In this document: positions 1-64,000 of the stretch, piece after piece
Position numbering within the stretch: the stretch's first letter is position 1
Layout: each line of letters begins with the position of its first letter
NCBI GenBank assembly: GCA_902570695.1
Contig: CACFZE010000005.1
Span: forward strand, 1-64,000
DNA from: an uncultured Pelagibacteraceae bacterium
Lineage (GTDB): Bacteria > Pseudomonadota > Alphaproteobacteria > Pelagibacterales > Pelagibacteraceae
DNA: 64,000 nucleotides
Direction: 5' to 3'
Position numbers and translations under genes: made by a program
Notes under the pieces: model-generated
What the model saw: the letters and a program-made list of their open reading frames with translations, nothing else
What the model was told of the DNA's origin: nothing
The model's database searches: none

Positions 1-1645
1 ATGTTGGTGTTAACATTCCATTTTCAATTGAAAATTTTTCTCTTATTAAAAAAAATTTTTTTATATTTTCTATTTTAGAAAGATTACTATTTAAATCTTT
101 TAGTTTATTTTCAATTTTTTCTTTTTTAATATTATAAAATTCATCTTTTAAAACTATTAATGCAACTAAATATGGCTTGTTATCTCCATATACAACTGCC
201 TGATCAATAAATTCTAAATTTACAAGTTCATTTTCTATTTTTAGTGGTGAAATATTATCTCCTCCAGGAGTAATAAGGATATCTTTTTTTCTATCTGTAA
301 TTTTTAAAAAGCTATTTTCAATTACTCCAATATCTCCTGTATGAAGCCAACCATTTATTAATACTTTTTTTGTTTCCTCTTCATTATTCCAATAACCCAA
401 CATCACATTTTCACCCTTAACTAAAATTTCACCATCTTCGGCTATTTTAACTTCATTTCCCTTAAATGGTGGACCAACTGTTTCTATTCTAATATCACCT
501 ATTGGATTACAGCTCACCACAGGAGAAGTTTCGGTTAATCCATAGCCTTGCAGAGTTGGTAAACCAATAGCATTCAGGAAATATCCTACTTCTTTGTCTA
601 AAGCTCCACCTCCAGAGACAAATGTTTTAAGTGATCCTCCAAATTGTGATTTTATTTTTTTCCTGACCAATTTATCCAGGATGCTATCTTGTATTTTTTC
701 AGAAATATTTAATTTTTCTTTTTTTATTTTTTTTAGGCCTAATTCTAACATTTTTAATATTAATTTTTTTTTTAATCCTGTAGATTTTTTAAAACTTGCA
801 TTTATTTTTTGATAAAGATTTTGATAAAATCTTGGTACCGCAGTCATAATTTCAGGAGAACAATCATTCATATTCTTAACTAATTTATCAATGCTCTCTG
901 CATAAAAAATTCTAGCTGCTACTGTAATTTGTACAAATTGAACAGTATGTTCATAAGAATGTGAAAGTGGAAGCCAAGTGAGGAAACGTGGCTGTTCTTT
1001 AGATAACAATGGTTTTAGAATATCTATTGCGCCCTCACAATTATTTAAAATACCTCCATGACTTAAAATAACACCTTTAGGATTTCCTTGTGTTCCTGAA
1101 GTATAAATTATGCAAGAAGGGTCTTTTCTTGAGGCTAAAGATTTATGAACTGGTAAACTTTTTTTATTATTATTATGTATTATGTCTTCTAAATTAAAAT
1201 ATTCAATTTCAACATTTGGTAATTTTTCAAATGAAAATATTTTTTTTATAAATTTTTTATCCTTAATAATATTTTTCAATTTATTAAATTGTTCAATGTT
1301 TGAAACAAAAATTACAGTTGGAGTGCAATCATTAATAATATAATCATAGTCATTTTCTACGTAAGTTGTATAAGCTGGAACTGTTATCCCGTCTGACAAC
1401 ATAATTGATAAGTCAGTGATAAACCACTCAGGTCTATTTTCAGAAACTAACAAACATCTATCACCCTTTGATATTAATTTTCTTAATTCATTAGAAACTA
1501 AATTAATAAAATCATATGTATCCTGCCAAGAATAATTTTTTCTTTTATCACCTAAAGCTGACAATAAGATTTTATCTTTATTAGTTTGATTATTAAATTG
1601 ATAAAAGAATAAATCAGTTAAATTATTAATTTGTTTCAAGTTCAT
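1..1645 (-). CDS. long-chain acyl-CoA synthetase (AMP-forming), C-terminus cut by window edge
   Basis: The reverse frame opens at ATG 1645-1643 (MNLKQINNLTDLFFYQFNNQ) and stays open to the window edge, giving about 548 residues. It activates fatty acids to acyl-CoA through an acyl-adenylate. The ATP/AMP-binding loop YTSGTQGNPKGV lies near residue 180, GYGLTETSPVV near 366-376, and the hinge stretch TDRKKDILITPGG near 448. The last readable residues, NGMLTPT, sit where this family normally has a short tail before its end, so I estimate 40-60 residues are missing. A tRNA-Leu lies just upstream on the same strand. The exact substrate chain length cannot be read from the sequence. Confidence 0.9.
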   Translation of the reverse strand, partial: MNLKQINNLTDLFFYQFNNQTNKDKILLSALGDKRKNYSWQDTYDFINLVSNELRKLISKGDRCLLVSENRPEWFITDLSIMLSDGITVPAYTTYVENDYDYIINDCTPTVIFVSNIEQFNKLKNIIKDKKFIKKIFSFEKLPNVEIEYFNLEDIIHNNNKKSLPVHKSLASRKDPSCIIYTSGTQGNPKGVILSHGGILNNCEGAIDILKPLLSKEQPRFLTWLPLSHSYEHTVQFVQITVAARIFYAESIDKLVKNMNDCSPEIMTAVPRFYQNLYQKINASFKKSTGLKKKLILKMLELGLKKIKKEKLNISEKIQDSILDKLVRKKIKSQFGGSLKTFVSGGGALDKEVGYFLNAIGLPTLQGYGLTETSPVVSCNPIGDIRIETVGPPFKGNEVKIAEDGEILVKGENVMLGYWNNEEETKKVLINGWLHTGDIGVIENSFLKITDRKKDILITPGGDNISPLKIENELVNLEFIDQAVVYGDNKPYLVALIVLKDEFYNIKKEKIENKLKDLNSNLSKIENIKKFFLIREKFSIENGMLTPT

Positions 1646-1653
1646 ATATTTTT

Positions 1654-1740
1654 TGGTGGGCAAAGAGAGAATCGAACTCTCACAGTATTGCTACTATTGG
1701 ATTTTGAGTCCAACGCGTCTACCAGTTCCGCCATTCGCCC
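1654..1740 (-). tRNA. tRNA-Leu (anticodon CAA), CCA end encoded
   Basis: Read on the minus strand, the 5' acceptor arm GGGCGAA pairs with TTTGCCC, with one G-T pair. The D-arm contains AACTGGTAGACGCG. The anticodon stem TTGGA/TCCAA holds the loop CTCAAAA, giving anticodon CAA for the UUG codon. A long variable arm follows, as expected for leucine tRNAs, then a T-arm with TTCGATT. Discriminator A and an encoded CCA complete an 87-nt class II tRNA. Confidence 0.95.
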
Positions 1741-1805
1741 ATTTATTTTTAGTTTCATAGAATATAAATAATAGTATTAAAACACTATTTATATTAAAAG
1801 AAAAT

Positions 1806-2414
1806 ATGTTTAAGGAACTATTTAATAAAACAATTAAACTTGCAGGACATAAAAATTCAAAAAAAATTTTAGGTTTTATATCTTTTATTGAGAGTTTCAT
1901 ATTTCCTATTCCACCAGATGTTCTTATTATTCCAATGACTATTGCCGACAGACAAAGATGGATGAAGATAGCAATTATTGCTACGACGGGATCCGTCTTA
2001 GGTGCATGTTTGGGATATTTCATAGGATATGTTTTTTTCAATGAAATTGGAATTATGATTTTTGAGCTTTACGGTGTAGATAATACGTCATTTTTAAAAG
2101 ATAAAATTTCATCAGATGGGGGAGTTTTTGCATGGGCAACGTTGCTGGCTATAGCGGGTTTTACACCCATCCCATTTAAATTACTCACAATAACAAGTGG
2201 GTTTGTTCAATTTAATATTATCTATTTTATAATTGTCTCATTAATAACAAGAGGATCTAGATTTTTTATAATAGCTTTCTTAGTTGGAAATTTTGGTCCA
2301 GCTATGAAAACTATAATTGAAAAAAAGCTGCTTAAAGTTTCAATTATAATTTCAATTGTATTAATAGTTTTTGCTTTTTTAATTTATAAATTTTTACAAA
2401 ACTTTATGAACTAA
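1806..2414 (+). CDS. YqaA/DedA-family (SNARE-associated, VTT-domain) membrane protein
   Basis: This is a 202-residue integral membrane protein. Proline-rich FPIPPDVLIIP (about residues 33-43) and the later FTPIPFKLLTITSG resemble the two re-entrant loops of the VTT/DedA fold, and hydrophobic spans surround them. The family is linked to lipid or proton-dependent transport across the inner membrane, but this member's substrate is not evident. The gene sits immediately before dsbB with a one-base gap, so the two are probably co-transcribed. A YqaA-dsbB-coq7 order fits other alphaproteobacteria as I recall them. Confidence 0.8.
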   Translation: MFKELFNKTIKLAGHKNSKKILGFISFIESFIFPIPPDVLIIPMTIADRQRWMKIAIIATTGSVLGACLGYFIGYVFFNEIGIMIFELYGVDNTSFLKDKISSDGGVFAWATLLAIAGFTPIPFKLLTITSGFVQFNIIYFIIVSLITRGSRFFIIAFLVGNFGPAMKTIIEKKLLKVSIIISIVLIVFAFLIYKFLQNFMN

Positions 2415-2415
2415 A

Positions 2416-2889
2416 ATGAATTTTATTTTAAAAAGAAAAAATATTTATTTACTAATTTTTATATACTCAATTATTGCTATAACTTCTGCGATCTATATTG
2501 AAAAAGTTCTTGGATATTTACCTTGTAAATTATGTATTTATCAAAGAATTCCTTTTTTAGTAGCGATCTTTATTTGTTTTTTGGGATATAACTATTTTAA
2601 ATCTGATAGAGTATTAATTGCTTTAATCATTACATTCACACTAAGCACTGCTCTCGCAGGATACCATTTTGGTATAGAAAATGGCTTTTTTGATGAATAT
2701 GCTGGTTGTACAAACATAAATATAGATATAACGAATAAAGAAAAAATAATCGAAAGTCTTGGAATGGTTAAAAATTGTAAAGATGTAGAGTTTACTATTT
2801 TAGGCATATCTTTATCTGGATTGAATTTTATAACATCTTTACTAATTGTATTATTTTCGCTAAGAGCTCTTGTTTATGAAAAAGACTAA
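2416..2889 (+). CDS. dsbB: disulfide bond formation protein DsbB
   Basis: DsbB is a four-helix inner-membrane protein that reoxidises DsbA by passing electrons to ubiquinone. The first redox pair is in YLPCKLCIYQR (C37, C40). The second periplasmic pair is C98 (AGCTN) and C121 (KNCKD). At 157 residues the length is normal. It follows the YqaA-type gene by one base and its 3' end overlaps coq7, a ubiquinone-biosynthesis gene, so the cluster combines quinone making and quinone use. No dsbA is in the window. Confidence 0.9.
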   Translation: MNFILKRKNIYLLIFIYSIIAITSAIYIEKVLGYLPCKLCIYQRIPFLVAIFICFLGYNYFKSDRVLIALIITFTLSTALAGYHFGIENGFFDEYAGCTNINIDITNKEKIIESLGMVKNCKDVEFTILGISLSGLNFITSLLIVLFSLRALVYEKD

Positions 2890-3409
2890 CAAGAAAATAT
2901 TAGAAAAATTTATTAGAGTTGATCACGCAGGTGAAAGAGGTGCAATTAAAATATATGAAGGTCAACTTTTAGCACTGAAAACATTTAAAAAGGATCCTGA
3001 ACTATTAAAATTAGTTGAGGAAATGAGAGAACATGAGCAAGAACATAGTGAATTTTTTGAAAATGAAATCAGAGAAAGAAATATAAAGCCAACTAAATTT
3101 TTACCACTATGGGATTTATTAGGAGTAGGTTTGGGTTTTGGTTCAACAATATTAGGAAAAAAAGCAGCAATGCTATGCACTGCATCTGTTGAGGAAGTAA
3201 TTGATAAACATTATCAAAATCAAATAGATCAACTACAAGATGATGAAAAAAAACTTAGAGAAAAAATTAAAAAATTTAGAGCTGATGAATTGGAACATAA
3301 AGATATTGCATATGAGCACGGTGCGACAAAAAAAGGATTATATTCAGTTATGGATAAAATTATTAAAACTGGCTCAAAAATTGCTATAAATATCTCTGAA
3401 AAAATTTAA
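2876..3409 (+). CDS. coq7: demethoxyubiquinone hydroxylase, Coq7 type
   Basis: Coq7 is a di-iron monooxygenase that hydroxylates the ubiquinone ring late in biosynthesis. The carboxylate and histidine ligands are visible in RVDHAGERGA (E20), EMREHEQEH, SVEEVIDKHY and ADELEHKDIAYEHG. I chose ATG 2876 (MKKTNKKILEKF, 177 residues) over an in-frame TTG six bases earlier. Either start overlaps the end of dsbB, which suggests coupled translation. Its stop overlaps the convergent HNH gene by four bases. Confidence 0.92.
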   Translation: MKKTNKKILEKFIRVDHAGERGAIKIYEGQLLALKTFKKDPELLKLVEEMREHEQEHSEFFENEIRERNIKPTKFLPLWDLLGVGLGFGSTILGKKAAMLCTASVEEVIDKHYQNQIDQLQDDEKKLREKIKKFRADELEHKDIAYEHGATKKGLYSVMDKIIKTGSKIAINISEKI

Positions 3410-3978
3410 CTAGGATCTAATTCTACATCCCAATATAAATAATCCATCCAACTACTGTGAAGAAAATTAGGAGGAAAATTCTTCCCATTTCTATGAAGAT
3501 CTTCTGTTGTTGGTTGAAAAGGCCATTGATTTAACTTCATTCCAGAATTTTTTAGCAGTCTTCCACCTTTTTTTACATTACATGCTGAGCAAGCAGTTAC
3601 AACGTTTTCCCAATCAGTTTTGCCACCTTTTGATCTTGGAAGAAGATGGTCAAAAGTTAGTTCATCATTACTTCCACAATATTGACAACTAAACTTATCT
3701 CTTAGAAAAACATTAAATCTTGTGAAATTTGGATTTGAACGTGGCTTTATAAAAGATTTTAATGCAATAACACTCGGTAACTGCATAGAAAAAGATGGGC
3801 TTCTTATCATTCTATCATAATGACTTACAATTGAGACTCTATCTAAAAATACAGATTTTATAGCATCTTGCCATGACCATAATGATAAAGGATAATAACT
3901 TAATGGTCTATAATCTGCGTTGAGAACTAGAGCAGGACATTTTTCGAGTGAAAGGTTCTCATTGATCATCAAAGTCAT
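3406..3978 (-). CDS. HNH endonuclease family protein
   Basis: This 190-residue protein has a central HNH nuclease domain. A CQYC zinc knuckle is followed by LTFDHLLPRSKGG (the H of HNH), then WENVVTACSACNVKKGG with the asparagine and a second CxxC. The N-terminal part (CPALVLNADYRPL) matches the common stand-alone bacterial HNH family, whose biological role is still unclear. There is no intron, intein or restriction-modification partner next to it, so I read it as a resident gene and not a mobile nuclease. It converges on coq7 with a four-base overlap. Confidence 0.85.
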   Translation of the reverse strand: MTLMINENLSLEKCPALVLNADYRPLSYYPLSLWSWQDAIKSVFLDRVSIVSHYDRMIRSPSFSMQLPSVIALKSFIKPRSNPNFTRFNVFLRDKFSCQYCGSNDELTFDHLLPRSKGGKTDWENVVTACSACNVKKGGRLLKNSGMKLNQWPFQPTTEDLHRNGKNFPPNFLHSSWMDYLYWDVELDPS

Positions 3979-4035
3979 AATTATTTAATATATTATATAT
4001 TATTATTAATCAATGTAACAAAAAATTAATTCTCT

Positions 4036-4692
4036 TTAAATATCAAAATTATCTTTGATAAATTTTAATGCATTACTTGAAGCTTCAACTGGTATATGAT
4101 GGTCGCAGTCTTTGATCATTAAAGTTTCTATTCTAATATTATTGCGTGTAAAAAAATCTTTTGCTTCCAATAAATTGTAGGGTGGAACTATTTCATCCTT
4201 TTCACCATGAATTAATAAAGTTTTTGTTTTGGACACCAATCTTAAATTTAGATCTTCTTTGTCAATTATCTTTCCAGAAAATCCAACAATACAATTAAAA
4301 GGATCTTTAGAAGTTAAGCCCAAATTTATTGACATCATGCACCCCTGACTAAATCCAGATAAACATATCTTTGAATTTTCCAAATTATATTCTGCTTTAA
4401 CTTCTTCAATATACTTTCTTAATCTATCTTCAGCTTTTTTTACTTCATTTAAAATATAATTTTTATCATTTGTTTCTAAATCAAACCATTGATAACCAAT
4501 AGGATTAATTTTACATGGTTCATGTCCATTCGGGCATAAAAAGACTGTATTGGTTAAAAACCTTTTCCAATTCAGAGTTAACATACTTATATCTTTTCCA
4601 TCTCCACCATATCCATGAAGTAAAATTACTGCATTTTTGATTTCAGACCCACTTTCAGGTTTTATAATTGTTGATTCAAGGCAAAATGTCAT
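4036..4692 (-). CDS. alpha/beta-hydrolase carboxylesterase/phospholipase family
   Basis: This 218-residue cytoplasmic esterase belongs to the carboxylesterase/phospholipase family. LHGYGGDG near residues 25-32 forms the oxyanion region. GFSQG places the nucleophile at S115, D166 lies in HGEKDEIVPP, and the catalytic histidine is in DCDHHIP (H198 or H199). No signal peptide is present. The physiological ester is unknown. The ATG at 4692-4690 directly precedes the family-typical N-terminus. The gene is divergent from the HIG1-type gene, with a 49-bp gap that must hold both promoters. Confidence 0.85.
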   Translation of the reverse strand: MTFCLESTIIKPESGSEIKNAVILLHGYGGDGKDISMLTLNWKRFLTNTVFLCPNGHEPCKINPIGYQWFDLETNDKNYILNEVKKAEDRLRKYIEEVKAEYNLENSKICLSGFSQGCMMSINLGLTSKDPFNCIVGFSGKIIDKEDLNLRLVSKTKTLLIHGEKDEIVPPYNLLEAKDFFTRNNIRIETLMIKDCDHHIPVEASSNALKFIKDNFDI

Positions 4693-4741
4693 AGATAAGT
4701 AATTATGTTTTTTTATTTTAAAAAGAAACTAAAATCAAAGT

Positions 4742-4942
4742 ATGATTTCTGAAATATTTGTTAAAATTGCAGCGATTGTTTTGCTTGTAGCCGTAGCTGT
4801 AGTCTTAATTCTTGGGATTAGAACTCTTTTTAAAGGAGACGGAGATAAAAAAACATCTAACAAATTAATGCAGCTAAGAGTTTTACTGCAATTTGTGGCT
4901 ATAATTGTGCTTGTAGCATTAGCTTACTTTTATAAGAATTAA
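4742..4942 (+). CDS. small twin-transmembrane protein, HIG1-domain type
   Basis: This is a 66-residue protein with two hydrophobic helices (about residues 7-28 and 48-64). They flank a basic loop ending in SNKLMQLRVLLQF, which matches the HIG1/twin-transmembrane family. Eukaryotic relatives help assemble respiratory complexes. A similar role at cytochrome oxidase is plausible here but not shown. It converges on tlpA with a four-base overlap. Confidence 0.7.
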   Translation: MISEIFVKIAAIVLLVAVAVVLILGIRTLFKGDGDKKTSNKLMQLRVLLQFVAIIVLVALAYFYKN

Positions 4943-5469
4943 TTTAATTCATTTAACCAATTTAAAAATTCATCACTGTCAAAATCTATTGAACCAACAA
5001 TTCTTGCAAACTCATAACCATCTTTATCAATGAATAGTGTTGTGGGTAGTCCTCTTAATTTTAAATTTTTTGCAATTCCAGCACCATCACCAACAAAAAC
5101 TTGTAATTTTTCTATGAGAAGTTCGTCAAAAAACTTTTTAGATGTATTAATATTTTCTCCACCTATATTTATTGGGATAATCTTTATTTTTTTTTCATCC
5201 TTGAGAATTTGAAGGTTGTTTAAAGATGGCATTTCCTCTCTACAAGGAGCACACCATGTTGCCCAAAAATTCAGAATAATTAATTCAGATTTAAAGTCTT
5301 TCAAATTAACTTTGTTTCCAGCCTCATTTAAAAAGTCAAAAGACTTAATTTTTTGTTTTTCTTCGTAAATTATTAGATTTTTTATATTAGGCGCTTCTAT
5401 TGAATATGAAGAGCTAAATGATATGAAGTAAAGAAATATTATTTTAATGGATATAAATATAAATTTCAT
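4939..5469 (-). CDS. tlpA: TlpA-like periplasmic thioredoxin
   Basis: TlpA-type proteins are membrane-anchored or periplasmic thiol-disulfide reductases. The active site is FWATWCAPCREEMPS (C73, C76), and the cis-proline loop is LRGLPTTLFID. I chose ATG 5469 (MKFIFISIKIIFLYFISFSS), which gives a signal sequence and 176 residues. An upstream in-frame start would run into argH. A tlpA-like gene divergent from argH is a familiar alphaproteobacterial arrangement. Only 19 bp separate the two start codons. Confidence 0.85.
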   Translation of the reverse strand: MKFIFISIKIIFLYFISFSSSYSIEAPNIKNLIIYEEKQKIKSFDFLNEAGNKVNLKDFKSELIILNFWATWCAPCREEMPSLNNLQILKDEKKIKIIPINIGGENINTSKKFFDELLIEKLQVFVGDGAGIAKNLKLRGLPTTLFIDKDGYEFARIVGSIDFDSDEFLNWLNELN

Positions 5470-5488
5470 AGATTTATAATTGAATAAC

Positions 5489-6877
5489 ATGAGTAAAAAT
5501 AAAAACAATAAACCAATTTGGGGGACAAGAATTAAAAAAAATGCCTCATCTTTATTTAAAAAAGTTGGTGGTTCATTACCAGTAGATAAAAGACTATTTA
5601 AAGAAGATATCGAAGGATCAATTGCTCATGTCGAAATGCTTCACAAACAGAAAATTATAAATTACAGAATAAAGAATAAAATAATCTGGGGATTAAAAAG
5701 AATTAAAAATGAAATTATAAAAAAAAAGTTCAATTTTGATTATGAATTAGAGGATATTCATATGAATATAGAAAACAGATTATTTGAACTGATTGGTGAT
5801 GATGCTGGATATGTTCATACTGCTAGATCTAGAAATGATCAGGTAATTACCGACCTTAAATTATGGTTAAAAGAAGCAACAAAAAAAATTATAATTTTAT
5901 TAAATAATACAAATTCAAATATTCTAAATCTTGCACAAAAAAATATCAGAACAATTATGCCAGGATTTACACATTTAAAAAATGCACAACCATTGTCTTT
6001 AGCACATTATCTACTAGCATATGTTGAAATGTTTAGGAGAGATAAGAAAAAATTTAAGAATAATTTAGAATTTTTAGATGAAAATCCTTTAGGTGTAGGG
6101 GCTTTATCTGGTACTTCTTTTAAAATTGACAGAAATTACACCACAAAAAAACTTAAATTTAAAAAACCAACAAATAATTCTGTAGATACTGTATCTGATA
6201 GAGATTTTGTTTTAGACTTTTTGTATTCTTCTCTAGCTTGCTCTTTACACATTTCCAGAATTGCTGAAGAACTTATAATTTGGAATTCTGATGCATTCAA
6301 TATGATAACTTTAAATGATAAATTAGTAACTGGTTCTTCTATAATGCCACAAAAAAAGAATCCAGACCCACTGGAATATTTAAGAGGTAAAACTGGAATA
6401 TTTATTGGAAATATCAATTCTATGATTTCAATATTAAAAGGCTTACCCTTATCATATTTTAAAGATTTACAGGATGACAAAGAAATTGTTTTTAAAACAA
6501 ATGATCAATTAAAAATATCACTATCATTATTGAATGATGTATTAAAAAATTTAATAATAAATAAAAAAAGTATGGTATCCCTTGCGGATAAAGGATTTAC
6601 TACAGCTACAGATTTATCTGATTACATTGTAAGAGAACTTGGATATCCGTTTAGAAAGGCATACATACAAACAGCAAAAATAATTAATCTAGCTGAAAAA
6701 AAAAACAAAAAACTTCACGAACTAGAATTGAAAGAAATAAATCAAATTGAGCCAAAACTTACATTAAATGTTTATAAAATACTAAATTTAGAAAATTCAA
6801 TTAATTCAAAAAAATCTTATGGCGGAACTTCTTTTGAGAACGTTAAGAAAATGATAAAAAAAGCAAAAAATGAGTAA
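5489..6877 (+). CDS. argH: argininosuccinate lyase
   Basis: ArgH splits argininosuccinate into arginine and fumarate, the last step of arginine synthesis. TARSRNDQV lies near residue 111 and the superfamily signature SSIMPQKKNPDPLEYLRG near 280. HLKNAQPLSLAHYL carries a conserved catalytic-region histidine. From ATG 5489 (MSKNKNNKPIWGTR) it has 462 residues, the usual length. A TTG nine bases earlier is in frame but less likely. It overlaps lptM by eight bases and starts the argH-lptM-lysA run. Confidence 0.97.
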   Translation: MSKNKNNKPIWGTRIKKNASSLFKKVGGSLPVDKRLFKEDIEGSIAHVEMLHKQKIINYRIKNKIIWGLKRIKNEIIKKKFNFDYELEDIHMNIENRLFELIGDDAGYVHTARSRNDQVITDLKLWLKEATKKIIILLNNTNSNILNLAQKNIRTIMPGFTHLKNAQPLSLAHYLLAYVEMFRRDKKKFKNNLEFLDENPLGVGALSGTSFKIDRNYTTKKLKFKKPTNNSVDTVSDRDFVLDFLYSSLACSLHISRIAEELIIWNSDAFNMITLNDKLVTGSSIMPQKKNPDPLEYLRGKTGIFIGNINSMISILKGLPLSYFKDLQDDKEIVFKTNDQLKISLSLLNDVLKNLIINKKSMVSLADKGFTTATDLSDYIVRELGYPFRKAYIQTAKIINLAEKKNKKLHELELKEINQIEPKLTLNVYKILNLENSINSKKSYGGTSFENVKKMIKKAKNE

Positions 6878-6986
6878 AAAAATTTTAATTATTATACTTT
6901 GTTTGTATTTTGTAGTTGCTTGTGGGCGTAAAGGCGATCCAGAGTATAAATCTGAATTAATTAAGAATGTTAAAAAAGTATTATGA
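6870..6986 (+). CDS. lptM: LptM-type small lipoprotein (38 residues)
   Basis: This short frame reads MSKKILIIILCLYFVVACGR and ends ...KKVL. The N-terminus is a lipoprotein signal with lipobox VVAC (lipidated C18), followed by GRKGDPE, the hallmark of LptM/YifL lipoproteins. LptM assists oxidative maturation of the LPS translocon LptD in Escherichia coli; the same job here is inferred. It overlaps the end of argH by eight bases and its stop overlaps the lysA start as ATGA, so the three genes look translationally coupled. An argH-lptM-lysA order is common in alphaproteobacteria. Confidence 0.85.
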   Translation: MSKKILIIILCLYFVVACGRKGDPEYKSELIKNVKKVL

Positions 6987-8197
6987 GATATATAAGCAAC
7001 AAATTTTTTATTGAAGGAAAAAACATTGAAAGTTTGACAAAAAAATTTAATACACCTCTATACTGCTACTCTTATAAAAATTTAAGAGAAAATGTAGAGA
7101 ATTTTAAAAAAGCTTTTGAGGAAATTAAACCTTTAATTTGTTTTTCTGTAAAATCTAATTCAAATATTTCACTATTAAAAGAAATAAAAAAACTTGGCCT
7201 TGGGGCAGATGTAGTTTCAAAGGGTGAATTATATGCATCACTTAAAGCTGGTATTGATAAAAATAAGATAGTTTTCTCTGGAGTTGGTAAAACAAGAGAT
7301 GAAATTGAGTACGCTATAAAGCAAAAAATATTATTAATAAATTCTGAGTCATTGAGTGAAGTTTTGGCGATTGAATCAGCTGCAAAAAAACTAAATAAAG
7401 TTGTTGATATAGGACTAAGATTGAATCCAGATACAGATGCTGAAACATTGAAACAAATTTCAACTGGTAAAAGTGAAAATAAATTTGGTGTAGATAAAAA
7501 GACTTTTGTAAAAATTATTAATTTGATGAAACAATCAAAATTTATAAATATTAAATGCTTAAGCGTTCATATCGGTAGTCAAATCTTAAACCACAAACCC
7601 TACGAAAAAATGCTAAATGTTCTTGATAAACTTTTAAAAAATTTAGATTATAAATTTGAGTTCATTGATTTAGGTGGTGGGATGGGGATAAACTATGATA
7701 ATAAAACGAAAAAACTTAATTACACAAAATATAAAAAATTAATAATTAAATTTAAAAATAAATACAATTGTAAAATAATTTTTGAACCTGGAAGATCTAT
7801 AATTGGAAATGTTGGTATACTTGCGTCTAAAGTAATTTATTTAAAACACAACAAAACAAAAACATTTGTAATATTAGATGCGGCAATGAATGATTTGATA
7901 AGACCAGCTTTGTATAATGCAAAACATAGAATAGTTCCATCCCTAAGAAATATGTCACGATCAAAAAAAATATTAGAATTTGTAGGCCCTGTATGTGAAA
8001 CAACTGATAAATTTTTAACAGAAAAGAAATTTCAGAATATAAAAGAAAATGATATTATGATTATTTGTGATACAGGCGCCTATGGTTATTCACTATCATC
8101 TAATTATAATCTTAGATTAAGGCCTGCTGAAATTTTGATTAAAGGAAATAAAGTAAAGATTATAAGAAAAAGACAAAAAATAATAGATATTATCTAA
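6983..8197 (+). CDS. lysA: diaminopimelate decarboxylase
   Basis: LysA decarboxylates meso-diaminopimelate to lysine using PLP. The PLP lysine is K57 in CFSVKSNSN. VHIGSQI, the phosphate-binding FEPGRSI and the C-terminal VCETTDKF (substrate-side cysteine) and DTGAYGYS motifs are all present. The protein has 404 residues, normal for the family. Its ATG overlaps the lptM stop. dapB lies elsewhere in this window (53.8 kb). Confidence 0.96.
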   Translation: MRYISNKFFIEGKNIESLTKKFNTPLYCYSYKNLRENVENFKKAFEEIKPLICFSVKSNSNISLLKEIKKLGLGADVVSKGELYASLKAGIDKNKIVFSGVGKTRDEIEYAIKQKILLINSESLSEVLAIESAAKKLNKVVDIGLRLNPDTDAETLKQISTGKSENKFGVDKKTFVKIINLMKQSKFINIKCLSVHIGSQILNHKPYEKMLNVLDKLLKNLDYKFEFIDLGGGMGINYDNKTKKLNYTKYKKLIIKFKNKYNCKIIFEPGRSIIGNVGILASKVIYLKHNKTKTFVILDAAMNDLIRPALYNAKHRIVPSLRNMSRSKKILEFVGPVCETTDKFLTEKKFQNIKENDIMIICDTGAYGYSLSSNYNLRLRPAEILIKGNKVKIIRKRQKIIDII

Positions 8198-8211
8198 CAT
8201 AAAAACTTATA

Positions 8212-8910
8212 ATGAGAAATATCCTCTTTAAAAGTATATTTTTTTCTGGATTAATTTTAATATGTATTATTTTTCTTCCATCTTTATTACTACCAAAGAA
8301 AATCACTCTTTTTGGAGGTAAACTTTTTGGATACTGGTCCTCATTCTGTTTAAAAATTTTTTACTCAACCAGCATAGTAATAAAAGGTCAAGAAAACATA
8401 ATTAATAACGAAAATTTCTTTATTGCATGCTCTCATCAATCGATGTTTGAAACTTTTTTTTTACAAACAATATTTAATTCACCAATTTTTATTCTTAAAA
8501 AAGAACTGTTAAATATTCCGATATTTGGTTGGTATTTAAGAAAGATAGATTCTATTTCTGTGAATAGAAATAAAGTTTCAAAAGAAAACCTTAATTTTAC
8601 TGAAAAAATTAAAGAAGTTATGGAAAAAACAAAAAGACCTGTAATAATTTTTCCACAAGCCACTCGAGTTCTACCAGATGAAATTATTCCTTTTAAAAAA
8701 GGGGTTGGAAGAATTTACAGAGAATTAAATGTAAAATGTCAACCCGTCGCTATTGACTCTGGAAGAGTATGGCCAAAATCTGGAAAGATGAAGCCTAATA
8801 AAACGATTACTATTTCTATTTTAAAACCAATTAATACAGGTATCGAAGAAACAGAATTTGTAAAATTATTACAAAAAGAAATTTATTCCGAGCTTGGTCT
8901 TGCTAACTAA
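8212..8910 (+). CDS. plsC: 1-acyl-sn-glycerol-3-phosphate acyltransferase
   Basis: PlsC adds the second acyl chain to lysophosphatidate in membrane phospholipid synthesis. An N-terminal membrane helix (about residues 5-28) precedes the HX4(D/E) motif SHQSMFET. The later FPQATR takes the place of the usual FPEGTR-type motif. The protein has 232 residues. It follows lysA by 14 bp on the same strand and converges on dnaN with a four-base overlap. The HX4E form is, as I recall, common in alphaproteobacterial homologues and not by itself a sign of lost activity. Confidence 0.88.
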   Translation: MRNILFKSIFFSGLILICIIFLPSLLLPKKITLFGGKLFGYWSSFCLKIFYSTSIVIKGQENIINNENFFIACSHQSMFETFFLQTIFNSPIFILKKELLNIPIFGWYLRKIDSISVNRNKVSKENLNFTEKIKEVMEKTKRPVIIFPQATRVLPDEIIPFKKGVGRIYRELNVKCQPVAIDSGRVWPKSGKMKPNKTITISILKPINTGIEETEFVKLLQKEIYSELGLAN

Positions 8911-10019
8911 CCTTTCATAGGCATTACAACATAAATACTGTCAAAGTCTGCAGGATCTTTTATTAGCGCAGGAGATCCAGTATCTTTCAAATATATTTCA
9001 ATATTATCACCATTTAGTTGGGATGCTATATCAAGCAAATATCTAGAGTTAAAACTTATATCTAAATCTGTCTCAAATTTTACAGATAGGCTTTCTTTAC
9101 CATCACCACTGTTAGTGTTATTGACAGATAAATTTAAATTATCTTTAGACAAATTAAATTTTACACCATCTTTTTTATCTAGAGAAACTGATGCTACTCT
9201 GTCGACGGAATTTAGAAAAGATTTTAGATCTATTTCAAGTTTTTTTTGATTCTCTCTAGGGATAACTTGAATATAATTAGGGAATTTTCCATCGATTAAT
9301 TTAGATATCAAAATACTATTATTAAGTTCAAATTTAATTTTGGATTTAATATTTGAGACTTTAACCTCGCCATCATAATCTTCTAGAAGAGAACATAATT
9401 GAAATATAGTTTTTTTTGGAAGTATTATTGGTTCAAATTCAATTTTGTTTTTTAGTCTTATTTTTGAGATAGACATTCTATGGCTATCTGTTGCGGCTGC
9501 AGTTAAAAAATTCTTATCATCTGTTTGGGTCTGATGAAAAAAAATACCACTAAGATAATGCCTTGTTTCATCATTCGAAATCGAAAATTTACATTTATTT
9601 AAAAGTTTTAATAAATCTTTTGAATTTATAGTAAATTCATTTTCATTGAAATTTTCATCTGTAATTGGAAATTCAGAAGCATTTATAGAATTTAAATTGA
9701 ATAGAGATTTATTTGATTCTAATTGTAATTTACTTTCTCCAGTGTTTTCAAAATTTATCTGACTACCAGAGGGTATTTTTCTTACAATATCAAACATAAT
9801 TGATGAAGAAGTAGTTGTTTTGCCTTCATCAAAAATTTTAATATTTGAAATTTCATTTACAAATATTAAATCTAAATCTGTTGCTGTAATTTTTAACTTT
9901 GAATTTGCTGCCTCTATCAAAATATTTGAGAGAATAGGTAAAGTGCTTCTTTTTTCTATTACACCCTGACAGTAACCTAAAGATTTTTGCAAATCCTGTT
10001 GATTAACACTAAATTTCAT
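8907..10019 (-). CDS. dnaN: DNA polymerase III beta subunit (sliding clamp)
   Basis: DnaN is the ring-shaped processivity clamp of the replicative polymerase. The 370-residue protein starts MKFSVNQQDLQKSLGYCQGV and ends in YVVMPMKG, close to the canonical clamp C-terminus. The three repeated clamp domains are preserved in length. Its ATG lies inside the end of dnaA (11-bp overlap), so the pair is one operon in the usual dnaA-dnaN order. No recF follows; a convergent plsC occupies that position. Confidence 0.97.
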   Translation of the reverse strand: MKFSVNQQDLQKSLGYCQGVIEKRSTLPILSNILIEAANSKLKITATDLDLIFVNEISNIKIFDEGKTTTSSSIMFDIVRKIPSGSQINFENTGESKLQLESNKSLFNLNSINASEFPITDENFNENEFTINSKDLLKLLNKCKFSISNDETRHYLSGIFFHQTQTDDKNFLTAAATDSHRMSISKIRLKNKIEFEPIILPKKTIFQLCSLLEDYDGEVKVSNIKSKIKFELNNSILISKLIDGKFPNYIQVIPRENQKKLEIDLKSFLNSVDRVASVSLDKKDGVKFNLSKDNLNLSVNNTNSGDGKESLSVKFETDLDISFNSRYLLDIASQLNGDNIEIYLKDTGSPALIKDPADFDSIYVVMPMKG

Positions 10020-11418
10020 TTTCTTGTTTGTATAATATTTTATTCTTTAGGCTATCAATGCTTAAATTTAATTCATTATCTTCTTTTCTTAATTTTTCTA
10101 TTGTTTTAACTGAATGTATAACGGTTGTGTGATCTCTATTAGCAAATGATCGACCTATCTCTGGTAAAGATTTAGATGTTAGCATTTTTGCTAAATAAAT
10201 AGCAGTTTGTCTTGGCCTTACAAGATATCTTGACCTTCTTGGTGACAACATTTCGTTTTTACTTATTTTAAAATATTTACATACTATTGTTTGAATATTA
10301 TCTATATCAACTTTATTTTCGGTTAAATTTAATAGATCTTTTAATATTACTTTTACCTCTGACATTGAAGGTGTTTTTCCATAAATTCTTGAGAAAGATA
10401 CTACTCTATTAAATGCACCTACAAGCTCCCTGATACTAGTATTAACTTCAGTGCTAATAAATTTTATGATCTCGTCACTGATCTTATTATTATTTGGATC
10501 ATGAATTGAAAGATCTTCGTTTTTAGATTTTATTATATTGTATCTTAATTCAAAATCAGCATTTTGGATATCAACTACCAGTCCTCCTGAAAATCTAGAT
10601 TTAATTCTTTCTTGTATTCTAGTTAATTTGTTAGGTGGTCTATCTGCTGATACTATAATTTGTGATCCTTTCTCTAACAAAACATTAAATGTGTGGAAAA
10701 ATTCTTCTTGCATAGCTTCTTTTCCATTCATAAATTGAATATCATCAATCAAAAATATGTCAGTATTTCTAAAATACTCTTTAAACTTTACCATATCATT
10801 AGATTTTATCGATTTTACAAATTGATACATAAATCTTTCAGCTGAAATAAACATTACTTTATTTTTTTCTTTCAAACTTAATCCAATTGCATTTAACAAA
10901 TGTGTCTTACCCATACCAACTCCACCATAAATATATAGAGGATTATAATGAGCTATTTGTTCTGAAACTTTTTTTGCAGCTTCAAAAGCTAGTTTATTAC
11001 TTTTCCCAAGCAAGAAATTCTCAAAGTTTTTATTTGGATCAATTCGATTATATTGAAGATATGAGTCTTTAATAAATGAAACCTTTTCATTATCAGATGA
11101 ATTATCTGGTTTTATTTCATCAGTATTTTTGTTCTTTATATTCTCGTTAATCACAAATTCTATTCTGGAAATATCTTTTTTATATAATTTAATTATTTGT
11201 AATATTTGATCTAAATATCTTGAAGTTATCCAGTCTCTGATAAATCTTGTCGAAACGGATAATAAAACATAATTTTTAAACTCATCAACCAAATCAATTT
11301 TTTTTAACCAACTATCATAAATCTCGGAACCAAACTTATTTTTCATTTCATTTTGTAATAATTTCCAATCAATCTTATTAATATTGTCTGATTTAATGTT
11401 AGTGAGATTATTTTTCAT
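10009..11418 (-). CDS. dnaA: chromosomal replication initiator DnaA
   Basis: DnaA is an AAA+ ATPase that opens the origin. Its 469 residues comprise an N-terminal oligomerisation domain, a linker, the AAA+ domain with Walker A GGVGMGKTHLL (near 164) and Walker B IFLIDDIQF, and the C-terminal DNA-binding domain. The DnaA signature SLPEIGRSFANRDHTTVIHS lies near 420. The spacer before dnaA (244 bp) could carry the promoter and possibly origin elements, but I see no consensus DnaA boxes there. dnaN follows in the same operon. Confidence 0.98.
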   Translation of the reverse strand: MKNNLTNIKSDNINKIDWKLLQNEMKNKFGSEIYDSWLKKIDLVDEFKNYVLLSVSTRFIRDWITSRYLDQILQIIKLYKKDISRIEFVINENIKNKNTDEIKPDNSSDNEKVSFIKDSYLQYNRIDPNKNFENFLLGKSNKLAFEAAKKVSEQIAHYNPLYIYGGVGMGKTHLLNAIGLSLKEKNKVMFISAERFMYQFVKSIKSNDMVKFKEYFRNTDIFLIDDIQFMNGKEAMQEEFFHTFNVLLEKGSQIIVSADRPPNKLTRIQERIKSRFSGGLVVDIQNADFELRYNIIKSKNEDLSIHDPNNNKISDEIIKFISTEVNTSIRELVGAFNRVVSFSRIYGKTPSMSEVKVILKDLLNLTENKVDIDNIQTIVCKYFKISKNEMLSPRRSRYLVRPRQTAIYLAKMLTSKSLPEIGRSFANRDHTTVIHSVKTIEKLRKEDNELNLSIDSLKNKILYKQENEI

Positions 11419-11662
11419 GAGAGTCTGTTAAACTCCTATTCATAATTCAATGCAATAAATTTATTTTTATTCTCAAAAAAAAATAAAATTTACAATTGTA
11501 TAAATTAATAATTGAATCTATTTTTAGGGACCTAAAATTAGTAATCTTAAATTTACTTTTTTTATTTTTTTTTTATCTTGGTACTAAAAGATTAAAAGAT
11601 TCTTTTTTTAATTGAAAAAATAATCTCTAGGGTTGTAATTTCTTTAAGTAAACTAAAAGTTG
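11419..11662. other. dnaA upstream spacer, no gene
   Basis: The 244-bp gap between dnaA and rpsT is almost pure A/T with long T runs and no open frame of note. It should hold the dnaA promoter and the rpsT 3' untranslated region. I looked for TTATCCACA-type DnaA boxes on both strands and found none close to consensus. The one clear structure is the inverted repeat at 11522-11537. An origin cannot be asserted or ruled out from this alone. Confidence 0.5.
11522..11537. promoter_or_regulatory. 16-bp inverted repeat upstream of dnaA
   Basis: TTTTAGG GA CCTAAAA has perfect 7-bp arms around a 2-bp centre, about 104 bp upstream of the dnaA start. It contains the only G/C cluster in this A/T-rich spacer. 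It could be a regulator site for dnaA. A terminator for rpsT is less likely because the arms are short and A/T-rich and the loop is too small. Confidence 0.35.
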
Positions 11663-11923
11663 TTATAAGGAATTTATTTTTTTTGTTATTCTAGAAATAT
11701 TTCTTGACGCGTTTTGCTTTTTTATCACCCCTGTCTTTGCTATTTTCATCAATTCAGAGTTTAATTTTGGCAAGAATGCTAAAGCTTCTTTTTTGTCCTT
11801 TTTATCAAGAATTAAATTCATTTTTTTTATTGCAGATCTAAACCTGCTTTTTCTAGATTTATTTACCGTTGTTTGACGTGATATACGTCTTATTCGTTTA
11901 ATAGCTGATTTAGTGTTTGCCAT
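11663..11923 (-). CDS. rpsT: 30S ribosomal protein S20
   Basis: S20 binds 16S rRNA in the body of the small subunit. The family start MANTKSAIKRIRRISRQ is at 11923-11921 and gives 86 residues of mostly lysine-rich helix. A longer in-frame start would run into mutM and is not needed. rpsT upstream of dnaA is a recurring alphaproteobacterial arrangement. Confidence 0.95.
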   Translation of the reverse strand: MANTKSAIKRIRRISRQTTVNKSRKSRFRSAIKKMNLILDKKDKKEALAFLPKLNSELMKIAKTGVIKKQNASRNISRITKKINSL

Positions 11924-11973
11924 AAGCGCGATTGTATATAACGAGAAATTTATACGGTCAATATAATAATTTT

Positions 11974-12837
11974 TTATTTTTGACAAATATTACAAAAAAA
12001 TGTTGATCTATTAGTGATAAATTTTTTTTTTATTGTCCCTTTGCATCCTGGTGAACGACAACTCTTATTTTCTCTATTGTATACTTTAAAGTTATCTTGA
12101 AAAGATCCATTTTTACCAACTATATTTTTAAAATCTCTAATACTAGACCCACCTTTTTTTATCGCTAAATTTAAAATTTTTCTTGAATATTTAATAATAT
12201 TAATACAATCGTTTTCGCTTAAAGATTTTGCTTTTTTTTTTGGATTTATTTTAGAGCTGAATAAAATTTCACTTGCATAAATATTCCCCAAACCTGAAAC
12301 AAACTTTTGATCTAAGAGAAAATTTTTTATATTCTTTTTCTTTTTAAAAAAATATTTTTTTAAGTAGTTGAGATTAAATTTTGAAGAAAAAGGCTCAGGA
12401 CCATAGTTATTTATAAAATTTTCTAAATTATTCTTATTTTCAAATAATTTGAAATAACCAAATCTTCTAGGATCATTATATATAATTTTTATGTTATCAA
12501 ATTCCAAAAACACATGGTTATGTTTTTTTGGTAAATAAGGACTATGATAAAAACTTGCATTTGTTTTTTGATTTAAAATATTTTTTCTTAAGAGGTGTAT
12601 AGTGCCAGACATTCCAAGATGAATTAAGCAAAATTTTTCATCATTTAAAACTAGTATGATATATTTTGAAAACCTCTTAACTTTTTTTATTGATTTTGAT
12701 TGAAGTCTTGTTTCAAAACCTTTTTTTATTTTGTACCTTAAATTCCTATTCTTTATACTTACTTTTTTTATTTTTTTTCCTGTTATTGTTCTACTTAGTG
12801 ACTCTTTAACAACTTCTACTTCTGGCAATTCTGGCAT
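11974..12837 (-). CDS. mutM: formamidopyrimidine-DNA glycosylase (MutM/Fpg)
   Basis: Fpg excises 8-oxoguanine and ring-opened purines and nicks the abasic site. The mature protein starts PELPEVEVV, with the Schiff-base proline at position 2 and catalytic glutamate at 3. The C-terminal zinc finger is intact as CRSPGC...FFCNICQK. The protein has 287 residues. It is divergent from ubiE with a 32-bp gap, part of the mutM/ubiE-ubiB-coaBC-dut neighbourhood typical near dnaA in this class. Confidence 0.96.
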   Translation of the reverse strand: MPELPEVEVVKESLSRTITGKKIKKVSIKNRNLRYKIKKGFETRLQSKSIKKVKRFSKYIILVLNDEKFCLIHLGMSGTIHLLRKNILNQKTNASFYHSPYLPKKHNHVFLEFDNIKIIYNDPRRFGYFKLFENKNNLENFINNYGPEPFSSKFNLNYLKKYFFKKKKNIKNFLLDQKFVSGLGNIYASEILFSSKINPKKKAKSLSENDCINIIKYSRKILNLAIKKGGSSIRDFKNIVGKNGSFQDNFKVYNRENKSCRSPGCKGTIKKKFITNRSTFFCNICQK

Positions 12838-12869
12838 TTATTATTATATTAATTAATATTATTTATTTT

Positions 12870-13577
12870 ATGCAACAATATCTTCAAAATAAAAAAGGTC
12901 TAGTCCAAGGTGTATTTGATAAAGTTTATGATAAATACGACATCATGAATGATTTGATGTCACTTGGAGTTCATAGAATCTGGAAAAGAAATTTAATAAA
13001 TTGGATGAACCCAGGTAAAAATAAAATTCTAGCAGATGTTGCATGTGGCACAGGTGATATAGCAAAACTTTTTATCGATAATAGCTCAAATAAAAATATA
13101 GAATTATTTTGTATTGACCCCAATGAAGGAATGATGAAAAAGGGGAAAAATAGACTATCAAATTACAAAAATATCAAGTGGATTAAGGGGTCGGCAGAGA
13201 AATTGCCTTTAAAATCTAATTCATGTGATTATTACACAATCAGTTTTGGTTTAAGAAATACAAAAAATATTAATAAATCCTTAAGTGAAGCGTACAGAGT
13301 TTTAAAGTCAGGAGGTAGATTTTTTTGTTTAGAATTTTCAAAAATTCAAAATTTAAACTTAGATTTAGTCTATAAAAGATACTCTAAATTAATTCCAGAA
13401 ATAGGAAAAATTGTGGTTGGTGAAAAAGAGCCTTATGAATATCTAATAAAAAGTATCCAAGAATTTGTTAATCAAAAGGAATTAAAGGGTTTAATGGAGA
13501 AAAATAATTTTACTAAATGTGAGTATAGAAACTTTTCTGGTGGAATAGTAGCTATTCATTCAGGTTGGAAAATATGA
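12870..13577 (+). CDS. ubiE: ubiquinone C-methyltransferase UbiE
   Basis: UbiE is the SAM-dependent C-methyltransferase of ubiquinone (and menaquinone) synthesis. The SAM site is ADVACGTGDIAKLF (near residues 50-63), and the motif YRVLKSGGRFFCLEFSK is characteristic. KVYDKYDIMNDLMSLGVHR near the N-terminus is the family signature. The protein has 235 residues. Its stop overlaps the ubiB start as ATGA. Ubiquinone is the expected product here because coq7 and dsbB are present. Confidence 0.96.
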   Translation: MQQYLQNKKGLVQGVFDKVYDKYDIMNDLMSLGVHRIWKRNLINWMNPGKNKILADVACGTGDIAKLFIDNSSNKNIELFCIDPNEGMMKKGKNRLSNYKNIKWIKGSAEKLPLKSNSCDYYTISFGLRNTKNINKSLSEAYRVLKSGGRFFCLEFSKIQNLNLDLVYKRYSKLIPEIGKIVVGEKEPYEYLIKSIQEFVNQKELKGLMEKNNFTKCEYRNFSGGIVAIHSGWKI

Positions 13578-15142
13578 TTAAAAAAATATACATACTTTTT
13601 AAGCTTGGAAGGAAATTAGCAAAATCTGACGCTTTAAGTATATTCACAAAGTTTCATAATCCACCAATTGGAATAAAAATTTTATTCTATTTGTTGTCTT
13701 TGTCATTTTCAAAAAAAGATAATTCTTTTGTAAATGAAACCGAAGGTGAAAGATTATCAAACTCCTTGCAATCTATGGGCACAACATTCATTAAATTAGG
13801 TCAATTTCTGGCAACTAGACCAGATATAATTGGAGAAAAGTTATCAAAGCAACTAGAGAGTTTACAAGATCGTTTGCCTCCTTTTGAATTGTCTAAAGCT
13901 AAAGAAATAATCAAAAAAGATCTAGGGGAAGATAATTTTAATTCAATTATAAATCTATCTGAACCAGTGGCAGCAGCATCTATAGCTCAAGTTCATAAAG
14001 CGCAAATAAATGATAATGGCACAATTAAAGATGTGGCTATAAAAATTTTACGACCAAATATAAAAAAAATATTTAACGATGAAATTGATGCTTTGATGCT
14101 TTTTGCTTTTTTAACTGAGTCAATTATCAAAAAGACAAAAAGACTTAAATTAGTTGAAGTTGTTTATTTGCTAAAAGAAATAACCAATTTAGAAATGGAT
14201 TTAAGATTTGAAGCGGCTGCAGCTAATGAGTATTCTGAAAACACTAAGAATGACAGTGGATTTCAAGTTCCTAGAATTTATTGGAATTTTACAAGTGAAA
14301 ATGTAATGACTTTAGACTGGGTTGAAGGTGTCTCTATAAGAGAAACAGAGGAGTTAGAAAAAAGAAATATAGATACCAAAAAAATTGCATCAGATATTAT
14401 TCAACATTTTTTAAGACATGCTGTTAGAGATGGTTTTTTTCACGCAGATATGCATCAAGGTAACATTTTTATAAATAATAGTGGTCAAATAGTTCCTATC
14501 GATTTCGGTATAATGGGAAGGCTCGATGATTTGAGTAAAAAATTTCTCGCTGAGATTTTATATGGATTTATTAAACGGGATTATAAAAAAGTGGCTGAAG
14601 TTCATTTGGCTGCAGGGTTAGTTCCAAAAGAAATACCTGTTGATGATCTCGCCCAAGCACTAAGATCAATAGGAGAGCCAATATTTGGTCAGTCAATTAA
14701 AGATATATCTGGCGGTAAACTACTCAAACAACTTTTTGATGTCACAGAAAAATTTAATATGCAAACTCAACCACAGTTGCTAATGCTACAGAAAACCATG
14801 GTAGTAGTTGAAGGTGTTGCAAGAAGACTAAATCCAGAGACAAACATTTGGGAAACGTCAAGACCTGTTCTTGAAAAATGGCTTAAAGAAACAAAAGATC
14901 CTATAACAACACTAAATGAAACTCTAAAAAATTCTGCAGAAGTTATAAAAAGATTACCAGAAATGCCGCAAATAATGGATAAAGCAAACCAAGCATTAAC
15001 ATTTCTTGCAAGTGGACAAATTCCACAAAATACTAATACGTATAATGATCTAAATACAAAAAAAAATGAAATGGTAGCTTTCAGAAATCAATCAATCATT
15101 GGTTTATTATTACTTGTAATATTAGGATTAGTAGTATTTTAA
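13574..15142 (+). CDS. ubiB: UbiB protein kinase-like ubiquinone biosynthesis factor
   Basis: UbiB is an atypical ABC1-family kinase-like ATPase required for ubiquinone synthesis. The KxGQ motif lies in FIKLGQFLATRPD, the alanine-rich loop in EPVAAASIAQVHKA, and the catalytic region in FFHADMHQGNIF and IDFGIMGRL. A C-terminal hydrophobic segment (SIIGLLLLVILGLVVF) anchors it in the membrane. I start it at ATG 13574, overlapping the ubiE stop, giving 522 residues; an upstream TTG adds three residues. Confidence 0.95.
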   Translation: MIKKIYILFKLGRKLAKSDALSIFTKFHNPPIGIKILFYLLSLSFSKKDNSFVNETEGERLSNSLQSMGTTFIKLGQFLATRPDIIGEKLSKQLESLQDRLPPFELSKAKEIIKKDLGEDNFNSIINLSEPVAAASIAQVHKAQINDNGTIKDVAIKILRPNIKKIFNDEIDALMLFAFLTESIIKKTKRLKLVEVVYLLKEITNLEMDLRFEAAAANEYSENTKNDSGFQVPRIYWNFTSENVMTLDWVEGVSIRETEELEKRNIDTKKIASDIIQHFLRHAVRDGFFHADMHQGNIFINNSGQIVPIDFGIMGRLDDLSKKFLAEILYGFIKRDYKKVAEVHLAAGLVPKEIPVDDLAQALRSIGEPIFGQSIKDISGGKLLKQLFDVTEKFNMQTQPQLLMLQKTMVVVEGVARRLNPETNIWETSRPVLEKWLKETKDPITTLNETLKNSAEVIKRLPEMPQIMDKANQALTFLASGQIPQNTNTYNDLNTKKNEMVAFRNQSIIGLLLLVILGLVVF

Positions 15143-15150
15143 TCTCGACA

Positions 15151-16350
15151 ATGAATTATTTTGAAAATAAAAAAATACTGTTAATTGTATGTGGTGGAAT
15201 TTCTGCTTACAAAAGTCTTGAGTTAATAAGATTATATAGGAAAAATGGTGCTCGTGTAAAAACTATATTAACGAAAAATGCAAAAGAATTTGTAACTCCA
15301 CTATCTGTTTCCTCTCTTTCCCAAGAAAAAGTTTATGACGATATATTTAGTGCAGAGAACGAAGCTGAGATGGACCACATATCTTTATCAAGATGGGCTG
15401 ATGTTGTATTAGTTGCACCAATTACAGCTAATACCATATCTAAAGTAGCCTCAGGAAATGCAGAAGATTTAGCGTCTACTGTTTTATTAGCCTCTAACAA
15501 ACAAATATTTTTAGCACCAGCAATGAATGTAAGAATGTGGGAGCATCCTTCTACTAAAGAAAATATATTAAAATTAAAAAGCTTTGGATACAAAATTATT
15601 GGACCAGAGACAGGAGATATGGCATGTGGTGAATACGGTGAAGGAAAAATGACAGAACCAAATGAAATAGTCAAAACGCTTAAAAATTATTTTTCTAATT
15701 TAGATAAAAATAAAAAATTAAAAGCTTTAGTTACTGCAGGACCAACTAATGAATATATTGATCCTGTAAGATTTATTACAAATAAATCCAGTGGCAAACA
15801 AGGATATGAAATAGCCAAATGTCTTAGAGACAATGGATTTGACACAACACTTATTTCTGGAAAAACGAGTATTAAACCTTTGGATGGTGTTAATTTTATA
15901 AATGTTGAAACAGCTGAAGAGATGTTCAAAGAAAGTTTAAATAATCTACCAACAGATGTAGCTATTTTTTCTGCAGCTGTTTCTGATTTTAAAGTAAAAA
16001 ATTATAAAGGTACAAAGATTAAAAAGAATGAAGAATTTAACTTAGAGCTAGAAAAAAATATTGATATTTTAAATCATATTTCTAATCATAATTCATTAAG
16101 ACCAAAAATTACTATTGGTTTTGCGGCAGAAACAAACAATGTTTCAACAAATGCAAAGAAGAAGTTGAATGAAAAAAATTGTGACTGGATAATCGCAAAT
16201 GATGTCTCAGATCAAACTATAGGATTTGAATCAGATTTTAATAAAATTTCAATATTTTACAAAGATAAACCTGAAGAAAATTTTGAAAAGATGAGTAAAT
16301 CGCTGGTCGCTGAAGAAATAGTCAAAAGAGTGATTCAACAGATTAATTGA
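15151..16350 (+). CDS. coaBC: bifunctional phosphopantothenoylcysteine synthetase/decarboxylase
   Basis: CoaBC joins cysteine to 4'-phosphopantothenate and decarboxylates the product, two steps of coenzyme A synthesis. The N-terminal flavoprotein half (CoaC) carries GGISAYKSLELIRL, PAMNVRMWEHP and the catalytic-cysteine loop GDMACGEYGEGKM. The C-terminal half (CoaB) starts near residue 190 with TAGPTNEYIDPVRFITNKSS. The protein has 399 residues. It lies 8 bp after ubiB and 4 bp before dut in one run. Confidence 0.96.
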   Translation: MNYFENKKILLIVCGGISAYKSLELIRLYRKNGARVKTILTKNAKEFVTPLSVSSLSQEKVYDDIFSAENEAEMDHISLSRWADVVLVAPITANTISKVASGNAEDLASTVLLASNKQIFLAPAMNVRMWEHPSTKENILKLKSFGYKIIGPETGDMACGEYGEGKMTEPNEIVKTLKNYFSNLDKNKKLKALVTAGPTNEYIDPVRFITNKSSGKQGYEIAKCLRDNGFDTTLISGKTSIKPLDGVNFINVETAEEMFKESLNNLPTDVAIFSAAVSDFKVKNYKGTKIKKNEEFNLELEKNIDILNHISNHNSLRPKITIGFAAETNNVSTNAKKKLNEKNCDWIIANDVSDQTIGFESDFNKISIFYKDKPEENFEKMSKSLVAEEIVKRVIQQIN

Positions 16351-16354
16351 CTTA

Positions 16355-16792
16355 ATGGTGAAAGTCTTAATTAAAAAATTAGACAAAAAAGTTAAACTGC
16401 CAGAATATAAAACAACAGGTTCATCTGGACTAGATTTGACTGCATTCATTGAAAAGAAAATAGTAATTAAACCAGGTGAAAACGCTTTAGTGCCAACAGG
16501 TATATCTATTGCAATACCTGAAGATACCGAAGTTCAGATCAGACCGCGTTCAGGTTTAGCAGCCAAAAACAATATAAGTGTTTTAAATACTCCTGGAACT
16601 ATTGATAGTGACTATAGAGGAGAAATAAAAGTAATTTTATTTAATCATGGAGATAAAGACTTTACAGTAAATAAAGATGATAGGATTGCACAAATGATAT
16701 TAATGCCAATTCTAAAAGTAGATTTTGAAACGGTAGAAGCTTTGCCTGAGACAATTAGAGGTTCAGGTGGATTTGGATCAACAGGTAAGTGA
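16355..16792 (+). CDS. dut: dUTP diphosphatase
   Basis: Dut hydrolyses dUTP to dUMP, keeping uracil out of DNA and supplying dTMP synthesis. All five trimeric-dUTPase motifs are visible: SSGLDLTAF, PRSGLAAKNN, NTPGTIDSDYRGEIKV, DRIAQMIL and the C-terminal RGSGGFGSTGK. The protein has 145 residues. It overlaps the following gene as GTGA, consistent with coupled translation. Confidence 0.97.
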   Translation: MVKVLIKKLDKKVKLPEYKTTGSSGLDLTAFIEKKIVIKPGENALVPTGISIAIPEDTEVQIRPRSGLAAKNNISVLNTPGTIDSDYRGEIKVILFNHGDKDFTVNKDDRIAQMILMPILKVDFETVEALPETIRGSGGFGSTGK

Positions 16793-17541
16793 AAAATTCA
16801 TTATCAAAACTAAAGCTTGAGAGATACTCTAGACAAATAATACTTAAGGATATTGGTATATTAGGACAAAAAAAAATAATTAATTCGAAAGTTTTAATTG
16901 TAGGAATTGGAGGATTAGGTAGTCCAGTTGCAGATTTGTTGGCTAGATGCGGCGTAGGGTATATAGGCGCTATTGATCACGATAAAGTAGATATTTCAAA
17001 TCTTCAAAGACAAATCTTGTATACTCCAAGAGATATTGGAAAATTTAAGGTTGATATCTTTAAAAGAAGAATAAAATTAATTAATAAAGATGTAAAAGTC
17101 AAAATTTTAAAAGAAAGAGCTTCTGAAAAAAATTTAAATAAGATTGTTAAAGATTTTGATATAATTGTAGATGGAACGGATAATTTTAAAACTAAATTTT
17201 TAATAAATAAATTTTCATTAAAATATAAAAGAAAATTAATAGTTGGTGCTATTAGCAAATTTGATGGACATATTTTTTCATTCGATTTTAACAATAAATC
17301 AAGTCCATGTTTAAAATGCTTTTATCAATCAGAACCAACAGATGAAGTTTTAAATTGTGAAAGTGAAGGAATATTAGGAACTACATCAAATATAATTGGG
17401 AGTATGCAAGCAAATGAAGTTTTAAAAAACATAATTTCGTCAGATAAAAGTCTTCACTCATCAATTCTGATTGTTAATCTGAAAAAACTTGAATTTAGAA
17501 AAATAAAATTTACTAAAAAAAAAGGTTGTTTGTGCAATTAA
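16789..17541 (+). CDS. ThiF/MoeB/HesA-family sulfur-carrier adenylyltransferase
   Basis: This E1-like enzyme adenylates the C-terminus of a small sulfur carrier (MoaD or ThiS type). The nucleotide loop is VGIGGLGSPV (residues 38-47). SNLQRQILY follows, and the catalytic-cysteine region is LNCESEGILGTTS. Zinc-binding cysteines lie in CLKC and GCLCN at the end. It has 250 residues from a GTG start overlapping the dut stop. With no mo- or thi- genes beside it, MoeB and ThiF cannot be told apart. Stand-alone copies after dut occur in other alphaproteobacteria. Confidence 0.88.
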   Translation: MKNSLSKLKLERYSRQIILKDIGILGQKKIINSKVLIVGIGGLGSPVADLLARCGVGYIGAIDHDKVDISNLQRQILYTPRDIGKFKVDIFKRRIKLINKDVKVKILKERASEKNLNKIVKDFDIIVDGTDNFKTKFLINKFSLKYKRKLIVGAISKFDGHIFSFDFNNKSSPCLKCFYQSEPTDEVLNCESEGILGTTSNIIGSMQANEVLKNIISSDKSLHSSILIVNLKKLEFRKIKFTKKKGCLCN

Positions 17542-17978
17542 TCTTCAAGATTTTAATCATTATATTTTTTACTTCTAATGCCATTTCAGAAAATAATGAA
17601 AAATTTTTAATGCTTAAAAATGATAAGGTAAACGTAAGATACGGCCCAAGTTTTGATTATCCAATAAAGTATATTTACAAGAAAATAAACTTGCCGGTAA
17701 AAGTGATTGATAAAAAAGAAAATTTTAGAAGAATAATTGACAATAAAAAGAATGGTGGGTGGATACACATTTCTCAATTGAAGCAATCAAAATCCTTTAT
17801 AACTGTATCAAATAAAATTTTATTCAAAAAACCAACTAAATTTTCTAAACCCTTGGCTCAAATAGAAACTGGAAGATTATTGATAGTGAAAAAATGCGAA
17901 AGAAATTGGTGCTTAGTAGAAACTAAAAGTTTTAAAGGGTGGGTTGATGAAGAAAATCTTTGGGGAAAAATCAACTAA
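17532..17978 (+). CDS. secreted bacterial SH3-domain protein
   Basis: A short signal sequence (LIFKILIIIFFTSNAIS) is followed by two SH3-like repeats: NVRYGPSFDYPIKY... with WIHISQL, then ILFKKPTKFSKP... with NWCLVETKSFKGWVDEENLW. Such domains bind peptidoglycan or proteins in the periplasm. The N-terminus is uncertain because the candidate starts are GTG 17532 or TTG 17526, both inside the preceding gene. No ATG fits. About 148 residues. Confidence 0.72.
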   Translation: MQLIFKILIIIFFTSNAISENNEKFLMLKNDKVNVRYGPSFDYPIKYIYKKINLPVKVIDKKENFRRIIDNKKNGGWIHISQLKQSKSFITVSNKILFKKPTKFSKPLAQIETGRLLIVKKCERNWCLVETKSFKGWVDEENLWGKIN

Positions 17979-18004
17979 CCCTCTAAGTTATATATATTAA
18001 CTAA

Positions 18005-18184
18005 TTATTTTTGTTGGACACAAACGTCTTTGATAACTGGAGCATTAGCACAATCAACACATTTAGTCTTTTGAACTATACATCCATCATCAAGGACTTC
18101 AACATCAACTATTTTATCACACTTGGAACAAGTTGAAGAGATTGTTAATCCACATTTTTTACAATTATAATTTTCTATTTGCAT
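18005..18184 (-). CDS. 59-residue cysteine-rich (zinc-ribbon-like) protein
   Basis: A complete frame runs from ATG 18184-18182 to TAA 18007-18005. It begins MQIENYNCKKCGLTISSTCS and has eight cysteines among 59 residues: C8, C11, C19, C22, C35, C42, C45 and C55. The CxxC pairs 8/11, 19/22 and 42/45 suggest a zinc ribbon or another metal-binding knuckle. I do not recognise the family. No Shine-Dalgarno sequence precedes it. Directly upstream lie an 18-bp direct repeat and a Fur-like box, which suggests metal- or peroxide-linked control. The strongest support for a real gene is this cysteine pattern in otherwise A/T-rich DNA. Confidence 0.7.
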   Translation of the reverse strand: MQIENYNCKKCGLTISSTCSKCDKIVDVEVLDDGCIVQKTKCVDCANAPVIKDVCVQQK

Positions 18185-18228
18185 TTTTTAAAAATTAAAT
18201 ATGAACAAATTATTTTCAACAAATATCC

Positions 18229-18276
18229 TTGCGAATAATTATTATTTACACATTTTTTTTGCGAATAATTATTATT
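18229..18276. repeat. 18-bp direct repeat, Fur-superfamily-operator-like
   Basis: TTGCGAATAATTATTATT occurs exactly at 18229-18246 and 18259-18276, 30 bp apart. Each copy contains the palindrome AATAAT-T-ATTATT. The core GAATAATTAT is also found, on the opposite strand, in the 15-bp boxes of katG and of its regulator. The repeats lie 45-92 bp upstream of the cysteine-rich gene start, a suitable place for operators. Tandem operators for Irr or Fur are the likeliest reading. Confidence 0.6.
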
Positions 18277-18316
18277 ACTACAAATTATCCTTATTAAATT
18301 TTTCCTAAATACTTAT

Positions 18317-18331
18317 TGATAATGATTATTA
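18317..18331. promoter_or_regulatory. near-consensus Fur box
   Basis: TGATAATGATTATTA matches the 7-1-7 Fur consensus TGATAATNATTATCA at 14 of its 15 positions, counting the free centre. It overlaps the stop codon of the DUF2061 gene and lies about 133 bp upstream of the cysteine-rich gene start. Control of that gene by a Fur-superfamily protein is plausible; binding is not shown. Confidence 0.5.
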
Positions 18332-18571
18332 TTTACTTTTTGATCTACTTGCCCACCACTTATCTAAAATGAAATACCAAATAGAATTGGCAATTGGTTC
18401 TACAATTGCATCAGTCAAAGCTATCATAAAAGATACATCAGCTACTAACATCAAAACAGTTATAGCAATTGCAAAATGACCAACTGTATAAACAATTGTT
18501 CTTAAAATAGAGCCTCTATTATTGGAATAAATCTGACCGGCAGCTTTAAAAATACCGTTGGTAACTTCCAT
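18329..18571 (-). CDS. DUF2061-type small membrane protein
   Basis: This 80-residue protein begins MEVTNGIFKAAGQIYSNN and has two hydrophobic helices (RTIVYTVGHFAIAITVLMLV, then a segment near IANSIWYFILDKWW). The pattern of a first basic helix and a C-terminal aromatic W(Y)xxxxxW segment fits DUF2061, whose function is unknown. Its start overlaps the stop of the hydroxylase gene by one base (TAATG), so the two are translated together. Confidence 0.65.
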   Translation of the reverse strand: MEVTNGIFKAAGQIYSNNRGSILRTIVYTVGHFAIAITVLMLVADVSFMIALTDAIVEPIANSIWYFILDKWWASRSKSK

Positions 18572-19167
18572 TATTCTTTAAACGGGCTTTCTAGAACACA
18601 AGCAACTAAGTGAACTCTGGCCTGTTCTCCTCCATTAAAAAAGTTATGATACTTTGTATTGTTAGTAATCCATACATGTCCATCTGCAGGCAAATGTTTT
18701 GCAACATTTTCAATGACCATTGAACAACCTGCATTAGTTACTATCGGAATATGCAATCTACACTCTGGATCTTTGTGCCAGCTTAGCGTTGATCTTGGCT
18801 CTTTTAATAAAAGCCTTACTCTTCCTAGTTTAAATTTTTTACTAAGAATTTCATAAACCTCTTTAAAATAAGTTTTCTCGAACTCTGGTAGCAACTGAGT
18901 ATATTTCGATTCATCAATATCAATATCTCTTGAGACTTCTTTGCCTGTCTCATCTGCAATAGTCCAATATCTACCTCTGATATTGTTCCCTTCTATAGAG
19001 TCTTTGTTGTTTGGAATTTGATTTAGAGGAATTGCACCAAAGTGAGTAACACCTGGCGAATTAAATTTCTTTTTCTCTAAAATTAGATTTAAGTCATTTC
19101 GCAATCTATTTATATCAAACTTAATTTCAGGAACTTTGTAAAAGTCTTCGAACGATAGTGATGTCAT
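18571..19167 (-). CDS. aspartyl/asparaginyl beta-hydroxylase-like dioxygenase
   Basis: This 198-residue protein carries the metal and 2-oxoglutarate signature of the Asp/Asn hydroxylase cupin family: LSWHKDPECRLHIPIVTN, with the HxD-type pair, and later KYHNFFNGGEQARVHLVA with the distal histidine and arginine. It needs Fe(II), 2-oxoglutarate and oxygen. Its substrate is unknown. It lies 19 bp downstream of katG on the same strand, so an iron enzyme is co-expressed with a haem peroxidase. Confidence 0.8.
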   Translation of the reverse strand: MTSLSFEDFYKVPEIKFDINRLRNDLNLILEKKKFNSPGVTHFGAIPLNQIPNNKDSIEGNNIRGRYWTIADETGKEVSRDIDIDESKYTQLLPEFEKTYFKEVYEILSKKFKLGRVRLLLKEPRSTLSWHKDPECRLHIPIVTNAGCSMVIENVAKHLPADGHVWITNNTKYHNFFNGGEQARVHLVACVLESPFKE

Positions 19168-19186
19168 TTTTCCGCTTTCCTTATTG

Positions 19187-21424
19187 CTAGTTTAATCTTA
19201 AATCAAATCTATCTGCATTCATCACTTTGACCCATGCAGATACAAAGTCTTTAACAAATTTGTCAGATGAGTCTTTGCAGGCATAGACTTCAGCTAATGC
19301 TCTTAATTGAGAATTTGAACCAAAAATAAGGTCAACTCTTGAACCTTTCCACTTAGTTTTTCTAGACTTTCTATCTTTACCAACAAAATATTGTTCTGAT
19401 TTGTCAGTTTCTTTCCAAGTGGTACTCATATCAAGAAGATTTACAAAATAATCTGTTGATAGAGTTCCAGGTTTTTTTGTGAAAACTCCATTTTTAGAAC
19501 TATCATAGTTTGTATCTAAAACTCTCATTCCTCCTACAAGAACTGTCATCTCTGGTGCCGTTAATCCCATTAATTGTGCCTTATCGATTAATTTTTCCTC
19601 AGCTGAAACATTAGATTTACCTTTTTTCATGTAGTTTCTAAAACCATCCGCTTGAGGCTCAAGTAATCCAAATGAATTTACATCTGTTTGGTCTTGTCTT
19701 GCATCTCCTCTTCCAGGAGTAAATGGAACCTGAATTTTATGACCAGCTTTTTTTGCTGCCATCTCTATTCCTACATTTCCACCTAATACTATAAGATCCG
19801 CCATTGAGACTGATTTTTTATTTGTATCAAATTTTTTCTTAATTTTTTGTAAAGCTTTAATAACCTTTGAAAGTTTTTTAGGGTTATTGACTCTCCAACT
19901 TCTTTGAGGCTCAAGCATAATTCTTGCTCCGTTTGCTCCACCTCTTTTGTCAGAACCTCTGTACGTAGAAGCAGAAGCCCAAGCAGTGGAAACTAAATCA
20001 GAAACAGAGATTTTTGATTTTGAAAGCTTTGATTTTAAATCTCTTATATCTTTTGATTTAAGTTTATATTTTGGTTTATCTATAGGATCTTGCCAAATTA
20101 ATTGTTCTTTTGGAACCTCGCTACCCAAATAACAAGCTCTTGGTCCCATGTCTCTGTGAGTAAGCTTAAACCACGCTCTTGCAAATGCATCAGCAAATTC
20201 ATCTGGATTTTGATAAAAATGTTTTGAAATTGGACCATAACTTTTATCCATTCTCAAAGATAAATCAGTTGTTTGCATCATTGGAGGATGCATTTTACTT
20301 TTATCATGAGCATCGGGTACCATTTTAATTCTCTGACCATTCTTTTTTGGAGTCCATTGAAATGCTCCAGCAGGTCCTTTTGTCAATTCCCATTCATGGT
20401 TAAATAAACAATCAAAGTAACCCATATCCCATTGTGTTGGTGTTTGTGTCCACGCTCCTTCAATACCACTACTTATTGCATGTACACCTTTTCCTGATTT
20501 GTAATTACTATTCCAACCAGTTGCTTGATCTTGAATTCTTGATGCTTCTGGGTCAGGACCTTTATGAGACTCTGGTGCTGCACCATGAGATTTTCCAAAA
20601 GTGTGGCCACCTGCAACTAGTGCAACTGTTTCATAATCATTCATTGCCATTCGCCCAAATGTTTCTCTAATATCATGAGCCGCTTTTAACGGATCTGGAT
20701 TAAAATCTGGACCTTGTGGATTTACATAAATTAATCCCATGTGAGAAGCCCCTAGTGGTTGTTCAAGATCTCTTTTTCCGCTGTATCTCTTAACACCCAA
20801 CATTTCTTTTTCTGAACCCCAGTAAATATCATCTTCTGGCTCCCAGATGTCAGTTCTTCCAGCTCCAAATCCAAAAGTTTTAAAACCCATCGACTCTAAT
20901 GCTACATTTCCAACTAGTATAAATAAATCTGCCCAAGAAATTCTTTTTCCATATTTCTGTTTTATTGGCCACAAAAGTAATCTAGCTTTATCTAAATTAA
21001 CATTATCAGGCCAAGCATTTAACGGTGCAAACCTTTGATTACCTGTTCCAGCTCCCCCTCTACCATCACCTGTTCTATATGTACCTGCTGCATGCCATGC
21101 TAATCTAATAAATAAAGGCCCATAATGACCGTAATCTGCTGGCCACCAATCTTGTGAATCAGTCATTAATTTGTTTAAATCTTTTTTGAGTGCTTTGTAA
21201 TTCAGTTTTTTAAATTCTTTAGAATAATTAAATTTTTTCTCCATTGGATTTGATAAATTCGAGTGCTGACTTAAAATTTTCAAATTCAAACTGTTTGGCC
21301 AAAAATCTCTATTTGTTTGTCCTCTTCCAGCACTAAATTTTGCCGGTGTGCCTGCGCCTGTAAAGGGGCACTTACTTAATTCTGCTGATTTAAATGATTT
21401 ATTTTTATGAAATTCCGCACTCAT
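19187..21424 (-). CDS. katG: catalase-peroxidase KatG
   Basis: KatG is a bifunctional haem catalase and broad-specificity peroxidase that removes hydrogen peroxide. Distal residues R107, W110 and H111 are in [10 protein letters not shown], and the proximal histidine H274 is in [12 protein letters not shown]233 and M259 complete the Trp-Tyr-Met adduct needed for catalase activity. The 745 residues include the inactive C-terminal duplicate domain. A strong AAGGAG Shine-Dalgarno lies 10 nt before the ATG, unusual in this window. Two identical 15-bp Irr-like boxes lie 22-60 bp upstream, and the Irr-like gene is next upstream. Confidence 0.98.
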
Positions 21425-21445
21425 TATTATTTATCTCCTTTAATA

Positions 21446-21483
21446 TTATAATTATTCTAATCTCTTTTTTATAATTATTCTAA
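21446..21483. promoter_or_regulatory. two identical 15-bp Irr-like operators before katG
   Basis: TTATAATTATTCTAA occurs at 21446-21460 and 21469-21483, 23 bp apart. The halves TTATAA and TTCTAA around a 3-bp centre resemble the Irr iron-control element (TTAGAA-NNN-TTCTAA) with one change in one half; they also resemble a PerR box. Both are close to the katG start, so a bound regulator would control katG transcription. The third copy, before the regulator gene, is listed separately. Confidence 0.7.
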
Positions 21484-21530
21484 AGAAGATTGTCAATAAG
21501 TCAGAATATTTATGATGTAATTTTCGAAAC

Positions 21531-21941
21531 CTAGTCTTCTAATTTAACTAAAACTTCAACTGATTTAATTTTTTTTCCAGGAATTGATTTTTGTATCTCT
21601 ATCGGTCCTACATCCTCATTTTTAATGTCAATAAGCTTTTCTTCTTTAACATCGAAAAAATGGTGGTGATCTGTGACATTTGTATCAAAATAAGTTTGAT
21701 TAGAATTAATTGGTATCTCTTTTAGATATCCTTTTTTAAGAAATGCATGGACTGTATTGTAAACGGTTGCTAAAGAAACATTTTCACCTGTTTTATCTTT
21801 AATTAGATTGAACAAGTCATTTATTGTAAAATGGAAAGTTTTATCTCTATTAAATAGAACCTCACATATATTTATTCTTTGTTTAGTTGGTCTTAAGCTA
21901 GAGTTTCTTAGTTTTTCGATAAATTCTTGTTTACTAGTCAT
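21531..21941 (-). CDS. irr: Irr-type Fur-superfamily regulator
   Basis: Irr is the haem-responsive iron regulator of alphaproteobacteria, a Fur relative. From ATG 21941 the protein has 136 residues, with a winged-helix DNA-binding half (RPTKQRINICEVLF, SLATVYNTVHAFLKKG) and a dimerisation half. The run DHHHFFDVKEEKLIDI (H92-H94) matches the haem-binding histidine motif of Irr. It lacks the CxxC zinc pairs of Fur and PerR, and its end (KSVEVLVKLED) is Irr-like. Placement beside fabA-fabB-fabI supports Irr. PerR is the alternative, given the katG next door. Confidence 0.8.
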   Translation of the reverse strand: MTSKQEFIEKLRNSSLRPTKQRINICEVLFNRDKTFHFTINDLFNLIKDKTGENVSLATVYNTVHAFLKKGYLKEIPINSNQTYFDTNVTDHHHFFDVKEEKLIDIKNEDVGPIEIQKSIPGKKIKSVEVLVKLED

Positions 21942-21948
21942 TAGCAAT

Positions 21949-21963
21949 TTATAACTATTCTAA
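21949..21963. promoter_or_regulatory. Irr-like operator before irr (autoregulation)
   Basis: TTATAACTATTCTAA differs by one base from the two katG boxes and ends 8 bp before the irr ATG, in the position of its leader. It also lies in the 73-bp gap shared with the divergent fabA, so it could affect both genes. Autoregulation by Irr is the simplest reading. Confidence 0.65.
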
Positions 21964-22014
21964 ACTATTTGTATATTATAATTTACCTAAATCAAGTAAT
22001 AAGATTACAATATT

Positions 22015-22515
22015 ATGAAAAAAAGTTCCTTTAATTACGATGAACTAATTGATTGCGCTAATGGTAAGTTATTTGGTCCAGGTAATGCAAAATTACCTTC
22101 TCCGCCTATGCTAATGTTTGATAGAATTACAGAAATTACCGAAAGTCAGGGTTTTTATAAAAAAGGCTCTATGAAAGCCGAACTTGATATAAAGGATAAT
22201 TTATGGTTTTTTGATTGTCATTTTAGAGAAGATCCCGTTATGCCTGGTTGTCTTGGTTTAGATGCTATGTGGCAGTTAGTTGGCTTTTTTCTTGGTTGGT
22301 TAGGTAACCCAGGAAGGGGTAGAGCATTAGGCGTAAGTACAGTAAAATTTACTGGTGAGGTTCTTAAAAATGTCAAAATGGCAACTTATGAAATAGATAT
22401 AAAAAGAATTCTTGTTAAAGGAGAAACAACTGTGGGACTTGCAAATGGAATACTTCTTGCTGATGGAAAAAAAATTTATAGTGCAGAAAATCTTAAGGTA
22501 GGATTATTTAAATAA
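22015..22515 (+). CDS. fabA: 3-hydroxydecanoyl-ACP dehydratase/isomerase
   Basis: FabA introduces the cis double bond of unsaturated fatty acids by dehydrating and isomerising the C10 intermediate. The active-site pair is H69 ([14 protein letters not shown]) and D83 (LGLDAMWQL). The length of 166 residues is normal. Its TAA and the fabB ATG share one base. Together with fabB it forms the classic anaerobic unsaturated fatty acid route. It is divergent from irr. Confidence 0.97.
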
Positions 22516-23726
22516 TGAAAAGAGTAGTTGTAACAGGACTTGGTGTAGTTTCATGTTTAGGAAATAATCAAGATGAGGTTTATCAATCATTAGTTAATAC
22601 AAAATCAGGAATAACATTTTCTGAGGAATACAAAGAGCATAATTTAAAAAGCCATGTTCATGGTAAGCCTAATATCAAATTAGAAGATTATATTGATAGA
22701 AAAGTTATTCGTTTTATGGGTGCTGGATCAGCATATAATTATGTTGCAATGAGTGAAGCAGTTAAAGATTCTGGATTAGAAGAAAATGAGGTTAGTAATA
22801 TTTCAACAGGTATGGTCATGGGATCTGGAGGACCATCAATTGAAAATGTGATTTTAGCATCAGATAAAACTAGAGAAAAAAATCCAAAAAAAATGGGTCC
22901 ATTTATAGTTCCAAGAACTATGGCAAGTACTGCTTCTGCCACTCTAGCGGTTCCATTTAAAATAAAAGGCACTAATTACACAATAAGTTCTGCATGCGCA
23001 ACGAGTGGTCATTGTATTGGTAACGCAATGGAACTTATTCAATTAGGAAAACAAAATATTATTTTTGCAGGTGGCAGTGATGAGGTTCACTTTGCAATGA
23101 CTGCAATGTTTGATGCAATGACTGCACTATCATCAAAATATAACGATACCCCTGAAAAAGCCTCAAGACCGTATGATAAAACAAGGGATGGTTTTGTAAT
23201 TGCTGGTGGAGGTGGAGTTCTAGTTTTAGAAGAATACGAACATGCGAAAGCAAGAGGTGCTAAAATATACGCAGAATTAACTGGTTATGGAGCAACCTCA
23301 GATGGCTATGATATGGTTGCACCATCTGGTGAGGGAGCGGTGAGATGTATGAAAATGGCTCTAGCAACCTCAAAAAATAAAATTGACTACATTAATACTC
23401 ACGGGACATCAACACCTGTGGGAGATATTACAGAATTAAAAGCAGTTGGTGAGGCTTTTCCAGAATATAAACCTAAGATAAGTTCAACAAAATCTTTGTC
23501 GGGCCATTCATTAGGCGCAACTTCAGTTCACGAAGCAATTTACAGTTTGATAATGATGAAAAACAATTTTATATCAGCATCAGCAAATATTTCAGAAATG
23601 GATGATGAAGCTAAGAACTATCCAATTGTTACACAAGTTGAAAAAGACGTAAATCTAAATGCAATTATGTCTAACAGCTTTGGTTTTGGTGGAACTAATG
23701 CAACATTAGTGTTTGAGAAAGTTTAG
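22515..23726 (+). CDS. fabB: 3-oxoacyl-ACP synthase I
   Basis: FabB is the condensing enzyme that elongates the unsaturated acyl chains made by FabA. Catalytic C161 is in [12 protein letters not shown], with H296 in [11 protein letters not shown] and H331 in SGHSLGATS. The 403 residues begin [16 protein letters not shown], as the family does. It is in a fabA-fabB-fabI run with minimal gaps. Confidence 0.96.
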
Positions 23727-23730
23727 ATCT

Positions 23731-24516
23731 ATGAATTTAATGAAGGGAAAAAAAGGTCTTATCATGGGCGTTGCTAATGAGAGATCAATTGCATGGGGTA
23801 TATCGCAAAAACTAGCAGAAGCTGGAGCAGAGTTAGCTTTTACATATTTAGGTGATGCTTTAAAAAAAAGAGTTGTTCCACTTGCGGAAAAACTAAATTC
23901 AAATGCAACATTTAGCTGTGATGTAGAAAAAAAAGAGGAAGTTGTAAAGCTTTTTGAAGACGTAAAAAGTCAATGGGGAGAAATTGATTTTATTGTGCAT
24001 GCAATTGCATTTTCAGATAAGTCCGAGTTATCAGGAGAATATTTAAATACAACTAGAGAAAACTTTTTAAGAAGTATGTTAATATCTTGTTTTTCATTTA
24101 CTGAAGTTGCTAGAGAGGCATCTAAAATAATGAAGCAAGGTGGCAGTATGATTACTTTGAGTTATGAAGCAAATAAAGCCATACCTAATTATAATGTAAT
24201 GGGAGTATGTAAAGCTGCACTAGAGTCTAGTGTTAAATATCTAGCAAGGGATCTGGGGGCAAAGAATATTAGAGTTAATGCAATAAGTGCGGGACCAATT
24301 AAAACTCTAGCTGCATCTGCCATCGGCGATGCTAAATTTCTTTACAAGTGGAATGCTGATCATTCATTTTTGAAAAGAAATGTTGATAATCTTGATGTTG
24401 GAAATTCAGCATTATATCTTTTAAGTGATATGGCAGGTGGTGTTACTGGAGAAATTCATTATGTGGATGCAGGTTACAATAAAGTTGGAATGCCAGATCC
24501 TAAGAATATTAATTAA
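23731..24516 (+). CDS. fabI: enoyl-ACP reductase (NADH) FabI
   Basis: FabI performs the last reduction of each fatty acid elongation round and is the triclosan target. The cofactor region is GLIMGVANERSIAWGIS. The catalytic YX6K is Y154/K161 in PNYNVMGVCKAAL. I start it at ATG 23731 (MNLMKGKKGLIMG), giving 261 residues and leaving 4 bp after fabB. An upstream TTG would add six residues inside fabB. Confidence 0.94.
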   Translation: MNLMKGKKGLIMGVANERSIAWGISQKLAEAGAELAFTYLGDALKKRVVPLAEKLNSNATFSCDVEKKEEVVKLFEDVKSQWGEIDFIVHAIAFSDKSELSGEYLNTTRENFLRSMLISCFSFTEVAREASKIMKQGGSMITLSYEANKAIPNYNVMGVCKAALESSVKYLARDLGAKNIRVNAISAGPIKTLAASAIGDAKFLYKWNADHSFLKRNVDNLDVGNSALYLLSDMAGGVTGEIHYVDAGYNKVGMPDPKNIN

Positions 24517-24551
24517 TTTTAAAAAATAGTAAAATTTAGTTAAAAATTTTA

Positions 24552-25478
24552 ATGAAAAAAGTTATTTCTAGTCTTGTAATTTATTTTCTCTTTATAACTA
24601 TTTGTTTTGCTAAAAGTTATAGGATAGGCGATAAAATATCTGACAAACTAGTATTTAATCATAAATATTCTTTCGAATTACCCAAAGGTGAGTGGATTAT
24701 TGCTGACAGGTTTTCATACTATTATTATGGCCTTGTCTCTAAAGGATATGATCTTTTAAAAATTAAAAATAAAAAAGTTATAGAAGGTTTTTCTGTAGCC
24801 GAATTAAAATTGCCAGCTAAATGGCAAGGATATTTAAACGCTGCGATGCATGAAATAATTTTTAAAAATAAATACGACGGGTGTTATGATAGACCTGAGT
24901 ATTATGTCTTAGAGTATTTTGCAAAAGGTTCTTCTCATAATTGTTTTTGGATAATGCATCTTGATGTATATAAAGAATTAAATGACCCTGAAGATCCTGA
25001 ATTAAGAGGAGTGAATACGCAATTTAAAGCGTGGTTGAGGAATAATAAAATAGAATTACCAAGAGTCGCGATTGGAAGCTTACATAGTTATTTTTCTAGA
25101 CTAACAGGAGGGAAGTGGTTTGTTGTTGAGCACTTTATTGATCCTGAAACATTAGGTGCTCCGAAGAGTAATTTTGTAAATGAGGATAGATCAGAATATC
25201 ATAAATATAATATTTCTAGCTATCCAGATCATAAAATAATTATGGAAAAGATGGTTTCTATAGGCGCAAAAAGACATAAACAGTTTGAATTAGAAGTAAA
25301 AGCAAAAGATCATCATAAATTGGATTTAACTCATCTTATTATAGAACCTTTAGGGGATAAAAAAATTGAAATGAATGAAGATATAATTTTTCAAATAAAT
25401 AGATTAAAAAATTTACTAGACTCAGGTGTCATAACAAAGGAAGAATTCAAGAAAGGAAAAGAAAAAATACTCAACTAA
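24552..25478 (+). CDS. secreted protein of unknown function with C-terminal SHOCT motif
   Basis: This 308-residue protein starts with a cleavable signal peptide (MKKVISSLVIYFLFITICFA). Its body is rich in tyrosine and tryptophan and has cysteines in DGCYDRP and HNCFW that could pair. The last 30 residues (INRLKNLLDSGVITKEEF...) match the short SHOCT motif, often found at the end of secreted or membrane proteins. I do not recognise the main domain. It is 35 bp after fabI and 2 bp before a DUF4149-type gene. Confidence 0.75.
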   Translation: MKKVISSLVIYFLFITICFAKSYRIGDKISDKLVFNHKYSFELPKGEWIIADRFSYYYYGLVSKGYDLLKIKNKKVIEGFSVAELKLPAKWQGYLNAAMHEIIFKNKYDGCYDRPEYYVLEYFAKGSSHNCFWIMHLDVYKELNDPEDPELRGVNTQFKAWLRNNKIELPRVAIGSLHSYFSRLTGGKWFVVEHFIDPETLGAPKSNFVNEDRSEYHKYNISSYPDHKIIMEKMVSIGAKRHKQFELEVKAKDHHKLDLTHLIIEPLGDKKIEMNEDIIFQINRLKNLLDSGVITKEEFKKGKEKILN

Positions 25479-25480
25479 CA

Positions 25481-25867
25481 ATGCAACAAATTAGTATTTA
25501 TCTAACAAGTATAATATTGGGAATTATGCTATTCTTTTCTTTTGTTGTAGCACCTGTAACTTTCACTGCATTAGATGAGGAAAATGCTAAAAAATTTATA
25601 AGAAAAATATTTCCTTATTACTACACTTTTAATTTAGCTATTAGTGTTTTAGTTTTAATTTTATTTATTATTCTAAAAATTTTTTCCTTAGATTTTTATT
25701 TAATTTTAAGTGTCGCGGTATTATTTGCCGTCTCAAATTTTGTACTAATGCCACTGATAAATAAGTTCAGAGATGAAAAGCAGGATAAAAAATTTAAACA
25801 GTCACACTTTCTTTCTGTGGTGATAAATTTTGTTCAAATAATATTGTTGGTAATTATCTTAATTTAA
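25481..25867 (+). CDS. DUF4149-type four-helix membrane protein
   Basis: This 128-residue protein has four hydrophobic helices. LGIMLFFSFVVAPVTFTAL at the N-terminus and FVLMPLINKFRDEKQD in the middle resemble the DUF4149 (TMEM205-like) family. Its function is unknown. It follows the SHOCT protein by 2 bp, so the two may work together at the envelope. It converges on a 50-residue minus-strand gene with a 4-bp overlap. Confidence 0.65.
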   Translation: MQQISIYLTSIILGIMLFFSFVVAPVTFTALDEENAKKFIRKIFPYYYTFNLAISVLVLILFIILKIFSLDFYLILSVAVLFAVSNFVLMPLINKFRDEKQDKKFKQSHFLSVVINFVQIILLVIILI

Positions 25868-26016
25868 AAAGAATTAGTAATACCTAAGCCAACAGCAATA
25901 AAAATACCTAACCAAATTAAACCTTTAATAAAAAAAAATGCAAAACTGCCAAGTAACAAATATCTTCCATATTCATTTTTAAACAGTTCAAATTTTAAGT
26001 TTTTTAGAAGCTTCAT
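25864..26016 (-). CDS. 50-residue single-pass membrane protein
   Basis: The frame ATG 26016 to TAA 25866-25864 begins MKLLKNLKFELFKNEYGRY. A basic amphipathic N-terminus is followed by a hydrophobic segment of about 28 residues (YLLLGSFAFFFIKGLIWLG...) and a short tail. It fills almost all the space between the DUF4149 and rhodanese genes. I do not recognise the family. The charge-then-membrane pattern is more gene-like than random A/T-rich DNA, but an accidental frame cannot be excluded. Confidence 0.55.
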   Translation of the reverse strand: MKLLKNLKFELFKNEYGRYLLLGSFAFFFIKGLIWLGIFIAVGLGITNSF

Positions 26017-26043
26017 TTTATTATAATTTATTACAATTAATTT

Positions 26044-26406
26044 CTACTTGTTCTTCTCCCATTCTTTCATTCCGCCAGAGATATTTTTGACATTTTTAAC
26101 CCCCATGTCCTTCATAGTTTTGGTTGCTAATGTTCCTTGTCCTCCAACACCACAAAAAACTACATATTCTTTATCTGGATTATTTTTAAACATATCATTT
26201 TCTAGAGGACTGCCTTCTGCTAAATAAAATTCTAATAAACCTCTATCTAAGTGAATTGCATTACCTATTGTTCCTTTTGAAAAGCTTTCTTTATCCCTAA
26301 CATCAATAAATTGAACATTTGGGTCGTTTAGCTTTTCTTTTGCATCACTAGCGCTGATATTCTCAATTTCATTGCTTACACTCATCAAATCATCAAATTT
26401 TTTCAT
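26044..26406 (-). CDS. rhodanese-like domain protein
   Basis: This 120-residue single rhodanese domain has its active-site cysteine in VVFCGVGGQGTLA. The loop is longer and more glycine-rich than in classic thiosulfate sulfurtransferases, so the sulfur acceptor is uncertain. FIDVRDKESFSKGTIGNAIH is the conserved N-terminal element. No signal peptide is present. It is 15 bp after pnp on the same strand and is probably read with it. Confidence 0.85.
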   Translation of the reverse strand: MKKFDDLMSVSNEIENISASDAKEKLNDPNVQFIDVRDKESFSKGTIGNAIHLDRGLLEFYLAEGSPLENDMFKNNPDKEYVVFCGVGGQGTLATKTMKDMGVKNVKNISGGMKEWEKNK

Positions 26407-26421
26407 ATTTCTCCTATAAAT

Positions 26422-28494
26422 TTATATTGCAGCTTGTTTAATTGATAACTTGACTTTTCCTCTATCAAAGCCAATTACTTTAACTTTAACTTCATCACCT
26501 TCTTTTACAACATCAGTTACCTTACCTACTCTCTTATCAGCAAGCTCCGATATATGAACAAGGCCATCTTGTTTTCCAAGAAAATTTACAAACGCACCAA
26601 ATTCCATAATTTTCATTACTTTACCGTTATAAATTTTATTGAGTTCAGCCTTAGCTGTTAGGTCTTTTATCATCTGCATAGCTTTATTCCTAGATTCTTC
26701 ATCAGGAGCAGCAACTGTGACTTCACCTTCGTCATTGATGTCAACTTTAGCACCTGATACTTCAACTATTTCTCTTATAGTTGCACCACCTTTTCCAATG
26801 ACTGTAGCAATATCCTTCTTATCTACAGTTATTTTTTCCATTTTAGGTGTATGTTTTCCAACATCCTCTCTTGATTTAGATAAAGCTTTATTCATTTCAC
26901 CTAGAATGTGAATTCTTCCATCTTTTGCCTGTTTTAAAGCTTGCTCCATAATTTCAAATGTTATTCCCGTGATTTTAATATCCATTTGAAGAGATGTTAT
27001 TCCATCTTTAGTTCCAGCAACTTTAAAGTCCATATCGCCCAAGTGATCTTCATCTCCAAGAATGTCTGAAAGAACGCTAAAGTCATCTCCTTCTTTAATT
27101 AATCCCATTGCAATACCTGCAACTGGTTCTTTAATTGGTACACCTGCATCCATCAAAGCTAAGGATGAACCACAAACAGTTGCCATTGATGAGGAACCAT
27201 TTGACTCAGTTATCTCTGATACGATCCTAAATGTATAAGGAAAGCTCTCCTTTGAAGGCAAAGAAGAGTTTATTGCTCTCCAAGCTAATTTTCCATGACC
27301 AATTTCTCTTCTGCCAGTACCAATTCTACCTGTTTCCCCTACTGAGAAAGGAGGAAAATTATAATGAAGCATAAATCTTTCTTTTTGTAATCCTTCAAGA
27401 CTTTCAATTTTCTGCTCATCATCTGACGTTCCAAGTGTAGTAGTAACTATTGCTTGAGTTTCTCCTCGAGTAAACAGAGCAGAGCCATGCACTCTTGGAA
27501 GAATTCCAACTTCACACATGATTGGTCTAACATCAGCAAGACCTCTACCATCAATTCTATTTTTATTTTTTAGAATATCTGTTCTAACAATTCTTTTCTC
27601 TAAATTTTTAAGTTCAGAATTTACATCAAGATCTGTATAATTTTCGTCTTCTTCATATAGCTTCTTTGCTTTATCAGTGATTTCTGAAATTAAATTTGAT
27701 CTTTCCTGTTTATCCTTTATTGAAAATGCTTTTTTAAGTTCCTCAGTAAATTCACTTTCCAATTTATTTTTTACTTCTGTAAGATCTTTTTTCTCAATTA
27801 TCCAGTCAGATTTTTTACATTCTTTGGCTAGTTCCTCTATCATTTCAATTATAGGAACAAACCCTTCGTGACCAAACTTAACAGCATTTAACATTTCTTC
27901 TTCAGTTAAACCACTTGCCTCGGACTCAACCATTAAGACTGCATCTTTTGTTCCTGCTACTACAAGATCAAGCTTAGAATCTTTAAGTTCTGCTTTAGTG
28001 GGATTAAGAACGTATTCCCCTTTAATAAAGCCAACTCTAGACGCACCGACAGGGCCCAGAAATGGCATTCCTGAAATTGCTAATGCAGCTGACGAAGCAA
28101 TTATTGACAAAATATCTGCTTCATTTTCTTTATCATATGAGATCACTGTTGGGAGAACCTGAACCTCATTTTTAAATTCATCTGGGAACAATGGTCTAAT
28201 AGGTCTATCAATTAATCTTGAAATTAATGTTTCACTATCTGTTGGTCTTGCTTCTCTCTTGAAATACCCACCTGGAATTTTACCTGCTGCGTAGTATTTT
28301 TCTTGATAGTTTACTGACAATGGAAAGTAATCCATATCTGGATTAACTTTTTTTGCGCCAACTGCAGTTGCTAATACAACTGTTTCTCCACATTGTGCTA
28401 TTATCGCGCCGTCTGCTTGTCTTGCTATTTTACCCGTTTCTAGACTGATCATTTTTCCTGCTACTTCTATTTCTTTCTTTACAACTTTAAACAT
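26422..28494 (-). CDS. pnp: polynucleotide phosphorylase
   Basis: PNPase is a 3'-to-5' phosphorolytic exoribonuclease and degradosome component. Its 690 residues hold two RNase PH domains joined by a helical linker, then a KH domain ([15 protein letters not shown]) and an S1 domain ([20 protein letters not shown]). It directly follows rpsO with no gap, the normal operon order. The S1 domain ends in IKQAAI, without a long acidic tail. Confidence 0.98.
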
Positions 28495-28743
28495 TTACTT
28501 CCTTAAATTTAATTTTGATATTACTTCTTTATAAGACTGCACTTTGTTTTTCTTTAAATAGTCTAATAATTTTTTTCTTCTATTTACTGCTCTTAAAAGT
28601 CCAACAGATGAATGTTTATCTTTTTTGAACTGTTTAATATGTTTAGACAAGTTCTCAATTTTATCTGTTAGTTGAGCAACTTGAACTTCTGAAGAACCTG
28701 TATCTTTGTCATGGATTGCAAGTTCTTTTGCTTTATTTGCCAT
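28495..28743 (-). CDS. rpsO: 30S ribosomal protein S15
   Basis: S15 binds 16S rRNA and helps form the inter-subunit bridge. The 82-residue protein starts MANKAKELAIHDKDTGSSEV and has the family motif HSSVGLLRAVNRRKKLLDYL. It is 10 bp after rbfA. In most bacteria truB lies between rbfA and rpsO; here it does not. Confidence 0.97.
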   Translation of the reverse strand: MANKAKELAIHDKDTGSSEVQVAQLTDKIENLSKHIKQFKKDKHSSVGLLRAVNRRKKLLDYLKKNKVQSYKEVISKLNLRK

Positions 28744-28753
28744 TTTCTATTCC

Positions 28754-29119
28754 TTATTTATTTGTTTGTTTTATTAAATTTTCAATTTTTTCTGCGTAAT
28801 CAAAAGAGTCATCTTTTACAAAAAATAGCTTTGGTAAAAATTTCATTACTATCTTTTTTGATAAGACTTTTCTTATTACAAATGAAAATTCTTTTAATTT
28901 AGCAACGACTTCTTCAGCGTCTTTTCCACCTAAAGGCATTACAAAAATTTTTGCTGTTTTCAAATCTGGAGACATTCTAACCTCTGTAACTGTTATCTCT
29001 TTTGTAGATAAATTTGGTAATTTTGCTTCATCTCTGATGAATAACATCCCTAGTGTTTGTTTAATCATTTCACCAACTCTTAATTGTCTTTGGGTTACTG
29101 GTTTTCCTAAGTTGGTCAT
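28754..29119 (-). CDS. rbfA: ribosome-binding factor A
   Basis: RbfA is a KH-fold factor for maturation of the 16S rRNA 5' end, important in the cold. It has 121 residues, with the N-terminal QRQLRVGEMIKQTLG and the core TEVRMSPDLKTAKIFVMP typical of the family. Its ATG overlaps the infB stop. The cluster is nusA-infB-rbfA-rpsO-pnp. Confidence 0.94.
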   Translation of the reverse strand: MTNLGKPVTQRQLRVGEMIKQTLGMLFIRDEAKLPNLSTKEITVTEVRMSPDLKTAKIFVMPLGGKDAEEVVAKLKEFSFVIRKVLSKKIVMKFLPKLFFVKDDSFDYAEKIENLIKQTNK

Positions 29120-31338
29120 TATATAGTTCTCTCTGTTATTGTAGAATTATACACTTCTATTAAGTCTTTTTTCTGGAAATCGACAAAATCCTTAAGTGTT
29201 ATTCCACATTCTAAACCAGCAGACACCTGTTTGGTTTGATTCTTTTCTCTAAATATTGATCCAATTTTTCCATTGAAGATTATAGCTCCATCTCTGATAA
29301 CCCTTGCATTAGAATCTTGGGTAATTTCTCCATCTGTAACCTTTGAGCCTGCAACTTTACCTACTTTTGAAACTTTAAATATTTCCAATATCTCTGCAGT
29401 TCCAATAATTTTTTCGTCTACTTCTGGAGCTAATAGACCAGACATTTTATTTTTTATGAAATCTAAAACTTCATAAATAATATTAAAGCTAGAAATAGAA
29501 ATCTTTTCTTGCTCAGCTCTTTTTTTTGCTTCTTTACTAGGTTTTACATTAAAAGCAATAATTACAGCATTAGATGCTTTGGCTAATGTAACATCAGTTT
29601 CTGTAACCATACCAATATCTGACAAGAGTATTTTTGGCTTTACCTCGTCGTGTTTAATTTGATTTATTGCATTTTTTATTGCCTCTGAAGACCCATGAAC
29701 ATCTGATTTTATAATAATATTTAGCTCCTCAGAAAATGTATCTTTAAACGCTGAGTCTTGTGTTACAAATGACAATAAGTTTTTACTATCCTTTGATTCC
29801 TGAATTCTTCCATCACATAAGGACTTTGCCTCTTTTTCACTTTTCAACACAATAAAATCATCTCCTGATTTTGCTGCTCCATTAATACCTAATATTTCAA
29901 TTGGTGTTGCAGGTTCTGCTTTTTCAATTTGTTTTCCTTGATCATTTATTATAGCTCTGACTTTTCCCCACTTTAAACCACTAACAAAATAATCTCCTCT
30001 TTTTAGAGTACCTGCTGTAATAATTACATTTGCAATTGGTCCTCTTCCAATATCAATCTTAGACTCCAAAACAATTCCCTTGGCATCTGTTTCAAAATCA
30101 GTTTTTAAATCTAATATTTCTGCTTGTAAAATAACGCTTTCTACTAATTTATCTAAGTTTTGTTTTGTTTTTGTTGATATTTCGACCATTAAGGTATCGC
30201 CAGATAAATCTTCAGCTACAAGCTCATATTCTAAAAGCTGATTTTTAATTTTTTGTGGATCAGCGTCAGGAAGATCACACTTATTTATCGCTACAACAAT
30301 TGGTACTTTAGCGGCTTTAGCGTGTTTAATAGACTCTACTGTTTGAGGTTTTACGCCATCATCAGCTGCAACTACAAGAATAACTACATCAGTTAATTTT
30401 GAACCTCTTGCTCTCATTTCAGTAAATGCTGCGTGACCAGGAGTGTCTATAAAAGTTAATTTATTTTTTTCATGTACAATTTGATATGCTCCAATATGTT
30501 GAGTGATCCCTCCAAATTCTCCTGATACTACATTTGCTTTTCTTAACACATCTAAAACTGATGTTTTACCATGATCTACATGGCCCATAACAGTTATTAT
30601 TGGAGGTCTACTCTTTAAATTTTGAGTTTTTAATTCTTTAATTTTATCTAATATTTCTTCTGCTTTTTCTTCTTTAACTGGATGATGGCCAAATTCCTTA
30701 ACTAAATATTCTGCAGTATCAGCATCAATCGTATGGTTTATTGTAACTGTTACACCCATACCCATCAAATGTTTAATTATACTACTGGATTGCTCGGCCA
30801 TTCTATTTGCTAATTCTCTTATAGTTATAACTTCTGGAATATTTATATCTCTTTTAACTGGTTTTAAATTTTCTTTACCATCCTCTTTATTTAATAACCT
30901 ATTTTCTTTTTGTTTTGCTCTTTTTAAAGAAGCTAAACTTCTTGATCTTATACCTATATCATCCTCACTTAGAGCTCTTGAAACTGTCAGTTTTAATTCT
31001 CTTCTTTTACCTCCTAATTTTGTCGCTTTACTTTCTTTTTGGAAATTTTCACCTTTTAATCTTCTTGTAGCTCTTTGTTCAGCTAGTTTTCTTTTTTCAA
31101 AATCAGATTTAATTGGTGCCGAAGGTTTAGAAAAAATTGTTTTTTTTTGTGTGAAACTACTTTGTGATTTATTTTCTGAGGATTTAATTCCTCTAGAAAA
31201 GTTTGGCTTACTTCCAAATTTTGTTGATTTTTTTTCTATTACAACTGTATTCTTTGATTGAGATCTTGCTTGTTCAATACTATTGATCGTTTTTTTGGAA
31301 GCTCCAGAAATTGATAACTTTAATTTTTTTTTTTCCAT
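29119..31338 (-). CDS. infB: translation initiation factor IF-2
   Basis: IF-2 is the GTPase that brings initiator tRNA to the ribosome. The G domain carries GHVDHGKTSVLD, DTPGHAAF and NKCDLPDAD. The N-terminal extension is lysine-rich and shorter than in many proteobacteria, and an IF2-N motif (VITIRELANRMAEQSSSIIK) precedes the G domain. It has 739 residues. It begins 10 bp after nusA; the small ylxR gene often found between them is absent. Confidence 0.97.
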   Translation of the reverse strand: MEKKKLKLSISGASKKTINSIEQARSQSKNTVVIEKKSTKFGSKPNFSRGIKSSENKSQSSFTQKKTIFSKPSAPIKSDFEKRKLAEQRATRRLKGENFQKESKATKLGGKRRELKLTVSRALSEDDIGIRSRSLASLKRAKQKENRLLNKEDGKENLKPVKRDINIPEVITIRELANRMAEQSSSIIKHLMGMGVTVTINHTIDADTAEYLVKEFGHHPVKEEKAEEILDKIKELKTQNLKSRPPIITVMGHVDHGKTSVLDVLRKANVVSGEFGGITQHIGAYQIVHEKNKLTFIDTPGHAAFTEMRARGSKLTDVVILVVAADDGVKPQTVESIKHAKAAKVPIVVAINKCDLPDADPQKIKNQLLEYELVAEDLSGDTLMVEISTKTKQNLDKLVESVILQAEILDLKTDFETDAKGIVLESKIDIGRGPIANVIITAGTLKRGDYFVSGLKWGKVRAIINDQGKQIEKAEPATPIEILGINGAAKSGDDFIVLKSEKEAKSLCDGRIQESKDSKNLLSFVTQDSAFKDTFSEELNIIIKSDVHGSSEAIKNAINQIKHDEVKPKILLSDIGMVTETDVTLAKASNAVIIAFNVKPSKEAKKRAEQEKISISSFNIIYEVLDFIKNKMSGLLAPEVDEKIIGTAEILEIFKVSKVGKVAGSKVTDGEITQDSNARVIRDGAIIFNGKIGSIFREKNQTKQVSAGLECGITLKDFVDFQKKDLIEVYNSTITERTI

Positions 31339-31348
31339 TTTTCATCTC

Positions 31349-32902
31349 TCAATCTTGATAAATTATATCTCTTGCAGACATTATTAAATCATCTGCTTCT
31401 TTTTTTGAGAGAGCAAAATCTTCCAAATAACCTTTGATTCTCACTCTTTCTCCTTTGACAACATCATATCCACCTGTCAACTCATCAGACGCTAAATCTG
31501 CAAAATCGTTTAATGTTAATATTTTTTGTTCACCAAGTGTAACCAGCATTCCTGGTGTTAAACCTTTATGATTAATTAGGTCATTCTCTAAACCCAAGTC
31601 TTTAATCCTATTTGCTATTTCTTCTTGGTCTTTTTGATAAAATTCTTTGGCTCTTTCTATTAATTCTTTTGCAGTATCCTCTTCTATACCCTCAATCTTT
31701 ATTAAAGCTTCTGGATTACTATCTTTAATATCATCTATTGATGAAAATCCCTCTGCTACTAACAATTGACCAAGTGTCTCATCTAATTCCAAATTTTTTA
31801 CAAAATTATCAGTTTTTTCTTTAAATTCTATTTGTCTTCTTTCAGAGTCCTCTTGGTCGGTCATAATATTTATTTCATAATTCATAAGTTTAGTTGCTAG
31901 CCTTACATTTTGACCTCTTCTTCCAATTGCTTTACTGAGATTTTCCTCCGTTAAAATAACATCAAGTTTTCTTCCTTCTTCATCAACATTCACTCTTTGC
32001 ACTTCTGCAGGCGATAGTGCATTTGCAACAACAATGGCAGGATCTTCAGACCAATTAACTATGTCAATTTTTTCACCTTGAAGTTCATTTACGACTGCTT
32101 GAACTCTACTTCCTCTCATACCAACACATGCTCCTACAGGATCCAAAGAAGTATCAATTGCTTTTACACAAATTTTGGCCCTACTACCTGGATCTCTTGA
32201 AGATGATTTTATCTCTATAAGACCATCATAAATTTCTGGAACTTCCTGAATAAATAATTTTTCCATAAACTTAGGATGTGCTCTTGAAAGAAATATTTGT
32301 TGTCCTCTAGGCTCTCTTCTGACATCTAGACAATATGCTTTTACCCTGTCTCCCGCTTTTATATTTTCTCTTGGGATCATTTCATTTTTTTGTATTATCG
32401 ACTCTGTTCTTCCGAGATCTACAATTACATTCCCAAATTCTAATCGTTTTACTATGCCACTCAAGATAGTATCAATTTTATCCTTAAAATCGTTATATTG
32501 TCTTTCTCTCTCCGCTTCTCTTACATTGAAGCTAATTACTTGCTTTGCAGTCTGAGCAGCTATTCTACCAAAATCAAAAGAAGGCAAAGGTTGGAGTACC
32601 TCATCCCCTAATTTTTTTTCTTTATTATTTACATTAAGCTTTATTGCATCATCAAGAGTTATTTCTAAGTTAGAATTTTCTGGATTTTCAACTATTACTA
32701 ATCTTCTAAAAATTCCTATATCACCGTTTTCTCTATCAATTTCCACTTTAATCTCGTTATCAGATCCAAACTTAGATTTTGCTGCTTTTGCTATTCCATT
32801 CTCCATTGAGCCAATAATAAGCTCTTTATCAATAGATTTTTCTAAAGCTACGGCTTCTGCTATTCTAATCAACTCTAATTTATCTGCTCTTCTATTTAAC
32901 AT
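31349..32902 (-). CDS. nusA: transcription termination/antitermination factor NusA
   Basis: NusA binds RNA polymerase and modulates pausing and termination. Its 517 residues hold the N-terminal polymerase-binding domain, an S1 domain, two KH domains (VGACVGMRGSRVQAVVNELQ and LSKAIGRRGQNVRLATKL) and C-terminal helix-hairpin-helix repeats. rimP, usually directly upstream, is missing; a terminator and metK come first. The gene therefore needs its own promoter in the 96-bp gap. Confidence 0.96.
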   Translation of the reverse strand: MLNRRADKLELIRIAEAVALEKSIDKELIIGSMENGIAKAAKSKFGSDNEIKVEIDRENGDIGIFRRLVIVENPENSNLEITLDDAIKLNVNNKEKKLGDEVLQPLPSFDFGRIAAQTAKQVISFNVREAERERQYNDFKDKIDTILSGIVKRLEFGNVIVDLGRTESIIQKNEMIPRENIKAGDRVKAYCLDVRREPRGQQIFLSRAHPKFMEKLFIQEVPEIYDGLIEIKSSSRDPGSRAKICVKAIDTSLDPVGACVGMRGSRVQAVVNELQGEKIDIVNWSEDPAIVVANALSPAEVQRVNVDEEGRKLDVILTEENLSKAIGRRGQNVRLATKLMNYEINIMTDQEDSERRQIEFKEKTDNFVKNLELDETLGQLLVAEGFSSIDDIKDSNPEALIKIEGIEEDTAKELIERAKEFYQKDQEEIANRIKDLGLENDLINHKGLTPGMLVTLGEQKILTLNDFADLASDELTGGYDVVKGERVRIKGYLEDFALSKKEADDLIMSARDIIYQD

Positions 32903-32915
32903 TTCTGCTTATCCT

Positions 32916-32942
32916 AAAAAAAAATGGGCCGAAGCCCATTTT
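32916..32942 (-). terminator. intrinsic terminator after metK
   Basis: On the minus strand a perfect 9-bp stem, AAAATGGGC / GCCCATTTT, closes a TTCG tetraloop and runs into a T tract. It lies between the metK stop and the nusA start and ends the tsaB-to-metK transcript. It is one of only two convincing hairpin terminators I found in the window. Confidence 0.85.
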
Positions 32943-32998
32943 GAAATTTCAATAATGTTAGTGGAATATATTTATTTTTTTTTAATATTCAACTTTAT

Positions 32999-34162
32999 TT
33001 ACTTGCTAAATATATCTGATTTATCGGTTTTTTCCCATGAAAATGAGCCTTTATTATCAGGAATTCTTCCAAAGTGACCATAGGCAGCGGTTTTTTCATA
33101 AATAGGTTTATTCAGACCAAGCATTTCTCTAATACCTCTTGGACTTAAATCAAAATTTTCGCTTATAAGTTTTTCAACATATTTATTTTTTTCATCATCA
33201 TTATCAAATAAATCAACATATATAGATAAAGGTTTTGATACACCGATTGCATATGCAAGTTGAATTAAGCATTTATCGGCAATTTTAGATGCTACAACAT
33301 TTTTTGCTAAATATCTGGATGCATAAGCGGCAGATCTATCTACTTTGGTAGGATCTTTGCCCGAAAAAGCACCTCCACCATGTGGTGCAGCTCCACCGTA
33401 TGTATCAACAATAATCTTTCTACCAGTCAAACCACTATCACCATCAGGACCACCAATAACAAAATTTCCAGTGGGGTTTATATAAATTTCTTTTTCATCT
33501 AATGAATTCAACAATTCTTTTGGAATTGATCTCTCAATATAAGGTTTAACTAGATCTCTAACTTGTGCTTGATTTACATCAGACGAGTGTTGTGTAGATA
33601 TAACAACTGATTTCACTGAATATGGCTTACCATCTTTATATTCGATTGTTATTTGGCTTTTTGAATCTGGTTCGATATTTTTTAATTTTCCAGATTTTCT
33701 ATCCTCAGCCATTAATCTTAATATTTTATGAGAGTAATGTATCGGTGCTGGCATCAAAACATCAGTTTCATTGCATGCGTAGCCAAACATAATTCCTTGG
33801 TCACCTGCGCCTTCATCTTTATTCTCTGCAGAGTCTACACCCATAGCAATATCAGCAGATTGAGAGTGCAAATGACTTTCAACTGATGTTGCTTCTTTCC
33901 AGGTAAATCCGCTTTGATCGTAACCAATATCTTTGATGCAGTGCCTTACTTTTTCTATTAAATCCTCTTTTTTTATTTCTGGACCTCTTACTTCACCAGC
34001 TAAGACAACTTTATTTGTTGTTGTTAAAGTTTCACAAGCAACTCTCGATTGAGGTTCAGCAGCCAAATATGTATCTACAACCATATCTGAAATTCTATCA
34101 CAAACTTTATCTGGATGACCTTCGGATACTGATTCGCTAGTAAATAAGTAATCTTTTTTCAT
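32999..34162 (-). CDS. metK: S-adenosylmethionine synthetase
   Basis: MetK makes SAM from methionine and ATP. The motifs [25 protein letters not shown] and [19 protein letters not shown] are intact in 387 residues. Its ATG overlaps the lnt stop as ATGA, with a GGGAG Shine-Dalgarno inside lnt. There is therefore no leader for a SAM riboswitch here. Confidence 0.98.
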
Positions 34163-35679
34163 TTATTCTCCCTAATTTTTAAAATCACAATGAAAGTAGT
34201 ATAAATTAGGACAAAATAAAAGAAGATCTTATTACCGTGTTCAGCAAAATAAGTTTTATCAACACGTTTGATTTTATTAACATCAAAATATCCTTTTTCA
34301 CTAATTTGTTTAATAATTTGACCTTTGGGATTCACAAAAGCAGACACTCCATTGTTTGAAGATCTAATAACATTTTTACCTTCTTCAATTGATCTGAATA
34401 TCGAATGAGACAAATGTTGAGCTGGTCCAATGGATTTGCCAAACCAACCATCCTCAGAAATATTTAATATAAAGTCGTAATATTTCTTATTTGTATTAAT
34501 TTTTCCTGAATAAATAATTTCATAACAAATAAGTGGGATAAATTTTAATTTATCAATGTTCAAAATTTCTCTTTTATTATCGGCTGAAAATGATTGATAC
34601 CCTTGGGTTATTTTTTTAAAACCTAATCTTTTGAAGAAATTTTCAAAAGGTAAAAATTCTCCAAATGGAACTAATTTATTCTTGTTGTATTTATACAATA
34701 ATTCTGTTTCAGAATTTAATACTACCAAAGAATTATAAATTTTATTTTCTTTAATACTATTAATTCCCAAAATAACTTTGTGTTTTGCATTAAATTTTTT
34801 TTTGAAAATATTTTTAAATAATTCGAGATCTTTAAAATAAATACTAGTAATTATACCCTCTGGAAAAATAAATATTTTTTTTTCAGATTTATTTGGATCA
34901 CTTAAAGTAAGTATTTCATGAATATTTTTTTCTGGGCTCTGATTTGTTAAGAATCTTTCAATTGGTATGTTTGGAGAAACAACTCGAATAACAGAGTCTA
35001 GCTTGTCGTACTTTTTTTTTTCAAAATTTTTAATATTAAAGTATCCATACGAATAATTTATTACTACTAGAATTAATCCAAAACAAAAAAAGATAACTGC
35101 TGTTGAACTTTTATATTTATGAAAAAATATTATTGGTAATAAGAAAATTGTGATTGATAATAAATTTAACGAGTAGGTCCCTACATAGGATAAAATTTGT
35201 AAAGAAGGTAAGTTATTTGAAACACTAAAGACTAATAGATTCCAAGGAAAACCACCTAAAATAAAACTTCTTAGAAATTCAATCCCACCAAAAAAAATCG
35301 AAAAAATCAAAACTGATGAGAGTTTATTTTTTAAATTAAAAAGGCTACTTAGATAAGTTACTAAACCATAAAATATTCCCAAAAATAAAGGTATTAATAT
35401 TAATGCAAATGGAATAATTAATTTAAAATTTACATCAAATGTTAAAGAATTTGTAATCCAATAAAGGTTAGAAATAAAATAACCAAATCCAAAAAACCAA
35501 CCAACAAAAAATGATATGATTTTTTTATGGGTATAATTTATTAATATATAAAGTAATGTCGGAAGTGATAAAAAATTAAGAAATACAAAATTATATGGCG
35601 GTAAACTAAATGATGTTATTGTACCTAAAAATAAACATGATAAATATAGATAAGCTTTATTTTGTAGAATAGATTTCAA
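34159..35679 (-). CDS. lnt: apolipoprotein N-acyltransferase
   Basis: Lnt adds the third acyl chain to the N-terminal cysteine of lipoproteins in the inner membrane. The 506-residue protein has about six hydrophobic helices in its first 200 residues, then a nitrilase-type domain. The catalytic triad is the glutamate in FPEGIIT, the lysine in [12 protein letters not shown] and the cysteine in LICYEI. Full lipoproteins in the window (lptM, DUF3576, lptE) are possible substrates. It overlaps ybeY and metK by four bases each. Confidence 0.95.
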
Positions 35680-36122
35680 TTTATTTTATTCAATTTTTTA
35701 AATATTAAATTTTCTCTTTTTTTCATTAAATAATAATCTTTATTTTTTTTATGATCATGTCCTAAGAGATGTAAATAACCGTGTATCCACATTTTATCTA
35801 ATTCATAATCAAAACTCGTTAATTTTGCTCTTTTGTTAATTATTTCAAAAGAAATTGCTATATCTCCTAAATATAATTTATTTTTTAATTTAACTTTTAA
35901 AGGAAAAGAAAGTACATCCGTTGAAACATTTTTATTTCTAAATTTTAAATTTAAATCTTTCATTTTTTTATTATTAGTAAGCATCACAGTAAATTCTTGG
36001 TTTTTATTTTTAAAGATACTTAATTTAGATAATTTGTTTAATTTCTTTTTGAAGTAAACTTCTGGTTTTTTTAATTTCTTTTCCCAAATTTTTTTATCTA
36101 AAACTATGTTGGCTTTAATCAT
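35676..36122 (-). CDS. ybeY: rRNA-maturation endoribonuclease YbeY
   Basis: YbeY is a zinc-dependent endoribonuclease for 16S rRNA 3' end processing and ribosome quality control. The metal site is HGYLHLLGHDHKK (three histidines) near residues 114-126. The protein has 148 residues. It touches phoH (one shared base) and overlaps lnt. The corC/hlyC transporter gene often found between ybeY and lnt is absent. Confidence 0.93.
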   Translation of the reverse strand: MIKANIVLDKKIWEKKLKKPEVYFKKKLNKLSKLSIFKNKNQEFTVMLTNNKKMKDLNLKFRNKNVSTDVLSFPLKVKLKNKLYLGDIAISFEIINKRAKLTSFDYELDKMWIHGYLHLLGHDHKKNKDYYLMKKRENLIFKKLNKIN

Positions 36123-37129
36123 TAATCTGAATTTTTATCAGAATAAGCCTTGACTATCTTGGAAACTAGTGGGTGTCTTACAACATCAGTATGATCAAAA
36201 TCTACCACAGATATCTCTTTTAAATGACCAAGTAATTTTTTTGATCTATTTAAACCTGACATTGTTTTATTAGGTAAGTCTATTTGAGAAGGATCACCGT
36301 TAATTACTATTTTGGAATTTTCACCAATTCTTGTTAAAAACATTTTTATTTGAGTATCTGTTGCATTTTGTGCTTCATCGAGTATTGCAAATGAATTTTT
36401 TAAAGTTCTTCCCCTCATGAATGCAAGTGGTGCAATCTCAATATCTCCAACTTCAATTTTTTTTTGAATTTTTTCAAAATCTAATAAGTCATATAACGAA
36501 TCGTAAAGAGGTCTTAAATAAGGATCAACTTTTTCTCTCATATCTCCTGGTAAAAAACCTAATCTCTCTCCTGCTTCTACCGCTGGTCTAGATAAGATGA
36601 TTCTCTCTATTTTTTTTTCAAGCAACATTGTTAAAGCAACAGCTACAGCTAAAAAAGTTTTACCAGTTCCCGCTGGTCCTGCAGAAATAATAATATCAAA
36701 TTCTTTTAAAGCCCTTATATAATTTTTTTGTTTCTCTGATCTTGGTATTACAGATTTTTTTGGAGTTTTTATTATATATTCAACATTTCCACTTTTATTT
36801 GTAACTTTTTCATCAATCATAAATTTGTTTACTGATGACTCTATATCCTTTTTTTCTAATGTTCCATTATTTAAAAATTGATCTACAAGGAATTGAATTG
36901 CATTCTTTATTATTTCATTTTTTTCAGGAGTATTTTTTAATAAAATTGAGTTTCCTCTAGAGTAAATGCTAGAATTTGTAATTTTTTCTAATTCTTTTAA
37001 GTTATTATTAAATTCTCCTAAAACACCTAAAAGTAATTCGTTGCTTTGAAATACAATGCTTAAGGCATTGTTTTCTGAATATACATATTTTAAATCAGGA
37101 TTAATTTTTGATTTTGCAAAATTTTTCAA
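36122..37129 (-). CDS. phoH: PhoH-family ATPase
   Basis: PhoH-like proteins are P-loop ATPases with likely RNA-helicase or RNA-processing roles; ybeY is their usual partner. Walker A is AGPAGTGKTFLA (near residue 150) and Walker B is SFAILDEAQNAT. SRPAVEAGERLGFLPGD is a family motif. The protein has 335 residues, with an N-terminal extension common in this family. Confidence 0.93.
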   Translation of the reverse strand: MKNFAKSKINPDLKYVYSENNALSIVFQSNELLLGVLGEFNNNLKELEKITNSSIYSRGNSILLKNTPEKNEIIKNAIQFLVDQFLNNGTLEKKDIESSVNKFMIDEKVTNKSGNVEYIIKTPKKSVIPRSEKQKNYIRALKEFDIIISAGPAGTGKTFLAVAVALTMLLEKKIERIILSRPAVEAGERLGFLPGDMREKVDPYLRPLYDSLYDLLDFEKIQKKIEVGDIEIAPLAFMRGRTLKNSFAILDEAQNATDTQIKMFLTRIGENSKIVINGDPSQIDLPNKTMSGLNRSKKLLGHLKEISVVDFDHTDVVRHPLVSKIVKAYSDKNSD

Positions 37130-37130
37130 A

Positions 37131-38462
37131 TTATGCTGCTTTCATTTCATCTATTACTTTACCAAATAAAGAATTTTGATTACTTTTTTCGATATTCACT
37201 TTAATTAATTTGCCAATATGACTTTCATTACCATCAAAAATAACTGAACTTAAAAATTTATTTCTTCCAAAATATTTGTTTTGGTTTTTAAGTTTGTTTT
37301 CAACAAGCACCTCTAAAGTTTTTCCTTCTAAAGATTTATTTAATTCTATTTGATTGCTAAATAATTTTTCTTGAATAGTTATCAGTCTATTTTTAAGTTT
37401 ATCTTTATCAGTAATATCTAATTCTGCAGCCTTTGTCCCTGGTCTTGGGCTAAAAATAAATGAGAATGAATTTATAAATTTAATTTTATTAACTAAATTT
37501 ATGGTTTCTTTGAAATCATTCTCTGTTTCTCCGGGGTATCCAATAATAAAGTCACTAGAAAATTTTATGTCAGGATTAATTTTGATTAATTTTTCATAAA
37601 TGTTTAAATAATAACTTACAGTGTGCTTTCTGTTCATCATTTTTAATATTCTGTCAGAACCACTTTGAATTGGTAAATGAACAAAAGGCATTAATTTTTT
37701 TGAATTTTTGTAACATTCAATAAGATCATTTGTCATATCTCTTGGATGAGATGTGGTATACCTAATTCTACTTATTTCAGAATATTTGCTAAGTGTATTT
37801 ATAAGATCTGACAGTCGGTACTCCCTAGATCCGTCTTTATAAGAATACGCATTTACGTTTTGACCAAGAAAAGTTATTTCTCTAGATCCATTCTTTATCA
37901 ATCTCTCAGCTTCATCAATAATGCTTTTGAATGGTCTAGAATACTCTGGTCCTCTAGTATAAGGTACAACACAAAAGTGACAGAACTTATCACAACCTTC
38001 TTGAATTGTTAAGAAAGATGAAACATTGGTATTGTTATTTTTAATATTATCGAAGTACCTAAACTTTGAAACTGAGTCGAATTCAGTTTCTTCAACTTTA
38101 TTTTCTTCTTCAAAGTTTTTCAAAAGATTATTTATTTTTTGATAAGATTGAGGACCTATAACTAAATCTATATATTTCTCTCTATTAAGCATCTCAGTAT
38201 TTTCAGCTTGTGCAACGCAACCTGCAACAACCATAATTGGTTTTTTTTTGTCTTTATATAATTTTTTTACTCTCCCAATCTCATGATAAACTTTATCTTT
38301 AGCCTTATCTCTAATATGACAAGTATTTAAAATATAACAATCAGCCTCTTCTTGATTTTCAGTTTTATTATAACCTATCGACCTAACAGCATCGTATATC
38401 CTGTTAGAATCATACTCATTCATTTGACAACCAAATGTCTTTATAAAAACCTTCTTATGCAT
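37131..38462 (-). CDS. miaB: tRNA-2-methylthio-N6-dimethylallyladenosine synthase MiaB
   Basis: MiaB adds the 2-methylthio group to i6A37 of tRNAs. The first iron-sulfur cluster cysteines are C12, C48 and C82. The radical-SAM motif is C157-x3-C161-x2-C164 in EGCDKFCHFCVVPYTRG. A C-terminal TRAM domain follows. It has 443 residues. It lies one base before phoH and 3 bp after the Fur-family gene, in a conserved alphaproteobacterial order. Confidence 0.96.
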   Translation of the reverse strand: MHKKVFIKTFGCQMNEYDSNRIYDAVRSIGYNKTENQEEADCYILNTCHIRDKAKDKVYHEIGRVKKLYKDKKKPIMVVAGCVAQAENTEMLNREKYIDLVIGPQSYQKINNLLKNFEEENKVEETEFDSVSKFRYFDNIKNNNTNVSSFLTIQEGCDKFCHFCVVPYTRGPEYSRPFKSIIDEAERLIKNGSREITFLGQNVNAYSYKDGSREYRLSDLINTLSKYSEISRIRYTTSHPRDMTNDLIECYKNSKKLMPFVHLPIQSGSDRILKMMNRKHTVSYYLNIYEKLIKINPDIKFSSDFIIGYPGETENDFKETINLVNKIKFINSFSFIFSPRPGTKAAELDITDKDKLKNRLITIQEKLFSNQIELNKSLEGKTLEVLVENKLKNQNKYFGRNKFLSSVIFDGNESHIGKLIKVNIEKSNQNSLFGKVIDEMKAA

Positions 38463-38465
38463 GAA

Positions 38466-38885
38466 TTATTTTTTTTTGATACCGTATAGTTCTAATTTAT
38501 GATCAACAAGCTTATAACCGTATTTATCGGCGATTTTTTTTTGTAACTCTTCAATCTCTTCATCAACAAATTCTATTATTTCTCCAGTTTTTATATCAAT
38601 TAAATGATTATGATCATCATTTAATTCATATCTTGCCTTTCCAGATTTAAAATCATGTTTTGTTAATATACCAGCTTCTTCAAAAAGTTTGACTGTTCTA
38701 TATACTGTGGCAATACTAATTTTAGAATCTATTTGAGAAACTCTATTATATAATTCATCAACATCTGGATGGTCAGATTCTCCATATGTTTTTTTAGATT
38801 CGGATATTACTCTTGCGATTATCCTTCTTTGATCTGTAAGTTTTACACCATTTTTTTGGCATTTTTCTTCAATAGTTTCTAGCAT
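38466..38885 (-). CDS. fur: Fur/Mur-type metal-responsive regulator
   Basis: This 139-residue Fur-superfamily repressor has a winged helix (KLTDQRRIIARVI, SIATVYRTVKLFEEAG) and a metal site DDHNHLIDIKTGEIIEF. The lack of CxxC pairs and the position just before miaB fit the alphaproteobacterial Fur/Mur group, which may sense iron or manganese. It is a second Fur-family protein besides the Irr-like one. The Fur-like box at 18317 is a candidate target. It follows tsaB by 8 bp. Confidence 0.9.
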   Translation of the reverse strand: MLETIEEKCQKNGVKLTDQRRIIARVISESKKTYGESDHPDVDELYNRVSQIDSKISIATVYRTVKLFEEAGILTKHDFKSGKARYELNDDHNHLIDIKTGEIIEFVDEEIEELQKKIADKYGYKLVDHKLELYGIKKK

Positions 38886-38893
38886 AATTTATT

Positions 38894-39271
38894 TTAACTC
38901 GAGTAAAGGGGTTTAATCAAATTAATATTTGTAAAATTTTTTTTATCAGTTTTTACTAACTGATTTACATCTTTATCAGTTATATGTTCACTCAAAAATC
39001 CATATAAATCAATATTTTTTGCAAAAGCAATGCCTTTAGCAATTGCTATCGAATTTCTAATGCTTGAGATTTTCCCAGGACCTTGGTTTACAAATATTTC
39101 ACTTATTTTATCTAAATTTGAGTCATGCTCTTTAAGAAAATTCAAAATTAATATCATTATTTTATCAAAATTTTCTCTACTGTTTGTATGAGCGGTAGTA
39201 TAAGATTCTAAGTTCGTTATGAGAGAAAATAAAATTTTATCATCTGCAGCATTAATAACTAAAGTATTCAT
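38894..39271 (-). CDS. tsaB: shortened TsaB-like protein (tRNA t6A synthesis)
   Basis: TsaB pairs with TsaD to make t6A37 on ANN-decoding tRNAs. The N-terminal half is recognisable: MNTLVINAADDKILFSL and NQGPGKISSIRNSIAIAKGI correspond to the ASKHA core around the GPGSFTGLR-type motif. Total length is only 125 residues, about half of the usual 200-230, and the end (NLIKPLYSS) looks like the normal TsaB C-terminus. An internal deletion of the second lobe is the simplest explanation. Its start overlaps the divergent deacetylase gene by 53 bp. Confidence 0.72.
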   Translation of the reverse strand: MNTLVINAADDKILFSLITNLESYTTAHTNSRENFDKIMILILNFLKEHDSNLDKISEIFVNQGPGKISSIRNSIAIAKGIAFAKNIDLYGFLSEHITDKDVNQLVKTDKKNFTNINLIKPLYSS

Positions 39272-40271
39272 TTTTTTTATTATTTTTTTAAACGTTAAAG
39301 CTGAAGTAGTAAATAAAAAATATTTTAAGAATGAACAAGGAATTTTGGCAATTATGTATCATAGATTTGAAGAAAATAAGTATCCATCAACAAATATAAG
39401 ATTAGATATATTTAAAAAACATATTAATTTAATAAAAGAAAATAATTTACATTTTTATAATCCTGGTGAATTTTCAATAAATTTTGAAAAGGTTAAAAAA
39501 CAAAAAAAAATTTTATTAACTATTGATGATGCATTTACATCTTTCTATGAAAATGCATGGCCAATCTTAAAACAGGAAAAAGTTCCTTTTATTTTATTTG
39601 TCTCAACAGAGGCGGTTGGGAATAAAGGATATATGAGTTGGGATCAAATAAAAGAAGTAGAAAAAGAAAACTTTGCATACATTGGTAATCATTCACATTC
39701 TCACGATTATTTAACTAAATTTGCTTTTCAAAAGTTTGTAGAAGATATTGAAGAATCAATTAAAATTTTTAAAAATAAATTGGGATATAATCCAATTTAT
39801 TTTTCTTATCCTTTTGGTGAATATAATTTAGAGCAGAAAAATTATATTTCAAACAATTTTGAATTTGCATTTGGTCAACATTCAGGTGTTATTGATTTAA
39901 ATAAAGATAGATATGAGCTACCAAGATTCCCTATAAATGAAAAATATGGAGAAATAAAAAGATTTAAAGAAGTAATATCTTATTTGCCACTTCAGTATAA
40001 AATTATTAAACCTGAAAACAAATTTATGAATGACGGAGAAAACCCACCTAAAATGACGATAGAATTTTTCGAAGATCAAAAAAATTTAGAAAATATTAAT
40101 TGCTTTTCAAATGAAGGTTCGAAATGGAGAAAGACAAAAATTGTCTTAATTAATAATATATTAAATATTAATTTTTCAGAAAAATTTATTGAAAGAAGAG
40201 GTAGAATTAACTGTTCTTTAAAAGATGAGAATGGGTGGAGATTTTCAGGTTTCCAATTTGTTCAAAATTAA
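39219..40271 (+). CDS. polysaccharide deacetylase (NodB/CE4) family, exported
   Basis: This 350-residue exported protein has a NodB-type domain: LLTIDDAFTSFYENAWP carries the DD pair, GNHSHSHDYL the HxxxH metal site, and IYFSYPFGEYN the third motif. It would deacetylate N-acetylated sugars, perhaps in peptidoglycan. The N-terminus (MRENKILSSAALITKVFIFFI) resembles a signal peptide. The ATG at 39219 forces a 53-bp divergent overlap with tsaB, so a later non-ATG start is possible. A C-terminal domain of about 100 residues is unassigned. Confidence 0.82.
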   Translation: MRENKILSSAALITKVFIFFIIFLNVKAEVVNKKYFKNEQGILAIMYHRFEENKYPSTNIRLDIFKKHINLIKENNLHFYNPGEFSINFEKVKKQKKILLTIDDAFTSFYENAWPILKQEKVPFILFVSTEAVGNKGYMSWDQIKEVEKENFAYIGNHSHSHDYLTKFAFQKFVEDIEESIKIFKNKLGYNPIYFSYPFGEYNLEQKNYISNNFEFAFGQHSGVIDLNKDRYELPRFPINEKYGEIKRFKEVISYLPLQYKIIKPENKFMNDGENPPKMTIEFFEDQKNLENINCFSNEGSKWRKTKIVLINNILNINFSEKFIERRGRINCSLKDENGWRFSGFQFVQN

Positions 40272-41359
40272 ATTAATTTTTTAGTCTTATTACTTGTAGG
40301 CATTACATTTACATCATCAAAATCTGTAAGGGAATTTTGCTTTATAATTTGTTTCAACACATCAATGTATTGTTGCCCTGTCTCCGCGTATTTATCTAAA
40401 TAATTCACCAATTTTAAACTATCTAATTTTTCATCATTGTCTCTTTGAATTGCTCTTTCTTTTCTAAACTCGATATAGCTGGAGTGCGTATTTAAATTTC
40501 GTTGGTATGCTCTTACTGATGCTTTAAGAACTGCAAACTTTGCAACTTTGTGTTTTGCATTCTTATCTACACCTGCAGGCTTAATGCCATCTCCACTCCA
40601 AGTCCATTGTCCAAATAATGCATTACCTTCTTGTGCAAATCTTGATGTTCCCCATCCAGTTTCTTTAGCAGCTTGAGCAAGTGCTAAAGATACAGGTATT
40701 TCGTCCATTCTAACTTTGAGAGAATAAAAATCTCCATCTTTTAAACCATATTGTTTAAATTTTTCTTTTAACCAATTCTTTTCTTTTTGCGTGTTGATAT
40801 TCTTGCCTAATATTCTAAATAATTCTTTTCTATCAAGTCGAATTTTAGCGTTCTCTTCTACTATTAATGGTAAAACTATTTGAATAAAAAGCTTTTTTTT
40901 CTTTTTTGAACTCTCAATACTTCTAATCTCCTTTGGAAGATGATCAATTTTGTTGCCTATATTTACTAACTTAGTCTCTCGAACTCTTTCAAGATTATAA
41001 TTTGTATCTTTAAACAGTTGCTCAATTGTTCTTGCATCAAATCTTATTGAATTCTGTCCCTCATGATCTGTGCTGAAAAAATCAATATCAGCAAATATAT
41101 TTTTTAAACTCAGATTTTTTGTTTTAGTTTCTTTCTGCCCATCAAGAATTTTTTTTCTTTTTTCTAACTCTTGGTCAAAGTTTACACCCGCGTTTGAAAT
41201 AACAGATTTATTAAAATTTAGATTTTTATCTAAAAAAGTTTTTATAGTTGGTAATGTAAAAAATGAAAAAATTACTAATAGACTTATTGCAGAAAATCTT
41301 AATATATTGTTTTTCTTTTTAATCTGTTTAGTATTTTTATTTTTTGTATGTCTAACCAT
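40268..41359 (-). CDS. exported beta-N-acetylglucosaminidase (Bax/FlgJ type)
   Basis: This peptidoglycan hydrolase has one N-terminal membrane helix (FSAISLLVIFSFFTLPTI). It has a C-terminal glucosaminidase domain with the catalytic glutamate in AQAAKETGWGTSRF and the core GNALFGQWTW. I use ATG 41359 (MVRHTKNKN), giving 363 residues; a TTG start nine bases upstream is weaker. It faces the deacetylase gene, so two peptidoglycan-active enzymes are adjacent. The middle region (about residues 50-190) has no recognised domain. Confidence 0.85.
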   Translation of the reverse strand: MVRHTKNKNTKQIKKKNNILRFSAISLLVIFSFFTLPTIKTFLDKNLNFNKSVISNAGVNFDQELEKRKKILDGQKETKTKNLSLKNIFADIDFFSTDHEGQNSIRFDARTIEQLFKDTNYNLERVRETKLVNIGNKIDHLPKEIRSIESSKKKKKLFIQIVLPLIVEENAKIRLDRKELFRILGKNINTQKEKNWLKEKFKQYGLKDGDFYSLKVRMDEIPVSLALAQAAKETGWGTSRFAQEGNALFGQWTWSGDGIKPAGVDKNAKHKVAKFAVLKASVRAYQRNLNTHSSYIEFRKERAIQRDNDEKLDSLKLVNYLDKYAETGQQYIDVLKQIIKQNSLTDFDDVNVMPTSNKTKKLI

Positions 41360-41387
41360 TAATCTCAATATAATAATTATTAATTAA

Positions 41388-41930
41388 TTATACAGCTAAA
41401 ACTTCTTTAACTTCAGGAATATAATGACAAAGCAAGTTTTCTACACCTTTTTTTAAAGTTATAGTTGAAGATGGACAACCTGAACAACTACCTTTTAACA
41501 AAACTTTAACTTTTCCATCCTTGAATTCTTTGAACTTTATATCTCCTCCATCTCTTGCAACAGCAGGTCTGATTTTAGAGTCTAAAATACTTATAATTTT
41601 TTTTTCAATCTCTGAATAATTTTCGTTTTGCTCTTTTTCATTTATTTTATCGATAATGCATGTATTGCCATTTGCGTAATGCTCATTGACATAAGATATT
41701 ACAATATGCTGAATGTCTTCCCATTTTTTATTCTCTTCTTTATTTATTGAAAAGAAATCTTCCCCTAAAAATACTCCAGTTACTCCATTTATCTGTAGTA
41801 AGTTCTTTATCAATAAATTATTTGTATCTTCTTGATTTAAGACTTCTAAAGGACCATTATTAGATACCTTCCTACCAGGTAAAAACTTTAATGAGTTTGG
41901 GTTTGGTGTATTTTCAGTTTGTATAAACAT
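41388..41930 (-). CDS. NifU/Nfu-type iron-sulfur carrier
   Basis: Nfu proteins deliver iron-sulfur clusters to client enzymes. The N-terminal Nfu domain starts MFIQTENTPNPNSLKFLPG. The C-terminal NifU-like domain carries CxxC in LKGSCSGCPSSTITLKKG. The protein has 180 residues, typical of alphaproteobacteria. It lies 37 bp downstream of trpS. Possible clients in the window are MiaB and Nth. Confidence 0.92.
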   Translation of the reverse strand: MFIQTENTPNPNSLKFLPGRKVSNNGPLEVLNQEDTNNLLIKNLLQINGVTGVFLGEDFFSINKEENKKWEDIQHIVISYVNEHYANGNTCIIDKINEKEQNENYSEIEKKIISILDSKIRPAVARDGGDIKFKEFKDGKVKVLLKGSCSGCPSSTITLKKGVENLLCHYIPEVKEVLAV

Positions 41931-41967
41931 AGTTCTTATATAGTGTTTATTTCAAAATATTAAATGA

Positions 41968-42969
41968 TTAAAAACCAACTATTTCTTTTATTTTTTTAAC
42001 TTTTTTAGAGGAAATATCCTGGGCTTTTTCTGCACCATCAACTAAAATTTGATCTATATATTTTTTATCCGACAACAATTTTTGAATTTCTTTTGATATA
42101 GGTGACAGCTTAGTCACAATTATTTCAGAAAGTTTACTTTTTAAATCAGAAAAATTTTTTCCCTCAAATTCATTTAATGTTTGAGTAATATTTTGATTGC
42201 TTAAGCTAGAGTAAATACCCATTAAATTTTCTGCTTCAGGTCTACCTTTAAGTCCATCTTCATTTCCAGGCAAAGTATCATTATCTGTTTTTGCTTTTTT
42301 TATTTTATTAATAATTTGATCCTCTGTATCTGTTAAGTTGATCCTGCTTCCTTCAGCAATATCTGACTTACTCATTTTTTTTGTGCCATCTTTCAAACTC
42401 ATTATTCTTGAAAAATGTTTTTGTATGAGAGGCTCAGGAGGTCTTAAGAGATCTGGACATTTATATTCGTTATTAAATTTTTGGGCTATATCTCTACAGA
42501 GTTCTAGATGCTGTTTTTGATCATCTCCTACTGGCACATGAGTAGCATCATATAAAAGAATATCAGAGGCCATTAGAACTGGATAAATATATAGACCAAC
42601 ACTAGCTTTTTCCTTGTCTTTTCCTGCTTTCTCTTTAAACTGTGTCATTCTATTCAGCCAACCCATTCTGGCAACACATCCTAAAATCCAAGATCCCTCA
42701 GAATGTGCGGGAACTAAAGATTGATTAAATATTATACTATTTTTTGGATCAATGCCGCTTGCGATAAATGCTGCCGCTGTCTCTCTAATATTATTTTTTA
42801 ACTCTACCGGATCTTGCATTACTGTAATGGCATGAAGATCAACAACACAAAAAATGCAGCTGTTATCTTTGTTGTTTTGTAAATCAACAAAATTTTTTAT
42901 GGCACCTATATAATTACCAAGATGTAAATTTCCGGTAGGTTGTACTCCAGAAAAAATTTTTTTAGACAT
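41968..42969 (-). CDS. trpS: tryptophanyl-tRNA synthetase
   Basis: TrpS charges tRNA-Trp. The class I signatures are [16 protein letters not shown] (HIGH-like) and KKMSKSD. The protein has 333 residues. It follows murJ by 2 bp on the same strand, a pairing known from other alphaproteobacteria. Confidence 0.97.
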
Positions 42970-42971
42970 AA

Positions 42972-44498
42972 TTAATAGTTTAATTTAATATCAGATATTT
43001 TAAAGGCCTTAATGAGTATTGAAATCAACATATAAAAAGCAAAAGTTAAAAGAACTAATAATATAATTGCTAAAAATTTATAACTATTTGAAAATATAAA
43101 ATAATTACTAAAATAGTTTATTAATATTTTAAATAATCCAAGACAAATTAGATTTGCAATAGATATTTTAAAAAGTTGTATAAAAAAAGAATGATTAAAA
43201 TTAAAATAATTTTTATTTATGACAAATATCATCAATAAAAGTCCATTTAACCATGAAGAAACAGTTGTTGCTATAGGAATTATAATAAAACCTAATTTAC
43301 TAAATAAAGATACACTAATAATTATATTTAAAACTACAGATATTACTGAAAAATAAAAAGGTGTTTTAGTATCATTTCTAGCAAATATAAAACTTGAAAA
43401 TATTTTAATCATAGAGAATGCGGGTAAACCCAATGCAAAATAAAATAGTGCAAGGGCAGAATTTTTAACACTTTCTTCATTAAAAGATCCATACCCAAAT
43501 AGAGCAGAAACTATCTCTTCAGAGGCAAGAATTAATGCAAGTGTAGCAGGAAGACTTAAAAATAAACTCAACTCTAAAGACTTATTTTGTAAAATTTCTA
43601 ATTTAAGATCGTTTTTACTTTTAACATATCTGCTCAAGTTGGGTAAAATAATTATACCAATTGCGATACCTGCAATCGCTAAGTTTATTTGATATATTCT
43701 GTCTGCATAATACAAATATGAGACTGCGCTTGCTTGGAAAGAAGCAATTATTGTTCCAACCAATATATTAATTTGAGTAACCCCAGATGAAAATATACTT
43801 GGCAAAAGCTTCTTGAAGAAAAATTTTATTTTTTTATCTATTTGGAATTTGAAATTAAAACTTGGATAAAAATATCTTCTTGTAAAAATAATTAAAAATA
43901 TAAATTGAATAATTCCAGCAAATGTTACTGAGTAGCTTAGATAATAAACTAAATCTGTATCATTTTTTATAATAAGGAAACATATAATTAATATTATATT
44001 TAAAAAAAGTGGAGCAGCGGCGGCGGCGGCAAATTTATTATGAGAATTTAAAATTGCTGAAAAAAAAGAAGCTAAACTTATAAATAACAAAAATGGAAAA
44101 GTAATTCTTGTTAAATCAACAGCTAATTTAAATTTTTCATCTAAATCTGAGAAACCAGGTGCAATAAACTTTATGAAACTTGGCATAAAAATCTCGACTA
44201 ATATTGTTAGACTTAAAAGTGCCAACACCAATAAATTAAATACCGAATTTGCAAACTTTCGTGCTTTTTTTTTACTGTATGAAACTTCAGATGTATAAGA
44301 TGGAACAAACGCTGCATTAAAGGTACCTTCTGCAAATAATCTTCTAAATGTATTGGGTATTCTAAAAGCTACGAAAAATGCATCGGCGATTGGACCTGAT
44401 CCAAGATAAATTGCTATAAAGAAATCTCTTATGTATCCTAGAATTCTACTAAGTATAACAAATAGACTGAATGTGCCTGTTGACTTAATTAAGTTCAT
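42972..44498 (-). CDS. murJ: lipid II flippase MurJ
   Basis: MurJ moves lipid II across the inner membrane for peptidoglycan synthesis. The 508-residue protein has a run of about 13-14 hydrophobic helices. The family start [19 protein letters not shown] and the following [20 protein letters not shown] are intact. It is divergent from maeB with a 43-bp gap. Confidence 0.95.
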
Positions 44499-44541
44499 AA
44501 ATCATATTAGTTATTAATCCATTTGTATATCTAAACGAGCA

Positions 44542-46830
44542 ATGAAAAAAAACAAAATAGAACATTATTCTGATAAAGAAGCATTAGATTTTCATACTAA
44601 TGATAAATCTGGCAAAATAGAGATTGTATCATCAAAGCCAGTTACAACTAAACGTGATTTAGCACTAGCCTATTCGCCTGGTGTAGCTGCTCCAGTTAAA
44701 GCAATAGCTGAAAATCCTGAGCTAGCTTATGAGTACACTACAAAAGGAAACCTAGTCGCAGTAATTAGTAATGGATCAGCAATATTAGGACTTGGAAATT
44801 TAGGTGCGATAGCATCAAAACCAGTGATGGAAGGAAAAGCAGTTCTATTCAAAAGATTTGCAGATATTGACTCGATTGATTTAGAAATAGACACAGAGGA
44901 TACAAAAGAAATAATTAATTCCATAAAGCATATTGCAAAAAGTTTTGGTGGGATAAATCTAGAAGATATTGCGGCCCCTAATTGTTTTATAATTGAAGAA
45001 GAATTAAAAAAGATTTTAGATATACCTGTGTTTCATGATGATCAACACGGCACTGCAATTATAACTACAGCCGCATTAATTAACGCAGTTGATATTGCTA
45101 AAAAAAACTTAAAAAAAATTAAAATTGTAATTAATGGCGCGGGTGCTGCAGCTATGGCATGTGCAAAATTATTTAGAAGTACAGGTATTCCAAAAAATAA
45201 TATTAAAATGTTGGATACAAAGGGCGTAATAAATAAAAAAAGAAAAGATATTAATTCTTGGAAGAAAGAGTTTGCGATAGATACAAAAGATAAAAATTTA
45301 GATGATGCGATGAAAAATGCAGATGTATTTTTAGGCTTATCTGCTGCCGGTGTTGTAAAAAAAAGTATGGTTAAAAAAATGTCGAAGAACCCAATTATAT
45401 TTGCGTGCGCAAATCCAGATCCTGAGATTAAACCAGAAGATATAGAAAATGTGAGGAATGATGCAATTATAGCAACAGGTAGATCCGACTATCCAAACCA
45501 AGTAAATAATTTAATCGGTTTTCCTTATATATTTAGAGGTGCATTAGATGTAAGAGCGAAAACTATAAATGAAGAGATGAAGATTGCTGCAGCTAATGCT
45601 ATTGCTTCACTTACAAGAGAGTTTGTACCTGATGAAGTTGCAGCTGCAATGGGTGGTGAAAGGCCAAATTACGGAAAAGATTATATTATCCCATCAACTT
45701 TTGATCCAAGGTTAATAAGTGTAATACCAGTAGCAGTAGCAAAAGCTGCTATAAAATCTGGAGTAGCTAGAAAAAAAATTGAAAATTTCGACCAATATTC
45801 TGAACAATTAAAACAAAGGTTGGATCCATCAGTCACTATAATGCAAGGAATTAACAATCAAATTAAAAAGACAAATAAAAAAGTTGTCTTTGCAGATGGC
45901 GAAGATGAAAATACTTTAAAAGCTGCAATAGCTTTCAAAAATAGTGGACTTGGTACACCTATATTAGTTGCTAAAGAGAAAGTGGTTAAAGAAAAACTTA
46001 GAGAGATTGGTTATGGAGAAAACTTTGATATTGAAATTGTGAACTCTACTTTAAGGGATAAAAGAAAAAAATATGTGAATTATCTATTTAGGAAACTGCA
46101 AAGAAAAGAAGGATTACTTGAAAGAGATTGTGATAAAATGGTTAGAAATGACAGAGTTATATGGGGTTCTTGCATGGTTGCATGTGGTGATGCTGATGCA
46201 ATGGTTACCGGAAATTCGAGAAGGTATGGACAATCTCTTGATAAAGTAAAAAAGGTAATAGATGCTAGACCTGGAGAAATTATGTTTGGACTGAACATGG
46301 TTATTAACAGAGGAAAAACAGTCTTTATTGCTGACACAAGTGTAAATGAGTATCCAACTTCAGACCAATTATCTGAAATTGCAATTTCAGCATCTAGAGT
46401 TGCAAGGTTATTTGGTTTTGAACCAAAAGTAGCATTTCTTTCCCACTCTACCTTTGGTCAACCAATTACAGCTAGGACTAAACATATAAGAGACGCAGTA
46501 GAAATTTTAAAGAAGAAAAAAGTTGACTTCAAGTTTGATGGGGATATGCAACCCGATGTTGCGTTAAGTGATGAATATAAGGATTTGTATCCTTTTTCAG
46601 AAATTGTTGGAAATGCAAATATATTGATTATGCCCGGACAACACAGTGCTGCGATAACATATAAAATAATGAAAACTTTAGGGGGTGCTAAAGTTATTGG
46701 GCCACTTTTAATCGGCTTAGGTCAAGCTATAGAAATTGCCCCTCTCCGATCCTCTACTTCTGACATATTAAATTTAGCTTCGGTAGCGGCATATTCAGCT
46801 GGGGTTATTAATTATAAAAAACCAAACTAG
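44542..46830 (+). CDS. maeB: NADP-dependent malic enzyme with phosphotransacetylase-like domain
   Basis: MaeB decarboxylates malate to pyruvate and makes NADPH. The N-terminal malic domain spans about residues 1-430, with YSPGVAAPV, FHDDQHGTA and the nucleotide site INGAGAAAMACAKL. The C-terminal third (from KVVFADGEDE to the end) is the phosphate-acetyltransferase-like domain, probably regulatory. The 762 residues match this fused form. Its stop converges on the BON lipoprotein gene with a 4-bp overlap. Confidence 0.95.
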   Translation: MKKNKIEHYSDKEALDFHTNDKSGKIEIVSSKPVTTKRDLALAYSPGVAAPVKAIAENPELAYEYTTKGNLVAVISNGSAILGLGNLGAIASKPVMEGKAVLFKRFADIDSIDLEIDTEDTKEIINSIKHIAKSFGGINLEDIAAPNCFIIEEELKKILDIPVFHDDQHGTAIITTAALINAVDIAKKNLKKIKIVINGAGAAAMACAKLFRSTGIPKNNIKMLDTKGVINKKRKDINSWKKEFAIDTKDKNLDDAMKNADVFLGLSAAGVVKKSMVKKMSKNPIIFACANPDPEIKPEDIENVRNDAIIATGRSDYPNQVNNLIGFPYIFRGALDVRAKTINEEMKIAAANAIASLTREFVPDEVAAAMGGERPNYGKDYIIPSTFDPRLISVIPVAVAKAAIKSGVARKKIENFDQYSEQLKQRLDPSVTIMQGINNQIKKTNKKVVFADGEDENTLKAAIAFKNSGLGTPILVAKEKVVKEKLREIGYGENFDIEIVNSTLRDKRKKYVNYLFRKLQRKEGLLERDCDKMVRNDRVIWGSCMVACGDADAMVTGNSRRYGQSLDKVKKVIDARPGEIMFGLNMVINRGKTVFIADTSVNEYPTSDQLSEIAISASRVARLFGFEPKVAFLSHSTFGQPITARTKHIRDAVEILKKKKVDFKFDGDMQPDVALSDEYKDLYPFSEIVGNANILIMPGQHSAAITYKIMKTLGGAKVIGPLLIGLGQAIEIAPLRSSTSDILNLASVAAYSAGVINYKKPN

Positions 46831-47420
46831 TTTTTTATTACTCTCAAATCCTCTACTAAAAATATACTTGTTACGACGTCTTCAACATCAAGAACTTGGT
46901 TGGCTTCATTTATTACTTCAGCTCTCTCATCCTGATTATGTGAAATACCGTAAACATAAATAATCTTTTTATATGTATCGATATCATAATTTGCTGACTT
47001 GATTTTCTTGTTTGTTATTAGAGCAGTTCTTAATTGAGATGTTATAAGTACATCTTTTGCGGTCTGTTTAAAATTAAATTTTTCTTTAATTTTAAGATCA
47101 TTTTTTACTGACCTCGCACCTTTTATTTCCCAGCCTAATTTTGTTATTTTGATTTTTTCTTCAACTGTGTTAACTTTACCTGTTATAAAAATACGACCAT
47201 CTAAAACTTTAGTTTTAACATTTAACATATAACCTTTATCCATTAGTATTAATTTTGCTCTTAGGTTTTTTTGCATTAAAGAATCATCAATTTGAGTACC
47301 AATTGTTCTTGGATCCATTGCTATTGTTACACCCGTTCCTAATACTCCAGTTGATGAATAACCTACACACCCAGATACTAAAATAAAAATTAAAATTATT
47401 AAATAATTCCTAAATTCCAT
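46827..47420 (-). CDS. BON-domain lipoprotein (DolP/YraP-like)
   Basis: A lipoprotein signal with lipobox near LVSGC (lipidated C18) is followed by two BON domains (about residues 48-110 and 117-190). The length is 197 residues. DolP/YraP-type proteins help keep the outer membrane intact. Its start overlaps the end of rsmI by 11 bp, matching the yraL...yraP neighbourhood of gammaproteobacteria, so the role inference is supported by context. Confidence 0.85.
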   Translation of the reverse strand: MEFRNYLIILIFILVSGCVGYSSTGVLGTGVTIAMDPRTIGTQIDDSLMQKNLRAKLILMDKGYMLNVKTKVLDGRIFITGKVNTVEEKIKITKLGWEIKGARSVKNDLKIKEKFNFKQTAKDVLITSQLRTALITNKKIKSANYDIDTYKKIIYVYGISHNQDERAEVINEANQVLDVEDVVTSIFLVEDLRVIKN

Positions 47421-48267
47421 TTTTTTTTTTTAGACAAAAATCATAAACAATTTTTTTTGATATATTATTCTCTTTGCTGATTTTTGAAGTTATATCTTTA
47501 ATTGACATTTTTTGTAAAAGTTTAACAATTTTTTTTTTAACTGATTCTTCCATTACTTGTAACCTATTTTCTAAATTTGTATTTTCAGAAATAACAACGG
47601 TCATTTCCCCTTTTTGTAATATATCAATATTATTGAGGTTTTTAACTTTATCTCTAATATATTCTTCATATATCTTAGTCATTTCCCTTGTTATTAAAAT
47701 GTTTCTATTATTAAAATATTTTTGGATTTGAGCTGTTATTTTTTTTATTTTTTTTGGTGAAATAAAAAAAACAATTGAGCAATTCAAATTAGAGACCTTT
47801 TGAAAAAGTTGATCAATTTGTGACTTTTTATCTGGTAAAAAACCACAAAAGAAGAAATTGTTTGAAAAACCGCTTATAGAAAAAGCCGCTGTAACAGCAG
47901 AGGATCCTGGAACTGGAAATATATTGATTTTATTCTTGATGCATTCGTTTATCAAAATTCCACCGGGATCTGAAATTGTTGGAGTACCAGCATCTGAAAT
48001 GATAGAAATTATTTTATTTTCTTTTAGTAGATTTAATACATATTTGATATTTTTTTTTTCATTAAATTTATGATTAGATAATAATTTTGCATTTATGTTG
48101 AACCGAGATAATAGTTTACTTGAAACTCTTGTGTCTTCTGACAAAATCGCGTCTGATTTATTAAGTATGTATATAGCCCTAAAAGTAATATCTCCTAAAT
48201 TTCCTATCGGCGTAGAAACACAATATAGCCCAGGTTTTAAATTATCATTTAATTCAAAATTATACAT
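47410..48267 (-). CDS. rsmI: 16S rRNA (cytidine-1402-2'-O)-methyltransferase
   Basis: RsmI methylates the 2'-O of C1402 in the 16S rRNA decoding site. Family motifs are CVSTPIGNLGDITFRAI, SEDTRVSSKLL, DAGTPTISDPG and PVPGSSAVTAA. The protein has 285 residues. It is head-to-head with the LpoA-like gene: only 3 bp separate the start codons. Confidence 0.95.
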   Translation of the reverse strand: MYNFELNDNLKPGLYCVSTPIGNLGDITFRAIYILNKSDAILSEDTRVSSKLLSRFNINAKLLSNHKFNEKKNIKYVLNLLKENKIISIISDAGTPTISDPGGILINECIKNKINIFPVPGSSAVTAAFSISGFSNNFFFCGFLPDKKSQIDQLFQKVSNLNCSIVFFISPKKIKKITAQIQKYFNNRNILITREMTKIYEEYIRDKVKNLNNIDILQKGEMTVVISENTNLENRLQVMEESVKKKIVKLLQKMSIKDITSKISKENNISKKIVYDFCLKKKNGI

Positions 48268-48270
48268 TTA

Positions 48271-49428
48271 ATGACGATTAAAAAATTATATATCATAGTT
48301 TTAAAAGTTTTTCTTATAATCGTTTTGTCAAATCTTAAGGCAATTTCAGATGAGAAAATTAAAATAGGTTTAATTGTACCTTTATCTGGCGAATATTCAT
48401 ATATTGGCGATTCAATTCTTAAATCTACAAGAATGGCTTTGAATATAATTAATGATGATAGAATTACAGTAATACCTAAAGATACTAAAGCAAACCCAAT
48501 AGATGCATTAAAAGTATCAAATGAACTCTACAATAATGGAGTAAAGATAATTATTGGACCAGTATTCAATGAGAGTAATAAATATTTAGATGAATTAAAT
48601 GGAGTAACATTTTTGTCTTTTACAAACAAAATTAGAAATAACCCAAAAAATGTGATTTCTGCAGGAGTAAATGCAATATCGCAAATAAATACAATTAAAA
48701 AATATTTAAGTGAAAATAATTTAAAAAATACAATATTTTTAATCCCAGAAACAGACTATAAAAGAGAAATTGAAGGAGCTATTGAGAAATCTAATTTAAT
48801 ATTGAAAGAAAAATTTATTTATAGCAAAGATCCAACATTATTAACAAAACAAATAGAAGATTTAACAAGATATAAACAAAGAAAAAAAAATTTAGAAAAC
48901 GAAATTAGAAGAATAGAAAATTCTAATACTTTCAATAAAAGAAAAAAAATAGATGAATTAAAAAAAAAAGATACTTTAGGCTTTATCAACTTTGACTCAG
49001 TAATAATTGCTGATTTTAGTGAAAGTCTAAAAAGTGTTGCCACATCATTATTATATACAGATGTATCTTCAGAAAGAATAAAATACATTACCTTAAATCA
49101 ATGGTTTGATGAAAGTCTTTTAAAGGAAACATCATTGCATCCAATTTATTTTCCATCAATAAATAAAAATAATTTTGAAATATTTCAAAAGGAATACATT
49201 CGGAACTTTAAAAATACACCAAATCAAATTTCTTTTTTAAGTTACGATCTAATAGGTTTGATATATTACTTGTTAATAAATAATGATTTTAAGACCAATG
49301 AAGATTTATTTATTAAGAAAAATAAATTTAAAGGAAAAATAGGCATCTTCGAAATAAATAAAAAAACAATCACCCATCAATTAAACTTTTATGAAATACA
49401 AGATAAAAATTTTAAAGAAATTTTTTAA
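48271..49428 (+). CDS. LpoA-like penicillin-binding-protein activator
   Basis: This 385-residue exported protein has a signal sequence (MTIKKLYIIVLKVFLIIVLS) and a periplasmic-binding fold of type I (IKIGLIVPLSGEYSYIGDSI, VKIIIGPVFNES). It resembles the C-terminal domain of LpoA, which activates penicillin-binding protein PBP1A. No lipobox is visible, so it may be soluble in the periplasm. A lysine-rich insertion near residues 190-225 is unusual. It is paired divergently with rsmI, as LpoA-type genes often are. Confidence 0.72.
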   Translation: MTIKKLYIIVLKVFLIIVLSNLKAISDEKIKIGLIVPLSGEYSYIGDSILKSTRMALNIINDDRITVIPKDTKANPIDALKVSNELYNNGVKIIIGPVFNESNKYLDELNGVTFLSFTNKIRNNPKNVISAGVNAISQINTIKKYLSENNLKNTIFLIPETDYKREIEGAIEKSNLILKEKFIYSKDPTLLTKQIEDLTRYKQRKKNLENEIRRIENSNTFNKRKKIDELKKKDTLGFINFDSVIIADFSESLKSVATSLLYTDVSSERIKYITLNQWFDESLLKETSLHPIYFPSINKNNFEIFQKEYIRNFKNTPNQISFLSYDLIGLIYYLLINNDFKTNEDLFIKKNKFKGKIGIFEINKKTITHQLNFYEIQDKNFKEIF

Positions 49429-50014
49429 TTTTTTTAAAAGCTTTTGCCCTGTGATCATTTTTAAATTTCAATTTTTGACTCATTTGACCAAATGTTAATC
49501 TTTTATTTTCTGGAATAAAAATTGAATCATATCCAAAACCTTTATTTCCAATTTTCTTTTTGGAAATTCTACCATTAATAATTCCCAAAGATTGGATTGG
49601 ATATTTTTTTAATCCATAAATAGTTAATGCACAAATAAATCTTGCTTTAATCTTTTTTGACTTCCAGTTTTTATCTACTTTCGATAACTTTTGATATACT
49701 TTTGATATTGCCAAATTAAAATCACCCTTTTTTCCACCCCATCTTGCTGAATAAATACCTGGTTGATTATTTAGTACGTCAATTTCAAGCCCGGAGTCAT
49801 CTGCGATACAAATTTTTTTTGTTTTTTTTGAAAAATGCTTTGCTTTAATTAAAGAATTTTTTAGAAAGGTATGTCCGTTTTCCTTAGGGCTTTTAAGGCC
49901 ATAGTCTTTTGGAGATGTAATACTGTAGTATTTTGGCAGTAAATCTTTAATTTCTTTTATTTTTCCCTCATTATTTGACCCTACTACGATTTCTTTAATT
50001 TTTTTTTTCAACAT
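49412..50014 (-). CDS. rdgB: XTP/dITP diphosphatase
   Basis: This house-cleaning pyrophosphatase removes inosine and xanthosine triphosphates. Motifs are VVGSNNEGKIKEIKDLL, IADDSGLEIDVLNNQPG, YSARWGGKKGD and GFGYDSIFIPE. The protein has 200 residues. It overlaps the convergent LpoA-like gene by 17 bp and is divergent from grpE with a 36-bp gap. Confidence 0.95.
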   Translation of the reverse strand: MLKKKIKEIVVGSNNEGKIKEIKDLLPKYYSITSPKDYGLKSPKENGHTFLKNSLIKAKHFSKKTKKICIADDSGLEIDVLNNQPGIYSARWGGKKGDFNLAISKVYQKLSKVDKNWKSKKIKARFICALTIYGLKKYPIQSLGIINGRISKKKIGNKGFGYDSIFIPENKRLTFGQMSQKLKFKNDHRAKAFKKIKKFL

Positions 50015-50050
50015 CTAGAATTTTATAAATTTCTTACCATATAGACTCTA

Positions 50051-50680
50051 ATGAAAAAAGAAGAATTACAAAAAGAAGAGGATCAAAATCTAAAAGACGA
50101 AAACTCAGAGCAAAATCTAGATAAGCAATCAACAGAAAAGGAAGAGGAAGAGGAACAAGTTTCACCTGAAGAAGAAATTACAAACCTTAAAGATAAAGTT
50201 GCTAGAACATTTGCTGAAATGGAAAATCAAAGGAGAAGATTTGAGAAAGAGAAAGATGAAGCTTTTGAATATGGTGGATTTTCATTTGCAAGAGAAACAC
50301 TTAATCTTCTAGATAATTTGGAGAGATCAAAACAAACACTAGAAAGTGACGAAACTATAAAAGATAAAGACACTCTAAAAAAATTAATAGGGCACATTGA
50401 TATTATTAATAAAGATATGATTTCAATTTTCAAAAAAAATAATATTGAGCCGATTAAAGCAATTAACGAAAAATTAGATCCAAATTTACATCAGGCCATG
50501 ATGGAAGTAGAAGATGATACAAAAGATCAAGGGACAATAGTTCAAGAAATTCAAAAAGGATTTATGATGAAGGATAGGTTGTTAAGACCTTCTTTAGTAG
50601 CTGTATCTAAAAAAAAAGTCAAAGTTAAACAGAATAACCAAAAAAACCAAGAAAATCAGGAAAAAGACGTAAAAAATTAA
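50051..50680 (+). CDS. grpE: nucleotide exchange factor GrpE
   Basis: GrpE releases ADP from DnaK. A long, highly charged N-terminal tail precedes the coiled coil (about residues 40-90) and the beta-domain with NLHQAMMEVEDD. The 209 residues are within family range; the ends are unusually rich in E, K and N. No hrcA is adjacent. dnaK and dnaJ follow. Confidence 0.93.
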   Translation: MKKEELQKEEDQNLKDENSEQNLDKQSTEKEEEEEQVSPEEEITNLKDKVARTFAEMENQRRRFEKEKDEAFEYGGFSFARETLNLLDNLERSKQTLESDETIKDKDTLKKLIGHIDIINKDMISIFKKNNIEPIKAINEKLDPNLHQAMMEVEDDTKDQGTIVQEIQKGFMMKDRLLRPSLVAVSKKKVKVKQNNQKNQENQEKDVKN

Positions 50681-50741
50681 TTATTTATTATGGTTGTAGT
50701 TGTAAAATTAACACTTATATGAGCATCAAATAGGATAAATT

Positions 50742-52664
50742 ATGAGTAAAGTTATTGGAATAGATTTAGGAACAACAAATTCTTGTGTTGCTGTTATGGA
50801 AGGAACACAAGCAAAGGTTTTAGAAAACGCTGAAGGAGCGAGAACGACACCATCAGTTGTTGCATTTACGGATGAAGGTGAAAAATTAATAGGTCAACCA
50901 GCAAAAAGACAAGCTGTTACAAATCCCGAAAATACAATATTTGCAGTTAAAAGATTAATTGGAAGAAATTTTGATGATCCAACAGTAAAAAAAGATGTAG
51001 AAACTGCACCTTTTAAAATAGTTAATTCTGATAAAGGCGACGCATGGATTGAGGCGAAAGGCCAAAAATATTCACCATCACAAATATCCGCTTTCACACT
51101 TCAAAAAATGAAAGAGACAGCAGAAAAATATTTAGGTTCTGAAGTAAAACAAGCAGTTATAACCGTTCCGGCATATTTTAATGATGCCCAGAGACAAGCA
51201 ACAAAAGATGCAGGTAAGATAGCTGGTCTTGAAGTTTTAAGAATTATAAATGAACCAACAGCTGCATCTTTAGCATATGGTTTAGATAAAAAAGCTAATA
51301 AAAAAATTGCAGTTTATGATTTAGGTGGAGGAACATTTGATGTTTCAATTCTTGAATTAGGAGATGGAGTATTCGAAGTAAAATCAACTAATGGTGATAC
51401 ATTTTTAGGTGGAGAAGATTTTGATAATGCAATAGTTGATTATCTTTTATCAGAATTTAAAAAAGAAAATGGTATTGATTTAAAATCCGATAAATTAGCT
51501 TTACAAAGACTTAAAGAAGCTGCGGAAAAAGCTAAAATAGAATTATCATCTGCAACTCAAACTGAAATAAATCTACCATTTATTACAGCAGATAAAACTG
51601 GTCCAAAACATATTAACTTAAAAATGACAAGAGCTAAGCTTGAGGCTTTAGTTGAAGATCTAATTTCAAGAACTATTCCACCATGTAAAACCGCTTTAAA
51701 AGACGCAGGTTTATCCGCAAGCGAAGTAGATGAAATTGTATTAGTTGGTGGTATGACTAGGATGCCTAAAGTAATAGAAGAAGTAAAAAATTTCTTTGGG
51801 AAAGATCCTAACAAATCTGTAAACCCTGACGAAGTTGTTGCTATGGGTGCAGCGATTCAAGCAGGAGTTTTACAAGGTGATGTAAAAGATGTGTTGCTGC
51901 TAGATGTAACTCCTTTATCTTTAGGAATAGAGACGTTAGGAGGTGTGTCTACAAAATTAATTGATAAAAATACAACAATACCAACCAAAAAAAGCCAAGT
52001 ATTTTCTACTGCAGAAGATAATCAACCAGCAGTATCAATTAGAGTTCTTCAGGGTGAAAGGGAAATGGCTTCGGATAATAAAGTATTAGGAAACTTTGAA
52101 TTAGTTGGAATAGCTCCTGCACCAAGAGGAGTTCCGCAAATTGAAGTGACATTTGATATAGATGCAAATGGTATTGTAAATGTCTCAGCAAAAGATAAAG
52201 GAACAGGAAAAGAACAAAAAATTCAAATTCAAGCATCTGGAGGATTAAGTGATGAAGAAATTAATCAAATGGTAAAAGATGCAGAATCTAATAAAGAAGA
52301 AGATAAAAAGAAAAGAGAAGCTGTTGATGCAAGAAATCAAGCAGATACACTAATACACTCAACTGAAAAAAATTTAAAAGAACATGGAAGTAAAGTTTCT
52401 GATGCAGATAAAAAGGCTATTGAAGATGCATCGGCAAACTTAAGGAATGCTCTTAAAGGTACTGATGTTGAAGAAATTAAGAAGAAAACACAAGATTTAG
52501 TTCAGGCATCTATGAAATTAGGTGAAGCAATCTATAAATCACAACAAGGTGCAAAGCCTGATGATGCTCCAAAAGACGCAAAGAAAGAAGATACAAAAGA
52601 CGATAATGTTGTTGATGCAGATTTTGAAGAAGTAAAAGACGAGAACAAAGAAAAAAGCGCCTAA
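50742..52664 (+). CDS. dnaK: chaperone DnaK (Hsp70)
   Basis: DnaK is the central Hsp70 chaperone. The ATPase half begins [18 protein letters not shown] and holds [13 protein letters not shown]; the substrate domain follows from about residue 390. The C-terminal tail ends [16 protein letters not shown], the expected acidic end. It has 640 residues. An AGGA ribosome site precedes the ATG. dnaJ follows after 28 bp. Confidence 0.98.
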
Positions 52665-52692
52665 TAAAACAACTGTTTGTCTATAACACGTT

Positions 52693-53817
52693 ATGGCAAA
52701 AAGAGACTATTACGAAGTTTTAGGTGTAAACAAAAGCGCTTCAGCAGACCAAATCAAATCGGCTTACAGAAAACTCGCAGTAAAATATCACCCAGATAAA
52801 AATAAAGGTGATAAAGCTGCCGAGGAAAAATTTAAGGAAGCATCTGAAGCTTATCATGTACTTTCCAATTCAGAGAGAAAACAAAATTACGATAATTTTG
52901 GTCATGCTGCTTTTGAAAATGGAGGTGGTGGAAGAGGTGGATTTGGAAATTTCGATTTTTCAAATCATTTCTCCGATATTTTTGAAGACTTTTTTGGAGA
53001 GGGTTTTGGAGGAGGCCGTAGATCAAGAAGGTCAAATAATAGAGGATCAGATTTAAGATATGATTTATCAATTTCTTTGGAAGAGGCCTTTTCTGGAAAG
53101 AAACAAGATATTAAATTTTCTACATCTGAAAAATGTAATACTTGTAGTGGGTCGGGTTCAAAACCTGGTCATCAAGCTGGAGTATGCTCGATGTGTGGTG
53201 GTCATGGTCAAGTAAGATCAAGCCAAGGTTTTTTTACAGTTCAACAAACATGTCCTCAATGCGCTGGAGCAGGAGAGGAAATCACTCATCCTTGCTCTAT
53301 TTGTAATGGACAAGGTAAACAACAAGCTTCAAAAAGATTATCTGTTACTATCCCAAAAGGCGTGGATGATGGAACTAGAATTAGACTTTCAGGAAAAGGT
53401 GAGGCTGGATCAAGAGGCAGTAGTAGTGGTGATTTATACTTGTTCATAAATGTTCATTCTCATGAGTTATTTAAAAGATCCGATGAAAATTTATTTTTCG
53501 AATGTCCAGTCTCTATTGCAGATGCTGCTTTAGGTACTTCAATTGAAATTCCAACAATCGACGGTGGTAAAGCTAAAATTAAGATTCCCGCTGGAACACA
53601 AAGCGGTAAGCAATTTAGACTAAGAGGCAAAGGAATGCCTTATATGAGGGGTAATGATTTTGGTGACTTATATGTTCAGGTAAATACGGAAGTTCCAGTA
53701 TCATTAAATAAAGAGCAAAAAGAATTACTTGAAAAATTCAGAGAAATTGAAAACGAAAAATCTAACCCAAGCATAAAAAAATTCTTTCAAAAAGCTAAAA
53801 GTTTCTGGAAAAACTAA
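52693..53817 (+). CDS. dnaJ: co-chaperone DnaJ (Hsp40)
   Basis: DnaJ stimulates DnaK ATP hydrolysis. The J domain has HPD in [10 protein letters not shown], then a glycine/phenylalanine region, and four zinc repeats [24 protein letters not shown] and CSICNGQG. The protein has 374 residues and is a complete type I DnaJ. dapB follows after 27 bp. Confidence 0.98.
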
Positions 53818-53844
53818 TCAATAGTGCTAATCTAAAAGGCTATA

Positions 53845-54621
53845 ATGGGTAAAATTAATCTAGCCATAACAGGATGTATGGGAAGAATGGGTCAACAGCT
53901 CATTAAATCTGCCATTAAAGATAAATCTACCAGATTGGTTGCTCTAACAGAAAATAGAACGATTAATAAGAAAATCAGTGGAATAAAACCTGAATTAAAT
54001 ACTGAAAAAGCTCTTGTTAAAGCGAATGTAATAATAGATTTCACAATTCCAAAATGTACATTCGAGGTTTTAAATATAGCCACAAAGTTAAAGAAGAAAG
54101 TGGTTATTGGCACAACAGGTTTTACAAAAAAAGAGGAAGATTTAATAAAGAAGTTTTCAAAAAAAATCCCGATTTTAAAAGCAGGAAATATGAGCCTTGG
54201 AATTAATTTACTCATGTACTTGACAGAGATTACATCGGCATCACTTGGAAGCAATTATTTAAGTAAAGTTTTTGAGGTTCATCACAGACATAAAAAAGAT
54301 CATCCATCAGGTACAGCTTTAATGCTTGGAAAGGGAATTGCTGTAGGAAAAAATAAAGACTTTTATAAAATGATAGGAAGAAAATATTTAAACAAAAAAA
54401 ATTTTCCTTACGGAAAAAAAATTAATTTTAATTCAATAAGGAAAGGTGAGATTATTGGTGAACATGAAGTTACTTTTTCAAGTGGAAAAGAAATAATTAC
54501 ACTGAACCACGAGGCTTTTGACAGAGCTTTATATTCAGATGGAGCAATAACTGCTGCAAAATGGTTATTTAATAAAAAACCAGGCCTTTATTCGATGAGA
54601 AATCTTTTGAATTTTAAATAA
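53845..54621 (+). CDS. dapB: 4-hydroxy-tetrahydrodipicolinate reductase
   Basis: DapB reduces the cyclic precursor of diaminopimelate and lysine. The dinucleotide-binding motif is AITGCMGRMGQQL, and the catalytic region is EVHHRHKKDHPSGTA. The protein has 258 residues. A DnaKJ-dapB order is known in alphaproteobacteria. Its final base is the first base of the nth start. lysA in this window acts later in the same pathway. Confidence 0.96.
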   Translation: MGKINLAITGCMGRMGQQLIKSAIKDKSTRLVALTENRTINKKISGIKPELNTEKALVKANVIIDFTIPKCTFEVLNIATKLKKKVVIGTTGFTKKEEDLIKKFSKKIPILKAGNMSLGINLLMYLTEITSASLGSNYLSKVFEVHHRHKKDHPSGTALMLGKGIAVGKNKDFYKMIGRKYLNKKNFPYGKKINFNSIRKGEIIGEHEVTFSSGKEIITLNHEAFDRALYSDGAITAAKWLFNKKPGLYSMRNLLNFK

Positions 54622-55274
54622 TGAATGAAGTTCAAAGGGCTAAAATAGTTTTAAGAATACTTAATAAAACCTATCCAACAACACCTATACCCTTAAAACA
54701 CAGAAATATATTCACTCTTTTAATATCTGTTTTACTTTCGGCTCAATGTACAGATGTAAATGTAAATAATGTCACAAAAAATATTTATCCAAAATTCAAT
54801 AAACCTAAGCATTTCGTTAAGCTTGGTAGAAAAAAAATAGAAAAATTAATAAGAAGTATTGGAATTTTTAGAGTAAAGGCAAAGAGCATTTATAATTTGT
54901 CAAAGACGTTAGTCAAAAAATATAATGGCAGGGTTCCAAAAACATTTAAGGAGTTAGAGGAGCTGCCTGGGGTGGGACACAAAACAGCAAGTGTAGTTAT
55001 GTCCCAAGGTTTTGGATATCCTGCATTTCCAATAGATACTCATATACATAGACTTGCTCAACGTTGGGGTTTAACTAATGGAAAAAATGTTGTTCAAACA
55101 GAGGAAGATTTAAAGCGTTTATTCCCAAAAAAATATTGGAACAAACTCCATCTTCAAATAATTTATTACGGTAGGGAATATTGTAAAGCGAGAGAATGTT
55201 ACGGTATTTCTTGTATAATTTGTACTTCTTGTTATCCTAATAGAAAAAAACCAATTAAAACAAAAAAAGCTTAA
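54621..55274 (+). CDS. nth: endonuclease III (DNA glycosylase/AP lyase)
   Basis: Nth removes oxidised pyrimidines. The helix-hairpin-helix and catalytic lysine are in LPGVGHKTASVVM, and the catalytic aspartate is in FPIDTHIHRL. The C-terminal iron-sulfur loop is unusual: cysteines follow C-x4-C-x4-C-x2-C-x2-C where the textbook spacing is C-x6-C-x2-C-x5-C. Overall span is the same, so a cluster may still form. The protein has 217 residues. Confidence 0.93.
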   Translation: MNEVQRAKIVLRILNKTYPTTPIPLKHRNIFTLLISVLLSAQCTDVNVNNVTKNIYPKFNKPKHFVKLGRKKIEKLIRSIGIFRVKAKSIYNLSKTLVKKYNGRVPKTFKELEELPGVGHKTASVVMSQGFGYPAFPIDTHIHRLAQRWGLTNGKNVVQTEEDLKRLFPKKYWNKLHLQIIYYGREYCKARECYGISCIICTSCYPNRKKPIKTKKA

Positions 55275-55275
55275 A

Positions 55276-56205
55276 ATGAAAATTCTAGGAATTGGAAACG
55301 CAATTGTAGATGTTATTTGCAAAGTTGAAGAAGGTTTTATCGAACAAAATAATTTAACTAAAGGCACCATGAAGCTTATTTTTGATGAACAGGAATTTAA
55401 GAATATGTTATCTAATCTTAGAATTGAAAAAACTATATCAGGAGGATCGGTAGCAAATTCTATTGTAGGATTATCTCAACTTGGTAATAAAGTTGGTTTT
55501 ATCGGCAAGGTAAGTGATGACGAACTAGGAAGTAAATATGAAGATGGTTTAAAATCAGAGAATGTTGAATATTTTTATTCAAAGAAGAAAGAAGAATTAC
55601 CAACAGGAACTTGTTTAATTTTAGTAACCCCGGACTCAGAAAGAACCATGTGTACTTATCTTGGAACAGCAGGAAAAATAAATGCGAATGATATAAATGC
55701 CGATGTGGTAAAACGATCAGAGATTATTTTTTTAGAAGGATATTTGTGGGACGAAGGAGAGCCAAAAAAAGCATTTGAAAAAGCAATTAATAGTGCGAAT
55801 AAAGTTGCAATGTCACTATCAGATCAATTCTGTGTGGACAGGCACAAACCACACTTTTTGGAATTAGTGAAAAACAAATTAGATATTACATTCGCTAACG
55901 AACAAGAAATGATGTCATTAATAGATGCCAAAGATTTTAAAGATGTTATTGATTTTGGAAAAAGTTTAAAAAAATTTGTTGTTATTACAAGAGGAGAAAA
56001 AGGAGCTATATCAATAAATGGTGATGAAATTATTGAAAATGGAATTGAAGATAATTTAAATATTAAAGATCTTACAGGAGCTGGAGATTTATTTGCTGCA
56101 GGTTTTTTACATGGAAATTTAAATAATTTAAGTACATCTGAGAGTCTTAATAAAGGGCGAGAAATGTCGTCGAAAGTTATTCAGCAAATAGGTGCTAGAC
56201 TTTAG
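55276..56205 (+). CDS. PfkB-family carbohydrate/nucleoside kinase
   Basis: This 309-residue ribokinase-fold enzyme has SGGSVANSIVGLSQLG near residue 55 and the anion-hole signature DLTGAGDLFAAGFLHG with the catalytic aspartate near residue 267. The N-terminal ILGIGNAIVDVIC resembles adenosine-kinase-like members common in alphaproteobacteria. The substrate is not certain. It is one base after nth and overlaps the convergent arfA-like gene by 11 bp. Confidence 0.88.
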   Translation: MKILGIGNAIVDVICKVEEGFIEQNNLTKGTMKLIFDEQEFKNMLSNLRIEKTISGGSVANSIVGLSQLGNKVGFIGKVSDDELGSKYEDGLKSENVEYFYSKKKEELPTGTCLILVTPDSERTMCTYLGTAGKINANDINADVVKRSEIIFLEGYLWDEGEPKKAFEKAINSANKVAMSLSDQFCVDRHKPHFLELVKNKLDITFANEQEMMSLIDAKDFKDVIDFGKSLKKFVVITRGEKGAISINGDEIIENGIEDNLNIKDLTGAGDLFAAGFLHGNLNNLSTSESLNKGREMSSKVIQQIGARL

Positions 56206-56311
56206 TCTTTTTTCTGCTGTAACTTCCTTTACCTTTTTTAGGCTTTACAATTCTTTGTTTGAATTTTTTTGAAAATAAATCTTTGGCAAGTTTATTTTTT
56301 TTTTTTCTCAA
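56195..56311 (-). CDS. arfA: ArfA-like alternative ribosome-rescue factor (38 residues, TTG start)
   Basis: The frame starts at TTG 56311-56309, directly after an in-frame stop, and ends at TAG 56197-56195. The core LFSKKFKQRIVKPKKGKGSY is followed by SRKKTKV. This matches the conserved ArfA segment (LFRQRV..KKGKGSY.RK in Escherichia coli), which binds the empty mRNA channel and recruits release factor 2 to stalled ribosomes. The start overlaps the stop of the upstream regulator as TTGA, so it is likely translationally coupled. A run of 12 A's lies after the second codon, so the reading depends on its exact length. The 3' end overlaps the PfkB gene. Confidence 0.72.
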   Translation of the reverse strand: MRKKKNKLAKDLFSKKFKQRIVKPKKGKGSYSRKKTKV

Positions 56312-56868
56312 TTAATCTTGTACCCTTTTTTTGAACTTTTAATAAAATTATTATCCCCAAAAGCTTTTAAAATTTTCTTTCTTAATCTATAAACATGCGT
56401 TTCTACAGTATGTGTTTCTAATTTAGACTTATGTCCCCAAACGTTAATTTGCAAATCGTTAATAGATATTGGAATATCTGAATTATTCAAAAAAATTATT
56501 ATATCAGTCTCCTTTTCAGTCAAAGGTAGAGTTTTAAACTGATGTTTCATAATTCTAGAGTTTAAATTGATAGAGTATTTATCAATTTTAATATTATTTT
56601 GCTGATAGTATTTATTTTTCAAAAATTGAATATTTATTAAATCAATTAATTTAAATAAATTAATAGGATAATTATTTATTTGAATATGATTATCAATTTT
56701 CATTTTTTTTTCAGTAGAGATAACTAAGCCTCCTTTTTTTAAGTATTTGTTATCTATTTTTCCACTGTTAATTGATTTTATATTAAAATTTAAAATATCT
56801 TTAACTTCGTTTAAAATATTGAATAGTACTGGAAAATTATAGACAATAAGAAAATGACTTTTAAACAT
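56308..56868 (-). CDS. OmpR-type winged-helix regulator with degenerate receiver
   Basis: The C-terminal part (about residues 110-186) is a clear OmpR/PhoB-type winged helix: PLTEKETDIIIFLNN, HTVETHVYRLRKKI and SSKKGYKIN. The N-terminal part has receiver-like length, but I see no acidic pocket or phosphoacceptor aspartate; the expected site reads KKGGLVISTEKK. It may act without phosphorylation. From ATG 56868 it has 186 residues. It is divergent from the YkuD gene (12 bp) and coupled to the arfA-like gene. Confidence 0.78.
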   Translation of the reverse strand: MFKSHFLIVYNFPVLFNILNEVKDILNFNIKSINSGKIDNKYLKKGGLVISTEKKMKIDNHIQINNYPINLFKLIDLINIQFLKNKYYQQNNIKIDKYSINLNSRIMKHQFKTLPLTEKETDIIIFLNNSDIPISINDLQINVWGHKSKLETHTVETHVYRLRKKILKAFGDNNFIKSSKKGYKIN

Positions 56869-56880
56869 TATCAATAGAAT

Positions 56881-57375
56881 ATGACAATATATGTTAAAAA
56901 TAAAGATACTTTAATATATGACGATTTTATATTTAAATGTTGTGTAGGAAGAAATGGTTTTACATACAATAAATTAGAGGGTGATAAAAAAACACCAATT
57001 GGCTTATTTTCTCTGGATAGAATATATTTTAGAGAAGATAGAAAAAAAAAACCTCAAACAAAATTAAATTTGAAATCTATTACAAAAAATATGGGTTGGT
57101 GTAATGACGTCAGTTCAAAAACAAAATATAATAAACCTATATCTTTAAATTTAAAACTTAAATATGAAAAATTATATAGACACGATTATAAATATGATTT
57201 TGTATTACCAATAAAATATAATTGGAATAAAAGACAGCTAGGTAAGGGTAGTGCGATTTTCATACATTTAACTAAAAATTTTAAACCGACAGCGGGTTGT
57301 ATAGGTCTTTTAGAAAAAGATTTTTTAATATTAATTAAAATAATAAAAAAAAATACTAAAATTAAAATTCTTTAA
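56881..57375 (+). CDS. YkuD-type L,D-transpeptidase-like protein without signal peptide
   Basis: This 164-residue protein has the YkuD catalytic motif HLTKNFKPTAGCIGL, with the histidine and the nucleophilic cysteine, preceded by KGSAIFI. EGDKKTPIGLFSL is the N-terminal family hallmark. L,D-transpeptidases crosslink peptidoglycan or attach lipoproteins, but this one has no evident signal peptide. A similar short group without export signal is widespread in alphaproteobacteria as I recall it. It overlaps yggS at the 3' end by 4 bp. Confidence 0.83.
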   Translation: MTIYVKNKDTLIYDDFIFKCCVGRNGFTYNKLEGDKKTPIGLFSLDRIYFREDRKKKPQTKLNLKSITKNMGWCNDVSSKTKYNKPISLNLKLKYEKLYRHDYKYDFVLPIKYNWNKRQLGKGSAIFIHLTKNFKPTAGCIGLLEKDFLILIKIIKKNTKIKIL

Positions 57376-58022
57376 TTTCTATTGCCAAAAATATTTGAAC
57401 CAATTCTAATCTGTGTAGATCCATTTTCAATTGCATTTATATAATCAGAAGACATACCCATACTTAATTCGTTTAAATTTAATTTTTTATTTAATTCTTG
57501 CAGTTCCTTAAAATATTTTTCACTTGGCTCATCTAGTGGAGGAATGCACATTAGACCAATTATATTTAATTCAAGATTTTTGCAATAATTATAAAAGTCT
57601 AATAATTCATTTTTATCAACACCGGACTTTTGTTTCTCGTTGCCTATATTTACTTGTATAAATATTTTTAACTTTTTATTTAATTCTTTTTCTTGAATAG
57701 CAATTTTATTCGCTAATTTAATACTATCTAAAGAGTGAATATAATCAAATAATTTTACTGCAATTTTAACTTTGTTAGATTGTAGCCCACCAATTAAGTG
57801 TAAACTTACATTTTTAACTTTTTTTATTTCGTGCCATTTTTCATTTGCTTCTTGGACTTTGTTTTCCCCGTAATCTTTATGTCCATATTCAATCAAATGC
57901 TTAATATGATCCAATTTAAAGGTTTTTGATACTGCAATAATTTTAGGTTTTCGGACATTATTTGGGAACTTAGACTTTATATTTTCTTCAATTTTGAGTA
58001 AGTTTTTTATTGTTTCATGCAT
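57372..58022 (-). CDS. yggS: YggS-family PLP homeostasis protein
   Basis: YggS-type proteins bind PLP and balance vitamin B6 and amino-acid pools. The PLP lysine is in KIIAVSKTFKLDH; FIQVNIGNEKQKSGV and LSMGMSSDYINAIENGST follow. The protein has 216 residues, normal for the family. Its start codon lies within ATGCAT, which also starts the divergent ThiE-like gene. Confidence 0.94.
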   Translation of the reverse strand: MHETIKNLLKIEENIKSKFPNNVRKPKIIAVSKTFKLDHIKHLIEYGHKDYGENKVQEANEKWHEIKKVKNVSLHLIGGLQSNKVKIAVKLFDYIHSLDSIKLANKIAIQEKELNKKLKIFIQVNIGNEKQKSGVDKNELLDFYNYCKNLELNIIGLMCIPPLDEPSEKYFKELQELNKKLNLNELSMGMSSDYINAIENGSTQIRIGSNIFGNRN

Positions 58023-58544
58023 AAATTCATTCCAAATAAATTTTATTTTATAAATAGTTTTAAAAAAAATTACATTGATAAATTAGATAATAATACTGCT
58101 ATAATTTATAGGAACTATAATAACAGGGTCAATTTAAAAGAAATAATAAAGATTAAAGATTATTGTCTAAAAAAGAAAATTAAATTTATTATATCTAACA
58201 ATTTTCGTCTTTCCTTAAGATTAAATCTAGATGGCGCTTATATTCCATCCTATAATAGTAGTTTTGCTCATTTAAGCTATAAAACGAAAACTAATTTTTT
58301 AATTTTAGGATCGGCACATAATATTAAAGAAATACGACAAAAAGAGAGGCAAGGTGTGGATTTTATTTTTATTTCTTCAATTTTTAAAAATAACAAAAAT
58401 TATCTTGGTGTTAACAAATTTAGAATACTTAGTTCTTTAAGTAAAAAAAATGTAATAGCTCTTGGAGGAATTAATAAATCAAATATTAAGAGATTGGGGT
58501 TAATTAATTGTTACGGTTTCAGTGGTATTTCTTATTTTCAATAA
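58017..58544 (+). CDS. ThiE/TenI-like thiamine-phosphate synthase family protein
   Basis: This 175-residue protein resembles the ThiE/TenI fold: FLILGSAHNIKEIRQ, GVDFIFISSIFKNNKN and VIALGGINKSNIKRL follow the order of the family core. It is shorter than typical ThiE (about 200 residues), and the TxTK-like stretch is not clear, so enzymatic activity is uncertain. Neighbouring yggS is a frequent partner in alphaproteobacteria. It overlaps the yggS start by six bases. Confidence 0.65.
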   Translation: MHKFIPNKFYFINSFKKNYIDKLDNNTAIIYRNYNNRVNLKEIIKIKDYCLKKKIKFIISNNFRLSLRLNLDGAYIPSYNSSFAHLSYKTKTNFLILGSAHNIKEIRQKERQGVDFIFISSIFKNNKNYLGVNKFRILSSLSKKNVIALGGINKSNIKRLGLINCYGFSGISYFQ

Positions 58545-58572
58545 AAAAAAGGCCCCTATAAAAGGGGCCCTT
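58543..58572 (-). terminator. intrinsic terminator of the porin gene (possibly bidirectional)
   Basis: GGCCCC (58551-58556) pairs with GGGGCC (58564-58569) around a 7-nt A/T loop, and the minus strand then runs into a T tract. It lies 24 bp beyond the porin stop. On the plus strand it follows the ThiE-like gene by only a few bases, with a weaker T run, so it may serve both. It is the most G/C-rich hairpin in the window. Confidence 0.85.
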
Positions 58573-58595
58573 CTTTATAATATTTAGTTCCTCAA

Positions 58596-59528
58596 TTAAA
58601 ATGCAAATGATACTGATACTTCGTATCCAGTTCTGTCATCTGTTGAAGTGTTAGCAATGTTATCTACTGAGTGGTATGATCCACTAATTGACATAGATCC
58701 CATTGTATATGCTATACCGATTGCAGCAGCTTCTTGGTCATCACCAGAGTTGTACTCTGTAGTGTGTTGTCCGTAAGAAACTGAAAGATCATCATTGACT
58801 TGGTATGAAATACCTAAACCAGTTGTATCTCTCTCAGTAGTTCCAGATTCTGGATCAAACTCAGATGATTGTACACCAACAGTTAATCCGCCCATTGCAT
58901 ATGTTGCATACATTGTGCTTTCATCTGACTCTACAGCTGTGTCATGTACAGTACCTGCACCATAACCAACTTCTAAACCATCAACACCTGTGTATACAAG
59001 TGAAAAGTCGTTGTATGATTCTACTGAAGTTGCAGCAGCTGCATTATGATAAGCTAAAGCTACAGATAAACCTGACTCATGAGCATATGTATACTTGAAC
59101 ATATTGTTTTCAGCGTCACCATTAACAACAGCAGCAGATGCTCCTGTTACAACAGCCCATGGCTCTTCGTAAGCTGCTGGCATTTTATCATCAATTGCGC
59201 TTAATGCAGATGATCCACCATGACCAGCGAATACTAAAGTACCAGCGTCACCTAGATCAAATGTAATTGAATGATCATCAAGTCCACCTGTGTTTTCTGC
59301 ACCATCCATCTCGTATGATAGAGTAACACCGATATCATTAACATCACCTGATGCAGTGAAAGTAACAGAGTCACCCATTGACCAACCGTTACCAGTTGTT
59401 TTATTGTCGTCACCACCACCGAATGTGATAGACGCACCACCAGTTACAGAAAGATCTGCTGCACTTACTGAACCAGCTACTAGGGTACTAGCAAGTGCTG
59501 TTAACCCTATTTTTGTTAGTTTGTTCAT
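58596..59528 (-). CDS. outer-membrane porin
   Basis: This 310-residue beta-barrel porin starts MNKLTKIGLTALASTLVAGS with a signal peptide cleaved near SVSAA. The body alternates polar and hydrophobic residues, is acidic and rich in D, G, S, T and Y, and ends in SVSFAF with the terminal phenylalanine needed for outer-membrane insertion. A good AAAGGAG Shine-Dalgarno precedes ATG 59528. Composition differs from its lysine- and asparagine-rich neighbours, as expected for an abundant surface protein. Its specificity is unknown. Confidence 0.88.
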   Translation of the reverse strand: MNKLTKIGLTALASTLVAGSVSAADLSVTGGASITFGGGDDNKTTGNGWSMGDSVTFTASGDVNDIGVTLSYEMDGAENTGGLDDHSITFDLGDAGTLVFAGHGGSSALSAIDDKMPAAYEEPWAVVTGASAAVVNGDAENNMFKYTYAHESGLSVALAYHNAAAATSVESYNDFSLVYTGVDGLEVGYGAGTVHDTAVESDESTMYATYAMGGLTVGVQSSEFDPESGTTERDTTGLGISYQVNDDLSVSYGQHTTEYNSGDDQEAAAIGIAYTMGSMSISGSYHSVDNIANTSTDDRTGYEVSVSFAF

Positions 59529-59547
59529 ATTTAATACTCCTTTATGT

Positions 59548-59565
59548 TTTAATATTAATATTAAA
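59548..59565. promoter_or_regulatory. 18-bp perfect palindrome in the porin leader region
   Basis: TTTAATATTAATATTAAA is its own reverse complement and lies 20-37 bp upstream of the porin start. With no G or C it is a poor RNA hairpin, so a DNA-binding protein or chance in A/T-rich sequence are the two readings. The remaining gap up to the DUF3576 gene (59566-59730) shows nothing else I can name. Confidence 0.35.
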
Positions 59566-59730
59566 CATGACACTTCTATCAAAAAAGACAGTAAATTCTG
59601 AATATTTGAAGGAATTATATCAATTTAATGAAAGAGTGTTGCAATTTTACATCACAAAAAAGTCCAATAAAATGAGCATTATTAGAATATTTTATATTAT
59701 ATATTGATAAAATTAAATATTAATGAATTT

Positions 59731-60282
59731 ATGATAGTTCAAAAATACCTAAAATCTTTTTATATTTTACTTCTAAGTTTGTTGATTCTAACAGCATGCA
59801 ACCCAGGAGATGCAAGAAAAATTCCACCTAACGCTAAAGACAGAGTGCAAAAAAATATGGAAGAAGGAAGAGGATTTAGACTTATGGATAATGTTGGAAA
59901 GGGGCAAAGTGGAACTTTTGATTTTGCTAGTTCTAACGAATTGTGGAGAGCATCTCTCGATACTCTAGATTTTATGCCTCTAGCGCTTGCCAATTATAGT
60001 GGGGGTATCATTGTAACAGATTGGTACAGTGATGGTAGTTCAAAAAATGAGTCAGTGAAAATTTCAATAAGATTCTTAAGTAATGATGTAAGATCTGATG
60101 CTTTAACAATAAAAGTTTTTTATAAAAATTGCTCGATGAACAATAACTGTAAAGTAGTAGATAAATCAGCTGAATTATCAAATGAATTGAAAAAAAAGAT
60201 TTTGTCTAAAGCAGCGATTTATGAAAAATTAGCCAAGACCAAAAATAAAAAAAAATATATTAACAAAGCTCTCGAAGATTAA
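59731..60282 (+). CDS. DUF3576 lipoprotein
   Basis: This 183-residue lipoprotein has lipobox LTAC (near residue 23) after a signal helix (YILLLSLLILTAC). The rest (LWRASLDTLDFMPLALANYSGG, IVTDWYS) matches DUF3576, found before leuS in many alphaproteobacteria. Its function is unknown, but the leuS-lptE context points to the envelope. I use ATG 59731; a TTG 27 bases earlier is in frame. leuS follows after 16 bp. Confidence 0.82.
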   Translation: MIVQKYLKSFYILLLSLLILTACNPGDARKIPPNAKDRVQKNMEEGRGFRLMDNVGKGQSGTFDFASSNELWRASLDTLDFMPLALANYSGGIIVTDWYSDGSSKNESVKISIRFLSNDVRSDALTIKVFYKNCSMNNNCKVVDKSAELSNELKKKILSKAAIYEKLAKTKNKKKYINKALED

Positions 60283-60298
60283 CTAAATAATCATAGTC

Positions 60299-62842
60299 GT
60301 GGATAGATATAATTTCAAACAAGTTGAAGAAAAATGGCAAAATTATTGGGACAAAAATAAAGAGTTTTCCACAAAGATAGATAAAAATAAAAAAAAATTT
60401 TATTGTTTAGAAATGTTTCCGTATCCATCGGGTAAAATACATATGGGGCATGTAAGAAATTATACAATTGGAGATGTTCTATCTAGATATAAAAAACTAA
60501 AAGGTTTTAATGTATTGCATCCAATGGGTTGGGATGCATTTGGAATGCCAGCAGAAAATGCTGCTAGGGATAATAACTTGGATCCAAAAGATTGGACCAA
60601 TTCAAATATTCAAACTATGAAGAACCAATTAAAAAAGTTGGGACTTTCAATAGATTGGGACAGGGAAATTTCTACATGCTCTGAGGATTATTATAAACAC
60701 CAGCAAATATTTTTTTTAGAATTATTAGAAAAAAAACTTGTTTATAGGAAAGAAAATTACGTAAATTGGGATCCAATTGACGAAACTGTTCTTGCAAACG
60801 AGCAGGTAATTGACGGAAAAGGCTGGAGATCGGGTGCAGTTGTTGAGAGAAAAAAATTAAGCCAGTGGTTTTTTAATATTTCAAAATTTTCTCAAGATCT
60901 TCTTGATGGATTAGAGGACTTAGAGACATGGCCAAATAAAGTTAAAATAATGCAAAAAAATTGGATAGGTAAATCGTTTGGTTGTGAAATAGAATTCAAG
61001 ATTAAAGGAGATCTTCCTGTTGAAAATATAAAATGTTTTACAACTAGGCCAGATACACTTTTTGGCTTCTCTTTTCTTGCTTTATCATTAGATCATGAGA
61101 TTTCGGAATATTATAAAGATGATAAAGATTTTATTAAATTTAGAGATGAATGTTCAAAAACTGGGACAACAGAAGAAGCAATTGCTGTTGGAGAAAAGAT
61201 AGGATTTAAAACTAATTTAGAGGCTGTTAACCCTTTAGATGAAAATCAAAAAGTTCCAGTATACTTTGCGAATTTTGTTTTAATGGAATATGGATTTGGA
61301 GCAGTTTTTGGATGTCCTGCTCACGATCAGAGAGATTTTGACTTTGCTAAAAAATATAACCTAAAAATTAAAACTGTTGTTAAACCTTTTGACAAGAAAG
61401 ATGATTTTCAAGTTAGTGACGAAGCATATCCTGGACCAGGTATTTTAATAAATTCAGATTTTCTTAATGGCCTAGAGGCACCAAATAATTCTGTAGTAGA
61501 AACAATTAAAATTCTTGAAGATAGAACTTTAGGCAAAAAGAAAATCAATTATAGATTAAAAGATTGGGGAGTATCAAGACAAAGGTATTGGGGCTGTCCG
61601 ATTCCAATAATGTATGATGAGAAAGGAGTTGCTCATCCTATACCAAAATCAATGCTACCAGTTAAATTACCAGAAAATATTAATTTGAAAGTTAAAGGCA
61701 ATCCATTAGACAGCAATAAAGACTGGAAAGAAATATCTGTAGACGGAAAAAAGTATAAAAGAGAAACAGACACGTTAGATACATTTGTTTGTTCATCATG
61801 GTATTATTTAAGATTTTGTTCACCAAAAGAAAATGATTATGGTTTTAGAAAAGAAGATATAGATTATTGGATGCCGGTAGATCAGTATATTGGTGGTGTA
61901 GAACATGCAATCTTGCATTTACTTTACTCAAGATTTTTTATGCGAGCAATTAATTATCAAAATACTAATTTTAAAATAAAAGAACCTTTTAAAAGTTTAT
62001 TTACACAGGGAATGGTATGTCATGAAACTTACAAGGATAAAAATAATAATTGGTTAAGTCCTAATGAAGTAGAAAAAGTAGAGGGTAAGTTTGTTAAGAA
62101 AATCAATACTAATGAAAATGTAATAGTAGGTCCATCAGAGTCTATGTCAAAATCAAAAAAAAATGTAATAGATCCAGAATTAATAATTAAAAACTATGGT
62201 GCAGATGCAGTGCGATTATTTATATTATCAGATAGTCCTCCTGAAAAGGATGTGCAGTGGTCAGAACAAGGTATGGTATCATCCTATAAATTTATTCAAA
62301 AATTGTGGACATTACATAATGAAATAAAAAATAAAATATATAATGAAAAAAAAGATAGTTTTGATGAAAAGTTAAAAATATTTACTAATCAAACAGTTGC
62401 TAAAATTACAAGTAATTTGGAAAAATTTAATTATAACGTCATTATTGCTAATATGTATGAAACATATAATTATCTGATCAATTATGTAAAAAAAAATAAA
62501 GACATAGAGAATTTAAAAGAAAATTATGTAAAAATTTTGATTTGTCTTGCACCAGTAATACCTCATTTCTCAAATGAATGTTTGGAGGATTTAGAGGAAA
62601 AAAATGAAATTAGTTGGCCTAGTTTTGACAAAAGTATATTTAAAAATGATGATATAAAAATTGTAATACAGATAAATGGCAAAAAAAGGTCGATTTTAAA
62701 TGTAAAAAAAGATACTCAAGAAAAAGATGTATTAGAATTGATTAAAAGAGATCAAATTAGTAAAAAATATTTAAATAAAAAAGATATTAAGAAAGTTATA
62801 TTTGTTAAAAATCGATTAATGAATATTTTAATAAATGATTAG
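60299..62842 (+). CDS. leuS: leucyl-tRNA synthetase
   Basis: LeuS charges tRNA-Leu, and the tRNA-Leu(CAA) in this window is one substrate. The HIGH-type motif is [15 protein letters not shown] (near residue 40) and the KMSKS motif is ESMSKSKKN (near 617); the CP1 editing domain lies between. The 847 residues start at GTG 60299 ([17 protein letters not shown]). It overlaps lptE by 8 bp. Confidence 0.97.
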
Positions 62843-63284
62843 ATTTTTAATTATTTCAGTAATTTTATTTTCAATAAATGCTTGCTCATATGAGCCTTTG
62901 CTCTCAAGTAAAAATTATGATTTTGAACTGATAATAAAATCTACAGCTGGAAATGAAAATGTTAATAAAATTATAGTAAAAGAACTCAAGAAAAAAAGTG
63001 TAGGAAATAAAAAATATAGTGTTGAATTTTCAAGTGAAATAGATAAGCAAATTGTATCATCAAATGAACAAGGTGACCCGATTATATACAGATTGGAAAT
63101 AAATACAGATTTTAAGATATCAAAAGATGGTAAAAATATTCTCAAAAACAAAATTTCTAAACAGTCAAATTATAATAATATTGATGATAAGTTTGAATTA
63201 GATAAATACGAAGAAAAAATCTTAGAAAATTTATCAAAAAATATATCGTCTGAAATATTAAATACGGTCAAAATGATTAAATAA
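62835..63284 (+). CDS. lptE: LPS-assembly lipoprotein LptE-like
   Basis: LptE is the lipoprotein plug of the outer-membrane LptD translocon. This 149-residue protein has a lipobox INAC (C17) followed by SYEPL, typical of LptE, and a small alpha/beta body. Sequence is weakly conserved in this family, so the call leans on the leuS-lptE-holA order. LptM, elsewhere in the window, acts on the same translocon. Confidence 0.78.
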
Positions 63285-64000
63285 ATGATAATAAAAAGTT
63301 ACGAATTAAATAAGATTGATTTAAAAAAAAATAACTTCTTTTTATTTTACGGTAAAAATGAGGGACATCAAAATGAGATAATTAAACAATATTTTACTGA
63401 TAAATTTGAAGGACAAATTACTAAGTACGATGAGAATGAATTTATAAGTAATAACCAATTTATCGTAAGCGAGATGATGAATAAATCTTTGTTTGCAAAT
63501 AATAAATTAATTATAATTTCAAGAGTTAGTGACAAAATTTTTAAAGTTATTGATGACATTATAAATAAAGATTTGAGTGACATCAAAATTCTATTAAAAT
63601 GTGGAATGCTGGAAAAGCGTTCAAAAATTAGAAGCTTATTCGAAAAAAATAATAATTTAGTCATTATTCCTTTTTACGAAGATAATGAAAGAAGTTTGTT
63701 ACCTATTATAAATAATTTTCTCACAAAAAATAAAATTAATTTGGCTAGAGAAAGTATTAATTTATTAATCAATAGATCGAGTGGAAATAGAGAAAATCTA
63801 AAAACTGAATTAAATAAAATTTTGAATTTTTCTTTTTCAAACAAAATTATTAGCTTTGAAGATGTGCAAAAGTTATCAAATCTGGCTGAAAATATAGATG
63901 TAAATCATTTGGTTAATTGTTATCTTTCTAAGAATTCTAAAAAAATTGCAAAAACTTTAAATGAAAATAATTATTCAGATGAAGATTGCATATTGATTGT
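63285..64000 (+). CDS. holA: DNA polymerase III delta subunit, 3' end cut by window
   Basis: HolA is the clamp-loader subunit that opens the beta clamp. The frame starts at ATG 63285 (MIIKSYELNKIDLKKNNFFL), immediately after lptE, and stays open for 238 codons to the window edge. FFLFYGKNEGHQ resembles the start of the delta ATPase-like domain, and SSGNRENLKTELNKI the lid region. About one third of the protein is missing. leuS-lptE-holA is a conserved proteobacterial order. Confidence 0.85.
   Translation, partial: MIIKSYELNKIDLKKNNFFLFYGKNEGHQNEIIKQYFTDKFEGQITKYDENEFISNNQFIVSEMMNKSLFANNKLIIISRVSDKIFKVIDDIINKDLSDIKILLKCGMLEKRSKIRSLFEKNNNLVIIPFYEDNERSLLPIINNFLTKNKINLARESINLLINRSSGNRENLKTELNKILNFSFSNKIISFEDVQKLSNLAENIDVNHLVNCYLSKNSKKIAKTLNENNYSDEDCILI

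Follow-up and report, generated by a model that had tools for sequence, protein, structure and literature searches.

A very probable ribosome-rescue gene at a short SAR11 locus

Few cells in the sea are as abundant as those of SAR11 bacteria, whose genomes are strongly reduced. In a 64,000-nucleotide stretch of DNA from an uncultured Pelagibacteraceae bacterium (contig CACFZE010000005.1; hereafter the window), a frame of only 38 codons lies between a regulator gene and a kinase gene, and it raises the question of whether so short a frame encodes a ribosome-rescue factor of the ArfA type and, if so, whether that factor is under the control of tmRNA as in Escherichia coli. The reading that we consider very probable is a minimal ArfA that recruits and activates release factor 2 (RF2), is made ready for use, is coupled to the regulator and is free of the tmRNA hold.

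The frame occupies positions 56195 to 56311 on the minus strand, starts with TTG, ends with TAG and translates into the 38 residues MRKKKNKLAKDLFSKKFKQRIVKPKKGKGSYSRKKTKV. Because an in-frame TAA stands immediately 5' of the TTG, this is the sole usual start codon ahead of the conserved Asn-6. The gene upstream (56308-56874, minus strand) ends in a TGA that has the letters TTGA in common with this TTG, a 4-nt overlap, and the 3' end of arfA lies 11 bp within a convergent gene for a PfkB-family kinase (55276-56205, plus strand; PF00294, 146 bits), whose product is up to 92% identical to PfkB of named Pelagibacteraceae records and marks the window as SAR11. An earlier note on this DNA had described a 38-residue frame that starts at TTG, overlaps the TGA of an OmpR-like gene and ends inside the PfkB gene, and all of its coordinates were as stated when re-read. 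An Rfam search of 53000-60000 gave three matches, each under its gathering score and none near arfA. As a side observation, only the C-terminal OmpR-type DNA-binding domain of the upstream product exceeded its Pfam cut-off (Trans_reg_C, PF00486, 41 bits, residues 115-186); none of the family models reached its cut-off with the N-terminal part, which may be a receiver that has decayed.

Identity as ArfA and selection on the frame

The Pfam model of ArfA (PF03889) scored the window peptide at 31.5 bits, above its curated cut-off of 25.5, and no further Pfam family matched at E <= 1, DUF7230 (PF23876) included; the NCBIfam models gave no match to the peptide. The GGQ peptidyl-hydrolase domain, the hallmark of ArfB, was absent from the 38 residues in the Pfam search. 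Across 14 control genomes searched with PF03889 at E <= 0.01, E. coli alone matched, and in the window's own genome the arfA locus was the single place reported at E <= 10. A profile (A1) built on 25 SAR11 peptides from among the highest-scoring PF03889 matches found six distinct ArfA-named chains in the PDB (E 1e-7 to 3e-7), and the three alignments viewed were all ungapped. Residues N, F/Y, R/K and V/I and the basic stretch KKGKGS[YF].R are shared in register with E. coli ArfA (YhdL), and this basic stretch is present in the window peptide. The KPKKGKGSY codons of the window (56219-56245, minus strand) correspond, by the ungapped profile match to the PDB chains, to the part of E. coli ArfA placed in the empty mRNA channel (role described in the accessible part of PMC5378476). 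The close match to the ArfA core claimed in the earlier note is therefore borne out by the Pfam score, by the PDB matches and by the genome counts given below; a search with the ArfA Pfam model was also the check that it had proposed.

Selection on the frame was assessed in 140 SAR11 loci, a set that includes some genomes twice and in which the core is open by construction of the search pattern. The ratio pN/pS was 0.24 (118 distinct 28-codon cores) and 0.33 after removal of the eight PKKGKGS[FY] codons, whose constancy in loci L105-L184 is likewise by construction because those loci were found through this motif. Variation was highest at third codon positions (0.44, versus 0.20 and 0.14 at the other two), and the two other forward frames contained stops in 136 and in all 140 of the loci. 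A chance lysine-rich frame without protein function might be suspected in an AT-rich genome with abundant AAA codons, given that the frame has only 38 codons and that the antisense frame across the core is also open in 86 of the 140 loci; however, the Pfam cut-off is passed, the third position is the most variable, pN/pS is low and the other forward frames hold stops, which leaves this explanation hardly credible.

Distribution and synteny

At E <= 0.01, PF03889 matched 282 of 397 genomes of the order, over cut-off in 168 of these, and 115 of the 151 genomes that were at least 90% complete. The A1 profile matched 306 of the 397, of which 281 at E <= 4.8e-8 and 25 weakly (E 2.5e-5 to 0.0098). 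A scan of named genomes yielded at least 426 confirmed relatives, from which the 80 titled Pelagibacteraceae, Pelagibacterales or Pelagibacter were retained. The regulator upstream and pfkB convergent downstream were both present at 77 of these 80 loci; at the other three, one neighbor was absent and the contig broke off on that side, 39-58 nt from arfA. The frame thus recurs in other SAR11 genomes behind the same regulator, which is where the earlier note had proposed to look for it. Taken separately, pfkB was the convergent neighbor at 79 of the 80 loci; in 72 of these its end lay at most 60 nt from the stop of arfA, and in seven the distance was 609-1340 nt. Five further arfA genomes had their pfkB locus read, and in two of them (G001 and G032) arfA lay about 1.5-2 kb from pfkB and did not adjoin it.

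In a sample of 288 alphaproteobacterial genomes, eight had a PF03889 match at E <= 0.01, including two from SAR11. Four of the six non-SAR11 matches were over cut-off, and two of those four came from genomes with 7% and 10% contamination. ArfA-like peptides were observed in a few non-SAR11 alphaproteobacterial genomes (L032-L036), of which those of L034-L036 read like ArfA, for example RRNPVAARLSKSRFKPKTVLARKGKGSYRRR in L035.

In a 2024 survey of 15,259 genomes, arfA was reported in none of 2,376 Alphaproteobacteria, its range being Gammaproteobacteria, some Betaproteobacteria and 10 species of the Bacillus subtilis group (accessible text of PMC11633108), and a review places ArfA in beta- and gammaproteobacteria (PMC8012679, in the part available). 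The survey used DNA profiles, and the accessible portion of its main text does not name Pelagibacter. Set against the matches found here, the count of zero implies that SAR11 was overlooked or unsampled. In our literature search, which covered few subscription journals, the sole report of ArfA for the SAR11 clade among the texts read concerned its phage (PMC12753301, accessible part), and the available texts of PMC11633108, PMC4131195 and PMC2704228 held no ArfA report for the clade; it is possible that SAR11 ArfA was noticed earlier elsewhere, for example in GenBank annotation.

Other rescue systems in SAR11

The comparison of rescue systems covered 42 genomes from the order, of which 20 have canonical arfA and 22 do not. 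An alpha-type tmRNA was found in 41 and SmpB in 41 of the 42, and ArfB over the NCBIfam cut-off in none. All that the ArfB model touched were segments of 33-36 residues within longer frames (310-374 codons). Of the 42 genomes, 39 had two such frames each; in the window's genome both are release factors, namely RF2 (TIGR00020, 446 bits, over cut-off) and RF1. As controls, E. coli and Caulobacter were matched over cut-off, as were 98 of the 288 sampled alphaproteobacterial genomes. Since only those 98 carry ArfB over cut-off, the missing ArfB is not unique to SAR11, and the idea of its absence as a SAR11 peculiarity is weakened; the survey cited above gives ArfB in 2,022 of 2,376 Alphaproteobacteria (PMC11633108, accessible text). 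The presence of ArfA across the Pelagibacteraceae, where ArfB was not seen, alters the known map of ribosome rescue.

Coupling to the regulator and the A-run

The overlap between the arfA start and the regulator stop, pointed out by the earlier note for this locus, recurred in 71 of the 79 loci at which both ends were measurable (out of 81, the 80 named loci and the window), most commonly as 4 nt. The non-overlapping genes were 20-54 nt apart in five loci and more than 1 kb apart in three. Starts were assigned by a rule of thumb, which took the first ATG in the 12 codons ahead of the conserved Asn and, failing this, GTG, TTG or CTG, and in 22 of the 71 the overlap is 20-29 nt, so that a later start is possible there. 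This start/stop geometry supports translational coupling of arfA to the regulator.

The earlier note had also seen a run of 12 A near the start and raised slippage-dependent control. The run is present at 56295-56306 (minus strand), within arfA codons 2-6. Across the 140 loci, the longest A-run near the start varied from 3 to 14 and reached at least 11 in only 28, lysine codons of SAR11 arfA are frequently AAG, and no slippage is needed for the genomic frame to be open. Since the run varies so much in length among loci, slippage is rejected as a general control, and the run is read as lysine coding in an AT-rich genome.

A minimal peptide and its probable activation of RF2

In E. coli ArfA the tail lies in the mRNA tunnel and the N-terminal part activates RF2; the protein truncated at Asn47 is still active, and shorter forms are inactive (accessible part of PMC5378476). 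In E. coli numbering, the last residue of the window peptide falls at position 46, and that of 106 of the 111 SAR11 peptides at 43-49. As 74 of the 111 peptides, the window's among them, end ahead of the equivalent of residue 47, many SAR11 peptides are slightly under the E. coli length limit, a point that counts against the reading as a minimal ArfA and makes us a little less confident of it. E. coli ArfA has 72 residues, the window peptide 38; past Arg-33 its tail comprises five residues, and the hydrophobic C-terminal tail is absent.

The N-terminal part differs as well. Only 4-9 residues precede the conserved Asn in SAR11, compared with 13 in E. coli, and E. coli Ala18, whose replacement by Thr inactivates the protein, corresponds to Lys or Arg in 100 of the 111 SAR11 loci (Lys in the window), with Ala at column 17 in 110; Ala18 was studied in one species and is not treated here as a rule of the ArfA family. 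The basic residue at column 18 and the short N-terminal part together imply that RF2 activation may differ, and they speak against a plain repetition of the E. coli mechanism. A true ArfA homologue with an altered partner or activation, for example one that uses RF1 besides RF2 like Francisella ArfT, would be consistent with these two features. ArfT, compared here by description, has 40 residues with a basic, Gly-containing tail, is encoded by a gene with neither terminator nor RNase III site ahead of the stop and works with RF1 or RF2 (PMC6299226, accessible text); it is described as having evolved independently and has the motif KKGGSTNKK. However, the SAR11 peptide scores as ArfA above the curated cut-off in a genome with an RF2 gene, and we regard a changed partner or activation as a less likely though still serious alternative. 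Bacillus BrfA, also compared by description, is likewise a small rescue factor that recruits RF2, but has an independent origin and is controlled by trans-translation (PMC8012679, in the part available).

Under the preferred reading of a minimal, RF2-recruiting ArfA, the gene would be expressed and active in rescue as follows. When a ribosome has translated a message that lacks a stop codon as far as its 3' end, the basic KPKKGKGSYSRKKTK tail of ArfA would most likely enter the empty mRNA channel; ArfA would then recruit and activate RF2, and the nascent chain would be cut from its tRNA.

Probable independence from tmRNA

In E. coli, RNase III cleaves arfA mRNA or the message ends early, the product of the non-stop message is tagged via tmRNA, and full-length ArfA is unstable, as its hydrophobic tail suggests (accessible part of PMC3989581). 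The E. coli arfA control, with its long hairpin, had a folding z-score of -2.23, compared with a mean of 0.19 over 111 SAR11 loci, four of which were below -2. A conserved internal hairpin of the E. coli type was not found across these 111 loci, and the marks of an E. coli-type tmRNA-controlled locus are lacking in SAR11: the stop is an ordinary one, there is no hydrophobic tail and the mean z-score is near zero, the window itself being at -3.31. The ordinary stop, close to the shortest active length, and the lack of a conserved hairpin imply that tmRNA-dependent control seems absent.

The window's own value, extreme among the 111 loci, belongs to a possible stem-loop spanning the arfA stop (56172-56227, minus strand). 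This stem-loop, as well as the possibility that the convergent overlap with pfkB forms double strand, would be consistent with control as in E. coli, in which the arfA mRNA would be cut or ended ahead of the stop and the resulting non-stop message placed under tmRNA control. However, the relatives inspected fold differently and are without the stem-loop, few of the 111 loci fold strongly, and a cut in the window's stem would fall inside GKGSYS, ahead of the tail that E. coli requires. Such control is therefore improbable here. A role of the stem-loop as pfkB terminator was also considered and found unsupported, a scan of 55900-57100 for terminator-like sites with loops of 3-8 being empty. E. 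coli arfA likewise has a convergent neighbor, mscL, that overlaps its 3' end; the SAR11 gene differs from it in following an OmpR-type gene.

The product of the minimal ArfA gene would instead be probably supplied ready-made and constitutively, in translational coupling to the regulator and unlike the tmRNA-repressed arfA of E. coli, because its message has a normal stop at the equivalent of E. coli residue 46 and neither a conserved internal hairpin nor the codons of a hydrophobic tail. The SAR11 gene would thus separate the textbook tmRNA control from the ArfA protein.

Genomes without canonical arfA

The pfkB locus was read in 21 genomes without canonical arfA. In 18 of them, the regulator ended 0-39 nt past the end of pfkB with arfA absent from the gap; in the other three, a diverged regulator abutted pfkB (the more distant G009), other sequence was present (G180) or no regulator match was found (G004, from another family). 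Because part of Pelagibacter is cleanly without arfA, the gene is not needed everywhere, and its clean presence or absence at one locus provides natural comparisons.

Thirteen of the 25 weak A1 matches were read as sequence, and all were peptides without GKGS, encoded at other loci (for example MSKKRKKLKKKNPMAKLLSSPMLRNKIVKNKKKIYNRKKFKLENE). Genes of this kind, all from Pelagibacterales genomes that lack canonical arfA, were observed in L294-L299, L301-L305, L307-L309 (e.g. L294:1492-1638), L272, L273, L277, L274-L276, L278, L279, L281 and L283. A second profile (A2) was made of 13 such peptides. At E < 1e-10 and away from arfA, it matched 16 of 25 genomes that lack canonical arfA versus 0 of 20 that have it (Fisher p 4e-6), the strong A2 match of G032 being its own canonical arfA; five of the 16 genomes had supplied rows to A2, and without these donors the comparison is 11 of 20 versus 0 of 20 (p 1.5e-4). 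In a quick pfkB tree of 79 rows, canonical arfA needs five changes. Because the tree offers only four independent pairs (sign test, median p 0.5), complementarity between the two genes is not significant once kinship is counted, and it was set aside as a result and kept only as a lead. Neither gene was found in nine of the 25 genomes; pfkB was also unfound in four of these nine, and those four assemblies may therefore miss the region.

Comparison of A1 and A2 by hhalign gave a probability of 96.7% over 31 columns, the A2 rows having themselves originated from the A1 search, and A2 matched PDB ArfA chains at E 0.05 or worse. When nine GKGS-less peptides were compared with DUF7230 (cut-off 27), those of L272 and L277, both of genus g3, scored 27 and 27.8, two others scored 19.9 and 16.8, and five had no match. 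DUF7230 is rare, being found in five of the 288 alphaproteobacterial genomes at E <= 0.01 and over cut-off in three, and the term did not occur in the literature searched. The GKGS-less relatives could help to assign a role to DUF7230, whose function is unknown. The phage families PHROG 20887 and 2701, likewise of unknown function, also match the GKGS-less L272 peptide (E 3e-8 and 3e-5).

The type strain and its phages

The tmRNA of Candidatus Pelagibacter ubique HTCC1062 is placed at 10302-10518 on the plus strand (PMC2704228, accessible text), and genome G011 (one contig, 1.3 Mb) has its tmRNA at 10219-10520 on the same strand; as these positions agree, G011 is probably HTCC1062. In G011 we found no canonical arfA, no GKGS-less relative and no ArfB over cut-off, and the regulator abuts pfkB. 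The absence of arfA from what is probably the type strain may explain why SAR11 ArfA escaped notice.

HTCC1062 is the recorded host of the pelagiphages HTVC027P and HTVC034P, both of which carry ArfA-like genes. Gp63 of HTVC034P scored 25.7 bits with PF03889, barely over cut-off, and gp30 of HTVC027P, named ArfA in PMC12753301 (accessible part), scored 20.2 bits, under cut-off. Rescue-factor annotations are also found on several Brevundimonas phage genes, whose similarity to the window peptide is weak (E 0.08 to 6). On viral contigs, at least 276 stretches encode relatives of the SAR11 profile, of which 80 were kept. In two of these (L251:3929-4309 and L265:1617-2033), an ArfA core over the ArfA cut-off lies within proteins of 126 and 138 residues surrounded by phage-like frames, which suggests that ArfA is carried along with phage late proteins. 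Similar peptides were seen in L205, L241, L252, L253 and L264, and the longer phage proteins end like GGKGGAPGQWSARKAQM..YKKAGGGYK.

SAR11 cores are closer to viral cores (49% over 18 columns) than to that of E. coli (31%), the viral set having been chosen by its likeness to SAR11; about 30 residues are too few to give the direction of transfer between phage and host. This greater nearness to viral cores, the many relatives on viral contigs and the pelagiphage genes would be consistent with a gene that came from phage and is retained for the conflict between phage and host over stalled ribosomes, and not for routine rescue. However, the near-fixed chromosomal place of arfA and its wide distribution in the family suggest long vertical keeping, and phage-host conflict is an improbable function of the gene.

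On the preferred reading, in which a minimal ArfA serves the cell itself, a wider picture can be proposed tentatively. ArfA may be the second rescue route of SAR11, free of tmRNA control, and lineages that lost it, probably including HTCC1062, may use tmRNA alone, a GKGS-less ArfA-like peptide encoded elsewhere, or phage ArfA during infection. The GKGS-less peptide, DUF7230 and some phage families (PHROG 20887 and 2701) might then belong together in a single broader group of minimal release-factor recruiters that has gone unrecognised, common to phages and Alphaproteobacteria and lying inside a late-gene protein in some phages. Possible as it is, we give this picture less weight than its contrary.

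Stop codons of arfA

The stop codons of arfA in the 140 SAR11 loci were TAA in 84, TAG in 54 and TGA in two. TGA is the stop codon read by RF2 alone. It appears to be avoided in arfA, at two of 140 compared with 101 of 703 frames longer than 150 residues in L105-L184 (Fisher p 8e-7, with kinship ignored).
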